Source: Owenia fusiformis (Eukaryota; Annelida; Polychaeta; Sabellida; Oweniidae). Taken from it: a stretch of 64,000 bases of DNA. The translations under genes and the position numbers were made by a program. The stretch spans positions 2,604,001 through 2,668,000 of the forward strand of contig CAIIXF020000006.1 of NCBI GenBank assembly GCA_903813345.2, written 5' to 3'. The notes under the pieces are model-generated. The model was not told the DNA's origin. It made no database searches and saw nothing but the letters and a program-made list of their open reading frames with translations. Numbering within the stretch: the stretch's first letter is position 1; every line of letters starts with the position of its first letter. Positions 1 through 64,000 of the stretch are shown piece after piece.

Positions 1-296
1 CCTCTCGACGTTTTTTTCTCACAAACGTGAATCAGTATCATATCTTAGAAAATGAACATGTTTGCGAAAAATAGCTCAGAAGATGACAGAATTGTCGATT
101 TAATTCCTAACTTAAGTTACATAAAGGTTTGGGTTAAAAGTGCAGATCTGAACTGTTTTTTCGAAATACCGTTTATGTAACTTAAGTAAGGAATTAAATG
201 TACGATTATGTTGTCTTCTGAACTATTTGTTTGCAAATCTGCACATTTTCTTTAACATATGATACTGATACACGTTTGTGAGAAAAAATGTCGTGG
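1..296. mobile_element. Fold-back (palindromic MITE-like) element
   Basis: Bases 6-140 and 160-295 are imperfect inverted copies of each other. The left end reads CGACGTTTTTTTCTCACAAA; the right end reverse-complemented reads CGACATTTTTTCTCACAAAC. Similarity continues through ATCAGTATCATAT and AACTTAAGTTACATAAA almost to the centre. The element may start left of the window. No coding capacity. Confidence 0.7.
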
Positions 297-620
297 GAAT
301 TCTGCCTACAAAGTATGAAAGGAAAAATCATACCTTCGATGTTCCCACATTTTGTTACCGAAACAAAGCGTTTAGGTAACCAGCATAATCGAGTGAATCA
401 CTATAATATACTCTTTTGTAGTCTTTAATAATGTTAGGGAGGATGAGTTGTAAGGCATACTATGTCATGTTAGATCATGATCTATACTATTTTTATTACA
501 ATTTACCAGTTACACTTTCTCCATGCTAGGTTCTGTTATAACTTTTGTTCCGTTTCCTATGGCATCCATGCTTTATACATTTACATTCACAATGGTCCCT
601 TCCTGGTATATTTTTTTAGG

Positions 621-744
621 TTTTATGACTGTTAAATTCTATAGTCTTGTTAAGACCACTTTATAAACAGGTTTATTATTACTTTTATGACTGTTAAATT
701 ATATAGTCTAGTTAACACCACTTTATAAACAGGTTTATTATTAC
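621..744. repeat. 62-bp direct tandem duplication
   Basis: TTTTATGACTGTTAAATT starts at 621 and again at 683, and the two 62-bp units differ at only a few bases. No gene or element context. The remaining 297-1070 is AT-rich with nothing recognised. Confidence 0.8.
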
Positions 745-1077
745 TGGTGTAACTAACACAACGAAAAAAAATATAATTAATTTATTTGATTTTATATAAC
801 ATGAAATTATTTTTTCTTTTCGATAAAACATTGCTTATTATAAATATATTTAGTTGAAAACTTAGAGCAAACAATCAGTTCTTCTATCACAAAGTTTATT
901 TTGGTTCAGTAGATTTTTCTATACATTATTTTTATGTCACCACCATATGTTGATATTGTAGCATTGTTTTTAAGTTCTTTTTGTTGGTACAATTTAGTTT
1001 CCAAACCCTATACTTATATCGATCTGACACACAGTTTTAGTGCAAGTTTAAGTGATTTTTGTTGATTATTAAACGCA

Positions 1078-1168
1078 AAGAGCACATGTGTCTCGAACTC
1101 GCAACATTGTGGATACAGAGCCAATTCACATAGTTTGACATGCTGGTGCTCTGAACCAGCTCGTTAGT
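1078..1168 (-). repeat. Degenerate tRNA-like (SINE head) sequence
   Basis: On the minus strand an A-box-like GAGCTGGTTCAGAGCA (from 1162) is followed about 47 nt later by a B-box-like GCGAGTTCGAGAC (1089-1101). The spacing matches a tRNA promoter, but no cloverleaf can be folded convincingly. It is more likely a SINE relic than a tRNA gene. Confidence 0.35.
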
Positions 1169-1884
1169 TAATATCTGACTAAGAGACAGCTTGATTTCCC
1201 GATGAAGAAACGTTATCTGCAGCTTTTATGAGTACTATAGTATCTACAACTATTTTTTAATCTTATGAGTATTGGATATCATTATTTTCAATTTTTCTTC
1301 AACATGTATTTTAATGACTTCAGTATGAATGGAATGTCCCTCGGAGTTGTGGTCGTTGATGAGGAATTGGTCGTTGAACGGTGTGGATGCTGTTTATTCC
1401 CATATTAGATTATTGTCTTCGGATATTCAGGTTTGATTTTTGTTTGCCAGTTTTACACTTTACAGTTTGCTTTTCCCACTAGGTTGCTTTACACTTTTTT
1501 CCTTTCTCATTTGTCATTTTTGTTTATATTTAGTAAGGATATGATAGGCAGGTCTCTCCTTCTGTGTGATCACCTGTCCAGAAGATAATTCAACGGCATG
1601 TAGAAGAACATTTCTTTGACATGATGCACAGTGAAAGGTTTTCCACACATTTACATTTTCGTTTAAAAGAGCTTTAATTCCGTTATATACTCAGATCAAG
1701 GCCAATTTAGCATACATTTCGCTCTCAAAAATCACTGTGCAATAATGGATTTCAAAGAAATGTTTGACGTTTTCAATAATCTTTTTTCTTTTTGATGAAA
1801 TGTAGTTATTTTTTCTAAAAATCAATCGATGTCATACACAAAATGCATTTAAGTGGTATAAAGTACAGAAGCAGAGTAAAAATA

Positions 1885-3050
1885 TGTATCTTAGAATATC
1901 ACCATGTGTTACCCCATTGTAGCGCCTCTTGCCCATGTTTCTATCAATATAAAACATGATATCATACACCAAATATGCATATATGTCAAATTATGTGGTT
2001 TAAAATACAGAAAAATAGATAACATTCTCCTTAGAATACCACCTTGTGTAACCCCACTTTACTGCCTTTTGCCCCTGTTTATATCAATATAAAAGGTAGC
2101 ATGTAACCTTCCTTGTAACATGTGTAAAAATTTCAAGAAAATCAGTAAAGTGGTTTTCCTGGAATCACAATGACAAGATTTATCCAAAAAACTTCCAAGA
2201 TGGCCGCCAGAATGCAAGATGGCCACCGAAAGGTTAATTAGCTCTAGAACTTCTTACCATGTAATATGTGTGAAAATTTGAAGTAAATCCATTTGGTTTT
2301 CCTGAAATCGTGATGACAAGATTTATCTTTAAACTTCCAAGATGGCTGCCAGAATGCAAGATGGCCACCGAAAAAATAATGAGGTCTAGGACTTTTTACC
2401 ATGTTACATGTGTGAACATTTGAAGTACATCTGTCATGTGGTTTTTGTGGAATCGCGATGACAATATTTAACATGTGTAAAAATTTCAAGAAAATCAGTA
2501 AAGTGGTTTTCCTGGAATCACAATGACAAGATTTATCCAAAAAACTTCCAAGATGGCCGCCAGAATGCAAGATGGCCACCGAAAGGTTAATTAGCTCTAG
2601 AACTTCTTACCATGTAATATGTGTGAAAATTTGAAGTAAATCCATTTGGTTTTCCTGAAATCGTGATGACAAGATTTATCTTTAAACTTCCAAGATGGCT
2701 GCCAGAATGCAAGATGGCCACCGAAAAAATAATGAGGTCTAGGACTTTTTACCATGTTACATGTGTGAACATTTGAAGTACATCTGTCATGTGGTTTTTG
2801 TGGAATCGCGATGACAATATTTATCTGAAAAAAATTCCAAGATGGCCACCAGAATGCAAGATGGCCGCCGCAAAGTTAATCAGCTCTAGAACTTCTTACC
2901 ATGTAACATGTGTGAAAATTTGAAGTAAATCCGTCTAATGGTTTACCTGGAATCGTGATGACAAGAAAGTGAGACTTCAGAATGCCACCTTGTCTAACCC
3001 CGTTTTGGTGCCTTTTGCCCCTGTTTACATCAATAGAAGAGGTGTTTTCT
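1885..3050. repeat. Complex tandem repeat with AAGATGGCCGCC motifs; core is a 353-bp duplication
   Basis: 2117-2469 and 2470-2822 are near-identical 353-bp copies. Inside each, a shorter subrepeat of about 140 bp carries CCAAGATGGCYGCCAGAATG, then CAAGATGGCCACCG. A third, diverged partial copy runs to about 2960. A separate segment (ACCACCTTGTGTAACCCC, then CTTTTGCCCCTGTTTA) recurs near 1895, 2035 and 2975. The small open frames here are by-products of the repeat. Confidence 0.8.
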
Positions 3051-6000
3051 TTAAGAGGGAAGTCTGTTCTTTCAAACGGTACAATCATTTTATGTGGGAA
3101 AGTACCGGACAACAAAACCCCTTTTCTAGAGCCCTTTTGGAAATCAGATCGGGGACTATTATGGAATGAGATCAAATTGATTTTGAAGACAACCGCTGTC
3201 AAAAATATTGACAGATTTATTCAATTAGAACAAAATACAGAATATACGTGTGGTTTATATTCAGTTGGGCCTGTTGAAAGGTATTTAGTCAAAGGAAAAC
3301 TATAAATGAATGTCGCCCATCTTTGTTAAGGTCATGTGAATCAATCATTGTAGTCAAGGCAGGTTACATAGTAGGTACCTTAGTGCCTTTTACGGGAAAC
3401 ATCTACGGAGAGTCATACATGCTCAGATCAGTACATCGTCACTTGCCCCAAAGCACAAATTAGGACAACCATTTCAAATATGACAGAATATCACTACCAT
3501 GAGGAAATACCACACAGTGATGAAATGTATATTATAAAAAAGCATCGAACAATAAACTACCAAAGTGCCCAATCCTCCCCTGGATCTTCGTTTTAGAATA
3601 TTTACCATGTTTTATTCAGTCAGAGTGTATCAGACATATACACATTCTCTAAAATGCCATTTAGATCATAATTTGGCCCATTCCCATATGCATTCCGATG
3701 ATCTTAAAGATGTGATGAGAAAAAATGTTACACATCTCAAACCGGAGTTCTTATGCAACTCGAATGTACAGCTGCCACTGGTTAATAGGAAATATATGCT
3801 GGTGAAATTTCAATTAATAAAAATGTGTTATCAATGATATATGATTAAGGTGAACTTCGTACTGGTATGTCTGTATCAACTTAATATCAAATATGCTAAA
3901 TGTATAGATGTACATTTTGTAAGGAAGAGGAAATAAATAATTGAATAGTAACTCAATGATTTATATATCAATAAGTTTCTATAGAAACGGGAACGGTAAA
4001 TCAGGTATAGTTGTTGCACCTAACCATTAGGTAGAACTTTATGGTAGGGTTCTTTGAGGACTTAATGTTTTATCTCATCGTTATTGTCTAGATAAACCCA
4101 ATTATGGCATCCAAACAGGCTTGATAGATGTGGGGACAGAAGGAGCAGTGGCTCGATGCATCTTTATGGGCACAATTCAATAGTTCATTGTGGCTGCTTG
4201 CTGGAATGTGCATATATGCAACTGCCATTTATGATAAGGCAGAAATATAGCCAGAATATACATATGGGACTTCACTGAACATCATCAAAATTCATATTCG
4301 ACCATCCTCATAAGCCCCCAGGTGTTTATGTCGAACATTATTACCAAAAATAAAATCATACAATCGTTCATCATGTCATGTCATTTATCATTTGTCTCAT
4401 AGCTATAGCAACCTAAAAATTTATCCCGATGTGTATTGGGCAATTTGATTCACATTCCCTCGTATGTGATTTGACGATAACAAAGGGAATTGTGAAGTGA
4501 CTTGGTATTCATGCCACGCCTACAATAAATTGCAATAATTTATTACTGGCCAATGTCCATCGTGAAGGTTTTGGACTTTTTATTGATAATAAACTCAAGC
4601 TTATTTGTACTTCAAAGTACATTTTGGAGCACATGTACTTGTGTAGCCAACTAACTTTATGTCATAATTGTTCATTTTTCATTTAAGTGAAACCTTTGAT
4701 ACATTATCACAGGAATGTCCTCGTGATATCTAGGTGACCCAATTATTTCGAAAGGTATTGGTCAACTGATTTATGATGGGAAATCGTCAAAGCTTTTGAA
4801 TGAGAAATGAACTGACAATGCAGAAGGTGGTGCAGTTTTGCCTAAAACATTGAGAGAAACGCCACAAATTGTGCGGAAGTCGTTCAGCCAAACCATCATG
4901 CAAAATAAGAAGATGTAATTTACTCACATGTCAAACTCATTTTATGTCTGACATCGATTGTATCCAAAAAATATTTCCATTGCACTACATTAGACAGCTT
5001 TGAATACCGCCGGTTTTATATAATTGAATAATTTGATAGCTGGCGTGCCGCTTACAAGATTTCAAGATTTCAAAATCCATTCACAAATCTTTAACCGGTT
5101 TTTCTCATAGCACTGCAACATTACAACTCGAAAACAAACCAAGAATAAAGGACTATCTGTATTCATAAAAAGATGTATTGACAATATGCGTGTTGAATTC
5201 TTTAATGCACGTTCACATCATTTTGTCAGCCTAAAGGGAACGTTGATCGTTCATCTGAGCTATTTTTTAACAGCTATTGAATTGAGCTGACGAGTGAAGT
5301 GCTAATAAAAATACGTGAGCTGATTTTTAAGTATGCCATGTAGGAGTGGCATCTTGGGCCATTTAAAGATGGCCGTCGTTATGCGAAGATGTGCATAAAT
5401 AGAGAAAATATGAGTTCTTTTGAAAGTTAGCCTTTGAAGTGGGTTGAGTTGTTGCACGCTAACATTCTAACAGTTCTTTGTAAATATGTGGGTGTGAACA
5501 AACATGTAAAATGCAAATCAAAAAATTAAGTTTTAGCATGAAATATCAAGTGAATTTGAAAGTGGTCATCATATGCTTTTTAATGATATAGAAAAGTACA
5601 TATGTTACTCTCAGCCAAGCTAATAAATCTTTTTATGTTCACATACCTTAATGATATTGCAATTTTATGATAAGGTAATGTGAACAAATTTCAAGAAGTT
5701 GATACCACTAATCTGACGCTATTGGCCACCTGTATGTCGACGTAAAAGATAAGAAAAATATGTTTTCTGGACATGTCAACTACGATGACATTGATAAGCA
5801 AAAGTACCCGTCTGCTGTGTCTGATGTTTTACAACCTTTGGTAGCTTCTATCTCTACGAGTGAATAAGTGAATTATAGTCTTATTCCGCTTGGTATTAGC
5901 TTTCACGATTTACAATTAGCAAAAGTTCAATGATGCCCATGGTAAGAAGGAGAATAACATGAATGAAACAAATCGGGAAATACTTCGATCAACAGGAGCA

Positions 6001-7040
6001 CAGATAAATATGTCAAAGCGAAAAAAGGATGGATGCCACACCAAATTTTGTCTTGTGTGTTATTTATTTGAGATAAAATTACCAGAACAACGTCATACAG
6101 TTAAATGCAACCTTTAAGATATTTTTCACAAACCTAAAAAATCTAAGTCACACCTGATGTTACTACAGGATACAATGACCTTTAACAGCGCGCTAATTAC
6201 CCATCATGAAGGTTTGGGAAGAGTCGACTTAATATCCACTTAAGGCTATCAGAATCTTAAGGCATGTGATGAAATACCAAGGAGAGGTGGATATGACATA
6301 ATTTGATTTTTAATGAAGGGTGTACTTCATGAGAGATAGCTTAAAGGTCATTTCAATCTCAATTTATAGTTTTCATAGCCACTATAGCGTTTACAATGAT
6401 TGTGTCACCATCTTTATGGTTCTCACTGGCCTTATTATTTGAGAGTACTATATTAAGTACAGTAGTAATGACATAAAGAGACTCTTTTCTAAAGTTTGGG
6501 GGCATACTAACCTAGACGGATGCGTTCAATAGCTGCATTACTAGTTGGTTATCCTTTGAATAAATGGTTTATCGATCATATTTCGCCTAAAAAATCTGTT
6601 GTGATAGCATCATGTGTCATGTATTCATTAATGCCTATTAATGCCTCATCATCAATTGAGTTGTTGTTCTTGCTCACAATACTTTTATCGAACACCTACC
6701 TACCAGAATAAATCTACCTTTTGGGATATAAAGACTTGTATGTGCTTTGATCATTAGTTTGATGGATGGGACACGAAGTTGTTATTGTGAAGCTCAAAAT
6801 AAGATGGTTAATTATTTTATATATTTTATTTATTTATTTATTTTCGTCTCACAGCAGATTTATTTTACAGATACTAATAGTACTAAAATGTCATAATAAA
6901 AACACTGCCCCAGCCAGTGCGGCTTATGAGAGACGTTTCATACATGTATATTAGAAGTATTGCACATATAGTTATGTCAAATGACTGTCGATCAATAATT
7001 TGTCACATAGGCTAAATCATTGCCCATATAGCATAAGATA
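3051..7040. other. Unannotated AT-rich stretch
   Basis: No gene, RNA or intact element was recognised. The longest open frames (90 codons or fewer) show no domain. A 63-codon frame at 6520-6711 is hydrophobic and faintly recalls a transporter loop but has no supported neighbours. This stretch probably lies downstream of, or within a long intron of, the filament gene. Confidence 0.5.
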
Positions 7041-7107
7041 CAATGTAGTAGTTTCTAAAAAAATAAATAAATACATTAATATTTACTAACTACATAATCT
7101 TTGTTTA

Positions 7108-7710
7108 TCACATATTTGTTTGTCTGTGTTTGTACATAAGGAATACAGTTTTAGATACAATAAAAGCCATCTCTGGAGAAGTATTCAGGGTTATAAACTG
7201 GTCATTTTTACTTTTGTTTAGGAAGTCAGGGTTGCTGCTTTGAGCTTCTGATATCATAATGCTTCTTAAATCCTCATAGGCCGGACATTCTACAAGGAAA
7301 TGTTGTTCATTTTCAATTTTATGATCATCACACATTTCACATGTCCTGTCTTCAAGGGGTGTCTTGGGTTTGGTGAATCTCCCAGTTTCTATTTTCAGTG
7401 GTAAAACTCCGCATCTTAGTTTGGAGAGTGCACTTCTTTGATATCTAGGGAGGTTGATTTTTGTATAGCTTTCAGGCTTAAACTCACTTTTGATTGTTTT
7501 GTAAGTTCTTAGTTTATTATTTGGTCCTATTTTACTCAGTTCTTGTGTCCATTTTTCTGCATCAAACTTTGAGACTTGTTTTTTGAAGGTTAATACAGAT
7601 TTATTGATCAAAAGGTAATAAGCCCTCCCCTCGTGGGACGCAGACATTTGCAGGGACTTATTGCAAAGTTTATGTTGATGATGCAAAAATGGATTATTCT
7701 GCAGGGTGAT
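7108..7710 (-). pseudogene. 5'-truncated LINE reverse transcriptase C-terminus
   Basis: About 200 residues are open after an upstream in-frame TAA. They contain LRTYKTIKSEF, RYQRSALSKLRCG, LPLKIETGRF and then CEMC, NEQHFLVECP and AYEDLR. This is the post-RT region with a zinc-knuckle-like C..C..H..C motif seen in non-LTR elements of marine invertebrates. The catalytic FADD box and endonuclease are missing. The fragment lies about 1.5 kb beyond the last visible filament exon and has no link to that gene. Which LINE clade it belongs to cannot be told from this piece. Confidence 0.7.
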
Positions 7711-9246
7711 TTACCATCGCATGTATTGTACACCCTGGAACTCATTTTATCATTAGCATTCGTGTCTCGTTTCCCCTTGGCTTAATACTGAATCAATTAT
7801 GCTCTGAGGTATTCCGAGAGAGGAAAACACATTCTGTCAATGACTCCTGATGTTCGCCATTTCCTCATTAGTTGTCACCAATTTGAATTTGGGTGCTTTC
7901 GAATGACGGCTCTTCCTGATGTTTAGCATAAATAAGTATTTCTTGGCATGCATGGTGCATGTATGCTTTAGAAGCCATTTTGAGCCGGGAATTGAAGAAA
8001 ATGATATGTGTATTTGTGCCAGTACTCAAGGAGGATTCAAGACATTCCTCCGAAAGGCATCATATTTTGAGACCATAATAATAAAATTAGATAATGAAAA
8101 GGCATTGGTTGATGATCTCACGATTATATCGCTTAATCTTAATAAATCCGTTCTAATCCAAATCAAGGACATAGGTTGTGAATGCAAACTCCAGGGAGAT
8201 GCGTGAAACCCCCTAGTGTCTGGGATAAGTGGATTTATTTTGAAGACACGACAAAATACAATATTCTAGTGTATCGATCGACATGTCACAATAACCTAGA
8301 TAATAACAATTAACGTGACAGTGAATTTGCAAAACCACAGAAACATCAACTGATAAAAGCTAATCGACGCACTCCCTGGGATTTGCTTCTTTGGGGATGT
8401 CATTAACAGTGACGATGGCATTAATGAGAAAGTATACTTACTTGTCACATTCATTCGAATTTATAAGAACTATCACTTTACCGTGATGGGCTTTTGGCTG
8501 AACCAATTTTTTAACTTGGGGGAGGGGTGTTCTATGGCTTGTAATATTGTGGATCTATCTGGTATATAGGATAGAACAGTTGTTACAAATAACATATCCA
8601 ATAGTACACATGTTTTACGAATGAAACTACAACATTATCGCTAGTTTTACATTTTGAAAAAGCGGATATTAATATGAGATCCAGGTCACAATCACCAGAC
8701 ATACCATACATACAATACATACAATACTGAGTCATTCATACATCTGTAACCTTGGTAACCTTGTAGAATATGCATATGAATTCATCTCTTCATATCTGAC
8801 ACGTGGATAGTAGCTTTTTTCATCTTACATTTCTTTTTCAATTCTCAAGCTCATTCAAACGTTCTTGCATTAAACGCTTGCATACTGACACATTTACAGT
8901 ATATAGTTATGATCCTGAAATCTCATATATACATGTAAGATGGGTGATACTATGTCTGTAATAAGAATTATGTAAAAATGATCAAATGTTTTTATTTGAG
9001 AAGCTTTCTTCCAGATGACCCTTGTTAATACTTTAAGATTGATTCAATATTGTTTATATGGTTTATAGATATTTGCCTTTATTTTTATTGACAAGTTAGT
9101 GTCACCTTTGCATTTTCACATACTACTCGTATACATTCAGTAGCTCATCATCCACACACACATGAAGCCATTCAGCATTATAGAACTATTCTAAATGAAA
9201 AGCTTCCTGGATGGATGTGATCTTTAGGATGCATACTCATACTTAC
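7711..9246. other. Unannotated stretch between LINE relic and filament exon 3
   Basis: Probably intronic to the filament gene. A 95-codon plus-strand frame at 7919-8206 shows no recognisable domain. Nothing else was identified. Confidence 0.45.
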
Positions 9247-9342
9247 TTGCTCGTGGATCGCCTTGAGGAATTCTAGTTCTTCTTCTAGGGTTTGTCGTCT
9301 GTTCTCTGCGTCAATGTGGTTCAGTGTTTCATTGTCTAAATC
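9247..9342 (-). CDS. Intermediate filament exon 3 (end of coil 1B)
   Basis: A 96-nt, 32-codon exon with acceptor TGTTGTAG and donor GAGCAA|GTAAGTAT. It encodes DLDNETLNHIDAENRRQTLE followed by EELEFLKAIHEQ, a classic end of coil 1B. Both boundaries are phase 0. I looked for the next exon (linker 12 and coil 2) below 9247 and did not find it. Confidence 0.92.
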
Positions 9343-12300
9343 CTACAACAGAAAACATACATGAACGTCGCATACCATTAAGGATAGGAGTTATATAAAG
9401 TATTCATTCACTGTCTAAATTGTACTAAGTACAAAGACAAAACAATGTCACGGAATTATGTAACGATAGATGCATCATTCATTTGATCTGAGGTGAGGAT
9501 GGTAGTGATTATTTGGTTCAGGATTTCAGTAACTATAACAACAAAAACAACTGAATTATATTTGTAACAATAACATTGTACCATGCTTACAATTCAAGGG
9601 CTTTGGAGATTAAAGTTACACAAATTGATGTAAGCTCGAGAGAATCTTAACAATGGCTTAATAATGTAAATGTAGCTAATGAAACAGAGACGCCCTACCC
9701 TAAAAACAAAACTATGTTTAAGTAAAGCTTCTAATAAAGCCTTATTGTCTTTTAGAGAGACCGGAGACCAGTTGAGCTGACATTACATATAATCAAGTAA
9801 TCTAAGGTTTGAGTTTTCCTATTTGATTGAAACTTATTGAATTACTCACACCATAACTCAATTACTTTTTCGATATCACATCATGTCCTTTATAAGTCTT
9901 GAAGCTGAGAATGAATCATTTTCATTGTTGCTATAGCTACCAAAAGTTATTATTATTTTCCCAGGCAAATGTCATATTGACATTGTATTAGCTTGGAATT
10001 CTATATACTCTTCATCCGCCATATTTGTTATAATTATAATTCAGGTAAATTCATAAACGATCGATTTCCATGTCTGATGATCATCCTTTATATCAATTTC
10101 CCATCCGAACAATTCAGGACATTTACAATATAAATGCTTATGTTATTAATTCTATTGTAATACGTGAAAGTGTCGGGCTTATTATAACTCTGGCCATTAG
10201 ATTAGATTCAGAAGCACTCAAATCATTAAATGATGATATATTACAATATCAGTAGCATAGTCTGATTAATAGTTGGTAAAATAGTTACATAACCAATCCC
10301 TTTAGTATTCCGCAGATGTAAAAATATAGCATCTAATTTAATCCAAAGTGAATTTTTGATTGAGATCATCCATTCAATATGGATTCAATTACTCAGTTGT
10401 GATTTTGTTATTACATAACGACGTCATAGACAAAATATTCATTACTGATCGAATTAAATGGGATGATAAATAGAATATTGATATAGTTACGGATATTTTG
10501 AGATATGATGGACTGTCTTTTCTGGGAAAACATTTCCTTGTAGTAAGAAAGTAACACAATGGCGTACTACTCGATTTTCCCATTTCTTTTCATTTTGAGA
10601 TGTTTGACAGAATTTTACATATCAATCTCATGCTTGAAATACATCTTAGGCAATTTGGAAGCTGGTTCCTTTGATTCTTAGCCTCGAGTTTGTCTTTGAG
10701 TTTGTTTCTCACATGTAGTCTTTTAGGCTTTCTGATTATGCACTTGATTTGTAATTGGGTTTTAGAGACACGAGAGTAGCGCTTCAACGTATAATTATTC
10801 AGAAAGGGGAACTAAGGAGCAGCTAGGGAATCAATGAATACAAGTTGGATTTTAGTGAAGAGACACAAAACAAGAATATAAATGCCACATCTTCAACTGT
10901 GATTATCGATTATGCGAACAATAGTTAGATACATTCTCTACCGCCAGTGTCGATGTTGAACGCTATTTGAATCAATACATATGTTCATGAGCTGTGTGAG
11001 ATATCGAAATATCCAGTATAGGTATTTCGTAATTCAATGAATTGATGATATCGAAAGTATTAAACACACTGGCCTGTTTTATTATGGTTTGCAATTATTA
11101 AGTGTACAAGAGGTTTCACCTGAAATGACCTTATTAATTTAACGGAAAATGCAAAAATAGTTTCTAGGTGGGGGCAATGTATGTTTTGACCTCGATTGTT
11201 TACAAGCTGGTGTAATGAATATGACTTCTTTGTCATTTTTGATATCGACGATTTTATACGCTTGATTAATAGATCTTTACAATAGATGGGGTACCAAGAT
11301 TGCTCCCTATATTACGCCTCGGGTTTAACAGGCCATTAAAACGAAATAAGATTATGAGAAAAGAAGAAGGCCTAAATTCGTATTTGGAAGGAAAGAAAAA
11401 ACAAGTTAGCTGGCGCTGTCGTTGATCATGCATCAATATTGATTATTGAAAATTAAATAAATATATATTGAAAACACACAAAGGCAATAGTGTGATCTAC
11501 AAAGGCACGTATTTCAAAGTCAATAATACGTACAAGCTATTAATCATTGATTTTAACATGACCTGCTAAGGTCGCTTACATATACGTATCAGTTAAACTG
11601 GTATAGTATTGATTGTTTTATTAGGATGAATGTTATTACAAAATCAAATCATTCAAAATCAATATCATAGGCCTTTTAATATTCTTTATATGTATGAGTA
11701 AAAATGTAAGCGAAAATATTTGGGATTATATTCGTATATCTATTGGCATTCGACAAAACATGTCATGCTGTTAAGCCATGTCTTATCGTTTTAAAATGGT
11801 ATGATGTCTCGATTACAAATCCATTTATTTGGACACATATAAAAATAAATAGATTTTGTGACTAGAGTCCATTTGTAGCTAAATTGTACGCAATAAATAG
11901 AGTAGTATATATGATTGGGTAAATGGGTACTTAACCCATCTCATATGACATAACAGTTCAGATGGATCTATACTTAGAAAACAGCTGCGAATATTTCGCA
12001 TGTATTTTACAGTTACACCTAATAACCCAAGGCAACAAAAACGTTCATTACACTAATTACGTTTTCCACGTTGTATACAAGTTTGTATTACTTAATAGTT
12101 GAATATGGTTTCTCATTAATGTTGGTAGGAATGGCATTTTAAACCATAAAGTCATGAGATACTTTTTCTCTGACAACTTACAGGCATATTGACATAATCA
12201 CGATGTTTATTAATTATGCATTGTCTGCCAAAACACCTAATAAATCATGTAAGGAACTTTTTAGCTGTCAGATTCACTGTACATTGTGTAGAGATTGGAA

Positions 12301-15300
12301 AACATTGGAAAACAACAATTCAAATCGACCCATGAATTCATGGGAGAATTATACATTCAATCACGCCATATGACTAATTATGTAATAGGCTACGTTAACA
12401 ATGGCGATATCAATAGACATTTCATATGTCTGGATATATAATATATGTTAAACAATTATGTATAATGTATTGATATAAAATTAATGGACATTTAGTTATT
12501 TGATAGCCTCTGGTATTTTACAAAACTTCATTCTGAAGCAATTTAAAAATCATATATTTCAGGTTTTTATCAACTCGCATGAGTAACTGAAACAACGAGG
12601 GAATTTAAGGTTAAACTAAACCATTTGACCCAGGCAGTTTTGCACGACCTACCACTTCGACTGATTAATGATCGCTCTTCATCTTTCAGTTAAGGTAACT
12701 CCAGCAGAACAGTGTGACCATACTGGTCGACGTTCTCTGATAGGGCATGATTGAACACAGCCCCATACACCACAACTCCCTGTCAAACTTAAAGTAGTTG
12801 AACTTATCAAGGACTCGTAGGGGTCTGGTTTTCGCTAAAAGTTTATTTGAGAGTATGGCTGTCACATGATATGACAATTGGGCAGGAGTTCAAATGACTG
12901 ATCGTTGGCTCAAAACTGACCAAGACTGAGGCCATGAAATATATTTTGGCTGAATATATAGGACATTGAAACACATTCCTCAAATTTTTGTTTTTCCCAA
13001 ATATAGTTACAAATTGCAAAATACATATATAGGTATACATACAATTCTTGCTTTGTTGAGGGCATCTGTCAAGCGTTTGATCTCCTTCTTGTCTCTCGCC
13101 TTATCATCTTCAAGTGAGCCGACTCTACGACGGAGCAGACCGAGCTCAGCTTCATAGTCAGACAACTGCTGGTTCTGTCGATCAATGGTCTCCTTGTCAC
13201 TTTCGTGTAGTTGGAGAGCCTCGGCATATCTAAAATGAATTAAAAAGATCGTTGGATTAGTTTTGGGAGTTTCATCCTTCATTTGAGACTTGCTTCACTA
13301 AACTACACCACCCAAAATAAGTTCAAATGATATTTATGGAAAGATGCACAGGTGTTTTAGCATTATGTACAAACAGTTGATGTGAATCATCATCTTTATA
13401 CGGATTACTAACTGACATTATACGGATAACTAACAATGCAGAGATGAATAATTGCATAGTACTTGGATGTTTTTTGTATACTATGGATTTGTTCAATTGC
13501 CACGGCTTGGCCTCGATTAATTTTTCTTTTAAAATTGTTCTGGCCCATGTCAAATGATAAACATGTTTTTGCTTTTTCCGATGCCTGACTTTGGAACGTT
13601 ACCATATTTATACACTTAAATATTTCGGGGATGCTGAGTGAACTTTTGGCATCGAAATAATCTCAGGCTGTCGTGATAAGACATAAAACAATAATGTTAA
13701 AAATATTGAAAGTCAGGACAGACTGTCATACACACATTTAAATGATATTTGTAGTTTCCGTACTTGTAGGTTTAACAGGTTAACCGTTTTAATAATGTAT
13801 ATGTCTTTCAAATAAGAAAGGATGGACTGTGGGTGCACTTACTTGCAATTGGGAATTCGAATAAATCCAATGGCCGTGCAAAACAATGCTGGCCGATTCA
13901 AACCGTGTTACATGAATGGCATGTATAGTTTATAAGTGGTATACATCGTACAGTGTCATTTCACGCTTTGGCAGAAAACCGGTTGTTTTTTGGAAATTGT
14001 AATGTACAAGTCACCTTAAATACCCCATATTCTGTTTTATGTACAATTTGGTTTTATTGACTGTGCATCAGAATATGGGGTGAACGAAACCTGGCTCTAT
14101 AAACGATAAATAAATGTTGTGTTTACTTTAATTTCGAAATCGTTGTATTTGAATCAACATGTCTGCTTTGAAGTGTAAAACATCCAAGAAAGAAGTACAT
14201 TGTTCGGGTAAGTAGGGTATCAGACAAGTATTTCATACATAAATGATGACGACAATCAAACTCGCTGTAGCGAAATAAATGTATCATATATGGTGCGCTC
14301 ACCTTGGAGTGCCACAACTGAAGTGCTATAGTTCTGAGGTAGTAGTGAAAGTGTCACGTCTGGAGGAAATTTATGATATGAATAATTGTCAAATATTTTA
14401 GTGGGTGGTGTGAGGAGTGTTGGATGTTTGCCATATCGTCTCAGCAACGTCGTGTTCGAGGTCTTTTTAATCGCAACTTCCACTCGATGTGCTTTATAAT
14501 TACTTCATACAAGTGTACTCGGCATTTTCATGAATGGATACAATAAAATTGTTGTCTGGAGCTAATCGCACGTATATTAATGACATCTACATGTTATGAA
14601 AGAATAATCATCGATGTAGACTATTGTAAATCGACTTCCCATGCCTTACCCAAACCTTTAGGTCACACGAGGTCATCAAATCAGCCATGTATGGCTAAAT
14701 CGATATATGCGCCATTTTGCTCATAATCTGGCACTTAATGACCAAGGGTATCTATGTTTTTTTCAAATGTTACCATTTCTGTGCCTGGTGTAATTATAAA
14801 AGCACGAGGTGGTGAAAATGAAAATTAATGCAGAGTTTCAACTTTCACCTGTGACGTAGAGAGATGTACAACATGTTACATTCATCGCACCATATTTGGC
14901 AATATTCAGTAACATTCTCGAGAACCTTCCAAGTGAATATGTTTGCCCGAGGATTACCTCTCTATTTGAAGAGGTACAGTCGTGGTATTTAAAATCTTAA
15001 AAAGGTGAAACGAGGAGACAGTCACGTGTTTAAAGTGTAAAGGCACTGTCTTAAAGAAATGGCTTTCATATATCAAAAGATTTGGTCATTCATGAACAAC
15101 AATTATGAATAAAATTGACATTTTAAATGGATAACAACCTTTAAGTAGCAGTTAATATACACTAAGGTTGTAATATTTTTTATCAGTAGGTAAAAATATA
15201 TGAATTGAATTATTCATGATATAAATTGCACTTTTTTATTATCGCCACTAGACCTTTGACCAACTTTGAGTCCGAATCGTAACTCCCTCCTAATTAAACA

Positions 15301-18300
15301 TGATTTTATTTTCTGAATGCCCCGAAACAAACAAACCTTTTTAACAAGGTTTCGGATGTATGTTAATTACATTTGCTGATGTGAGTGATGTGGCTCAATA
15401 AATTGTACCAATATTTAAATTCAAAGAAGAGAGGACAGATATTCTAAAACTTGAAAACTTGTAGAAAATTACGATAGAGGTTCTTCGTAACAGGGCGGAA
15501 TAGCCTCTTAATTACAAAAAAAACATTTTTGAGAATGAGTTGTTTACTAAACGAAAAATCTAATGTATTATCTTTACATGTTGTATTATATCATACCACA
15601 CGCACGGTAACGTAGCAAAGGCTTATCACCTGAGTTTTGTGTTTTCAAAACAAAATGTGCAATGCCGATTGTGGCCTATTTGACACCTCAACGATGTGTT
15701 AACACATTTTGAGATAAAACAACTGTTGTGTCTATGCCTGAGAGATGACTAGACTAGAGATCAAATTGCAGACGTATCGTTATTTTTGTCTTCAATGTTT
15801 ATAGAAAAACTGTATTTTACGATGCACTTGTTTCTTATGATTCTAAATCGGGCTTGCTATTATCAGTCCGTTACTCTGAAGTTTTACACCTTTGGGTATA
15901 GCGTTCTCTTGCATCTACTAGAATTAATTTATATGGGTCAAAACGTTGATTAAGTTAAGGGGCTGTTGAGTCAACGGAAGAGGACACGATTGTATTCGAA
16001 CAAGTAGCCTAGTTAACCCCCTACATTCACCCAACGTACCTTGAAGTCGATCTTTGAACATATAAATCAAAATTTCAAGTGGGGCAATCCATACACTATC
16101 ACATTTTTGCATTGATTAAACTATACGCGTTCATGCAATAATTCAATTTTGAGTTCTCTGCAATAATGATGAGTTTATGCCATAAACTACAAATAAACAT
16201 TTCAGGACAGCAATCGTGTACTAAGTTACTACAAATTAGTTTCTTATGATAATTCGTAATACTGCGCACACTGCTGCGACTAAGTGGAAGTAGTTTTGCA
16301 TCACTTGTTTCGCACATACAGTCACGCTAAGTGAAGTTAATTGAGCGCAAAATTCGAATCGAAATCACGTGTTAACGAGATGTTGTTTTCATCAACAATA
16401 AAAGAGAGCAGTAACAGCCGGAAATTTTCAATAAATATATAACGGGTCAGAACTCAAAAAATAATAGATCATTAATATTTCATAAGTGATGTTTTACATT
16501 AAATGGAGAAATATGGTATTCATCGTAATTATGAGGAAGCTGTTCATAAATATTAGGTATGTGGATGGTGAGCCAGGTCTAGACGGTTACAGGTGGTATC
16601 AAACAAACATGTGCCATCCTCCGAGTTTAATTAGGAATTAATTGTGAAAGCCAGCAGTAATTAGAATGACACAAGTCGTTAGTTTGATTTACTCCTAGTT
16701 TCAAAAATAATTCAGGAAATTACAAAGTCATGCATCATCATCATCACTTGTTCGGTCAATACCGTACAGTGTTTTACCACAATGGCTGGGTCTATGATTA
16801 AACAGACTTGCAACGATTTGACCCCCTCATTTTCCCGACCAATAGCCAAAGAAATATCAAGACTTGCTGGATTTGCCCCCTCCGGCTTCTTCTCTCAACC
16901 TCCATTCTCCCTCTTTCAATGAATCGTTCGTGTAACTTAGGAAATGTTTTCAAGCAAGACTGTTTCGAAGAAAATATTTTGAAAGTGATCGAAGTAATGC
17001 ATAAAGTCGTTGTCATATTGATAACTGGTGAACCGAAACGAATCTTGATATAATTTACAGATTACTATTCGTAATCATGAATCAATTTTTCAAGAATAAT
17101 TGGAGATGAAATGATGATGAAATGACATTATGATAAGACTTATAATGAAAGATGTCCAAGCTGAGTATCTCGGCAACTGTACTTATCCTATATGGGTTCC
17201 AGTTGATTGAGCAGACAGTCGTGATAAATTGCTTTATGTCAGCTCAAAAAACAATCTCACCAAAAGACTAATGATAAAAAGAGCCAGATATTGATTTTCT
17301 GAAGCAGCGAGTCTTCCTCAGAGAAATCTAGGTAAGAAATATGCATAAGTAAAGTGAAGGAGATTGTTTTCATGCATAGTTATCTTATTGTCAAATACTC
17401 ATCGAAACGCTCATTTCGTTACATTTTCCCCCTCCAACAAGAGAAGTTTGTCTCTTGCCTTATGACATAAAATTGTCTGGCATGGTAGGAAGCAATCGTT
17501 TTGTATATACGTGTTCTGAATCAATGTTATACATATAGTTGGGTGATGTGTTTTGAAAATATGATATTGTGGTAAATTATAGCTAGATTCTTCATTTGTT
17601 TTAGTCATTTTAAAGAACAAAATGATAAAAACTGTGATACTGGACACCGGTTCAATCAGACTAATTTTTGTCTCTAAAGATCAGTAACTGGAAATTAAAC
17701 ATTTCTTTCTCTTTATGTGTCTGTGTCAATTGACTGTTACTGGTTATTTATTTGCTTGTTTGTTAGCTTACTTGATTATTTGTTTGTTCATTTATTTTTT
17801 TGTTTTATTTGTTAATATTTTGTTTATCGTGTTTTTGTTAAAGGTGCATATTTTCTGTCGGTTTGCTATGTATGAAAGGTGTATAGCTACTCTGTAGGTC
17901 ATTCAGAACAACTACCTGCTTTACTGTCGACAGTCGTGCCATCAATCATCACTTTATACATTCATGTTAACAGTAAATACAGAGATGTACATACATGAAG
18001 GTCAGCTTCATTATCTCTTTATGAATACAGACTTTCTATCATTGTTTGGAGATTTTTTGTTCATGTACGAAGCGATAAACATTACTAGTGTAAGTTTTAG
18101 TTTCTATTCAAAACTGACAAAGATATGACATCCTATTGTTTCAGACATGACATCCTATTGTTTCCGATATGACGTTCTATAACTTCAGACAGTTAATTGC
18201 GATGAAGGAAATCCCCGGGGCTATTTCTGGTTGTTTGCATTAATACAAGTATATGACCTCATTTACATAGTAAGCAATTTACATAGTAAGCAATACATGC

Positions 18301-21300
18301 CATAAGTAGCGTCCCGTACATTTGTTAACCTCAGTATACAATGTGTAAGGAACATTGAATGGATTGAGCTTAACTGTTCAATATTTTGTATCAATTATTG
18401 TTAATTTCTACAATATGACCCTATGATTAATTGCATGTAAAAGGTGAATGAATCTAACCCTGATTTATTCAAATAACATTTTTCATTCTCGATTGTATTT
18501 GATAAAACACTAGCTGAATAATATTTGAATTTTGTCAATGGAACTTCAATAAGAACATTTAAAGTTTTATGCGTTTCGAAGTAATGGTATCGTCATATTC
18601 AAATCAGCAGGTCGTATTTTAACTTTCAAAATCTTAACACACATGAAACTTGATGTCTTTAATACAAAAGCTATTAGATTTAATGATACTGTTCTGCGTG
18701 ACACCGTTTTATTCACAAACAACCCAGTCTTTAACCTTGGACAGTGTGGTACACCACATCATCAAAATTATAGCCATTTTGTTTATCTCCTTATATGGTA
18801 TTAGGCAACGCTTTCTATTCAGGATGGTTTTAACATTTGTTGTGTTTTCACTGTCATCATGACCTGTTTCTTTGACGTATACGATTCAGACTGTGTATTC
18901 ACTATTAAGAGTTTTTTGGGTTAAATAGCTAGCGTACCGGTTAAATATAGACTTTTTAACCACATGGAATATAGCACATGAAAAATCAATGCGCGTTTAT
19001 ATATTATATGTGCATTTTTGGCACCTCGGCCTCTCCAAGATTTGGCAAGCATTGGGATATGTAAAACAATTTTGGGATTAGGCATCGGTTGCCAGAACAA
19101 CCTGTTGGACAAAAATGATCGTCATGTCATGTCAACCACATGTGTCTAAGAAATTGGTGGAATGGCTGGTACACGGGCCAACTAAAAGAAACATAATATT
19201 GCAAGTGATCGTACTGTTTCATATCAGCATACGCCTACACTCGGCGTACATATCCCGAATTCGAATCTGCTAAATGCAAGTTACATTTATATTGCATGAT
19301 GTCAGATTTATGCCCCATTTATTCAAGGATTCAAGAAATGCTTCAAGTTGAGACATCACTAATTTCCACGTGTTTTCGTTTGTGTGTTGGTATTTTGAAG
19401 TATTTATATATATCGGATTTATAGGAGCAACTATCTATTCCACTGAGCAAATAAATAATTAATTCACTATGTGTATTAAGCAAATAGCCTTTTATTGTGC
19501 TTGAATATCTCTGAATGTTTTGAAAGATATTGGTCAGTTAAGTTAAATATGTATTGTTTTGTTTGTTTGTTTGTTTGTTTGTTTGTTTGATTGTTTGTTT
19601 GTTTGTGATGTCCACTGTCTCCCGAAGGAGAAGCTTTTCAACTTGGCTTATCTCCATCTAAAACCCTTTCGGATTTACAAAGACAAGTGATGCATAAAAA
19701 CTACCCTCAAAGTAAAATTACTCGATACAGATTATTACTAAATACTTGAGCCTGCACTATTTTACCATTTCTTTACTACAAGTTGCATGAATATCGATCC
19801 AGAAGCATAAATCTCATTATCATCATCAACATGACCTAATTACATTGATTACATTGATTGCAAGGGTTTAATTATTATTACCATGTCGTACAGGTTATAA
19901 GGTTAAGGAGATACAGGTTGTGCTCCTTCTCCATCATGTTTAGCAAGTTAAAAGTCAGAATGTAACTTTTCAGAAAAAGATGTATCACATCAACTGTTTA
20001 CACAAAATAGGTCACTTATGATAAGTATAGTAAGCCCCAGGGGGCAATGCTACGTTTCATAATGTAATTAAGGCCTGTAGATTAATTTATAAAATCCAAC
20101 ATGTTGGCAGACAATTAACAAAGTGTTCTTTTTTAATTAGAGAAGTAATTAGCCCAAAACGATACTAGTTTAAATAGAGGCCTTATTGATCGAACTGAAT
20201 TTGTTAACGATTTAATCACATTCCTGAGGTCATTAACTCGGACCTGCAAAGTATGTCGTTTTTATCCTGTGCTATATCGGTTCTGATCCCTGCCTTGGGA
20301 CTTAGGAAGATGATTAAGGTTTAATATACACATCGCAATCATCGCATACTTACTGATCTATTCAATAATCACATATTATATATTTTGAATATATAAACGT
20401 GTGTCATCAACGGAGCGAGACCGAGATTCGCCTTGGAAATGTACTGCATTGATAAATAACTGCGAATATCGATCGAGAAGACAAAACATATTTTTGAATA
20501 AGAAATGTCCTTATCTAAAGAAGGTCAAATAAGTTGTAGTGCAAACGTGTGCATTGTTGTTTTTAATGATAATAACCTCCAAAAGAAAGGTTACGATATT
20601 TAGTTCACATTCAACTGTCTGTCAATTGCAATTTTACATTCAAGCATCTATTTCTGCAAAAACTATATGTTTTTTGTTTTTTTTTACCCCTTGTGCGTCC
20701 CACCTTGAAAGATAGGTTTTTAAGCATTTAAATGAAAAGATATATGCATTATTATTATTATTATTAATTTATTAACCTGTAGTTAAACAGAGTAGTTTTA
20801 TGATTTACAACACATATACATGTACATAATAAAGTCAAAACTATTTACAGAAAGTGTTTTTTGGTCACCTTTTTACATCTGGTTACCAGTGTACGCTCGC
20901 ATTAAACGAGCTCTTTTTATACTCATTTGGAGAACAATTTCACCTATTTGGATCATGTCATTTTCAGTTATATGTTCGTGATAGCCGAATACAACGCTCT
21001 TTAAATCACAAGGGTTACCGTATTTATTTATAATAGAAGTCAGTCTGGCATGTTCATCAAAGTAAGCCTCACAGGAGCTAAGGAAATGTTCAATCGTTTC
21101 TACCTCAAACGTATTACACAAAACGCAAATACAATTTAGCCCAGAGTTTTTTACGCGCAGCTCATGGCAGTCTGTAGAGAGGCGCATCATAATTTTACAT
21201 AATTGTGATTTTAATCTATAGATAACAAAAATTATACTTACTTTTGTCTGAGTTCTTCGATACTTTGTTCAAGGGTTGAAACTTTAATTTGGAGCGCGGC

Positions 21301-21825
21301 TTTTTCTTTTTCTGAATTGTCCAAAAGTTTGCGGGCTTCGTCAAGCTCCTTCTGGTACATAGCCTTAATATCCGCTGTTGCTTTGCCCCATTTCGTTTTT
21401 AGCTGTTCCAATTCGCTTGCTAGTTTTCGGTTCTGGGCTTCTAAGAAACGAACTTTTTCAATATAACCGGCAAGACGTTCATTCAAATCTTGCATGTCCT
21501 TTTTCTCCTGGGCCCTGTTTCCCTTCACTTGGTTGACACCGACCCCAACGACGCTGGAGTAGGCTCCTGCGGGTGCAGCGCCATAGTTGTAGCCATAGCT
21601 GACGCTACGCTCCATGTTGTACCCACTTCCACCTCTGGGGGCACTACCATAAGCTGATCGGGTGATTACGGTGGTGCGGGGACTCATGCTGGACTTGTAA
21701 AGGCTGCTCAAGTCATCACCTTCATAGCCGCCGCTTGAACTATATGTGGTGGTTTTTCTAGTTGTTGTTGTCTCGACTGGTCCCTCAGAGACGAGCGTTC
21801 TCTTGGTCCTTGTTACTTCAGTCAT
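9247..21825 (-). CDS. Cytoplasmic intermediate filament protein, long coil 1B type; 5' three exons (partial)
   Basis: Structural coiled-coil protein that assembles into 10-nm cytoplasmic filaments. Three exons (21242-21825, 13043-13229, 9247-9342) join in phase (584+187+96 nt) to give 289 residues with no stop. Residues 1-106 are a Ser/Thr/Gly/Tyr-rich head. Coil 1A runs from about 107 to 146 and contains the family signature LNERLAGYIEKVRFLEAQNR. A short linker follows, then coil 1B from about 153 to 289. Coil 1B is about 136 residues, close to the 143 of lamins and protostome filaments and longer than the roughly 101 of vertebrate cytoplasmic filaments. The start is the only ATG before the head and lies about 100 bp from a TATA-like element. 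Linker 12, coil 2 and tail are not found in 1-9246 and probably lie left of the window. Family certain; subtype and species not determined. Introns are 8.0 kb and 3.7 kb and carry a LINE fragment and SINE-like DNA. Confidence 0.95.
9343..13042 (-). other. Intron 2 of the filament gene
   Basis: 3.7 kb of AT-rich DNA between exons 2 and 3. No element was recognised apart from scattered short palindromes such as CGAAATA...TATTTCG near 11006-11030. Confidence 0.7.
13043..13229 (-). CDS. Intermediate filament exon 2 (middle of coil 1B)
   Basis: Preceded on the minus strand by an acceptor reading TTCATTTTAG. Its first base completes the split codon from exon 1, giving KYAEALQLHESDKE. The 62 residues have heptad spacing and contain LSDYEAELGLLRRRV, conserved in protostome filaments and lamins. 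This stretch supplies much of the extra coil 1B length. The donor is ATT|GTATGT, phase 0. Confidence 0.93.
13230..20872 (-). other. Intron 1 of the filament gene (main part)
   Basis: Holds a 13-bp perfect inverted repeat (14022-14034 with 14069-14081, ACCCCATATTCTG), a 25-bp tandem repeat (about 18126-18192), a 17-bp duplication near 18259-18292 and the SINE-like unit with TTTG tail near 19.6 kb. The rest is unrecognised AT-rich DNA. First introns of this size often carry enhancers, but nothing here proves it. Confidence 0.6.
19555..19720 (-). mobile_element. SINE-like repeat with UUCG hairpin and (CAAA)n tail
   Basis: On the minus strand the body runs through AAATCCGAAAGGGTTTTAG to GCTTCTCCTTCGGGAGACAG, then ACATCA and a (CAAA)n tail of about 50 bp (TTTG repeats on plus). 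TCTCC-TTCG-GGAGA is a perfect hairpin with a UUCG loop. The same hairpin segment recurs on the plus strand at 41040-41062. The simple-repeat tail next to the hairpin suggests a retroposon 3' end. Confidence 0.5.
20873..21230 (-). pseudogene. Decayed LINE (non-LTR) reverse transcriptase C-terminal fragment
   Basis: An open stretch ends at a stop at 20873 and contains RLKSQLCKIMMRLSTD, CVLC, VETIEHFL and a further Cys. This is the Cys-Cys-His-Cys zinc-binding pattern at the end of many invertebrate LINE reverse transcriptases. Only about 115 residues remain, so the copy is 5'-truncated, as is usual for LINE insertions. It lies inside intron 1 of the filament gene, in the gene's sense orientation, and starts within about 15 nt of the exon 1 donor. 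No polymerase motif is present. Confidence 0.65.
21242..21825 (-). CDS. Intermediate filament exon 1 (head, coil 1A, start of coil 1B)
   Basis: Encodes residues 1-194 plus two bases of codon 195. The head contains TTTRKTTTY and several Ser/Tyr/Gly stretches, which in this family are phosphorylation and assembly control regions. The donor reads CAAAA|GTAAGTAT. A decayed LINE fragment begins almost directly after the donor. Confidence 0.95.
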
Positions 21826-21894
21826 CTTTGCAATATGTCTTCGAAACTACCCAGAACTTTTAACAAACCTGTTATCAACTCAAATGCCGCACGC

Positions 21895-21990
21895 TGAACA
21901 AGCCGGTATGCGCTGTAGCCAGGTATTTAAGCTGAATAATATCGGTAAGTGAGGGCTGCAGGTGATTGGAGTATTTGTGCCACGTGATAC
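21895..21990 (-). promoter_or_regulatory. Candidate core promoter of the intermediate filament gene
   Basis: Read on the minus strand, a TATA-like TTAAATA lies at 21924-21930, a CCAAT box (ATTGG on the plus strand) at 21964-21968 and a CACGTG E-box at 21981-21986. The spacing of TATA and CCAAT suits a start site near 21895-21900 and a 5' UTR of about 70 nt. This is motif-based inference only. Confidence 0.4.
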
Positions 21991-21999
21991 CGGCGCTAC

Positions 22000-24900
22000 T
22001 TCATCATTCATGAGCCGGCGTGAATATCCACAAATATGTCTCGTTTACTTATGAACGTCACACAGGCTTGCCATTATGCTACATGTTTTTTAAACAGATG
22101 ACCTATGCCCTCAGGATTGAAAACTTAAATAACAAGTCGGTTTACCACTAGCGTGGGATGTTATCGCACTATAGAAAGTCTAAAATATGTGTCTTCGTGC
22201 TACATACATGGATTTGAACGGTCAATAGACTTACTCTAAATATGCAGATTTTAGGCATCCCAGATTCGATTTTTTCGAGATTAGTAATTGAAAATGGGTG
22301 ACATGTCAAATCCATGTTGTAGCTCAACCTTAGGTAATTAGTGAAGCAGAGTAGATGCAATAAATCGTTACTCAACGTAGCAATATAGATATATTGCCAT
22401 CTTTCTTACACAGTAACATTGCTATGCTGAATTTCATCTCATAAGGCTATTGAGCAACTCTTTTAAAACACATACAAAATACACCAACATAGACGCGTTA
22501 AAGAAAAATGTTAATTCATAAGTAGGTCAATCATGCGAGGTTGGTAAGTTGACTTGTGGTACCTAATGCATAAGATCACTTATTATATGGTTAATGTAAG
22601 TTCATAGACTTTTAATGACGTGCTTTATCGATTATTTTCAACTTATTTTTAAAATGTCTAATAATACAATTCAAGTGCGACACATGGACAATTGTATACG
22701 TTGTTAATTTGATACACCTACTATACACTCACACACATGTATTATTCAAATGCAATATTATAAGTTTGAATAAACATCCTATATGGTATTTACTCATAAA
22801 GAAGTTGTAATTCGCTGTTGTAGACGTTATTGTTCTGTCTGGACTACGTCTACCTGTATCACATAAAAATAATAATATTTAACTTGTAAGAAACGTCCTT
22901 TATTCAATGAACGACTTCTTTTAAGCTTTCTTTAACATGTGAATCTTTTACTTGAGTGTTTGCCTACATTCTCATAGTAGAAGGTCTTTACTTCACATTT
23001 ATCGGACGGACGTTTATAGTTTGATAGCCTACATGTTTTCACTATTATTTACGATGTTTAATCAACTCAAAGTTCAATTTCTAATTTATGTTAAGTTTTT
23101 ATTGTAACAGTAATTGATAAAGTGTACAGTAGTAAAACACATTGCACCTCAGATATGCATTATTTAACTATTAATGAGATAAGGAGAAATAGTTAAGCGT
23201 CTCAATCTCCCTGCCAAATTTATACCATACACCCCCTCCAAAAATTTGGCAATCCTGACATCCCATTGTTCAGCGTATTAAAGCTTATTCATGTTTGTAT
23301 TTCATTTGTTTGATTCCATCCTCAACTACCTACATGTACAAAAGGCTTGATTTATAAAACTATATGAATGTTTTAAATGTAAAGTTGCGAAACGTGCAGT
23401 CTTTTACTCTGTGTATCAGAGCCGAGTTCATAACCAGATGAAGCCCTCTCTTAAACAAAATCAAACTTTTTGGGGCATAACAGCTTTAACATGTGATTTA
23501 ATAGGACAATTGTTGGTGTTGCTAAACTTTTGATGTGAAGTGTAGTATGTGTATGTAGAGGGTAACACAACAACGTGATGCAAGCGGAAAAGTGTAGCTT
23601 AAAGTTTAAAAAAGTTTGAATTCAAAACAGTCTGGGAATATAATGATTCATTGTGGTTGGCGGTTCACAACTTTTACTGATGTACAAAAAATAGTATATG
23701 CGCATAGTTTAACATTACATGCCCTTATAAGCGAGTTCATTCTAATATTTTACAACCATGTGTCTGGTTATTACTAGCCTTTGGTTAATTCAGAAAACTA
23801 AATTTCCAAAACACATTAATAATCAAGTCATTTTAATTAATTTGTTTTTAAACTAGACGACACAATCCGGCACCAATCCTTGATTTAATTAACTACGACT
23901 CCTGGTTTAAGTATGTCCGTGGAAATCCGTAAAAAGCCACAGTACAACATATAAACAAGAGTTTAAGCTATATCCAACTGGTTCGTGTAAAAACAGTGCA
24001 CAGACATCATTAGACTACATATTATGTTAATGGTATGATATCAATATACAGTGCAATGTCACGCTAAACTTTAAATACTTCTATGATGAAAACTACAAGT
24101 AGGAAAACAACAGTAATTGTACTTATTGCAATCTTTTGTATATGATTCACCTTCAGGTTTTACATTAATTTTTAAAGTTCTGAGGATTGAATCCTGTCAA
24201 TTTTCGTGTTAGCTTATAGTCAAATGAATTAACAAAATCCGACCAAACGTTGCGACCTTAGAAGTGGTTGCTTGCCTGTACCAGTTGGTTAGTCTTGCAA
24301 CGACCCCCTGTTCCCTTCATCTATTTCCCCAACCGATACCACTGTCATACTTCAGTTATACAGTAGAATGTGGAGACAGGAAACAAAACATATTGTAAAT
24401 GGTGTTACCCTATTTGCTTTCGTGTCCCTTTTAACTTAGATCGACCTTTCATGACCTTGATTTTGTTTATAAGTTATAAAACTTAAACACGTCAGTAATA
24501 GGTCAATTATAGGTAGGACTACGTTATGTCAGTGCATGTAGGTCATCGATTGTCTTAACTCGGCTTTTTTGGTCTCAAATCGATTTCTAATTTTGGCTTT
24601 GATCGACCCCAAAGAAAGTGCATTATTATTAAGCATGAATTACTTTTTAAAATAGAATTGACATTTAAACCTATAAATGCCATTTAAAATGATTACTTAT
24701 AAGAAGCAATTAGTTTATTGGCCATTTTTACGATAACCAGCAGGAGAACTCTATTTTTTGCCAATTCGGTTAATAAAATTGTATCATCCACAGGGTTGCC
24801 AATGAAGCGCTATTCATGTGTAAATTGCCTACAGTTATCTCATCGAACTTTTTGTATAAATTGCATCTCAGGTGGTATCAAAAATGATATTAACATTAGT

Positions 24901-26554
24901 ATTCTCAATGTATTTCTTGTGTTACTTGAGAAGAGTTAAACTTCTTCAACATGTGTAGTAAAACTTGAATGACATGTATGAATCATCCGTCTCGACCTTA
25001 AACATGGTACACATGAAAGCATTATGTCAATTTGCATTTCAATTTATGCAAATATATAATGCATGTTTTAAAAAATGTGTCGTCTAGGTTATGTTAATAT
25101 GTGAATAAGTAGTTGCAGCTTCTCAGGGTTAAAAATATCGTACGACTTCTCTAATTTGGTGACAGCTCGGGGCTAAGACAACGTACATGTACATCAATGA
25201 TCGTCGTTAATGAGGTCGTTCATTAAGTTTGAGCAATGTTTATGTATATCACGTAAGGATACTTGTAACCAGAAATACTTAAGGATTTAAGCCCTGGACT
25301 CAGTGCAGTGTGGAATTATCATTCCTTGAAGGTGTTGCTTTCCAAAACTTTAGTGTGGTCATCCACAATGCATTGGGTCTTTGGCTTAAATTCTTTTCAC
25401 ACATTGCAAAATGTTCTCTTCCGTGTCACTAAAAGATACGAAATCACTAAAATAGCAGATTTTCGATGAAACTTTTTGCAAGGGTCAACTTGTCAAAGGA
25501 TGAATTTTAATATGTAGAGTTAAGTTGTCAGCTTGACAACCAAATAAGCAGTGACCTTGAATGCTGTGATTGGTGATACAATGCACTGTAGTTATATGAA
25601 ATACTGTGTTCGGATTGGCTGGAATCTGACACACCTTGTCTAGCTATGTGCGAAAATTGTTTTATGCATGAACATCAGGTCACCTTATACTGCGCTATAG
25701 AGCTGGGTAAGGGGGGTAATACTGACTGACGGAAAACACAATCGCCACTTCGAGTACATTTCCCTGTTTATTCTGTTCGCATTAACCCTTATTTACATAT
25801 CATATATTTCAATTAATCAATTATGCAGCTAATGATGTGAACGGATTGCAATGCCATAGAATAAAATAACCGCAAAACGGTACAGAAAAAGGTTCCTAGG
25901 TCTGAGAAATCCTACTCCTCTGTACACCATTGTCTAATGAAGACCAAACAAAACCCCAGATGTCGTGCCGTTTCTCGTTTCGTTTGGTACACAACTAAAC
26001 CCCGGGTATTAAATAAGCCCTTGTATGGGGTTGTCCCATGTCCATAAACAATGGCCAACTCTCGTTTTGATATACATATTACTTTATGCAGCGTGACCCC
26101 CTCACTCACTTCGCCATGTACGGGGAAACGTAGACATGTTACGTTGAAACAGTCATCTCATAACTATTCCGGATTTTAGAAATGTGATATTTTCCTCAGT
26201 GGTTTGCTATTTTTGCACATGAAAAGACAATTTGATATTAAGCCAAATGTAAACAGAAACGGCCAATACAGTACATACGTTTGTAAACAAGATTGAACGA
26301 CGTCTGCCAAACTTATTGTTGCCATGAGAACATGTTGACGTGTCATATCAACTAGTTTTATCTTGCCACACTTATCTGGTTCAGCTCTGAGCTCCAGAAT
26401 AAGTTATGAAATTATATATTTCATCTATGATCGAGCTCCTAATTAATGTCGAGTCTCTTTTTAATAATGTTTAAAGGTGAACTATTGGAATAACACACAT
26501 GGGTTGTTCCTGATTTACTACACGTCGCTCGGACGACGACACTTGATAAAATAT
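22000..26554. other. Unannotated stretch upstream of the filament gene
   Basis: No gene recognised. A single TIR-like end (CACCCCCTCCAAAAATTTGG) sits near 23230. A dispersed repeat lies at 25277-25660 and is listed separately. Open frames are short and without domains. Confidence 0.5.
25277..25660. repeat. Dispersed repeat (longer copy)
   Basis: ACTTAAGGATTTAAGCCCTG through TTGAAGGTGTTGCT and later CTGTGTTCGGATTGGCTGGA, ACACACCTTGTCTAGCTATG. The same order of segments occurs in a shorter form at 41357-41522. Within this copy, 25283-25315 is repeated inverted at 25366-25395 (GGATTTAAGCC versus GAATTTAAGCC), so it can form a hairpin. Confidence 0.6.
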
Positions 26555-27145
26555 ACAGGGCGACACAAAAAATGCCATTCACATTATGTTGCATAACTTT
26601 TTTGTCTAGGTATGAATTTTGACCCTTTCTCTGGCACATTAGAACTATACCTCATGGAGCAACTTCAGATGACTAAATGTACCTTAAATGAGCGTTACAA
26701 GATATGCTGTAAATGTCGTCCATTTCTTTGCAGGCACACTTCTGGATTCTAGGAGTAACGTTATTGACCACATTCACCTAACTAAAACCCTCCAGATTAT
26801 TTTTATCTCTTGGGGTACTTGCAGGATCATGTGTATGAGTGCAAACTCCCAAACCATAGAAGACCTGAAGAAAGAGATCACCAGAAAGATCGGGGCCATT
26901 TATTTGGGGAAAAGGGTCATCAATTACTTTGTCCATAGAATCCAGGTGTGCCTAGCATTTAGAGCACATCTTGTAATGCTCACAAAAGTACATCTAGTTT
27001 AGCTAGTCATCTGAAACTTCTTTGAAAGTTGCTCCATGCAATTCGGTTTAACACCTTGTTAAAGAAAAAGTCAGAAATCATGCAGACAAAAAAAGAAATG
27101 TAACGTATAATATGGGTGACACTTTTTCGTGTCACCTTATATATT
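26554..27145 (-). mobile_element. Decayed mariner/IS630-like transposon remnant
   Basis: The left end CAGGGCGACACAAAAAATGC and the right end (reverse complement GGTGACACGAAAAAGTGTC) lie between TA-rich flanks, and subterminal inverted similarity continues through TTTTTGTCT and CATGGAGCAAC. The plus-strand open frame 26688-27002 contains SQTIEDLKKEITRKIGAI and RVINYFVHRIQVCLA. This resembles the C-terminal 'sleeL...I...i..v..e.l..v..n...R...Ci' part of mariner-type transposases. The DDE catalytic core is absent. Confidence 0.5.
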
Positions 27146-27149
27146 ATAA

Positions 27150-28860
27150 GTAGCACACGGTATAACCGGAGCTTATAATCCATCAGATCTTATCCGTAAA
27201 CATGATATTTGATCTCTGCATTGTTATATGTATTTCTTCAAGTTAAAACTCTATCAGGGCGTACGAGTCCAATCAGTAGGGGGACGTTTACTACCGTTGG
27301 ATATTTATCCACATGGACAATTTCATACATGGGGATGGCTGCGAAGTATGAGTGCAACATGATTCTCGATGATTACATCTGTATCGAGACCCGTATTTTC
27401 ACAATAAAAGAGGGTATAATAGTTGATAATTATCCCACAACAACGGGGAATCGATAATTTTAAAGTAGCTACACGCGAATCATGTTTGGTAATGATATTG
27501 ATTGTCCGCACTTGCAGCCCAACCTGCATTTTACTTATCCCATTAGAGTCATCGCAGTATGCGATTGTAATTAGATCTATAAAAGCATTGATGATGCTGG
27601 TGATGAACGTGACATAGACAACAGCGACAGCGTCATATGTAAACATATGCAACACCAATCAACAAAATACCTGTGTAAACGAAATTGTCGTCCACCGGAA
27701 TTTTGTCCGTCCGCGTTTTTATTGGCTTCTACATGGCTCTGAACGATATGTATGATGTGTTCATTTCATTGAATTTTGTAAGGAAAGTGATTTACAGCCA
27801 TTGTACTGTAGCAGATTATGGTTGTTAAGCTGCTTTGAAAAATTATTCTGATATCACATTTCCGTAGTACAAAATGATACATGAAAGAATGGTGAATTAC
27901 CATCTGCAACGCTGTTACATAACATACTAGATAAATTCCAACTCAAAACTACACCATCATAATTAACTATATGATTATGAAATTAATTTAACATAACCAA
28001 CAGGTAGAAGTAATCGTTGATCTTCAAATGATGAACAATTTATTAATTAAAAGATACTAGCTATAGAGAACGTTGAAAAGTTCATCAAATTGAACAGGGC
28101 TTTAATTGTTATTTTACGCACCGTTATCAACAATGCAGTGATGAGACTCTGTTATATGTACGTATATCAAAGGAACGCATATGTTAGATGATGCATGATT
28201 GCGGTTCGTCTGAAAATAACATTCGAAACATGATGACTTCCCTGTGTAACATCTGAGACTAACATGCCTTGAGGTATCTGAGTCTCAGGTAACATCAAGC
28301 AGGGCGACACGTTCACACGTAACCAAAAATGGATGAATATTTCAAAACTTGCGATAAGATTTTTTTCCGACAATAAAGTTTAAGAAGATTTGTAATATCA
28401 GATGAGTACGTCCAACCAACCGCAGTGATCGCTGTTAACACATATTCGATTGCTGAAATCAACGCATTTCACACTGGGGTTTGGGAATTCATTTCATATT
28501 ATGACTATGGAAGAGTTCCAGATATTGAAAAATGTATCTGAATTGAGTCATCGTAAACATACAGTAAAACCTGATTAAAGTAAACGCAACATGGACCGGT
28601 GTTACGGAGATCATGATCATATGTGTTATTGTCCTACTTCTGTATTGCTCTAAATGATCATGGTTGAGTTTAGAGAAAAATCCCGTGCAAAATGGTCACT
28701 GAATAAACTTCCATGATACATATTTATTACAATTTCATATAACGGGTTCTTGCAAGTTATCTTCTAAACGGCCTCTTCTAAACAGGTTAAAAGTGTTCGA
28801 ATTGAAGGTATTCGCAAATGACGCTCTCTGAGCTGCCAACTTTGGAGTCATTTTCATACT
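27150..28860. other. Unannotated stretch
   Basis: Overlapping open frames on both strands at 27209-27658 (up to 111 codons) have no recognisable domain, codon signal or splice context. Nothing else identified. Confidence 0.45.
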
Positions 28861-28865
28861 AGGTA

Positions 28866-29114
28866 ACCCCCTCCATTTGTTTGGCAACCACATCTATTAC
28901 AGTAGTGTGTTGAGCCTGTCAGGTTTGAATCTTAATTATGTTCCAATGGGACGGATATTTTTTACTAAATAATTTGTTAAAATGAACAAATCACATATTC
29001 CACCTTCGACTAGAAATATCTATAGAGAAGCTAACAGAAGGCCACGATGTCTCTTGATGGGTCCGAATAGGTATCTCCAGTTGCCAAAAACTTTGGAGGG
29101 GAGTGTATATCCAA
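28866..29114. mobile_element. MITE-like element with CCCCTCCAAA/TTTGGCAACC ends
   Basis: The left end (ACCCCCTCCATTTGTTTGGC) and the right end reverse-complemented (ACACTCCCCTCCAAAGTTTT, then TGGCAACT) are inverted copies similar to the ends of the element at 44119-44717. About 250 bp, non-coding; boundaries approximate. Confidence 0.4.
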
Positions 29115-30058
29115 AAAGTATCAAGATGCCTGCTTTAGTGCGTTCATATACATATGTTTTACTGTAAGTAAAGATGATCCAACTCTTGATAACACAGCGT
29201 TAATCAAATAGAATAGATAACAAATAGTAACACTTCCCATTGAGCAGGAATGCCAGACCAAATTCCGCGTGTTTTGTGTCATGAGTAGAATGTGGGAATT
29301 GTGGGGACAAGATAACCCCTTATTTATAATAAACATTCATGCACTCGGTTTGGCAAAACCAGAGCCCCTGTTTAGACTTGGGTGCAAGCGGTTTGAAACG
29401 CTAAGAAGCTAAAAACGCATCATGTTTCAACATTTGTATGTGGTTAATCTACCCCAGCTTGGTTTGAAGCACAAGTATCAATGACATGAATGAATTTTGA
29501 ACTTAGAGTTTTGAGATTTAAGAAGTATGAAAGTCAGAAAGACAATTGAACTTGATTTGTAAAAGAAATAACCAAATGGCAAAATAGGGCACTCGAAGTT
29601 AAGTTTTGTAAACAGCATGGCACATTTGGAGACTGACACATTGCAATACGCGTAAATGAGAATGAGAAGAGCATCGAGTGCGGTATAGGCGGTATTATTC
29701 GATAATCAAGTAGTGAAATTTTGTTATGTCTCTTTTTGTGGACGGTGTTCGGCGGTTGGTGTTCGGCGTTTGTAACAAATGGAAGGTAGTGACATTTTTC
29801 ATGTTAATGCCTTGTTGTCCCTCATATTCCTCATATAAAATATCCAAATATAAAATGTTCAGATTAGACCAGACTTCCAGTGTTCATTCACTTTAAATTG
29901 CATTTGAGATTTGAAAAGTATGATCATATATTTTTCTCAATTCTTAATGAATAAAGTATGATGCCATTGTACATTTGAAGTTATGAATTTGTATTGAGCT
30001 AGTTAATCCAATGTCCATTTGGCAATTGCACTGAATGGTAAGGAAATGGGAAACAAAG
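29115..30058. other. Stretch left of the 42-bp minisatellite
   Basis: Unrecognised DNA. A small GTGTTCGGCGGTTG / GTGTTCGGCGTTTG duplication near 29745-29772 recalls the GTGTTTGGC core of the adjacent array and may be chance. Confidence 0.4.
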
Positions 30059-31745
30059 GTGTTTGGCATTTGCACTATAGAAATACGAAAGGTGAAACAA
30101 GTGTTTGGCATTTGCACTAAAGAGTTACGAAAGGTGAAACAAGTGTTTGGCATTTGCACTATAGAAATACGAAAGGTGAAACAAGTGTTTCGCATTTGCA
30201 CTAAAGAGTTACGAAAGGTGAAACAAGTGTTTGGCATTTGAACTAAAGAGTTACGAAAGGTGAAACAAGTGTTTAGCATTTGAACTAAAGAGTTACGGAA
30301 GGTGAAACAAGTGTTTGGTATTTGCACTAAAGAGTTACGAAATGTGAAACAAGTGTTTGGCATTTGCACTAAAGAGTTACGAAAAGAAAAACAAGTTTTG
30401 GGCATTTACACTAAAGAGTTACGAAAGGTGAAACAAGTGTTTGGTATTTGCACTAAAGAGTTACGAAATGTGAAACAAGTGTTTGGCATTTGCACTAAAG
30501 AGTTACGAAAGGTGAAACAAGTGTTTGTCATTTGCACTAAAGAGTTACGAAAGGTGAAACAAGTGTTTGGCATTTGAACTAAAGAATTATGAAAAAGGTG
30601 AAACAAGTATTTGGCATTTGCACAGAGAGTTACGAAAGGCGAAATAAGTGTTTGGCATTTGCACTATAGAAATACGAAAGGTGAAACAAGTGTTTGGCAT
30701 TTGAACTAAAGAGTTATGAAAGGTGAAACAAGTGTTTGGCATTTGCACTAAAGAGTTACGAAAGGTGAAACAAGTGTTTGACATTTGCACTAAAGAGTTA
30801 CGAAAAGAAAAACAAGTTTTGGGCATTTACACTAAAGAGTTACGAAAGGTGAAACAAGTGTTTCGCATTTGCACTAAAGAGTTACGAAAGGTGAAACAAG
30901 TGTTTGGCATTTGAACTAAAGAGTTATGAAAGGTGAAACAAGTGTTTGGCATTTGCACTAAAGAGTTACGAAAGGTGAAACAAGTGTTTGACATTTGCAC
31001 TAAAGAGTTACGAAAAGAAAAACAAGTTTTGGGCATTTACACTAAAGAGTTACGAATGGTGAAACAAGTGTTTGGTATTTGCACTAAAGAGTTACGAAAT
31101 GTGAAACAAGTGTTTGGCATTTGCACTAAAGAGTTACGAAAGGTGAAACAAGTGTTTGTCATTTGCACTAAAGAGTTACGAAAGGTGAAACAAGTGTTTG
31201 GCATTTGAACTAAAGAATTATGAAAAAGGTGAAACAAGTATTTGGCATTTGCACAGAGAGTTACGAAAAGTGAAACAAGTGTTTGGCATTTGCACAGAGA
31301 GTTACGAAAGGTGAAACAAGTGTTTGGCATTTGCACTAAAGAGTAACGAAATGTGAAACAAGTGTTTGGCATTTGCATTAAAGAGTTACGGAAGGTGAAA
31401 CAAGTGTTTGGCATTAACACTAAAGAATAACGAAATGTGAAACAAGTGTTTGGCATTTGCACTAAAGAGTAACGAAATGTGAAACAAGTGTTTGGCATTT
31501 GCACTAAAGAGTTACGAAAGGTGAAACAAGTGTTTGGCATTTGCACTATAGAAATACGAAAGGTGAAACAAGTGTTTGACATTTGCACAGAGAGTTACGA
31601 AAGGTGAAACAAGTGTTTGGCATTTGAACTAAAGAGTAATGAAAAAGGTGAAACAGGTGTTTGGCATTTGCATTTAAGAGTTACGAAAGGCACTAAAGAG
31701 CTATGGAAAAGGTGAAACAAAAGTGTTTGGCATTTACACTAGAGT
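30059..31745. repeat. 42-bp minisatellite, about 40 units
   Basis: The unit is GTGTTTGGCATTTGCACTAA followed by AGAGTTACGAAAGGTGAAAC and AA. As 42 is a multiple of three and the unit lacks stops in some frames, long open frames appear on both strands (KQVFGICTKELRKV on plus, NTCFTFRNSLVQMP on minus). Unit variants (AAAGAAAAACAAGTTTTGGG, ACTATAGAAATACG, CACAGAGAG) recur in blocks. Units near 31650-31745 decay. No start context, splice sites or flanking gene support coding. Confidence 0.95.
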
Positions 31746-34096
31746 TGTGAAAAGGGGACAACAGTGTCACGATTTAAGGGTAGCGAAAGTTTGGATTTTC
31801 ATTGTAATGAAATAAACCGTACAAGCTTTTTTACCTTACACAATACCTAGATGATTAGAAGAGTACCTACATTTTATGCCATTTCAAAGTCGATTTCATT
31901 ACAATTTCATCACGATCTTAAATAGCTACATCCAAGCAATGTGAATCATAACAATCTTATTTATATATCTGTGAGGGGTTACGTCTGTGATTATTCTTGA
32001 CGTCTTGCATGTTGAGCGTTTTGGGCATCACAACTGGCCAATGTATTTCCTAAGATAGTCAATGAGATATATGAGGACAGGTTTATTTTTAGTAAGAGTT
32101 CCTTAATGACGAGCCAAACAATGTTAAATAAGCATAATTGTAAATAAAATCGAACGTTTTCCATGAATGACGTTATACAACTTTCGAAATTGATGACACC
32201 ATGCCCGCCTTAACGCAGTGTCGTCGTAACTTGTATAATTGTGATGACATCATAATTTATGTAAGGTAAACCATTCCTTTAGACATGGTTAAGTTGTACC
32301 CCATAGAAAAGTCTAGATTTGCAAATACTAACTGGTACACTGATAAAGAAAAGTTGTTCATATTTATGCTCTCACTATTTAACGTATACAGTCAAACCAA
32401 ATAGGATTCAGGCCTTCTAGACAAAAGTCAAAAAGTTATAATTGCCATTTTAATTAATACATTATTACTCATCCTATAAAAGTAATAAAGCTATACGGTT
32501 ACATAAATCATCATTTGGTTCACATACCACCCATGTTAAATCATAACCATTTGTTATTCGTTGTTCATTAATTAATCATTTCATAGTTCATCATAAGGTA
32601 TCTAATTTACAACATGTGTAGCATGGAGTCATCGACTGCACATTTCCTTCGGAATGGCGTTATCTCGTAGATTTATTTTTTCATCTCGTATCTCGTAGGT
32701 GTAATGACTTGGGGAAACCCAAAAAAAATAATTATAAATATAGATACAGTATATTGACTTAATTGGAAATATTTCAAACATGATGATTGAATCAATTATG
32801 TTGTACAAAACTTTTGTTTTTGGAATGTTACCATTTGCGTTCATAGTAAAATGATTTTGAAATGGCTCAGCTGTGAATTATCAACAATGCATGATTACAT
32901 TTGATCTGGTCACGACGCTTTAATGCTAACATTGGTATAGCAAGACTGAACAACTCAGAAACTGGTTCACTTATACATCTATAATGTGCAGTTACTCCTT
33001 TGAAAGGACTTAACACGATAAACTAGTACATGTAAGCACAGTAATGAAATATTACATTTTATTATTCCCGTCACCATTCAGATCTTTTGAAACTGAAATA
33101 TTTAAATGGGTGCATTCATTTTTTCATTTGACCTGGGCCTCTGAGGAGATAAAGCGACTGAATAACATAGTTGTTTACAATACGCTTTTTGTAATTTTTG
33201 GGCATTTTTTATGGGTTGAATCATATTTAAGTAAGGGCTATTATACCACTGAGAGACGCTACTATGCATATGTGTAGCCATTTAAAAATGGCTGAACCTG
33301 AATATAAAAAATATGTTCTATTCATCATGTTGAACAACTTTACGAAGCGTCAAATTAGAATAGATAAAAAAGATGCTAAATTGAAAACTACAATTCGTAC
33401 ATGAAACTTTTGAATCAATGTGGAATATATAATTACCGATAGTAGTTGGAGTTCAGCTTTGAATTTATACAAAGTGAATGTATGACAAAAAGTAGTGTAA
33501 GATTTCCCATGGAGAATTGTCAAAGTGACCTTTGTTTAAAGTGCATAAAAAGAGCGAAAAGTTCAGGGAGATATGACCTAATGCAATGACAGTCGTTAGT
33601 GTTTAGAAAATCAAGATAGAGATCTGCAGGGCTGGCATGGATGGGCGTGGCCAGTGAGACATTCTAGGCGTGGGCATATAGACATGTACCTTGCCAATAT
33701 ACTTAGATATATTGTCCTAAATTACAAATTAAACTCCAACCACCAACCACCAATCCACCCACGCTACTTTACAAAAATAAATGTATCCTCAGTTGTTTGT
33801 ATTAATCTAAACACTTAATGTTGACGGTCTTTGCACTGGCATGAAAAATTGCTTTCGAGCTCAACAACCTTTAAGATGAAAAATAATTTAAAGTTTTGAC
33901 ACCCACATGATCTAAAGGTTGATCTTAAGTTAATGTTGGTTCAAAGATGCTTCCCGTCGTTTTGATGTTTATTTGATATGGCGATATTGTGTGTGTACTA
34001 CACTAGCATTGTGACATGAGAGTAAGCTTAGGTGACTGCCATCTACTAAGCAGAATGCAACAAGTGAGGATAACTAATATCAACGACCTTTCTCGA
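31746..34096. other. Unannotated stretch between two minisatellites
   Basis: AT-rich, with no gene, RNA or element recognised. Open frames of 77 codons or fewer show no domains. Confidence 0.5.
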
Positions 34097-34474
34097 TTTC
34101 TAACGTCTTCTAAGAGACTGTCATATCAGTCTACCAGCTTTCTAACGTCTTCTAAGAGACTGTCATACCAGTCTACCAGCATTCTAACGTCTTATAAGAG
34201 ACTGTCATATCAGTCTAGCAGCTTTCTAACGTCTTCTAAGAGACTGTCATATCAGTCTACCAGCATTCTAACGTCTTCTAAGAGACTGTCATATCAGTCT
34301 AGCAGCTTTCTAACGTCTTCTAAGAGACTGTCATATCAGTCTACCAGCATTCTAACGTCTTCTAAGAGACTGTCATATCAGTCTAGCAGCTTTCTAACGT
34401 CTTCTAAGAGACTGTCATATCAGTCTACCAGCATTCTAACGTCTTCTAAGAGACTGTCATATCAGTCTACCAGC
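34097..34474. repeat. 42-bp minisatellite, exactly nine units, each with a hairpin
   Basis: The unit is TTTCTAACGTCTTCTAAGAG then ACTGTCATATCAGTCTACCA and GC. It is unrelated in sequence to the 42-bp array at 30 kb. Two variants alternate (CTTTCTAAC after TAGCAG or TACCAG; CATTCTAAC), making an 84-bp dimer. Each unit contains AGACTG-TCATAT-CAGTCT, a 6-bp stem with 6-nt loop. A plus-strand frame is open through the array (34016-34522, LTSSKRLSYQSTS repeats) but has no gene context. Confidence 0.95.
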
Positions 34475-34524
34475 TTTCTGCCTTGGGAATCCTTACTAAT
34501 TGTTCGAAAGGGAACATTTTAGGT

Positions 34525-37500
34525 TTTCTCATTAAATGGTTATAGTATACGTATGGCCGACACTCTCATTGAAGTCGAATAGTAATCCATTTGGATCCCA
34601 AACACACCAAACCCCGCCCCCATTGCCAAACACAACAGATATATGATATTGATAATACATCAAAACTAAGAATACGAACGTATTTTAAAAAAGCATTTTT
34701 TTTATTTAATCTTATTGAGTTATAAGAGAGAGTCAAAGTTAGCGTGCGAAAATCTCCTTTTTGCAAACCTAATTACACTTGTGAGTTTAGAATGGATCCA
34801 TGGGGGACACCGTAACTATAATTTCTTAAGCGACAATAAATATATAATTTATAGCAACTTGATAAAGATGTTAGCTTCAAGTGAAATCGGTTGTGTTATA
34901 TCAGGTCATTTTGTTGTTATGTTCCAAGGTAAGTATTCATTCAGAACTAGTTTTTCAGTCTACTTATGTATGCATATGGCTTAGAGGGTTTACATTTTGC
35001 CTAACTCATCATTGGGAGTCATAGTCGCGAGTAGTTTATGGACTATACCTCGCTATAAATTATGGAGAGTTAATTTTTTCATGTACTCTTAAATTATGCA
35101 CTCCTTTACGTGTTAACTGTATTTGTGAATTACCTATGTTTAAAACTAAAACCGGGGTTTGCTGTTAAATTTGTAAGGCTATTTCTGTCTCAAAATGATT
35201 TTGCATTCGAGTTAAGTAGAAACGTGAATATATGCCCTTCATTTTTGAAAATTTTTCATCCATAAATACAATTGTTTGTTGGTATAGTAACGTGAACATT
35301 AGAAAATCGTTTCCAAGGGGGTTTAATTATAATGTGCCCACTTAATTACAGATGCAAAAAAATGATGGGTCGTGAATATGACAAAAACTAGATTTATTGG
35401 ACATTTTCGCAATTCTGAGTTATTTACAGCTATACGCAAGTGTATGCAATATTTCGATGATTAAAATGCACATCCTTTTGAACATTTAATCAAATTGAAA
35501 TATGAGGTTCGACGAATTTTGAACTTGCTTCCTGATGATGTTATGTGAAATGATCATCGTTAAAAGGCCAAAGTAAAATAAACCAGATTACGTTTTTAAT
35601 CCGCCCGTCCTAAGATATCAACTGTGAGTACCCCAATCATATTTCACGATAACGACATATTTTCCTGTATTTTTAAATACATATTTCCCCATGTAATGCT
35701 CTATAATACTAAACTCATCCGCTTAATGACAACGAAGATGAAATAGCTATGGTATGGTAATCATGATGTACCATTGTCGTAACCATGGTACCCACGATGC
35801 ACCATCGTGAATCTTCATCATCCTAGGTTGGATCTTTCAATCATCTCCAATGGTTCCACTTCATATTGGCAACAGGACACACCATGACAACACTGCAAAA
35901 CACACAACAAACAACTGAAGCCATAACAACATATTCAAAAATACCTGATATCCAAAATCATATTTATACAACCTGTACCAGAAAACAATTCAAGAAAGCG
36001 ATATGCAATATTTAAGACCATCCATCAGATAATCACAAACTAATCCATAACTAAAACATACCAAGGTTGTTTTTAACAAGTATTAACGTTTTGAAAGTTA
36101 ATTGCAATTTTTTCTCAAAATACGTTTTATGATCAGCAATCTAATAAAGTACTTCATGAATGATCTGTTGACGAATATCAGCAACAGACTTCCGAAAAGT
36201 ATTTGACACAGTTTAAAAGATTAATTACAAATACACTTGAAAGCTTCATACCTTGAGTGGATTTATGATTTGGATCAATGTATGCTATGCAAACTGTCCA
36301 AGGACCATTTTAAATCATTGATACACTACTTCAAATTTATCGATTCCTATAGGTGTGTTAACGATGTACAGATAGTCATAAAACTGCGTTGCACTTTTTT
36401 ATATAGAAATAAATTAAAAATCTCTCATAGAGAAAATTAAGAAATTCAATATTTTATCGTTTAGTGAGTTTTTTCACTAAACTTGTTTCAAAAGATGAAA
36501 TCGACGACCCATATTGCAATATCGCACTTTTACCCAAATCATGATATTCAAAGATCTGATATAATGCCCACTTTGGCTGTATCCAAACCATCACACCATA
36601 ATCGCAATACGAATCAGTAAAGATATATCTTGATGTTTAGGGTCTGATAGACTGGGTGCATGTATATGAAACTCTCTTTTAATAACAATGTCAAACTGTT
36701 GGAAATGCTGAACAAGAAGAGGATGATTCAATAAACATTATGCTCGGCTCTCATTACATTCTATGAAGAATACCTTGACAAGTCGAGGTGATTGAACTTG
36801 TTATTTATGACTCTGGAATGTTCCGAAATTGAGCCAACAAAATTTCTGAGAAAACAAACTCGAACTTGGGCAATCCCTCCATTTTATTTCTTTGACGTTA
36901 CATCAAAATAACTAGTGTGGAACAGTATGGATAGAGCAAATCCCCCCCCCCACCTTGTGTTTTTATATACAATATTACAAGGTTCGACATATGACTTTTG
37001 TGAAGGGTTGAGCGCAGCTTAGTGATCTACCAGATTATTAAGCCAAATAAAGCTCATACTTTTGTATGATCATCAGAATGATATAATTGACTCATACACT
37101 CATTTAACTAAGTACTGGCACCACATTGAAACTGCATGTATAAAGACTATGAAACTGCATTGAATGGTGCAACTGATGTAGTCAGTCCAAACAATGGTTT
37201 GATAGATCCCTGATGTACGTGGACTCAAGATTAAAAAGTCCAGAAAAAACTTGATGTCATACTTTTCGTTCATAAATGTTACACCTGATCGAGTCATTCA
37301 AATACAACTTAACCGATATCACATAGAAATCATGCATTGACTAAATGAGCAATGTAACATGCATCTGGTGACTTATCATTTTATCATTTGTTAATTAATT
37401 GGTTGAGAGAAATGCTATATATGTTTTATATATAATGGTACTTGAATGATGACTTTTCAAAATCGCCAAACTTAAATAGACTTTACACGCGATCTTAAAG

Positions 37501-38440
37501 GGAAGTTTCCGGTTGCCATACTTATGTAGGAGGGTGTCAGTTACGTATAAACAATTTAAAACATAAACAATTTGCAATGCAACTTAAAATATCTAATTTC
37601 CGTTTTGATCAAAACCTGGTATGTATGTAACATGGCGTTAACCCAGATATTTTTTAATTAATTAAAAACATCAAATACAGCTGCAGTGAATATGCATACA
37701 TATGATACATATAGTACACGTAGACTTGACTTATACAGGTTAATGATTAAAAATGAAACGTTCGTGATTTTAAACTAGCTCGCTGTTCTTAATATATTCT
37801 CTTTTTCAAATGAATGAAATTATGATTACTCTTTTCATCACCCTTTTACTGTCACATAAAAGTTGGTAATTCAATATGTGTACAGAGTATTTCATCGCGC
37901 TGTGGTACTTATAGACTAGGAACACGTATGGAGAGTAGGGCGTTGGTATACATCGCCTTGATTTATTCTCCTAGGTCGAGGGGCAGATTCACATTCAACG
38001 ATCACTATTGCTTAAAACATACAATTTATTGTAACTACATGTATGCGTTTAAAATATGAAGTACCGGTGCTTGATGTACTTTTCGTTCACAAAGTCACAT
38101 ATACTGTATGTAGTAATGTACAGAACGTGTAAAATGTGAAATTTTTGTTCAGGAGTTTGTGGATGCGATTGGTTTGTTGTCGAAATAGTTCTGGGGGGTT
38201 GATTGATATGCGACATTGATTTGCATTAATCTTACCACAATCTCATTTTTTCTGAGAATATTTATAAAGGTGCAGCACCATCAGACATACTTTCTCTAAC
38301 CTTTAAGAGAAAGGCGATTGGTTGAATTAATGAATGGTCAACCATGGTCAGATATGAATTTTCCGGAATCTTACAATATGGTATGTCACCGACGGAATCA
38401 ATTACATCTTTCCTTTACACAATCATGCTTTTTCTGATCA
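34525..38440. other. Unannotated stretch
   Basis: AT-rich DNA with no recognised gene. It contains a poly-C run at about 36941-36952 and a small palindrome cluster near 35775-35815 (CACGATG-CAC-CATCGTG). Confidence 0.5.
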
Positions 38441-38478
38441 ATTGTTTTCCAAAACAGCATCCATTTCCAGAATGTTTG

Positions 38479-38700
38479 CCTTACCAAAGCATGCATTTTC
38501 CAAACTTTTACCTTACCAAAGCATGCATTTTCCAAACTTTTGCCTTACCAAAGCATGCATTTTTTCAAACTTTTGCCTTACCAAAGCATGCATTTTCCAA
38601 ACTTTTGCCTTACCAAAGCATGCATTTTTTCAAACTTTTGCCTTACCAAAGCATGCATTTTCTAAACTTTTGCCTTACCAAAGAATGCGCATTTCCACAA
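38479..38700. repeat. 32/33-bp minisatellite, seven units
   Basis: CCTTACCAAAGCATGCATTT recurs at 38479, 38511, 38543, 38576, 38608, 38641 and 38673. Steps alternate between 32 and 33 bp because the following T-run varies in length. Each unit has the palindromic GCATGC core. The steps are not multiples of three, so the open frames here switch frame from unit to unit. Confidence 0.9.
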
Positions 38701-39448
38701 TGAAAACATGAATTCCACTTGTAATAGCCTACACCATATTTGGTATTCAATTCAGTACGCAATGGACAACCAGTTTTCCAAAGCAATGGTCAGGACTAAA
38801 AAGTCACTGTAACTGGCAATGTTCGCTTTATTTCGAACCCTGGTATCTTACCCATAGTACCAACAGTTATATTACAAATTACTATTCATTTTTTGAATCC
38901 GGTATCTGATCATGCGAAAAATAAGTTGGAGATGAAAATGTCATGAGTTGAAATTAAAGGAGACACTGTTGAATTTTAGCATCGCTGCTAAAGATAGCTC
39001 CTGTCTATCATAAGCATAATGGTCTCGTTATACCGGTAAAATGACAGTTGCGACCCTTGTGAAAGAATCTTAAGAAGTCATCATTTCAGACCGGGAATGT
39101 CACTCTGTGATATACTTTTGCCATACTAACACACGCGTCGACTAGGGTACTATGAAGCATCGTTCAAATGGCTTCTTACCCACGCTATCGAGATCTTTCA
39201 AACGCCATCATGTATAAAGGATATTGTTTTCTTTGAACCGGATCTAGGTAGACTAGATTGTAAACTTTAGAAATAAAATGTCATACTGCTCCCTATTGTC
39301 AAAGACTGTACAATGTTGCCCCACTATGTAAAGAACATGTTGAATGAATAGAGTATATTGGCATACTGATTTATATCAACTTAAACTCGTCCCACAATAT
39401 TCCAGTTCACACGCTAATTAAAATGGGGGCAGCGTGGCTACATATTTA

Positions 39449-40186
39449 CAGGGTGGTCCAAAAACTCGTATTTCAAAAATGAATATAGATATTATTGATT
39501 AAAACATGTCATATTATATACCAGTGGATAGGGAATTTACTTATCTTTAATTTGGTATATCATAATTGAAAAGTTATGATAATGCCTGTCAACCAGCGTC
39601 CATAATTCAAATGACGTCACTTTCGTTTCAAAATGCCTTTTCAAAAACTTGCAATTCCAGGAAAAAAGTTTTTTTGTCAACATAACAGATGTTCAATATG
39701 TCCACCATTCTGATCAATTATGGCCCTCAATCTTGGCATAAACTTATTGATAAGAGCATTGATATGCCATGTATGGGGAGAACCCAGCAATGCGTGTATC
39801 ATGAACTCTTAACATCTACTCAGTCCCTAAAGGACAGAATTGTTGAGAAATTCATTGTCTCAACAGCATATCAATGATACTATTGACCAGTTTAGGCTAA
39901 GATTGAGGGATATAATTGATCAAAATGGAGGACATACTGAACATCTGTTTCTGTTGATAATAAACTTGGTTTTTGCAAGTTTTTGAAAAACCATTTTGGA
40001 ACGAAAATGACATCATTTGTATTATGGACGCTGGTTGACATATATAGCAATAAATTTGAACTTATGATATACCAAATTAAAGATAATTAAATGTCCCATC
40101 CACTGGTATATAATAGGACATGTTTTCATCTATAAAATCAATGGTTATTTTTGAAATACGGGTGTCCCATTTTTTGGACCACCCTG
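39449..40186. mobile_element. Fold-back mariner-like element with two inverted transposase C-termini
   Basis: Flanked by TA on both sides. The ends CAGGGTGGTCCAAAAA and TTTTTGGACCACCCTG are inverted copies typical of Tc1/mariner/IS630-type elements. Arms of about 320 bp (39449-39770 and 39865-40186) are homologous through nearly their whole length. Each arm encodes, reading inward to its end, a transposase C-terminal motif: MPRLRAIIDQNGGHIEHL (minus strand, left arm) and LRLRDIIDQNGGHTEHL (plus strand, right arm). The rest of the transposase is missing, so it cannot move by itself. Confidence 0.8.
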
Positions 40187-41034
40187 TATATATATCCGTA
40201 GGCAACGAAATAGCTGGGGGAGATTGGGTACATGGCGGGGTGGCATCGAGTTGGACCTAATCGAATAACCTTATAAATCATTGGAGACAGTGGCCATGAC
40301 AGAAAAGGACCAAATGAAATGTTCAGATCTAGCAATCCATCTCGATAAGTATTTGACTAATTTAAGATGTGTTGGGAGAAGGTTCTAGAAGGGCAACCAC
40401 TCCTGCACCCTTTTGGTGAACCAATAAACTATGATATGTTGGCTAGATCTATAATGTCAAACTTTGCAGGTTGAAATGTTTGTAAACAACATTGTAGTTC
40501 TTGAAAAGTGATCCTAGGTCTGCCCTGGAACTGTAAGAATGACATCATTACCAATATATGATAGCTTTGTATTTCGGTATAATTGGTACGTTCTAGCTTT
40601 CAACAGACGCTTTATTTAGTCAGTTTTGCATACATCTAAGCAAGGGGATTCCTAATCAACAGTGCGTCCATTCTTTGTTCAATAGGTCCAATGATTCTGT
40701 TTAATAAAGAGCCCAAAAACACTGACTTCAACCTAGTCCCTGACATTCTATATTAATTATAAGTATTATAAATAGACAATAACACTAAAAAAGTTAAACC
40801 TACAACAATAGGTGTTTTGAATGGTGTAAAAGCTACAGTCACTCCTCCCACTACAAAACCTATCTAATAGTACTGAATACTCGTGAAGACGAGCTACATG
40901 ATACCCACCATCACAGCATCAATCCTTTGGAGAGAGATGGAGAAGGTGTGAATTACAGTGATGAATCAGCTATGCTGGCGACCTTACCGAGACAAGGCCG
41001 GTTATAGATTAAACTAGAGTTTGCATCAAAATCA

Positions 41035-41065
41035 GAGGGTTTCTCCTTCGGGAGACAATGGGATA
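41035..41065 (+). repeat. Second copy of the UUCG-hairpin segment
   Basis: GTTTCTCCTTCGGGAGACAA matches the 3' segment of the SINE-like repeat at 19.6 kb, in opposite orientation. No simple-repeat tail follows here. Confidence 0.45.
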
Positions 41066-41356
41066 TAGTTGATATGGATGCTTAAGTGTGACACATTACC
41101 TTACCAAAACCAACCATTATGTCAACCAAACAAGCAATCCATCTACCAACCAAACTTTACTTGCTCATCACGATAACTCACTTACGTTGTCCAAGGGAAG
41201 ACAGACGACAAGGACACAATTTGTAAGACAAAATTACACAATCACTTGTTAGCCGCATAAACGTTTTAAACCAAAACTGAACTAAATGTCGTTAATAGGC
41301 CATGGTATCAAACGTGCTAAAATAAGAAGTCCAATTTGACATGATGGAAATGTTAT

Positions 41357-41522
41357 ACTTAAGGATTTAAGCCCAAGACTCAATGCATTGTTTGCTGAAT
41401 CATTCCATGAAGGTGTTGTTGCCAAACCTTTGCATGACCGCGCTGCACTGTTCATTATATGTGAATACTCTGTTCGGATAGACTGGAAACGGACACACCT
41501 TGCCTAGCTATGTGTGAATTCT
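41357..41522. repeat. Dispersed repeat (internally deleted copy)
   Basis: ACTTAAGGATTTAAGCCCAA, TGAAGGTGTTGTTGCC, CTGTTCGGATAGACTGG and ACACACCTTGCCTAGCTATG follow in the same order as in the copy at 25277-25660 but with about 200 bp missing. Same orientation. No coding capacity. Confidence 0.6.
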
Positions 41523-43146
41523 ATATATACTTATTCAATGATTTAAATAATTAATCCGCAGTTGCCTGATGTGAACTTGGCTGATGTAAAAATACAATGT
41601 ACAATTGAGAAATAAATGTTTTCATGTGTATAAATATATGGAAATATTATATACACGTTGTTTGCCTACTTAGGTTAACTTGGGTGAGCAAAGCTATCAA
41701 TCAAAGCCATCCAATGAAAGCGTCGTGGGACATTTAATGTCAATGTCACAAGAAAATAAAACACATTTGAAAACATCTTCTATTTTAAAGGGTCTCATTA
41801 AAACATACCATTACCTGGTATCATTTATCAGTTATTTCAATCAAACCAACATTGGTAATTATCGAAGCTGAAACGTACTGAACCTTGTCAAATAAATGCC
41901 TTACTAAATAAAAATTAAGAATAATGAGAATAAAATGATAATTTGATTTCGTTCATTAAACGAGTGCAGGGTGATATATAAGATGAGGCGGTAGAATAAT
42001 TGAAGAACAAAACGAATGTACGTAAATAACAATGAATACAACTCAATAACCAAACCATGGCCTTATGTTACATCAATAGTAAAAAACGTTGCAACAATCA
42101 CTGAACCATAAAACCTATCAAACAAATCCCACACATATGGTGGCATCATGAATCCCATGAGGTATAATAGACAGCAACAAAACGTGTGATTAGATGTCGC
42201 AAGTGTACAATACATAGAATGTTTCTTTTGATTACGAGTACTAGTGTCATCTATTTTGTGATATTCTAGATGCCTGCGTACATTGAATTTTTCGCCATCA
42301 ATTTTTCCCTCAACCGGCAAACGCCATTAGCTCGTAACAGATAGTGACTATATGGTCAAGGAGTGAATTAAGGTAATACTTAAAATGACGACAAATCAGA
42401 ATCTGTCATTATTTTTCAAGAGCTGCCTCTAGCAATTCAATCACATGCTTTTTTTATGGAATAGTACTTTTTATACCATATACTTGTTAACGATGAAATA
42501 AGGGACCATGGTGTTAAATGTGGTTCCCATGTACTGATATGTTCAGCAAATGTCTTAAAGATGGTCAAAATTAACATTAAATTCCATTTACCAAAATCAT
42601 TTATGCGGTGGGGTGGAGAGTAAAGGAAATGTAGCAACAATGCCGTTTGCTATAAAAATTGAAAATATAGACGTGTCGCAAAAAGGTGGCGCATTATTTT
42701 TTAAGGGTATCGCGTGAATATTACTTTGATTCCCCGGATTATAAGATAATATTCTAATTAAAGTTATATGGGTCTTTTTCAAAAGTTCGTCACTCAAAAG
42801 TTCAAATATTACATGCTCGATATCTCAACATTTTGAGAAGTATAGCCAAAAACGATTATTTTATTCAACTCAGTAGAGGTCAAAAAGATACTGAGGATAA
42901 TATCAGGTGAAAATGTTAAAATTTGTTGAAGTTATTCACTTTTTTGGGCTTCGTGTCCAGCTGTTTTTGCAGTTTTTTAAGCAATTTTGGGGGATACATC
43001 AGAGATACATCCCCTGGATCTTTCTTTTTGGAAATGAGGCGGAAAAATGTGTTGCCACAAGTCTACAGAGGTTATCTATGTGAATCATTTCGTTTTCAGA
43101 TAATAAATCTACCATACTCGAAAAATAAGACAATGTCAATTTAGAA

Positions 43147-43367
43147 CTAACGTGCGTGATGCATGGTGTCAAACACCATCACGCACGTTATTCATGAGCT
43201 CCAGGCTGATTATTTTTACAAAAAGTCAGATGAAGTGTTTTTTCGAAAGGAGGATACACCGAGCTCTCATTGTGTTCAATGCTATATGAAGTATATATGG
43301 AAAATAATTTTTATGCTCAGTTGCGTGCATTATCGTTTTTCGTGTCAAACTCGTCACGCACGTTAGA
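43147..43367. mobile_element. Small inverted-repeat element with CTAACGTGCGTGA ends
   Basis: CTAACGTGCGTGA (43147-43159) and TCACGCACGTTAG (about 43354-43366) are perfect inverted ends. A further inner copy, CATCACGCACGTT at about 43175-43187, forms a near-perfect hairpin with the left end (AACGTGCGTGATG...CATCACGCACGTT). About 220 bp, lying 400 bp past the PLP enzyme poly(A) signal. No coding capacity. Confidence 0.5.
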
Positions 43368-43744
43368 AAGCCTATTTTCATACAAAATACGCGATCACAT
43401 GTGTAAATGAAATTGTATTTTATTTACACATTTACGAGATGTTATAGATCCAGTGGTAAGTTTCAACTCTGAAGCGGCAATATGGTCTTTATAAGTTGCT
43501 CGAAGATTGGTGTCAAACTTCGTTACGTTTTAAAGCTGTTTTGATGAAGTTTCTAGATCAACTACACTCCGTTCACGATTCTTGCGCGTTCTTTTTTAAA
43601 AAAGAGTTTATTACCAAAACATCTGGCAAATATCCCCTGTTGACACGTTACATTTTGAATTATTTTTCGTCTTTAAACGCTCATAACTCAAACAATATAT
43701 AACTATTATACTTATTTTTCGTCTTGATAAAGGTAGATAGAAGT

Positions 43745-43750
43745 TTTATT
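43745..43750 (-). terminator. Polyadenylation signal AATAAA
   Basis: AATAAA on the minus strand (TTTATT on plus), about 55 nt past the PLP enzyme stop codon. Position and match are canonical. Confidence 0.55.
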
Positions 43751-43803
43751 TCAAAGGATGAATTTTAGTAAGCGTGCCATATTGTGAAATATGAATGAGA
43801 TTG

Positions 43804-44079
43804 TTAACTCAGTTTTTCAACTGTCTTTTCGTTTCCAATTGATGTCAACGGTGTCAAGTCCCAGTGCAGTAAAGGGCACCCATACTCCTCATCCCTCACC
43901 CTGTCTGCTTTACCACTTGTCATTATGTTGTTCAAAGCCTCTCCTAACTTGTGAAAGTCCGCAATGGTGTTGTATACGTGTACCGAGAGTCGTATCCATG
44001 TAAACCCATTGATGAATGTCATGCACGTCTGGATGTTATAATTGGTCGATAGTTCCGTTTCAAGGCTTCCTGCTCCTTG
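43804..44079 (-). CDS. PLP enzyme exon 8 and stop
   Basis: Acceptor GTCTGTTTTAG. Encodes QGAGSLETELSTNYNIQTCM and INGFTWIRLSVHVYNTIADF, the usual C-terminal 'RlS.hvYNt..Df' segment of the family, then a short polar tail ending KTVEKLS and TAA. A polyadenylation signal lies about 55 nt downstream. Confidence 0.9.
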   Translation of the reverse strand, partial: QGAGSLETELSTNYNIQTCMTFINGFTWIRLSVHVYNTIADFHKLGEALNNIMTSGKADRVRDEEYGCPLLHWDLTPLTSIGNEKTVEKLS

Positions 44080-47000
44080 CTAAAACAGACAATTTAATGG
44101 TTAAAGGGTAATTTAAAGTACACTTCCCTCCATAAGTTTGGCAACCTTTAACTTTTTTAAAGATCGTCGTATCCCGACGGAAATGGCGGGTGCGTGCAAA
44201 TCAGATTTAGTAAAAGCTGAGACTAGTTTTATGATGGTCTCAGGTAAAAGATTAACCATTTTATATAGTAAATAGATTGTCTTACTTATGGCACGCTAAG
44301 TGTTTAGTTTTACTTTGTGAACATTGACGTTACAGAGCTGTAAAGTCATTTTTGAAAATCATTTTCGCCTCCTGTGTAATTCCAATTGGATCGAAGGTTT
44401 CTTAGAAAAAGGCCTATGCGTTTTTTAACCTGAAGAAACATCAGTTTTTGTGAGATAACGTTTGCAAATTTAACTGTTTATCTTAATTCATGTTTTTGGT
44501 AGAACTTGGATTGATGCATGGATATTCTTGTCCTGCGGCAAACCTATTTCCCATTCGTTAATTGGGAATGTCGATTTTCAAACATTCATCAAATTAAATG
44601 TCAATTTGTATTTCAGGTAATTTTTTCTTTACAGGTTATGCAACTAAAAATTCAAAAATAAAGATGCTTTAACCATGGGGGGATAGGGTTGCAAAACTTA
44701 TGGAGCGGAGTGTAAATATTGATCTTCACAAAATAACTTTTTACATTAGTTAATGGAGCAACTTTAGCTCAGGAGAAAATTATATTTTGATATGGTATGA
44801 CAGTTTCTTCTATTAACAGAGAATACTTACTGGATCACGTGAATACCCCTCTATATGAGGTATTCTGAGCAGGCGCATAGAAGGTGCACGAAGAGAGGGG
44901 GGAAGAGGGTACGTCTCGGTACCAAGAACCTTGCAGAGGTACGCACACCCTTCATCCAATAGTCTCTCTGTGTAATTATGGACAGTGCCCTGCAAAAGAA
45001 AATTTAAGAAGCAGGAATACTTGATATCTTATATTTTCATCAAAATATAGAACATTTAAAAACATACAGTATACTTAAGTTTTTTGCCAAGTTCATTTAC
45101 GCGCACGCTCGGTCTTCCGGCACTGCGTTCAGACGAAACGACAAGTGGAAGCCAACTGAACGAAGATGAGTTCCTTAATTGCTGTCAAAGTTCAATGATT
45201 TATACACTCACCAAGCCCCCGAGTCGTTCCAGGTACCCTAGGGCAGCTCCAACTGTGTGGTAGGGGGTATTGTCCCTAGTGCCTCTCACACAGAAGTCAT
45301 AATGCAGCTTGTGGCCGTGAAAGTGTGACGTAATACCTGGACGTATGACCGTCTGGTGTTTTGGGTGAATCCAGAGAATTGCACACCCTCTGGGCGTGAA
45401 TAACCATTTATGAAGATTTCCTACAAATTGTGATCAAAATTGTGAGCAAATTAATACCAAAATTGCCTAACTAAAGAACAACTGAGGAGATTGGGGATGG
45501 GGATAAACATGTACACTCTACATGTCAGTTTTGAGGAGCTCTTGAGTTTCAGTTCACGTTATAAATACATATCGACGTTTTTACTAATCGATTCCTTTTT
45601 CTGTTAATCTAACTTTCAAATTAATTTTGATATACGGGTGAAAAACGGAAGTTACCTGCATAAAAGTCTGCCCCGATATCTGCTATACTCAGATCTATCT
45701 GACCAGGTGCATGCGCGCCATCTATTATAGATAAAACTCCGAATTCTTTGAGCATCTTTACCAGCTCTTCAACAGGTAGAACAATTGATGTTGGACTTGT
45801 GATGTGGTCTAAAAGATTAAATGAATCAAATATTTTAAGTGTCCAGGTGGCATTTAGGAATAACATGACCCTACATAAATTCAAGATGGCTGATAAGTCC
45901 CTCAAATGATTCTAATGCCTGCATAAATCCCAGTTAAGTCGACTGAGTATTTTATCAACTCCCCCAATGAATGCATAGGAAGTAAATGCTGAAGATATGT
46001 ATATTATGTCGGTTATTTTATCCCATAAACACATATGATGATTCGAAGAAAAGATTGGCATAAGTTCCCATGCAGTTTTTCTTCGGAGATTACTGAATGA
46101 TAGCGCTGAATACATCAAAAGGGATGGTGCCAGTAAGGACCACACAAAGTGTTATTCCAAATACTCACACCAGGATTGGACAAAACTATCTTATACATTA
46201 TATACATATGTGCCCCTTCATAGAATCGTTTATAGAAAGAAGACTCTCAGGCGACTAATTTCTTCAACTTGCTTTACCTATAATCGCTGCTCTGATGTTT
46301 GTGTGGTTCTCAAGCACCTCGCGGTACTTCTCAAGTATATATTCCTTGTCTTCAATTGGGTGCTGGAGCTCAACATAGATGACAGTGACATCTATTTAAA
46401 AGAAAAAATGTTTATAATTTCGAAATACTGGGGATTGTCTCATCTTCTACACCTTCATACATACACCTTTTTTCAAAAATCGATAGATCGTTCCTTGAGT
46501 ACCTTATTTCATCAAGAGGTACGAAGGAGGCATAAGTATCACAAATTTTTTTCTAAATTCCGAAAGACAAAAATGAAAATAGTTAAAAGGTAAAGTGATG
46601 TTCATGAATGGAACATTCGCGCTCGAGTCATTCAGAAGGATTTGAATAAAAAATTACAGCAAATATTTCTATTTTGTAACTCACAATATCTTTAGACTGG
46701 AAAAGGAAGAAGTTGACAATGTTGATCATAATGCAATAGGCCCGAATATCTCGGACGAATGGAAATCTAAAACCAAAAATCTCACCCAGGGGATTGGTAT
46801 ACCTTTTGGTGTGCTGAATGTCCCCATATTCTTCATGGCGTTATAAGTGACGTTGCTAATTAGGATGGCATCCCCTGGTTGGAACTGTATTGACTTGACA
46901 ACCGAATCCACACCTAAAATAAAGTGAAATTACTTTTACGACTGCACATTATAACAATATGTCACCACTTGTGGTGGTGATATAAAAAGCACTATAATTC

Positions 47001-47722
47001 TGCCAGTAGTGGCATGGCCATGCATGATACAGATACGGCACAGTTTATAGAAAAATATAAAACTCAACATTCTTTTTGAATCGGAATTGTGAAAATGAAC
47101 TCTTTAGTTAGTGTTATTTCGCTAAGTTCATCAATGGTCATGGATAGTGAACGAAATGTTCCACCAAACACCAAGTCAGATTTCTGTGATATTCAGTTTT
47201 GTTAAAGTGGCTCGATTATTTCACGTACCTGTGGTAGTATTCTCTACGAAAACTGTATTTTCTACTTCTGCCCCTAGGAAACTGCAGATCGTCTGCAAGC
47301 TGTTGCGCCATAATTGAGAATTGGTTATTCTGAACCATTTATCAGGGTAACGTTCCAGATCGTCACGAAGTCTGTCAAGAATCATCGTAAGCAATAGAAA
47401 TATTGACAAGTCATTCCGAAATGTTGATAAATGTTATGCAAAGCCTTGCACGTTAAAAGTGTACGAAGCAAGTGGTTGAATGGTACTGAAGCTCGACCAA
47501 TTCTATGAAGCGATTGCAAAATTGACATTATATGTGAAGGCCTGTTATATTTTCTAAAGCTGCAAGTTGTTAATCAATTCACCTAGTTTGCTCCGCCTGT
47601 ACGTCTTTTGGTACAGCTCCATATGACCCATGGTTTAAGAAGATTACATTCGGGTCCAGGCAATACGCAGACGTCTTCAATTCTCCTCCAAATGGAATAC
47701 CATCTTTCGTTCTGAAATCCAT
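43804..47722 (-). CDS. Class V PLP-dependent aminotransferase-fold enzyme (isopenicillin-N epimerase / Egt2-like), complete, 8 exons
   Basis: Exons 47583-47722, 47229-47371, 46803-46913, 46278-46391, 45656-45808, 45212-45420, 44831-44989 and 43804-44079 join in phase (1305 nt, 434 residues). Every junction is GT-AG. Family landmarks are LNHGSYGAVP near the N-terminus, DRLRDDLERYPDKWF, ENTTTG (phosphate-side loop, about 90-95), DGAHAPGQ (Asp199, predicted to pair with the PLP ring nitrogen), NLHKWL (Lys225, predicted Schiff-base lysine) and RGTRDNTPY (266-274). The length is usual for this family. Relatives include cysteine desulfurases, hercynylcysteine sulfoxide C-S lyases and cephalosporin-pathway epimerases. 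Animal members are often named isopenicillin-N epimerase-like, but their substrate is unknown and I do not assign one. No signal peptide is seen, so a cytosolic enzyme is likely. The start is the first ATG giving the family N-terminus; a three-codon upstream ORF begins at 47750. A TIR element occupies the last intron. Confidence 0.93.
44119..44717. mobile_element. TIR element (MITE-like) in the last intron of the PLP enzyme gene
   Basis: The left end reads ACACTTCCCTCCATAAG then TTTGGCAACC. The right end, reverse-complemented, reads ACACTCCGCTCCATAAG then TTTTGCAACC. These near-perfect inverted ends of about 30 bp bound about 600 bp with no coding capacity. Similar ends occur at 28866-29114 and, one end only, near 23225. 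Confidence 0.55.
44831..44989 (-). CDS. PLP enzyme exon 7
   Basis: Acceptor TTCTTTTGCAG, donor GATCCA|GTAAGT, 53 whole codons. Encodes GTVHNYTERLLDEGCAYLCK, then PPSLRAPSMRLLRIPH, part of the small C-terminal domain. Confidence 0.88.
45212..45420 (-). CDS. PLP enzyme exon 6 (Schiff-base Lys)
   Basis: Acceptor CAATTTGTAG. Encodes GNLHKWLFTPRGCAILW, then HFHGHKLHYDF and VRGTRDNTPYHTVGAALGYL. Lys225 in NLHKWL is the predicted PLP-binding lysine; GTRD is a conserved family motif. Donor GGCTTG|GTGAGTG, phase 0. Confidence 0.92.
45656..45808 (-). CDS. PLP enzyme exon 5 (cofactor Asp)
   Basis: Acceptor TTAATCTTTTAG. Encodes DHITSPTSIVLPVEELVKML, EFGVLSIIDGAHAPGQ and DIGADFYAG. Asp199 in DGAHA is the predicted partner of the pyridine nitrogen. 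Donor TATGCAG|GTAACT, phase 1. Confidence 0.92.
46278..46391 (-). CDS. PLP enzyme exon 4
   Basis: Acceptor TTTAAATAG. Encodes DVTVIYVELQHPIEDKEYIL, then EKYREVLENHTNIRAAII, the strand-helix element ahead of the PLP Asp. Donor ATTATAG|GTAAAG, phase 1. Confidence 0.88.
   Translation of the reverse strand: MSLSSMLSSSTQLKTRNIYLRSTARCLRTTQTSEQRL
46803..46913 (-). CDS. PLP enzyme exon 3
   Basis: Acceptor TTTATTTTAG. Encodes VDSVVKSIQFQPGDAILISN, then VTYNAMKNMGTFSTPK. I chose the donor CCAAAAG|GTATAC because it is phase 1 and matches exon 4. The competing GTGAGA 24 nt downstream (after CCCTGG) would be phase 0 and break the frame. Confidence 0.82.
46944..46990. repeat. Short hairpin repeat (ATGTCACCACTTGTGGTGGTGA)
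   Basis: ATAACAATATGTCACCACTT, then GTGGTGGTGATATAAAA, in a PLP-gene intron. The same motif ends the element at 57116-57235 and resembles 60058-60105. Confidence 0.5.
47229..47371 (-). CDS. PLP enzyme exon 2
   Basis: Acceptor TTCTTGACAG. Encodes RLRDDLERYPDKWFRI through VENTVFVENTTTG. The Thr-rich turn is where this family contacts the cofactor phosphate. Donor ACCACAG|GTACGTG, phase 1. Confidence 0.9.
47583..47722 (-). CDS. PLP enzyme exon 1
   Basis: ATG at 47720-47722, opening MDFRTKDGIPFGGELKTSAY and leading to the conserved FLNHGSYGAVP segment. It ends ACTAG|GTGAAT in phase 2. The Arg codon is completed by the first base of exon 2. Confidence 0.9.
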
Positions 47723-48322
47723 CCCTACCGACAGTATTATGTTAAAACATCGCGCTGGTAGTGAAACTCGTATTATGTAAAGTAAACTTACAATCTACCA
47801 ACGTAAAATAAGTTAACATGATTGACCTTACTACGTACACGACTAAATGATTTATGGCCCATACGATAAATGTTTATCTTATTTAGAGTCACAATTGCAT
47901 GTTTAAGGATTGAAGTAAAAGCTGATTTGTGGGTAAAAAGAGTATGGGTTTGCCGTATGCATATTGAGGTTGAGCTGAGGTTGGTAGGGCAGATTTAAAC
48001 TAGAAATCTAGAAACAATGCATTGTATATCCTCGGTTATTTCTAACACTTAGAAACACATGTTAGCACCCATTGGCTATAGCTGATCATTACAATAATAG
48101 ATTTTACATAATGTTTTCTCTTACTGGTTATTAAAGAAACATGCACATTCACGGAGCTCTTGGAATGATGGGATAATAAAGTGATCACTGTATTTATAAA
48201 CTGATGGCTTCTCTTAATAAGGGTCACTTTTCCATTACTGCACAATGTTGCATTATTACAATCTGGTTTATCAATCATGGTAGATTAAGATCAGGTATGC
48301 CAAAATAAACCAGGTTTTAGAG

Positions 48323-49350
48323 TCACGCCCGGTGATCGTGAAAATGGGACGGAGGGGGGGGGGAGCAGGCAATTTCCGCTAGAAAATTCAACAAATCTGG
48401 TAAAATTATTTTTTCAAGACAGAGTTTACGATTGAATTGCAAATTGAATAAGCGCACGGTATGATAAAATATGTTAGGTATTCTAGGATTATTTTTCAAC
48501 CGATACTCTTTTAAGATATAAGATCTATTAAAAAAGGCGCAGCGCAACCAACGTGCAAAAGTCAAAGTTTTTGCTATAAATCAAGCAACAATGGACTACA
48601 CGACCTGTAATAAATACTTGTAAGTGATGTTATCATAACTAAATTAATGTCATTGCTGAATTTATAAAATAAGTTTCCATACGTAAAATAAAAAATAATC
48701 GAAAATAATTAAAATGGGACGGAGGGGGGGAGGGGACGGAGGGGGGAGTAATAATTCTATAAAGTGAAACAACTTCACACGAATTCTTGTGTTTGAAAAA
48801 TGAACTCATTAACTTAGTAAGAAGCTGGATGATATACCCCTGGAGACTGAAAAATGGGGACATTTGGAGTAAAAGGACTTAAAGTCGCGAAACATCTCTA
48901 ATCATGTCTTATATACATATTGCTCTCCCCTCCGTCCCCGGCCCCTCCCCCCACTCCATCCCAAATTCATTATTTTCGATTATTTTTTATTTCACATATG
49001 GAAACTTATTTTATAAATTCAGCAATGACATTAATTTAGTTATGATAACATCACTTACAAGTATTTATTACAGGTCGTCCAGACCATTGTTGCTTGATTT
49101 ATAGCAAAAACGTTGATTTGTGCCTGTTGATGGCCTTGCACCTTTTTTAATAGATCTCATACCTTAGATGCGTATCGTTTCAGAAAAAATCCCAGAAAAC
49201 CTAACATATTCTACCATACCGTGCGCCTATCCATTTAGCAATTCAATAGTAAACTTTTTCTTGAAAAAATAAATCTTCCAGATTTGTTGAATTTCCTAGC
49301 AGAAATTGCCTGCTCCCCCTCCGTCCCATATTCACGATCACCGGGCGTGA
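48323..49350. mobile_element. 1-kb fold-back element with TCACGCCCGGTGATCGTGAA ends
   Basis: The left end TCACGCCCGGTGATCGTGAA and the right end TTCACGATCACCGGGCGTGA are perfect inverted copies over 20 bp. Arms of about 400 bp (48323-48755 and 48920-49350) stay homologous, with matching G-rich/C-rich blocks (GGGACGGAGGGGG) at both arm ends and a short loop between. GAG flanks both sides (48320-48322 and 49351-49353), a possible 3-bp target duplication. No transposase. It lies between the PLP enzyme and NOS1AP genes. Confidence 0.8.
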
Positions 49351-50280
49351 GAGTGCAACTTTGAAATCCTTTAAAAACAACACATAATATTTTCACTTGG
49401 ATTTGCAACTTCTGCAATGGTGTTGCAAATGTTCTAGTTCTCGAACTCCCAGTTCCATATGAACACAGTTCTTTGCAAATTATGTTCATGAATCAAACAA
49501 AAATGAAATGAATTAATTTAACAATATTGACATTTATTTGCATTTCTCACTGAACACAACATAGCAACATATATATGCACCCTATCTGAAATTATTGCAG
49601 CAAATTATAGTGTTAGAACTATGCAAATATACTAAAACCACAATCAATGTTTAAAATAATTCATATACATGTACATGTACCTTGATTACGATTTACAATT
49701 ACTTGAAAACAATAAACATTGGGGTAGGGGTGTCCCTTGTGGGTCCCCCAGAAATAAAATAGTGCATCATTCTTTGCAGAGATATGGGTGATGTTTGATA
49801 GTCATGTTTTACTTAATAAATTATTTTATTTGATCTTGTTCATTGATTTTAGTTATTTCGGTAAATACAAATGAAATGTCAAAAATCCAGAATATAAGTA
49901 CCTTATCTTAATTTAAATTAAATAATACGCAAATCAGTCATTGTCTCTTTGGTCTCATTAAACTTGTTACACAACCTTCTTCCTTGTTTTTTCCAAAACA
50001 TTATCTCAACTTCCCAAGGCAAACACACTGTATCTCATCAATGTACCAATGTAAGAAAGTATTAAAAAATAACTCATGCTCCTTATAAAATCTGAAACGA
50101 ACACAATCTAAAATAAAGTTTGTAGACGATTCCTCTTATTGTTACAAGGTGGACCAATTAACTTTTTTAAACAAAAAAAGATGTCATTTGATTTTGATAT
50201 AGAGAATCAACATAATATACCATTGTAGTCCATTAAATTGTTTTCCAATACCTTGGAATTAAATCAAGTCTGAACCAGAA
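49351..50280. other. Unannotated stretch
   Basis: AT-rich, nothing recognised. It lies downstream of the NOS1AP gene and upstream of the PLP enzyme gene. Confidence 0.45.
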
Positions 50281-50284
50281 CAAC

Positions 50285-51320
50285 GGCAACGCCAAAGCGT
50301 AGCAAATCCCATCGAACAGCCATGGATGGCATTTTTACAAACAAAGGATATAGCAAAAATGGCAGCCATTTTTCAAAATGGCCACCTTCTACCAAAAGTG
50401 TCATAGGACAGTGTGTCATGCTTATAGTATTCATATACCAAATATGAACAAAATCGCTCCACTACTTTTCAAGTTATAGTAAAATACGTTAAAATGGCGG
50501 CCATTTTTCAAAATGGCCACCTTCTACCAAAAGTTCCATTAGACAGTGTGCCATGCTTATAATATTCACATACCAAATATGAACAAAATCGCTTCACTAC
50601 TTTTCGAGTTATAGTAAAATACGTTAAAATGGCGGCCATTTTTCAAATTTTTTCAAAATGGCCACCTTCTACCAAAAGTGTCATAGGACAGTGTGTCATG
50701 CTTATAGTATTCACATACCAAATATGAACAAAATCGCTCCACTACTTTTCGAGTTATAGTAAAATACATTAAAATGGTGGCCATTTTGAAAAATGACGGC
50801 CATTTTTCAATTTTTCAAAATGGCCACCTTCTTCTTAAAGTGTCTTTAGACAGTGTGCAATGTTTATAGTATTCACATACCAAATATGAACAAAATCGTT
50901 CCACTACTTTTCGAGTTACAGCAAAAATCGTAAAATAACGAGTAAAGACCCCCATTTTTCAAGATGGCTGCCATGTGCTTCTTTAATATCTACATTTCTA
51001 GCTTTATTAATGTCCTATATAATTTTTTTAAATCTAAAACATATTGCTATTACAGTTTTACATATTGCACCTAAATTACTGTAAATTCGGCACTAAAATG
51101 GCCGCCATTTTGAAATGATCGGCCACTTTGAAAATCGGCTTTCGAGCAGAACTTCTACCCCCATAGGGTATATATGTACAAAATATGAATAAAATCGGGC
51201 CAACGGTATTTGAGTTATTGCCCGGACGGAGAGACGGACGTACGTACGGACGGACGGACGGACGGACGGACGGAGGCGTTCCCTATATCCCTCCGAACTT
51301 CGTTCGATGGGATAATTAGG
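50285..51320. mobile_element. Repeat element with AAAATGGCGGCCATTTT array and (GGAC)n tract
   Basis: Four copies of about 135-145 bp start at about 50355, 50490, 50627 and 50772. Each begins with AAAATGGCGGCCATTTTTCA, then CAAAATGGCCACCTTCTACC. A unique part follows and then a (GGAC)n tract at about 51223-51275. AATCCCATCGAAC near 50306 is inverted near 51300 (GTTCGATGGGATAAT), suggesting element ends. No coding capacity. Confidence 0.6.
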
Positions 51321-51944
51321 CGTTCTGATATTTTAATTCAATTAAGAATGAGCTAAGGTTCTTAGTATTACATTTTGATTAATTTGAAACATAATCTCTT
51401 TAATAATAACATCATACATATTGAAAACTGGTACTGGAAAACATTGAAATAATTACAAGCAATACAACCCAACAATTATGCACCAAAATCAAACATTGCA
51501 CTTGAACAACGAATAAATGTTTTATGTTTGAATGTCATACACATAAAGTTTAACATATTAACCAGAAAATGATTACAATGGTCAATTTCAAATAAAAACA
51601 TCAGGTATATGTTTGACCAATAAAATGTGCAATTGTTCTGTTTAATCAAGACATAGCAAAAAGAGGAAATTACATGATTTGATTGTTCAGTAACTGATAA
51701 TAACTATGTCATATTTACAGCATCATTTTGACCAAACCATGGAGGGTCAATACATTAATAATCAAGTAAAAAAGTTTACTGTTCTAAATTACTATGTGTA
51801 TGCACAGGTCTCTTAAATTGGAATATCATTGTCTTAAAGGAAAACTTAAACTGCATACTAAAATTCGGTCCCGATAATATGATAAACTTTTATAGAACTT
51901 TATATAGTCTTTTACAAAATAAAATAAAATAAATTATAATCAAG

Positions 51945-52470
51945 CACTGTAAAACTTGCATTTCTGAACACCTCTCTAATCTGAACACCTCTTAATATGA
52001 AAACTTATTTTAGTCCCAATTTATAATCTGACATAGACTTCAGTGTTACAAACACCTCTAAGTGAACACCTGCCAATCAGAAACACTTTTGGCCAGTCCC
52101 AGTTCACAGGGAGATATGCCGAGTACTAAAATAGTACTCATGGCATTTTAGCGCTAACTGAGTACTCATTTCAGTAAATATTAGTACTAAATGAGCACCT
52201 TTGATATGAGTACTGATTTATAGCATGTTTTAGTACTAAATTAGTACTCATATGATGAGTGATAAAATAGCAGTAATTTCATTGACTTTTTAGCACTAAA
52301 TGAGTACTCATATCATGAATTAGTACTAAATTAGCACTCATGGCAAGTACTCATGGGTGCACTTTTGCCAGAGTGATTACTTAGTACTAATTTTGTACTA
52401 ATTAACTTAATTAAGTAATCGGCATATCTCCCTGTGAAATTGTGTTCGGATTAGAAAGGTTTTACTATAT
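51945..52470. mobile_element. Older pogo/Tigger-like MITE, interrupted by a second MITE
   Basis: The left end CTGTAAAACTTGCATTTCTG, then AACACCTC faces a right end whose reverse complement reads AGTAAAACCTTTCTAATCCG, then AACACAA. The 'GTAAAACCTCTCTAATCCGAACACC' style of terminus resembles pogo/Tigger MITEs from general knowledge. The internal part is split by the element at 52103-52438. Confidence 0.5.
52103..52438. mobile_element. MITE with perfect 20-bp inverted ends and AGTACT-rich interior
   Basis: TTCACAGGGAGATATGCCGA (52103-52122) is exactly inverted at 52419-52438. The interior is almost wholly made of variants of TTAGTACTAA and GAGTACTCAT, i.e. repeated AGTACT palindromes. 336 bp, non-coding. 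No clear direct target duplication. It is nested in the pogo-like element. Confidence 0.75.
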
Positions 52471-52474
52471 GTGT

Positions 52475-53876
52475 ACATGTCTTTAGTTTTCCTTTGACAG
52501 AAAAAATGATGACCATAGAATAAAAGAAACTTCATAAATTGTTTGCACCATGTACATAAAGAACTATCATAAATATATTCTTATATACATTATATTTATA
52601 ATACATACTATGTACACCTTAACGCCACCTTTATGTATCTACCCAAACTAAATTGATCTACAATATCGAGGGAGTCCATTGAACAGCTTGTATTTTCTAA
52701 ATAATGTCTGACAATTAATCTTTGGGCTGTTTCATTCTTTCTCAAAGAAATACAGCTCCATTTAAATTGCATGTTTCCATGAAATCCCTCTTGTGTGTGT
52801 TAACATTAGGTAAATACTAAATATTACCTCTGACACATTCTAATTGCACATGTTTTACACACATATTCACATATATCTAAATACTGTTCAAAGTCATAAA
52901 ATGTAAAAGTTCAAAACTGTATATTTTATAGGGAAATATGTAGATAAACATATACCATCACTTTCCTGGAGTTTCAATGATTCTCCATTATGCTTATAAT
53001 TTATCATAGCTATTTTTCTTTCAAAATGAGATGTGACTTTTTTCATGTTATACCATCATTATGCAATTTTACATTACATAGAAAAACTATATTAATATTA
53101 TATACTTTCCCATGGTGAGATTCATCCGTTTCATGAGATCAAATATTACATATCTGTTCAACCAAAGATTATCATTGACCTTACACCTTTGTTTAGCCAA
53201 AATGTCAGGTTGATGAGTAGCATTGGTATATTTTAAGACCATATAATTAAAATTGAACAAACATGAAGTAAATTGAATCAGTTTTGTTGGTTAAGATTAT
53301 CATATATACTTGTTCATCAACCCCGGATCATTTGGATTAAAGCATACTACACAATAAGTCAAATAGAAAATTACAGAAAATGGATTTCAAATATGACCAT
53401 CATTATACTCTGAAATAACAAAATATGACATAAACATATGAGAACTCATACTACCTAACTAACCATATGAGACACATCCTTAATTTAATGAATGTGAACA
53501 TGTGTGTTTGTCTGATCAGTTAGATCAAAGTGGATGGGATAAACGTCCTTGAGGATAATTATCCCCTATTCACTAGTTTATACAGTGACCTAGGGTCATA
53601 TAGATGGGGATTTTATCCTATAGAACAATTTCTCCCAAGCTATCTAAAAAGAGTACATCTAGGATCATATTGCTTACACAATGCACTGTATAAGGATATC
53701 TGACATTGTCAGAAAATGAATTGAATGTAAACATCAAGACTGGGTATGCTAAATATGTACATCTATCCCACCAGTATTCACTTCCAAACTGCATTATTTA
53801 TAAGAAATAAATAGTAAAAGGTACATGTAGGAAACATTCACGTAACTCAGGGTGTGTCATGAGTTCATGTGGTGGT
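52475..53876 (-). other. Probable 3' UTR and downstream region of NOS1AP
   Basis: 1.4 kb of AT-rich DNA after the NOS1AP stop. No clear poly(A) signal could be chosen and no gene or element was recognised. Confidence 0.4.
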
Positions 53877-54917
53877 TCATGGTGTAAGAGCTTCAAATTC
53901 ATCAAAAGTCATAGAGTCAAGTCTTCTTGGCTGTGTTGGGACACCAGAATCATCAGATGCTTCTGTGTTCTCTTCGTCAGATATACTAGCGAGAGGAACT
54001 TTGATTTTATCAACTAAAGAATTGTTTGACTTTTGCGGAACTGAATTTGCCTGATCCCTTTTAGAATATACATCTCCTGGACTTTTGCTGAGATTTTTCA
54101 CGCTTATAATGCTATCATGAGTTTCAGTTGAATTATTTGCACTTTTTTCACAATCGTCTGTATTTTTACGTTCCTCAAGTTGTATGGTTACCGCCGAGCC
54201 ATTTGATTGGCTGGAGAGCCTCATAATGTCAACAGAACTTTCTGTATGTCCGCTGTTGTAGCTGTCTCTTTTGTTACCCTCATCACTAGACCCAGAACTT
54301 GCCTGAGAATTCCTGGGTGATCTCCTAGAGTTAGGAGGTGGGGGATTAATTTTTGGGGTTAAATTCAGGTTTAGTCTATTGCCGCTAGCATCCTGGGACG
54401 GACATGGCACAATTATTTTTTGTCCATTATCCACACCTCCATTGTTTGTGTTTAAAGCTTTTTTCTCGCCATCAGTTGAAAGTCTTTTTCCATATCCTTG
54501 TGTATCCCTCTGAGAGGGGTCACTATGCGTAGGTGTCTGTCCATATTTTGGTCCCCCAAGGACTCTATCCCCCGAGCTATTAACCACAGGAGTATGGTAT
54601 GTATAACTCTGGTAGAAGAGACTGTCCCCCCCTGCACCTACTCCACCCTGACCTGTAATCCGACTAGACGGTGTATACCACCCTTGGCTGTTACTCCCAC
54701 CATTTGTATCTGACTGACTCATGCTATATGAGAGACTATCTGATGACATCTCCTTGTGGCCGCTATCTGGTGATTCTGTGTAGTCTGACTTGATGTTTGT
54801 GTTCTCAAATGTTGCATTTTCTGCGCTGGCCTGTAAATGTTGGGCCTCAATCTCCTTGAAGGTTGGGATGTGGACTGGTTGACACTCAGGGGTATTTGGA
54901 TCTGTCAACACTGGAAT
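53877..54917 (-). CDS. NOS1AP: NOS1AP terminal exon (nearest acceptor)
   Basis: 347 codons including TGA, starting right after TTGCAG at 54918-54923 with IPVLTDPNTPECQPVHIPTF. A low-complexity, Ser/Asn/Gly-rich tail follows with YTESPDSGHKEMSSDSLSYS, NPPPPNSRRSPRNSQASSG and the end MTFDEFEALTP. The frame stays open upstream to a stop at 55317-55319, so any of five further acceptors (up to 55277) would add whole 24-residue blocks. Which acceptor is used cannot be told without transcripts. Confidence 0.85.
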   Translation of the reverse strand: MPVLTDPNTPECQPVHIPTFKEIEAQHLQASAENATFENTNIKSDYTESPDSGHKEMSSDSLSYSMSQSDTNGGSNSQGWYTPSSRITGQGGVGAGGDSLFYQSYTYHTPVVNSSGDRVLGGPKYGQTPTHSDPSQRDTQGYGKRLSTDGEKKALNTNNGGVDNGQKIIVPCPSQDASGNRLNLNLTPKINPPPPNSRRSPRNSQASSGSSDEGNKRDSYNSGHTESSVDIMRLSSQSNGSAVTIQLEERKNTDDCEKSANNSTETHDSIISVKNLSKSPGDVYSKRDQANSVPQKSNNSLVDKIKVPLASISDEENTEASDDSGVPTQPRRLDSMTFDEFEALTP

Positions 54918-57900
54918 CTGCAAGGGGAATGCAATAGAATTAAAGACTGCTTGACACTCAGGGCTGTTGGGATCTGTTAACACAGGAATCTGCAAGGAGT
55001 ATGCAATAGAATTAAAGACTGGTTGACACTCAGGGGTATTTGGATCTGTCAACACTGGAATCTGCAAGGAGAATGCAATAGAATTAAAGACTGGTTGACA
55101 CTCAGGGCTGTTGGGATCTGTTAACACAGGAATCTGCAAGGAGAATGCAATAGAATTATAGACTGGTTGACACTCAGGGGTATTTGGATCTGTTAACACT
55201 GGAATCTGCAAGGAGAATGCAATAGAATTAAAGACTGGTTGACACTCAGGGGTATTTGGATCTGTTAAAATAGGAATCTGCAAGGAGAATGCAATAGAAT
55301 TATAGACTGGTTGACACTAAGGGGTATTTGGATCTGTTAACAAAGGAATCTGCGAGAAGAATGCAACAGAATTAAGGACCAGTTGACACTCAGGGGTATT
55401 TGGATCGGTTAACACAGGAATCTGCGAGGAGAATGCAACAGAATTAAGGACTGGTTGACACTCGGGGGTATTTGGATCTGTTAACACTCAAATCTGCGAG
55501 GAGAATGCAACAGAGTAAGGACTGGTTGACACTCAGGGGTATTTAGATCTGTTGACACAGGAATCTGCAAGGAGAATGCAATAGAATTAAAGACACTGAG
55601 GGATTTGTCAAAACTGGAATTTACAAAGAGAAGGCAACAGAATTAAGGACCGGTTGACACTCAGGGGTATTAGGATCTGTTAACACAGGAATCTGGAAGG
55701 AGAATGCAATACAATTAAGGACTGGTTGACACTCAGGGGTATTTAGATCTGTTGACACAGGAATCTGCAAGGAGAATGCAAAAGAATTAAGGACTGGTTG
55801 ACACTCAGGGGTATTTGGATCTGTTAACACTGGAATTTGCAAGAATAATTCAATAGAATTATGGACTGGATGACACTCAGGTTATTGGAATAAAGGCTGA
55901 CACTCAGGAGTGTTGGGATCCACCAAACCAGGAATCAACAAGAAAAATACATTAGAATTTCACACTGGTTGACAATACAAGACAAAACGGATCAAAAGAT
56001 CCACAGATACAACTAATTCTACTCAATAAAATGATTTACTCTCAATTCTAATCTTCCCAATTTTTTCAGTTTAAAAAAGGTAAAAAAAAGTATGCATAAT
56101 AAATCAATATTCTAACCTCCATAGCAGAATAGCAAAGGAGTTGGTAATAGAATACTAAATCAAAAGAAAACATGAATTATTTTCACAATGTTATGTTTTT
56201 TGAAAAAATCATGTGGCACTGACTAAAATAAATATGCCACTATTATATTATGAATAGTAAGTGCTGACAATGGCAGATTTCTTCACAATCATCTAATTTT
56301 AAAACAGAGAAATACTTTTACCTGTGGTGTCATCGCCTGTAGTGCTTCAAACTTTTCCAATATGGATGGCATCTTCCTGTCGGCTGCTGGTCTCATTTCC
56401 AGTTCCTGTATCCTAGCAACCAGTTGATTGATGTGTTCCAAAAGGTCTCTGTTGTGTAGCAACAACTGGTGTGTACGGGCCTAAGATCAGAGCAGAGAAT
56501 CAGTAAAAAGAATCATGTTTATAAGTAATTTGCGATATCAGCATGAGGTCAAAATATCCTAATGGTCAGTTCTCATTACATTCTATTCCATTTAAAATAA
56601 AACAAAGATGGGTTTACTCTTGATATATTTCACGAGAATTGCAAAATTTAGGAAAACATGCATCCTCGGTCATATTTACTAAAACTCCCCTAGGTTACAA
56701 AACCTTGAAATGTAAACAGCTGTCAATCAAAACATTCTTGGTTGGTGGTGTTCAGAGAATACAGCTTTTACTGTATACAAAAAGTAAAATGTACCTGTGC
56801 CTCAATTCTGGCAGCTGATTCTGCAGAAAGCTGGTCTTTCAATAGCTGTACCTGTGCTATCGCAACCTGGAAATACAATTCATTCATTTATTCATTCATT
56901 CAATTCAATTTATTTCACCAAATGACTCTTTCTTAGATAACTTGTGGAGATGAGTTATATATTGGGGACTACAATTTGGAACCCATTTAGGAAAATGTTT
57001 CATGCAAAAAACTATTTTGTTTTCAAAACACTTTTCATCTTATTGGGGTTTAAGAACCCTTGCAAAATCATTTTTTCATAAATCAATACATTCTTGTAAC
57101 AAGGTGTTAACATGCAATATGTCACCACCTGCCATTCCCTACAGATGTTGAACGCTGCCTGCCGACAGCTTAACACCATACACAAAAATGTGGGAGACTA
57201 TAACAATATGTCATCATTTGTGGAGGTGACATAAAAACAGATTATTTTTACCTGGGTTTGTTGTGTTTGCTGCTCAAGTTGTTGTCTTAGCAACTGTATC
57301 TGATGATGTGTACTCAATGGTGTCTGTGCATCAGGTACATAACTTTGCGTCAACATGTGAGGTGTGCCACCTATTGGTGATGATATAGTTGCTCCCACCT
57401 GAATAGATAATATGAACCATATAAATAACAATTATGTAAATACTTATTATTCATTTGTTTTATTGACATGTACATGTTCAAAATACAGAATTAGCATACA
57501 TTAATTATCGATCAATGTTCAGCAGTGGCAGATATTCACATGTTATTTTCTTAGTATTGGTTAATATAATGGTTTTCAGTTTCACCCAATAGACGGTTTG
57601 CCATTGTGAATTATAAATCGAGAACAATGGAGTACAATTCAATCTTATTTATTAGTTTTGCACTCCCAATGTGGCCAAAATTTTATATAATTTTCAGTTC
57701 AATTTTTCATCGTGAGATATCACAGCCTTCTCTCAGTTTCCTTCTCGTGCATGGCAGAGATGGTCTGAGTATCAGAATGACAATTTTTGATTATTGACAA
57801 TCCATATTAAATTAATCAATTTGGTGAAAGATATCATTTACATAGTTTTATAATATTTAACCCCTTTTGGACCAACATGATTTATGGCATCAATCTTTTC

Positions 57901-59508
57901 ATAAAACTATATTTCAATATAGCCTTCCCATAATGCTTATCATGTTATAATTGTCAATTGACTGTCTACTGGTACCAATACAAAAATGCTGAAATAGTGT
58001 CGAGTGGTACATGTATTATTAAATACATTGCAAGATCAAAATAGAATGGACACTAAGAGAAGATAAATCAAGCAATGGTCCAATAAGGGTTAACCTTGGC
58101 AGTATTATTTCTACCTGTTTGGCATGCAAGGGTTGTTATGTATAAACTAAGAATTAGAAGACTTAATTGAAAAAGAGGGATTTATCTATGAGATTAATCA
58201 CTGCACAAGGATAAATTGTTAATGAAGGATTTTATAAGAATCACCTAAAAATGTATTATTTATCATTTAGGATCTAGACAGCTCCTATCCTAGCTTTAAG
58301 TTATTTTAGTAATTAACTGTTATTAAAATCTATGAGACTTAGATACTTGCCTCATATTATACAAAATATCTGTTCCCTTCTCCTTGCTTTTGTTATTATT
58401 CCCAAAATTGTATTAATACATAATACAAGAAATTCATAAAGGAGTGAGTAGACTCAACCCGTTTAGTTATGACCTAATGTAAAAAAATTTGTGAAATAAT
58501 TGGTATTAGTTATATAGTAAATATTCACAAGCCGAACACCCAATGTTTTGAGTCTTTCCCAAGGCAATCATCATAGGAAGGGTGGCAACTGTACAGAAAA
58601 AATGGATTTCTGAACACTGTAGATGACAAACAAGAATCCAGTTCAATTTTTAGATACCCTAACAACTCCCACGTTTGACCTCTAAATGTGCATACTTTTC
58701 AACTTGACAACTTAATACTATTCTAGTACAATTTGCATTCAGACAAGTTCTACAGTACTTGGTTTTACAATCTATATTAGATGAACACATGTTTTGTAAG
58801 TTTATAACCAGAAATGTAACTATTATTAAACCAATCACCAAGAGCAGAGAAAATACCAACCTGAGGGGGTGAGCCCACAGATTGTAAGAGCTGTTGAGGG
58901 GGTGAACCTACAGATTCTAAGAGCGCTGTTGCCTGTTCAAATGCACGCTCTGTCTCATTGTTGTCTTCTCTACTGTCATTGGGGTCCACTGGAATATTTG
59001 GCTGCTGTGTAGACGGCTGCTGGTCTGGAAATTAAAATAAACTAGTTTAAAAAATAATTCTTTAATACAGATCCATGTTCAATTTTTTAGCACAGATTCG
59101 ACATTGTGACTATTGGCCTTTTCAGATATGATATGTTTATCATCAGAGATTCTGCTTTTCTATAAATAACATTAAGGAGAGGCTTTTCAACTTTTTTTGC
59201 CAACATTTGATAAGGCTTAGAGTTAAAACTTTTCATCGGTACTGGTATTTTAATTTAATAGACTAATATTTGAAGTAGTTCAAACTATTCACAGGGCCTT
59301 TAATACTGAGACACACATGTGAAACAATAAAGTAGTTAAGTATTCATAGGGCATTTAACAGAGACTTACCTGTTGTATTTGGCTGTACTTTTCTCTCATT
59401 CTCTTCTGATGATGCGTCTTCTTCACGTTTTGCTGGCTCCACTGCGCTGATCTTGTGACATACCTCAAATGCCTGGCCTACTGTCCGTACAATACGCATG
59501 GCTTGACT
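53877..59508 (-). CDS. NOS1AP: NOS1AP (CAPON) orthologue, 3' six exons (partial)
   Basis: Adaptor protein that in vertebrates links neuronal nitric oxide synthase and other partners through an N-terminal PTB domain and a C-terminal region. Exons 59370-59508, 58861-59024, 57252-57398, 56795-56866, 56322-56480 and 53877-54917 join in phase and give 573 residues when the nearest acceptor of the last exon is used. MRIVRTVGQAFEVCHKI (local 4-20) is the diagnostic end of the NOS1AP PTB domain. Local 130-205 is a coiled coil with TPLSTHHQIQLL, VAIAQVQLLKDQLSAES and ARTHQLLLHNRDLLEHI, which match vertebrate NOS1AP closely. IPVLTDPNTPE at the start of the last exon corresponds to the vertebrate LPVLCDPTTP segment. 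The rest is a Ser/Asn-rich tail. The 5' PTB exons are not seen up to 64000. The last intron/exon boundary is multiplied by a 72-bp array. The C-terminus reads DEFEALTP and lacks the EIAV-type ending of the vertebrate protein. Confidence 0.93.
54870..55975 (-). repeat. 72-bp tandem array spanning the 3' splice site of the NOS1AP last exon
   Basis: About 15 units recur at 54913, 54985, 55057, 55129, 55201, 55273, 55345, 55417, 55489, 55560, 55616, 55688, 55760, 55832 and 55931 (position of ggaatc or its equivalent). On the minus strand each unit is about 45 nt of exon (the IPVLTDPNTPECQPV segment) plus 27 nt matching the end of the intron: a TTAAT branch-like motif, a pyrimidine-rich stretch and CAG. 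Twelve units keep the CAG. The first six are open and in frame. The upstream units carry indels, a TAG and lost acceptors. Two unit types (NTPEC and NSPEC) alternate in the open part, giving a 144-bp dimer. Confidence 0.9.
56322..56480 (-). CDS. NOS1AP: NOS1AP exon: end of coiled coil
   Basis: 53 codons, phase 0 at both ends, acceptor TGATCTTAG and donor CCACAG|GTAAAAG. Encodes ARTHQLLLHNRDLLEHINQL, then VARIQELEMRPAADRK and LEKFEALQAMTPQ. It is followed by a last intron of about 1.4 kb whose 3' end is the repeat array. Confidence 0.9.
56795..56866 (-). CDS. NOS1AP: NOS1AP exon: coiled coil
   Basis: A 24-codon exon, phase 0 at both ends, encoding VAIAQVQLLKDQLSAESAAR and IEAQ. Acceptor TTTCCAG, donor GCACAG|GTACAT. 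The exon is too small for ordinary ORF detection but matches the vertebrate protein closely. Confidence 0.9.
57116..57235. mobile_element. Short inverted-repeat element in a NOS1AP intron
   Basis: ATATGTCACCACCTGCC at the left faces GGAGGTGACATAA at the right. The inner part (ACAGATGTTGAACGCTGCC, then ATAACAATATGTCATCA) is repeated, diverged, at about 60022-60105 in the upstream intron region. About 120 bp, non-coding. Confidence 0.5.
57252..57398 (-). CDS. NOS1AP: NOS1AP exon: start of coiled coil
   Basis: 49 codons, phase 0 at both ends, acceptor TATTCAG and donor ACCCAG|GTAAAA. Encodes VGATISSPIGGTPHMLT, then TPLSTHHQIQLLRQQLEQQ. TPLSTHHQ is shared with vertebrate NOS1AP. Confidence 0.9.
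58861..59024 (-). CDS. NOS1AP: NOS1AP exon: linker after the PTB domain
   Basis: Acceptor TTTAATTTCCAG, donor CCTCAG|GTTGGT. Encodes a Gln/Pro-rich linker. It holds a small internal duplication, LLESVGSPPQ followed by LLQSVGSPPQ, made by two copies of about 30 nt. It ends in phase 0. Confidence 0.85.
59370..59508 (-). CDS. NOS1AP: NOS1AP exon: end of PTB domain
   Basis: Acceptor TATTTACAG, donor ACAACAG|GTAAGT, phase 0 in and phase 1 out. Encodes SQAMRIVRTVGQAFEVCHKI, then an acidic, Lys/Glu-rich segment. This is the most conserved part of the gene visible here. Confidence 0.92.
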
Positions 59509-59589
59509 CTGTAAATACACAAAACAGTGATACTATTGAAAAAGGTAATATTAATCATTCTAAGTTTTGATGATGATAATCATTTTTAT

Positions 59590-59955
59590 TCCATAATACT
59601 ACTATTTTCTCAGGGAAATATGAAAGAATAAAAAAATCGTATTGAATCGTATTACATGAAAAAATCGTATTGTCCCCGGGAAAAAATCGTATTGGAGCAT
59701 ATTAACCTTTTTTTCGGTTTCCCAGTTATTTTTTCCCAGTTATCTGCATTATCCAAATGTAGCATTTTAGAGGGGTGTATTATGGAATAAATAGGTTATT
59801 TCTCAGAAAATATGATATTGACCTTGGGCTATATGATGTTGACACTCAGTCGATGCACTCCCTCGGTCAATATCATATTACCCTTCGGTCAATATCATAT
59901 TGTTCCTCGGAATAAAACCCATATTCAATCCCTCTCAGTAAATAACCTATATGTG
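59590..59955. repeat. Imperfect inverted repeat with AATATGATATTGACC modules
   Basis: ATAGGTTATTTCTCAG and AATATGATATTGACCTTGG on the left face GGTCAATATCATATT (twice) and CTCAGTAAATAACCTAT on the right. Just left of this, AAAAAATCGTATTG occurs three times. The whole could be one decayed fold-back element in the intron upstream of the NOS1AP exon at 59370. Confidence 0.45.
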
Positions 59956-60021
59956 GCCAACTCATGACTGGAGCTATAATAAAAACTAAAGAACAAAGTT
60001 TTTATAATGTTAGAATTTTGA

Positions 60022-60105
60022 CACAGATGTTGAACACCTACTGCTAAACTCGTAACGCTGGTCACAAATTTGGTGGCTATAACAGTATGTCCCTTCTTGG
60101 GTAGA
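60022..60105. repeat. Diverged copy of the 57.1-kb intron repeat
   Basis: ACAGATGTTGAACACCTACT, then GTCACAAATTTGGTGGCTAT and AACAGTATGTCCC follow the same order as 57139-57225, in the same orientation. Its ends are less clear. Confidence 0.45.
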
Positions 60106-60984
60106 AAATTAAGAAATGAATAAAATGAAAGAATGTTTCTCAAATATAGAGATTAGGTCTTAAATCTTTTAATGTTCTGGGATACTACAAAGTGTGGTTT
60201 CCATCTGTTAGTATGATTCACATGGCTTGGCATCAAAAACACAAAAAGAGGAAAATTACGAAACACATCTAATACAAAAATCTCAAACACATTGAACATG
60301 AAGCCTGATACAATTGCTGATACCATTACTCAAAGTGCCTGGCCAACTGTAAAAATAATACAACACTTGTAGCTGTCAATACAGCATACATATGTAGAAA
60401 ATGTGAACCAAAATAACGTTTCTAATTGTGGTACTAGAAAAGTCTTGCAAACAGAACAACACAGATATCCTTAATTCTGCTAAACAAAATAGAAATGAAT
60501 AATAGTACAATATACTAAAAAATATGTAACACTATGAAGTTTTTCCATATGTTTCAAATATATACAGCTGCAGATTGTACCATTGTAAAATTTTGCTGTA
60601 TAGAGTTCTTGTTGTGGTAAACAAGCATTACATAAAGTATCATCCCATTATATTGTTTATATATATTTCTTTTTTTGACATTTTGTATCAAAACATGACA
60701 CATTAGTCTATGTACAAACTAGGCTGTCTTGACACAAGACAATACTACACTATTAACTAAATGCTAGACTACATTTATAACTAAACTTTATACATGTAAC
60801 ATATAATCATTAGTATGAGGCTACAGGCTTTCTATAAAACTTGATGCATAAAAGATAAAAAGAAGATATTAGCAGTGTAGCACAGTAATTGTAGTCTACT
60901 CTAAATTTTGGAAAGAATGGTAAACATATTTGCCAATATGCCTTTGAACAGTAATATTTTGCGAAGACAATAGCATTTTAAAAA

Positions 60985-61150
60985 TTTGTTTCATTGATTA
61001 GAAAATTGGGTCCAAATATTTCTTTCATTTTTTCTAGAAGGACACTCCTTTGTGCATCATGTTTTTTACAATTAATAAAAAAATGTTTTTCATCTTCTAC
61101 AGATTTACAAGTTAGGCAAAGTCTATCATTTATTGGAATAGGTTTTTAAT
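60985..61150 (-). pseudogene. Short LINE C-terminal zinc-motif relic
   Basis: The minus strand reads PINDRLCLTCKSVEDEKHFF, then INCKKHDAQR and SVLLEKMKEIF. This is the same C..C..E..H..C pattern as the fragments at 7.1 and 21 kb, but from a different copy. An in-frame TAA lies just upstream, and the surrounding sequence to about 61.5 kb is too degraded to follow. Confidence 0.55.
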
Positions 61151-61159
61151 CACTGACCA

Positions 61160-63130
61160 AATTAAAAATAGAAATACTTATTTTTTGATTTCTTCTTCCT
61201 GAATAATTTGAAGATATCCATCTTAATTATTGCCACTTCTGACAAATAATACTTTCTTCCGAATGTAATCCAGTTCGTGCAATTGTTATGCTGTATTCAT
61301 CAGAAGTTCATTTGTAATTTTACGCAATTATATTGTTCCATGTTTAAAATGGCCGTCTGATCCTACTAATTTAAACACTTTCCAAAAACATTAAACACTT
61401 GTCTTCTTTGTTTCAATTGTTGACAAATTAAAGTATCTCATTTGTTCCATGTTTAAAATGGCCGTCTGATCCTACTTATTAAAATACTTTGCTATGAAAT
61501 TAAACAGTGTCTTCTATGCTTCAATTGTTGACAAATTAAAGTATCTCATTTGTTCCTGTACAATTTATTTATCGCAAATCCCACAATTTGTCCTGAATTT
61601 TACATTTTGACAAATCAGCCTGGAACATTTTCTTGTCATTATGCAGATAACAGGATGCCAGGGGTCATGATGGCATATCAAATTGATTCTATTATGAGGA
61701 TCCTCCCTCATTCCTATTTAGAAGCTGTGTATAAATTTCAGTTCTTTCAAATTTCAGTTAGATATAGCACACAGATTCACAAAATTCCTTGCCACTTCAT
61801 CTTCTTCTACAATGTATTCTACTAATAAATACTTAGCTAATTATTGAATCATTCAACGCAAAGCTACACAGCTGGGAGTTGTAATGAACGCCTGGTTTTG
61901 ACTATGAATTCATTGCTCCCAATAGAGTTGTACTGTTTTAAACATTATTAGACTCCTGGTGCTATTGCTTCTCATAATTTACGAATTCTCTAGATTAAAT
62001 TGTTACTCCATATATTTGTTACTAGATTCCTATAACATTTAATATTGTCTCTGATAAGTCCTTTATCTCTTCCAATTTCCCATATTGATATATCAAGATT
62101 TGGTTTTCCAATAACTGTGAAAGTCAAATATGCCAATTTCCTTCAAATAACATCAATTCTTCTCTGAAATGTTCTTTGGAGTCTACTAAAGCTAGCATCA
62201 GTCAAAGACCTTGCAGATTGTCTATAAGACTATTCCATACTTGACCTCTCTTTTATTACTCTTAAGTAAAGTAAAAGTAATGCCTTCTCCACTCTTTAAT
62301 CATGAGATAATTCATTGATCTTGCACCAATAACCAATCAGAAGATGTTGGAATATCATTGCGCTACATCTTCTGCCAATAAGATTTGCTTTGATTCTCTC
62401 CACATTCAAAATTGCCCAAAAGACCATAAAATGTACATTTGAGATAAATAATAAAATTGTCTGTAATACTCAGAGGGTATTCTGGGTTATCTACTAATAA
62501 GGATTCATTGTATTTGTTATAGCTCACAGCAACTACATCAACGCAATGAAAGATTGCTTGCTAAGCCATATTCAAAATCATGTTCTGATCCTTCTGATAT
62601 ATCTCAATTCTGCCCCCCCCCCCCTGATAATACTACAGCCTCTGACATTTCTTGAAGACTCCAAAGATATAGGATTGATAACATCTTAATAATCTCAAAT
62701 GAAGTTTACATGGCTTCACATGAATATCAAATTAATGTAAGCAAACTTACATCCAAAATATGCTTTACCATGTTTGTCTTACTGTTCATCCTGATTGGAA
62801 TCGCAGCTAATTTTAAGAGTACATATGAAATTACTCCAGCTCTTACAAAGGGTAAGATGTATCGGACATGTCCATGTGCTCTGATCTGTCTTTCATCAAA
62901 CAATTAACCAATCAGATGAGCTCAAAATTTGTATTGAACAAAGTGGAGGATTTGTTAATGTTTCTAGTAACAACCAACTTTTTCATGTTGAAAGTGGTTA
63001 TATTTTAAAATGCAAAAGAGTGGAATCATTAAGAATAATGTAAATGTTCAGAAAAACATCAGTTTATTAATTTGCTTTTCTCTTTGTTTCTTTCTTTCTT
63101 CTGGTCAAAGTCTACAATTTTGTAATATAT
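61160..63130. other. Unannotated stretch upstream of the visible NOS1AP exons
   Basis: Probably intronic. A 50-bp segment (CCATGTTTAAAATGGCCGTC, TGATCCTACT) occurs twice, near 61337 and 61446, with similar flanks, i.e. a tandem duplication of about 110 bp. A poly-C run lies at 62612-62624. The open frames at 61550-61825 and 62710-62907 show no domains. Confidence 0.45.
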
Positions 63131-63139
63131 TGGTACATG

Positions 63140-63305
63140 TCAGTGGCGGATCCAGCAATTAACAAGGGGGGCCAAATTTTGAGTATGGAAAACATGTCTG
63201 CCCTTGCGTGGAAAAAAACATTGGGCCCCTAAAACCTAAAAATAGGGCCCAAGTTTTAAAAAATTGAGGCCCATTTTTGATAAATTGGCCCAAAATAAAC
63301 AATAA
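63140..63305. mobile_element. Transposon-end-like sequence CAGTGGCGGATCCAG
   Basis: CAGTGGCGGATCCAGCAATT, then a G-run and GGGCCC-type short repeats. CAGTGGCGGATCCAG is, from memory, a frequent DNA-transposon terminus in animal genomes. Only one end is visible, so this is a fragment. Confidence 0.35.
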
Positions 63306-64000
63306 GCGCAGGTTCTATTAGATTGGATTAGATGATGTTTGACAGAGCTAGCTTGAATACAAAGGCATTGCTGAGCTTACAATTTGTCATCATGAATATA
63401 CATTAACAGAGCTATTTCCAATTCTTTTACCATACAATAGTTCAACTGCAATATTTATAGCAATGGCTTGTAGTGTTACATCTCCCTTCTCTCAAATCTC
63501 TTTCCAGTTATGATTATTTTACACATTTTCTTTCAAAAACCTGTTTATTTTTTAGTATTTCTATGGACTACACAACAGTTTACTTTATACCTTGCTACTT
63601 CATTATATTCATACACATCTAAGATTTCCTAAGATAATCGCTATGACTTCATGCATTGAAGACATTTTTCTTCTGATTCAAACTTGTTTGCATGACTTCA
63701 CAGACAACCATTAAGCACGGCTGTATCTTTTTTAATTGGCCATTAGGGTTGTAAATATTGAATTATGAGACAACTTAAGGGATTCCCTCTTCAATATCTT
63801 CACTTGTTTTTGGCATCTTAATTCATATTTCATTCTAAAGAGAGGGCTCGATATGTGTTTTGGTGAATTCAAGCTTATTTCAAGAGCCAAGAAGCTTCTG
63901 AAAGTCAAATTATAGAATTTGGAATAGAATGCATTCTTTTAGAAATAATCTATAGTCGGATTTGAACTGTTGAGAACTTGTAGATGATTTTGAAAAAAGA
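63306..64000. other. Unannotated right end of window
   Basis: AT-rich; no exon, RNA or element recognised. The missing PTB exons of NOS1AP are not visible here. Confidence 0.45.

What the first reader, a model, noticed from the sequence alone, without database searches (positions are those of the whole stretch)
54870..55975. A multiplied 3' splice site: 72-bp tandem array straddling the last intron/exon boundary of NOS1AP
Seen: each 72-bp unit on the minus strand combines 45 nt matching the start of the last exon (IPVLTDPNTPECQPV) with 27 nt of intron end, including a TTAAT branch-like motif, a pyrimidine-rich stretch and CAG. Twelve of about 15 units keep CAG. The unit is 24 codons, so the six nearest acceptors are all in frame and open. 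Inference: this is a self-contained acceptor module expanded as a minisatellite, giving a set of competing 3' splice sites. Isoforms would carry 0-5 extra 24-residue blocks just after the coiled coil, with part of the intron read as protein (NSIAFSLQ). I know of no named system of this kind.
Basis: partly seen in the sequence, partly recalled or inferred. Interest (0 to 1): 0.85.

Follow-up and report, generated by a model that had tools for sequence, protein, structure and literature searches.

The report
Repeated splice junction in NOS1AP-like gene
A short stretch of DNA covering the end of an intron and the start of the last coding exon has been copied about fourteen times in a row in a gene resembling NOS1AP; similar copied junctions lie in several other genes examined in the same animal, so it is one case of a known kind of repeat, although how cells pick the right copy is an open and testable question.

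Summary
On the minus strand, 14 alignable 72-bp units (plus about two degenerate ones) repeat 27 nt of intron end and 45 nt of exon start at the last coding exon of a NOS1AP-like gene; 12 of 14 keep CAG. The six nearest acceptors are in frame and open (0-5 extra 24-residue blocks); the six further ones truncate the protein. No match to the unit was found elsewhere in the genome.

The kind has a name: 'mirages', minisatellites over intron/exon boundaries, described in amphioxus, where RT-PCR suggested regular splicing. In this genome arrays cross exon edges at 8 of 110 CCT/myosin/proteasome exon pieces and 3 of 40 kinesin pieces, at six acceptors and five donors, no more often than random placement predicts. 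In seven acceptor-side cases compared, at least one upstream copy scores as well as the exon-adjacent one. AG retention in the older NOS1AP units matches neutral decay. With a PWM from 42 acceptors of this genome the units are middling to weak (19th-50th percentile).

Best reading: ordinary tandem duplication that crossed a splice junction, mostly spliced at the exon-adjacent copy, with possible minor in-frame isoforms. No RNA data were available.

The parts
56322..56480 (-). exon before the array, donor ACAG|gtaaaagt at 56322/56321
   Evidence: open in phase 0; donor 6.8 bits
54918..56321 (-). last intron (1,404 nt), if the exon-adjacent acceptor is used
54873..55863 (-). 14 alignable 72-bp units, each 27 nt intron end + 45 nt exon start; 12 of 14 with CAG
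   Evidence: TRF and wrap-around alignment
55864..56000 (-). about two degenerate units without CAG at the expected place
   Evidence: visible
54873..54944 (-). unit 0, exon-adjacent copy; acceptor at 54917, taken as the authentic one
   Evidence: joins in frame to the rest of the last coding exon; score 5.2 in the PWM from this genome
54945..55304 (-). units 1-5, acceptors 54989, 55061, 55133, 55205, 55277; in frame and open
55305..55863 (-). eight older units; CAG acceptors 55349, 55421, 55493, 55564, 55692, 55764, all leading to truncation; two units without CAG
53878..54917 (-). last coding exon up to its stop codon
   Evidence: open frame 53877-55316; translation ends FDEFEALTP

Best explanation
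[quoted passage not shown] the units far from the exon have decayed and those near it have been copied recently (read from the sequence). Such boundary arrays occur in other genes of this genome (shown). Most transcripts are probably spliced at the copy touching the full exon (54917), because the exon downstream helps to define it (inferred). The five next copies are in frame and can add 24-residue blocks at a low level with little harm (inferred). I see no sign of a dedicated regulatory system.
For: Array anatomy, CAG retention and single place found. Named precedent with units of intron 3' end and exon 5' part, and RT-PCR suggesting undisturbed splicing. Eight arrays crossing exon edges among 110 CCT, myosin and proteasome exon pieces and three among 40 kinesin pieces, on both sides, not more often than random placement (P(>=obs) 0.19, 0.98). 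In the seven acceptor-side cases compared (six others plus NOS1AP) at least one upstream copy scores as high as the exon-adjacent acceptor. Of these seven arrays four (83, 61, 104, 110 bp) have units that are not multiples of three, in conserved genes (CCT, myosin, proteasome, kinesin) where using a copy should usually break the protein; so the exon-adjacent copy presumably wins. AG kept in 6 of 8 older NOS1AP units, 6.04 expected by neutral decay.
Against: No transcript was examined; that the exon-adjacent copy wins is inference. In the PWM from this genome six upstream NOS1AP copies score 7.0-7.4 and one 8.4, above the 5.2 of 54917, and two AGs in units that lost CAG score 9.9 and 8.5; classic duplicated-3'-splice-site work (recalled, not read) favours the copy nearer the donor. 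In the six nearest units 5 of 8 distinct exon-block changes are synonymous (27% expected, P = 0.039, uncorrected), a weak hint that several copies have been translated.
Confidence: 0.72

Rival explanations
1. One reading: an expanded acceptor module that makes a regulated or at least substantial ladder of isoforms with 0-5 extra 24-residue blocks.
For: Six in-frame open acceptors, the six best of 24 AGs that give full length, of similar score (5.1-7.0), so competition is plausible; 5 of 8 distinct exon-block changes among the nearest six units synonymous.
Against: Six further CAG acceptors, scoring 4.0-8.4, would truncate the protein; acceptor retention is neutral; similar arrays with units that are not multiples of three lie in CCT, myosin, proteasome and kinesin genes; mirages in amphioxus were said not to disturb splicing.
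Confidence: 0.2
2. The real acceptor is now 55277 or another upstream in-frame copy, so the units downstream of it are a coding minisatellite and FNSIAFSLQ is constitutive protein.
For: 55277, 55205, 55133 and 55061 score 7.0 against 5.2 for 54917; the frame is open from 55316.
Against: The 27-nt block keeps a pyrimidine-rich CAG end, and a branch-like motif in 10 of 12 CAG units, and its three distinct changes in units 0-5 are all non-synonymous, not a coding pattern, though three changes are few.
Confidence: 0.15
3. Assembly artefact.
For: Tandem arrays are hard to assemble; one assembly only.
Against: Units differ pairwise by up to 13 bases, with private changes and indels, which an artefact would hardly make.
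Confidence: 0.02

Closest known systems
'Mirage' minisatellites of amphioxus (BflGb6, BflGb9, Adh3; PMC3087553, section 16 read; the Adh3 paper is not held and was not read)
   Same: Tandem units made of an intron end and the start of the next exon (BflGb6), many with splice signals; inner copies homogenised, boundary copies not; Adh3 units of 10-72 bp include this size.
   Different: 14 alignable units here against 6 and 3 in the two BflGb6 haplotypes; unit a multiple of three and open in the nearest six. The genome's twelve contigs of 32-62 Mb do not fit amphioxus by recall. Length polymorphism and splicing could not be tested here.
IFI6/G1P3 (6-16) minisatellite with multiple splice donors (PMC4526556, passages; Turri 1995 not held, not read)
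   Same: A minisatellite unit that carries a splice site, so that use of different units gives different mRNAs.
   Different: Donor sites there, acceptor sites here; use of further units is reported there, not tested here.
ABCA7 intron-18 VNTR (PMC5954066, passages)
   Same: Each 25-bp unit begins with a donor; use of one retains one unit in the mRNA.
   Different: Donor side, in the intron, unit not a multiple of three; the paper links array length to altered splicing.
Intron gain by tandem duplication across an intron/exon boundary (potato RdRp gene, PMC4974935, abstract)
   Same: The duplication over the acceptor boundary copies branch site, polypyrimidine tract and 3' splice site.
   Different: There a donor from the exon part made a new intron; no comparable donor is found in this array.

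Membership tests
mirage minisatellite | minisatellite-like tandem repeat spanning an exon/intron boundary | tested here: met
mirage minisatellite | many units carry the splice signal of the boundary | tested here: met
   CAG in 12 of 14 units
mirage minisatellite | concerted turnover: some copies nearly alike, others diverged | tested here: met
   units 0/2/4 differ by 1-2 and 1/3 by 3, while neighbours among units 0-5 differ by 4-8; pairs within the eight older units differ by 2-11
mirage minisatellite | length instability between haplotypes | not testable with these tools
   one assembly, one place found in it
mirage minisatellite | regular splicing undisturbed | not testable with these tools
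   no RNA data
minisatellite with multiple splice donors (IFI6 type) | donor consensus in the units | tested here: not met
   best GT in the array 3.4 bits, gene's five donors 6.2-12.9
selected multi-acceptor system (reader) | acceptors kept beyond neutral expectation | tested here: not met
   6 of 8 older units keep AG, 6.04 expected
selected multi-acceptor system (reader) | unit acceptors strong for this genome | tested here: inconclusive
   top 12 AGs with a recalled general PWM, but 19th-50th percentile of 42 acceptors with a PWM from this genome
NOS1AP gene | PTB/PID domain upstream, then coiled coil | tested here: inconclusive
   PID 7.5e-13 on a joined exon translation that included one exon beyond the window; the coiled coil and the NOS1AP name rest on recall

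The most novel reading that the evidence does not exclude
Boundary-crossing minisatellites are so common in this animal (11 arrays, one of them marginal, in 150 conserved exon pieces examined) that its spliceosome must routinely choose among near-identical copies of a splice site; where unit length and frame allow, as in this NOS1AP-like gene, the copies act as a ladder of in-frame alternative acceptors that adds 24-residue blocks to the protein.
Probability: 0.22. Interest if true: 0.75.

Novelty: new member of a known kind. Interest (0 to 1): 0.5.

Why it matters
The single array is a new case of a named structure. What adds interest is the breadth: the same kind of array sits at exon edges of CCT, myosin, proteasome and kinesin genes here, with upstream copies whose local 3' splice-site score equals or exceeds that of the exon-adjacent one. 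Each is a natural duplicated-splice-site experiment that asks how the right copy is chosen, how much mis-splicing an animal tolerates, and whether such arrays feed intron gain. RNA reads over a dozen such loci would answer it.

Tried and rejected
Acceptors as unusually strong: a PWM of recalled general frequencies ranked the 12 unit CAGs as the top 12 AGs in 56321-54500. A PWM from 21, then 42 acceptors of this genome did not bear that out, so I withdrew it. Of the 42, 7 are from the NOS1AP-like gene itself and 35 were inferred from Pfam pieces (14 of 20 piece pairs, 21 of 43); pairs far apart in the profile were not tried, pairs without a fitting GT-AG solution were dropped, and some of the 35 may be wrong (a few score below 2).

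RNA structure over one or two units: no better than shuffles, z -0.39, 0.25 and 0.24. Rfam at gathering threshold: nothing. Relatives of the last exon's start in genome contigs and viral contigs: none. No second match to it in the genome search. Coding constraint on the copies: P = 0.039 on eight changes, uncorrected. The contrast of intron- and exon-block mismatches between near and far units is P = 0.012 on cells but 0.29 on distinct changes. I leave both as inconclusive. The open frame in the six nearest units is no evidence by itself, as the unit is a multiple of three and its consensus has no stop. In one search a coordinate 55563 was off by one; the acceptor is 55564.

Counts of boundary arrays: one piece of 111 (C11:135225-135701, seven stops, lying over an array) was dropped before the test. 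Of the eight arrays, L018 has only a few real exon bases in its unit and is marginal. The NOS1AP array and the kinesin array at C2:23266359-23269174 are not in these counts, as they were not sampled blind. The first set was not fixed beforehand: I met the proteasome array while checking controls, and then looked at the whole set. The kinesin set was fixed beforehand as the first 40 listed matches (note); it gave fewer crossings (3) than random placement (4.7). Piece edges are profile-match edges, not proven exon ends; the junction of the 96-bp case in L012 is inferred by eye. In one search only copies at least 22 of 30 bases like the exon-adjacent junction were compared. Unit lengths in L060 vary, so some of its copies are in register by three and some are not.

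The mirage paper was listed. I found no report of mirages outside cephalochordates in these searches, which says nothing beyond them; none of the searches used the word mirage.

Full report
What is there. On the minus strand the window holds a NOS1AP-like gene: six exons from 59508 to the stop at 53878 join in one frame, and a joined translation that includes one exon from just beyond the window matches the PTB/PID domain (7.5e-13). That it is NOS1AP rather than another PTB protein, and that the following part is a coiled coil, is recalled. Between the donor at 56322 and the last coding exon lies a 1,404-nt intron, about the last two thirds of which is a 72-bp tandem array.

Anatomy. Fourteen units can be aligned, with about two more degenerate ones further from the exon. 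Each has 27 nt like the intron end and 45 nt like the start of the last coding exon. CAG ends the intron block in 12 of 14 units; the two others read TAA and CAA. A branch-like yTnAy motif lies 23 nt before the junction in 10 of 12 CAG units (TTAAT in nine), and the AG-free stretch before the CAG is 26-37 nt. The array has no donor comparable to the gene's own. The genome search found the unit only here, with its stated limits.

Consequences for the protein. The six next truncate it after 1-47 residues. Of the 24 AGs from 55316 to 54608 that would give a full-length end the six unit CAGs score best, so if that protein is made, one or more of them is probably used.

Splice-site strength. With recalled general frequencies the units looked excellent. 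The acceptors sampled from this genome are very T-rich; a PWM from 42 of them puts the units at the 19th-50th percentile, and 54917 at the 21st. Two AGs 7 nt downstream of lost CAGs (55613, 55829) score highest of the 165 AGs examined, 9.9 and 8.5, and would stop the protein after one residue. Local score does not single out the exon-adjacent copy.

Evolution. Units 0, 2 and 4 differ by 1-2 bases and units 1 and 3 by 3, which suggests recent copying of pairs; across all 14 units pairs differ by 1-13. Stops and indels lie in the older units. AG is kept in 6 of 8 older units against 6.04 expected from the mismatch rate there. In the six near units 5 of 8 distinct exon-block changes are synonymous, 27% expected, P = 0.039 uncorrected. 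This is too little to claim translation of the copies.

Not alone. To get control acceptors I fetched CCT, myosin and proteasome exons. One of the 42 acceptors lay in a tandem array, in a proteasome-family gene: a 104-bp unit, 2.7 copies, again intron end plus exon start. A check of all 111 pieces found eight arrays across exon edges: acceptor side in two CCT genes (83 bp, 96 bp), myosin (61 bp) and proteasome (104 bp); donor side in CCT genes (154 bp x 2.0; 53 bp x 20.2; 28 bp x 16.6) and myosin (34 bp x 4.0, marginal). Random re-placement of the 27 arrays gives 5.8 +- 1.9 crossings for 110 pieces against 8 seen (P(>=8) 0.19). A second set fixed beforehand, the first 40 kinesin matches, had three among 14 arrays: 33-bp (x 16.4) and 110-bp (x 2.9) units at acceptors, 57-bp units (x 9.7) at a donor; 4.7 +- 1.2 expected (P(>=3) 0.98). 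So arrays cross junctions no more often than chance placement in an array-rich genome predicts, at six acceptors and five donors in the two sets together; there is no sign of targeting to acceptors. In seven acceptor-side cases compared, upstream copies that scored at least as high as the exon-adjacent one were 2 of 2, 3 of 3, 1 of 1, 1 of 1, 6 of 8, 1 of 1 and, in NOS1AP, 7 of 13.

Known kind. [quoted passage not shown] 150-160 bp; six and three units in two haplotypes), BflGb9 and Adh3 (10-72 bp), and says that Adh3 data and RT-PCR suggest regular splicing is not disturbed (PMC3087553, section 16 read). The Adh3 paper is not held. Donor-side relatives are IFI6 (passages) and ABCA7 (passages). 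The finding is therefore a new member of a known kind. The assembly has twelve contigs of 32-62 Mb (lengths), about 96% of its 498 Mb by my sum, which does not fit amphioxus by recall. Twelve chromosomes and about 0.5 Gb would fit the annelid Owenia fusiformis, also by recall; the species was not established.

Mechanism. Read from the sequence: the duplication, its position, in-frame and truncating acceptors, and similar arrays in other genes. Inferred: that the copy next to the full exon is used most, because in four of the seven acceptor-side arrays compared the unit is not a multiple of three and use of other copies should usually break conserved proteins, while the local splice-site score does not favour the exon-adjacent copy. 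In NOS1AP the nearest five copies keep the frame, so leaky use may be tolerated; whether it is substantial is unknown.

Noticed in passing
G000:C2:23266359-23269174 (L067): Kinesin gene: a 159-bp unit repeated 17.9 times, with an acceptor-like TTTCCATAG or similar and about 114 nt coding for the end of the motor domain.
   Followed up: partly
L060 680-1198 (G000:C10:37150209-37151406): Kinesin exon start (P-loop region, by recall) preceded by about 16 short units, most with ATTTCAG: a denser multiplied acceptor than NOS1AP.
   Followed up: partly
G000:C9:37986009-37994334: Twelve myosin-head pieces covering the same profile part (about 18-30 to 80-84) in a row: looks like a cluster of mutually exclusive exons in a myosin gene.
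   Followed up: no
L012 (G000:C11:134665-142722): One CCT gene carries three boundary-crossing arrays: 96 bp x 4.2, 53 bp x 20.2, 28 bp x 16.6.
   Followed up: partly
L031 about 1031-1042 and window 54932-54943: The intron ends of the proteasome and NOS1AP arrays share the 12-mer TTAATTCTATTG; chance or a shared motif is not known.
   Followed up: no
window 58862-58924: A 33-bp (11-codon) duplication, 1.9 copies, at the end of another exon of the same gene, next to its donor.
   Followed up: no
window 30018-31690: 42-bp array of about 40 copies with long open frames on the minus strand (MPNTCFTFRNSLVQ-like repeats).
   Followed up: no
L006, window-scale coordinates 80536-81999: Repetitive open minus-strand frames of 392 (cut by the end of the stretch) and 95 codons.
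   Followed up: no
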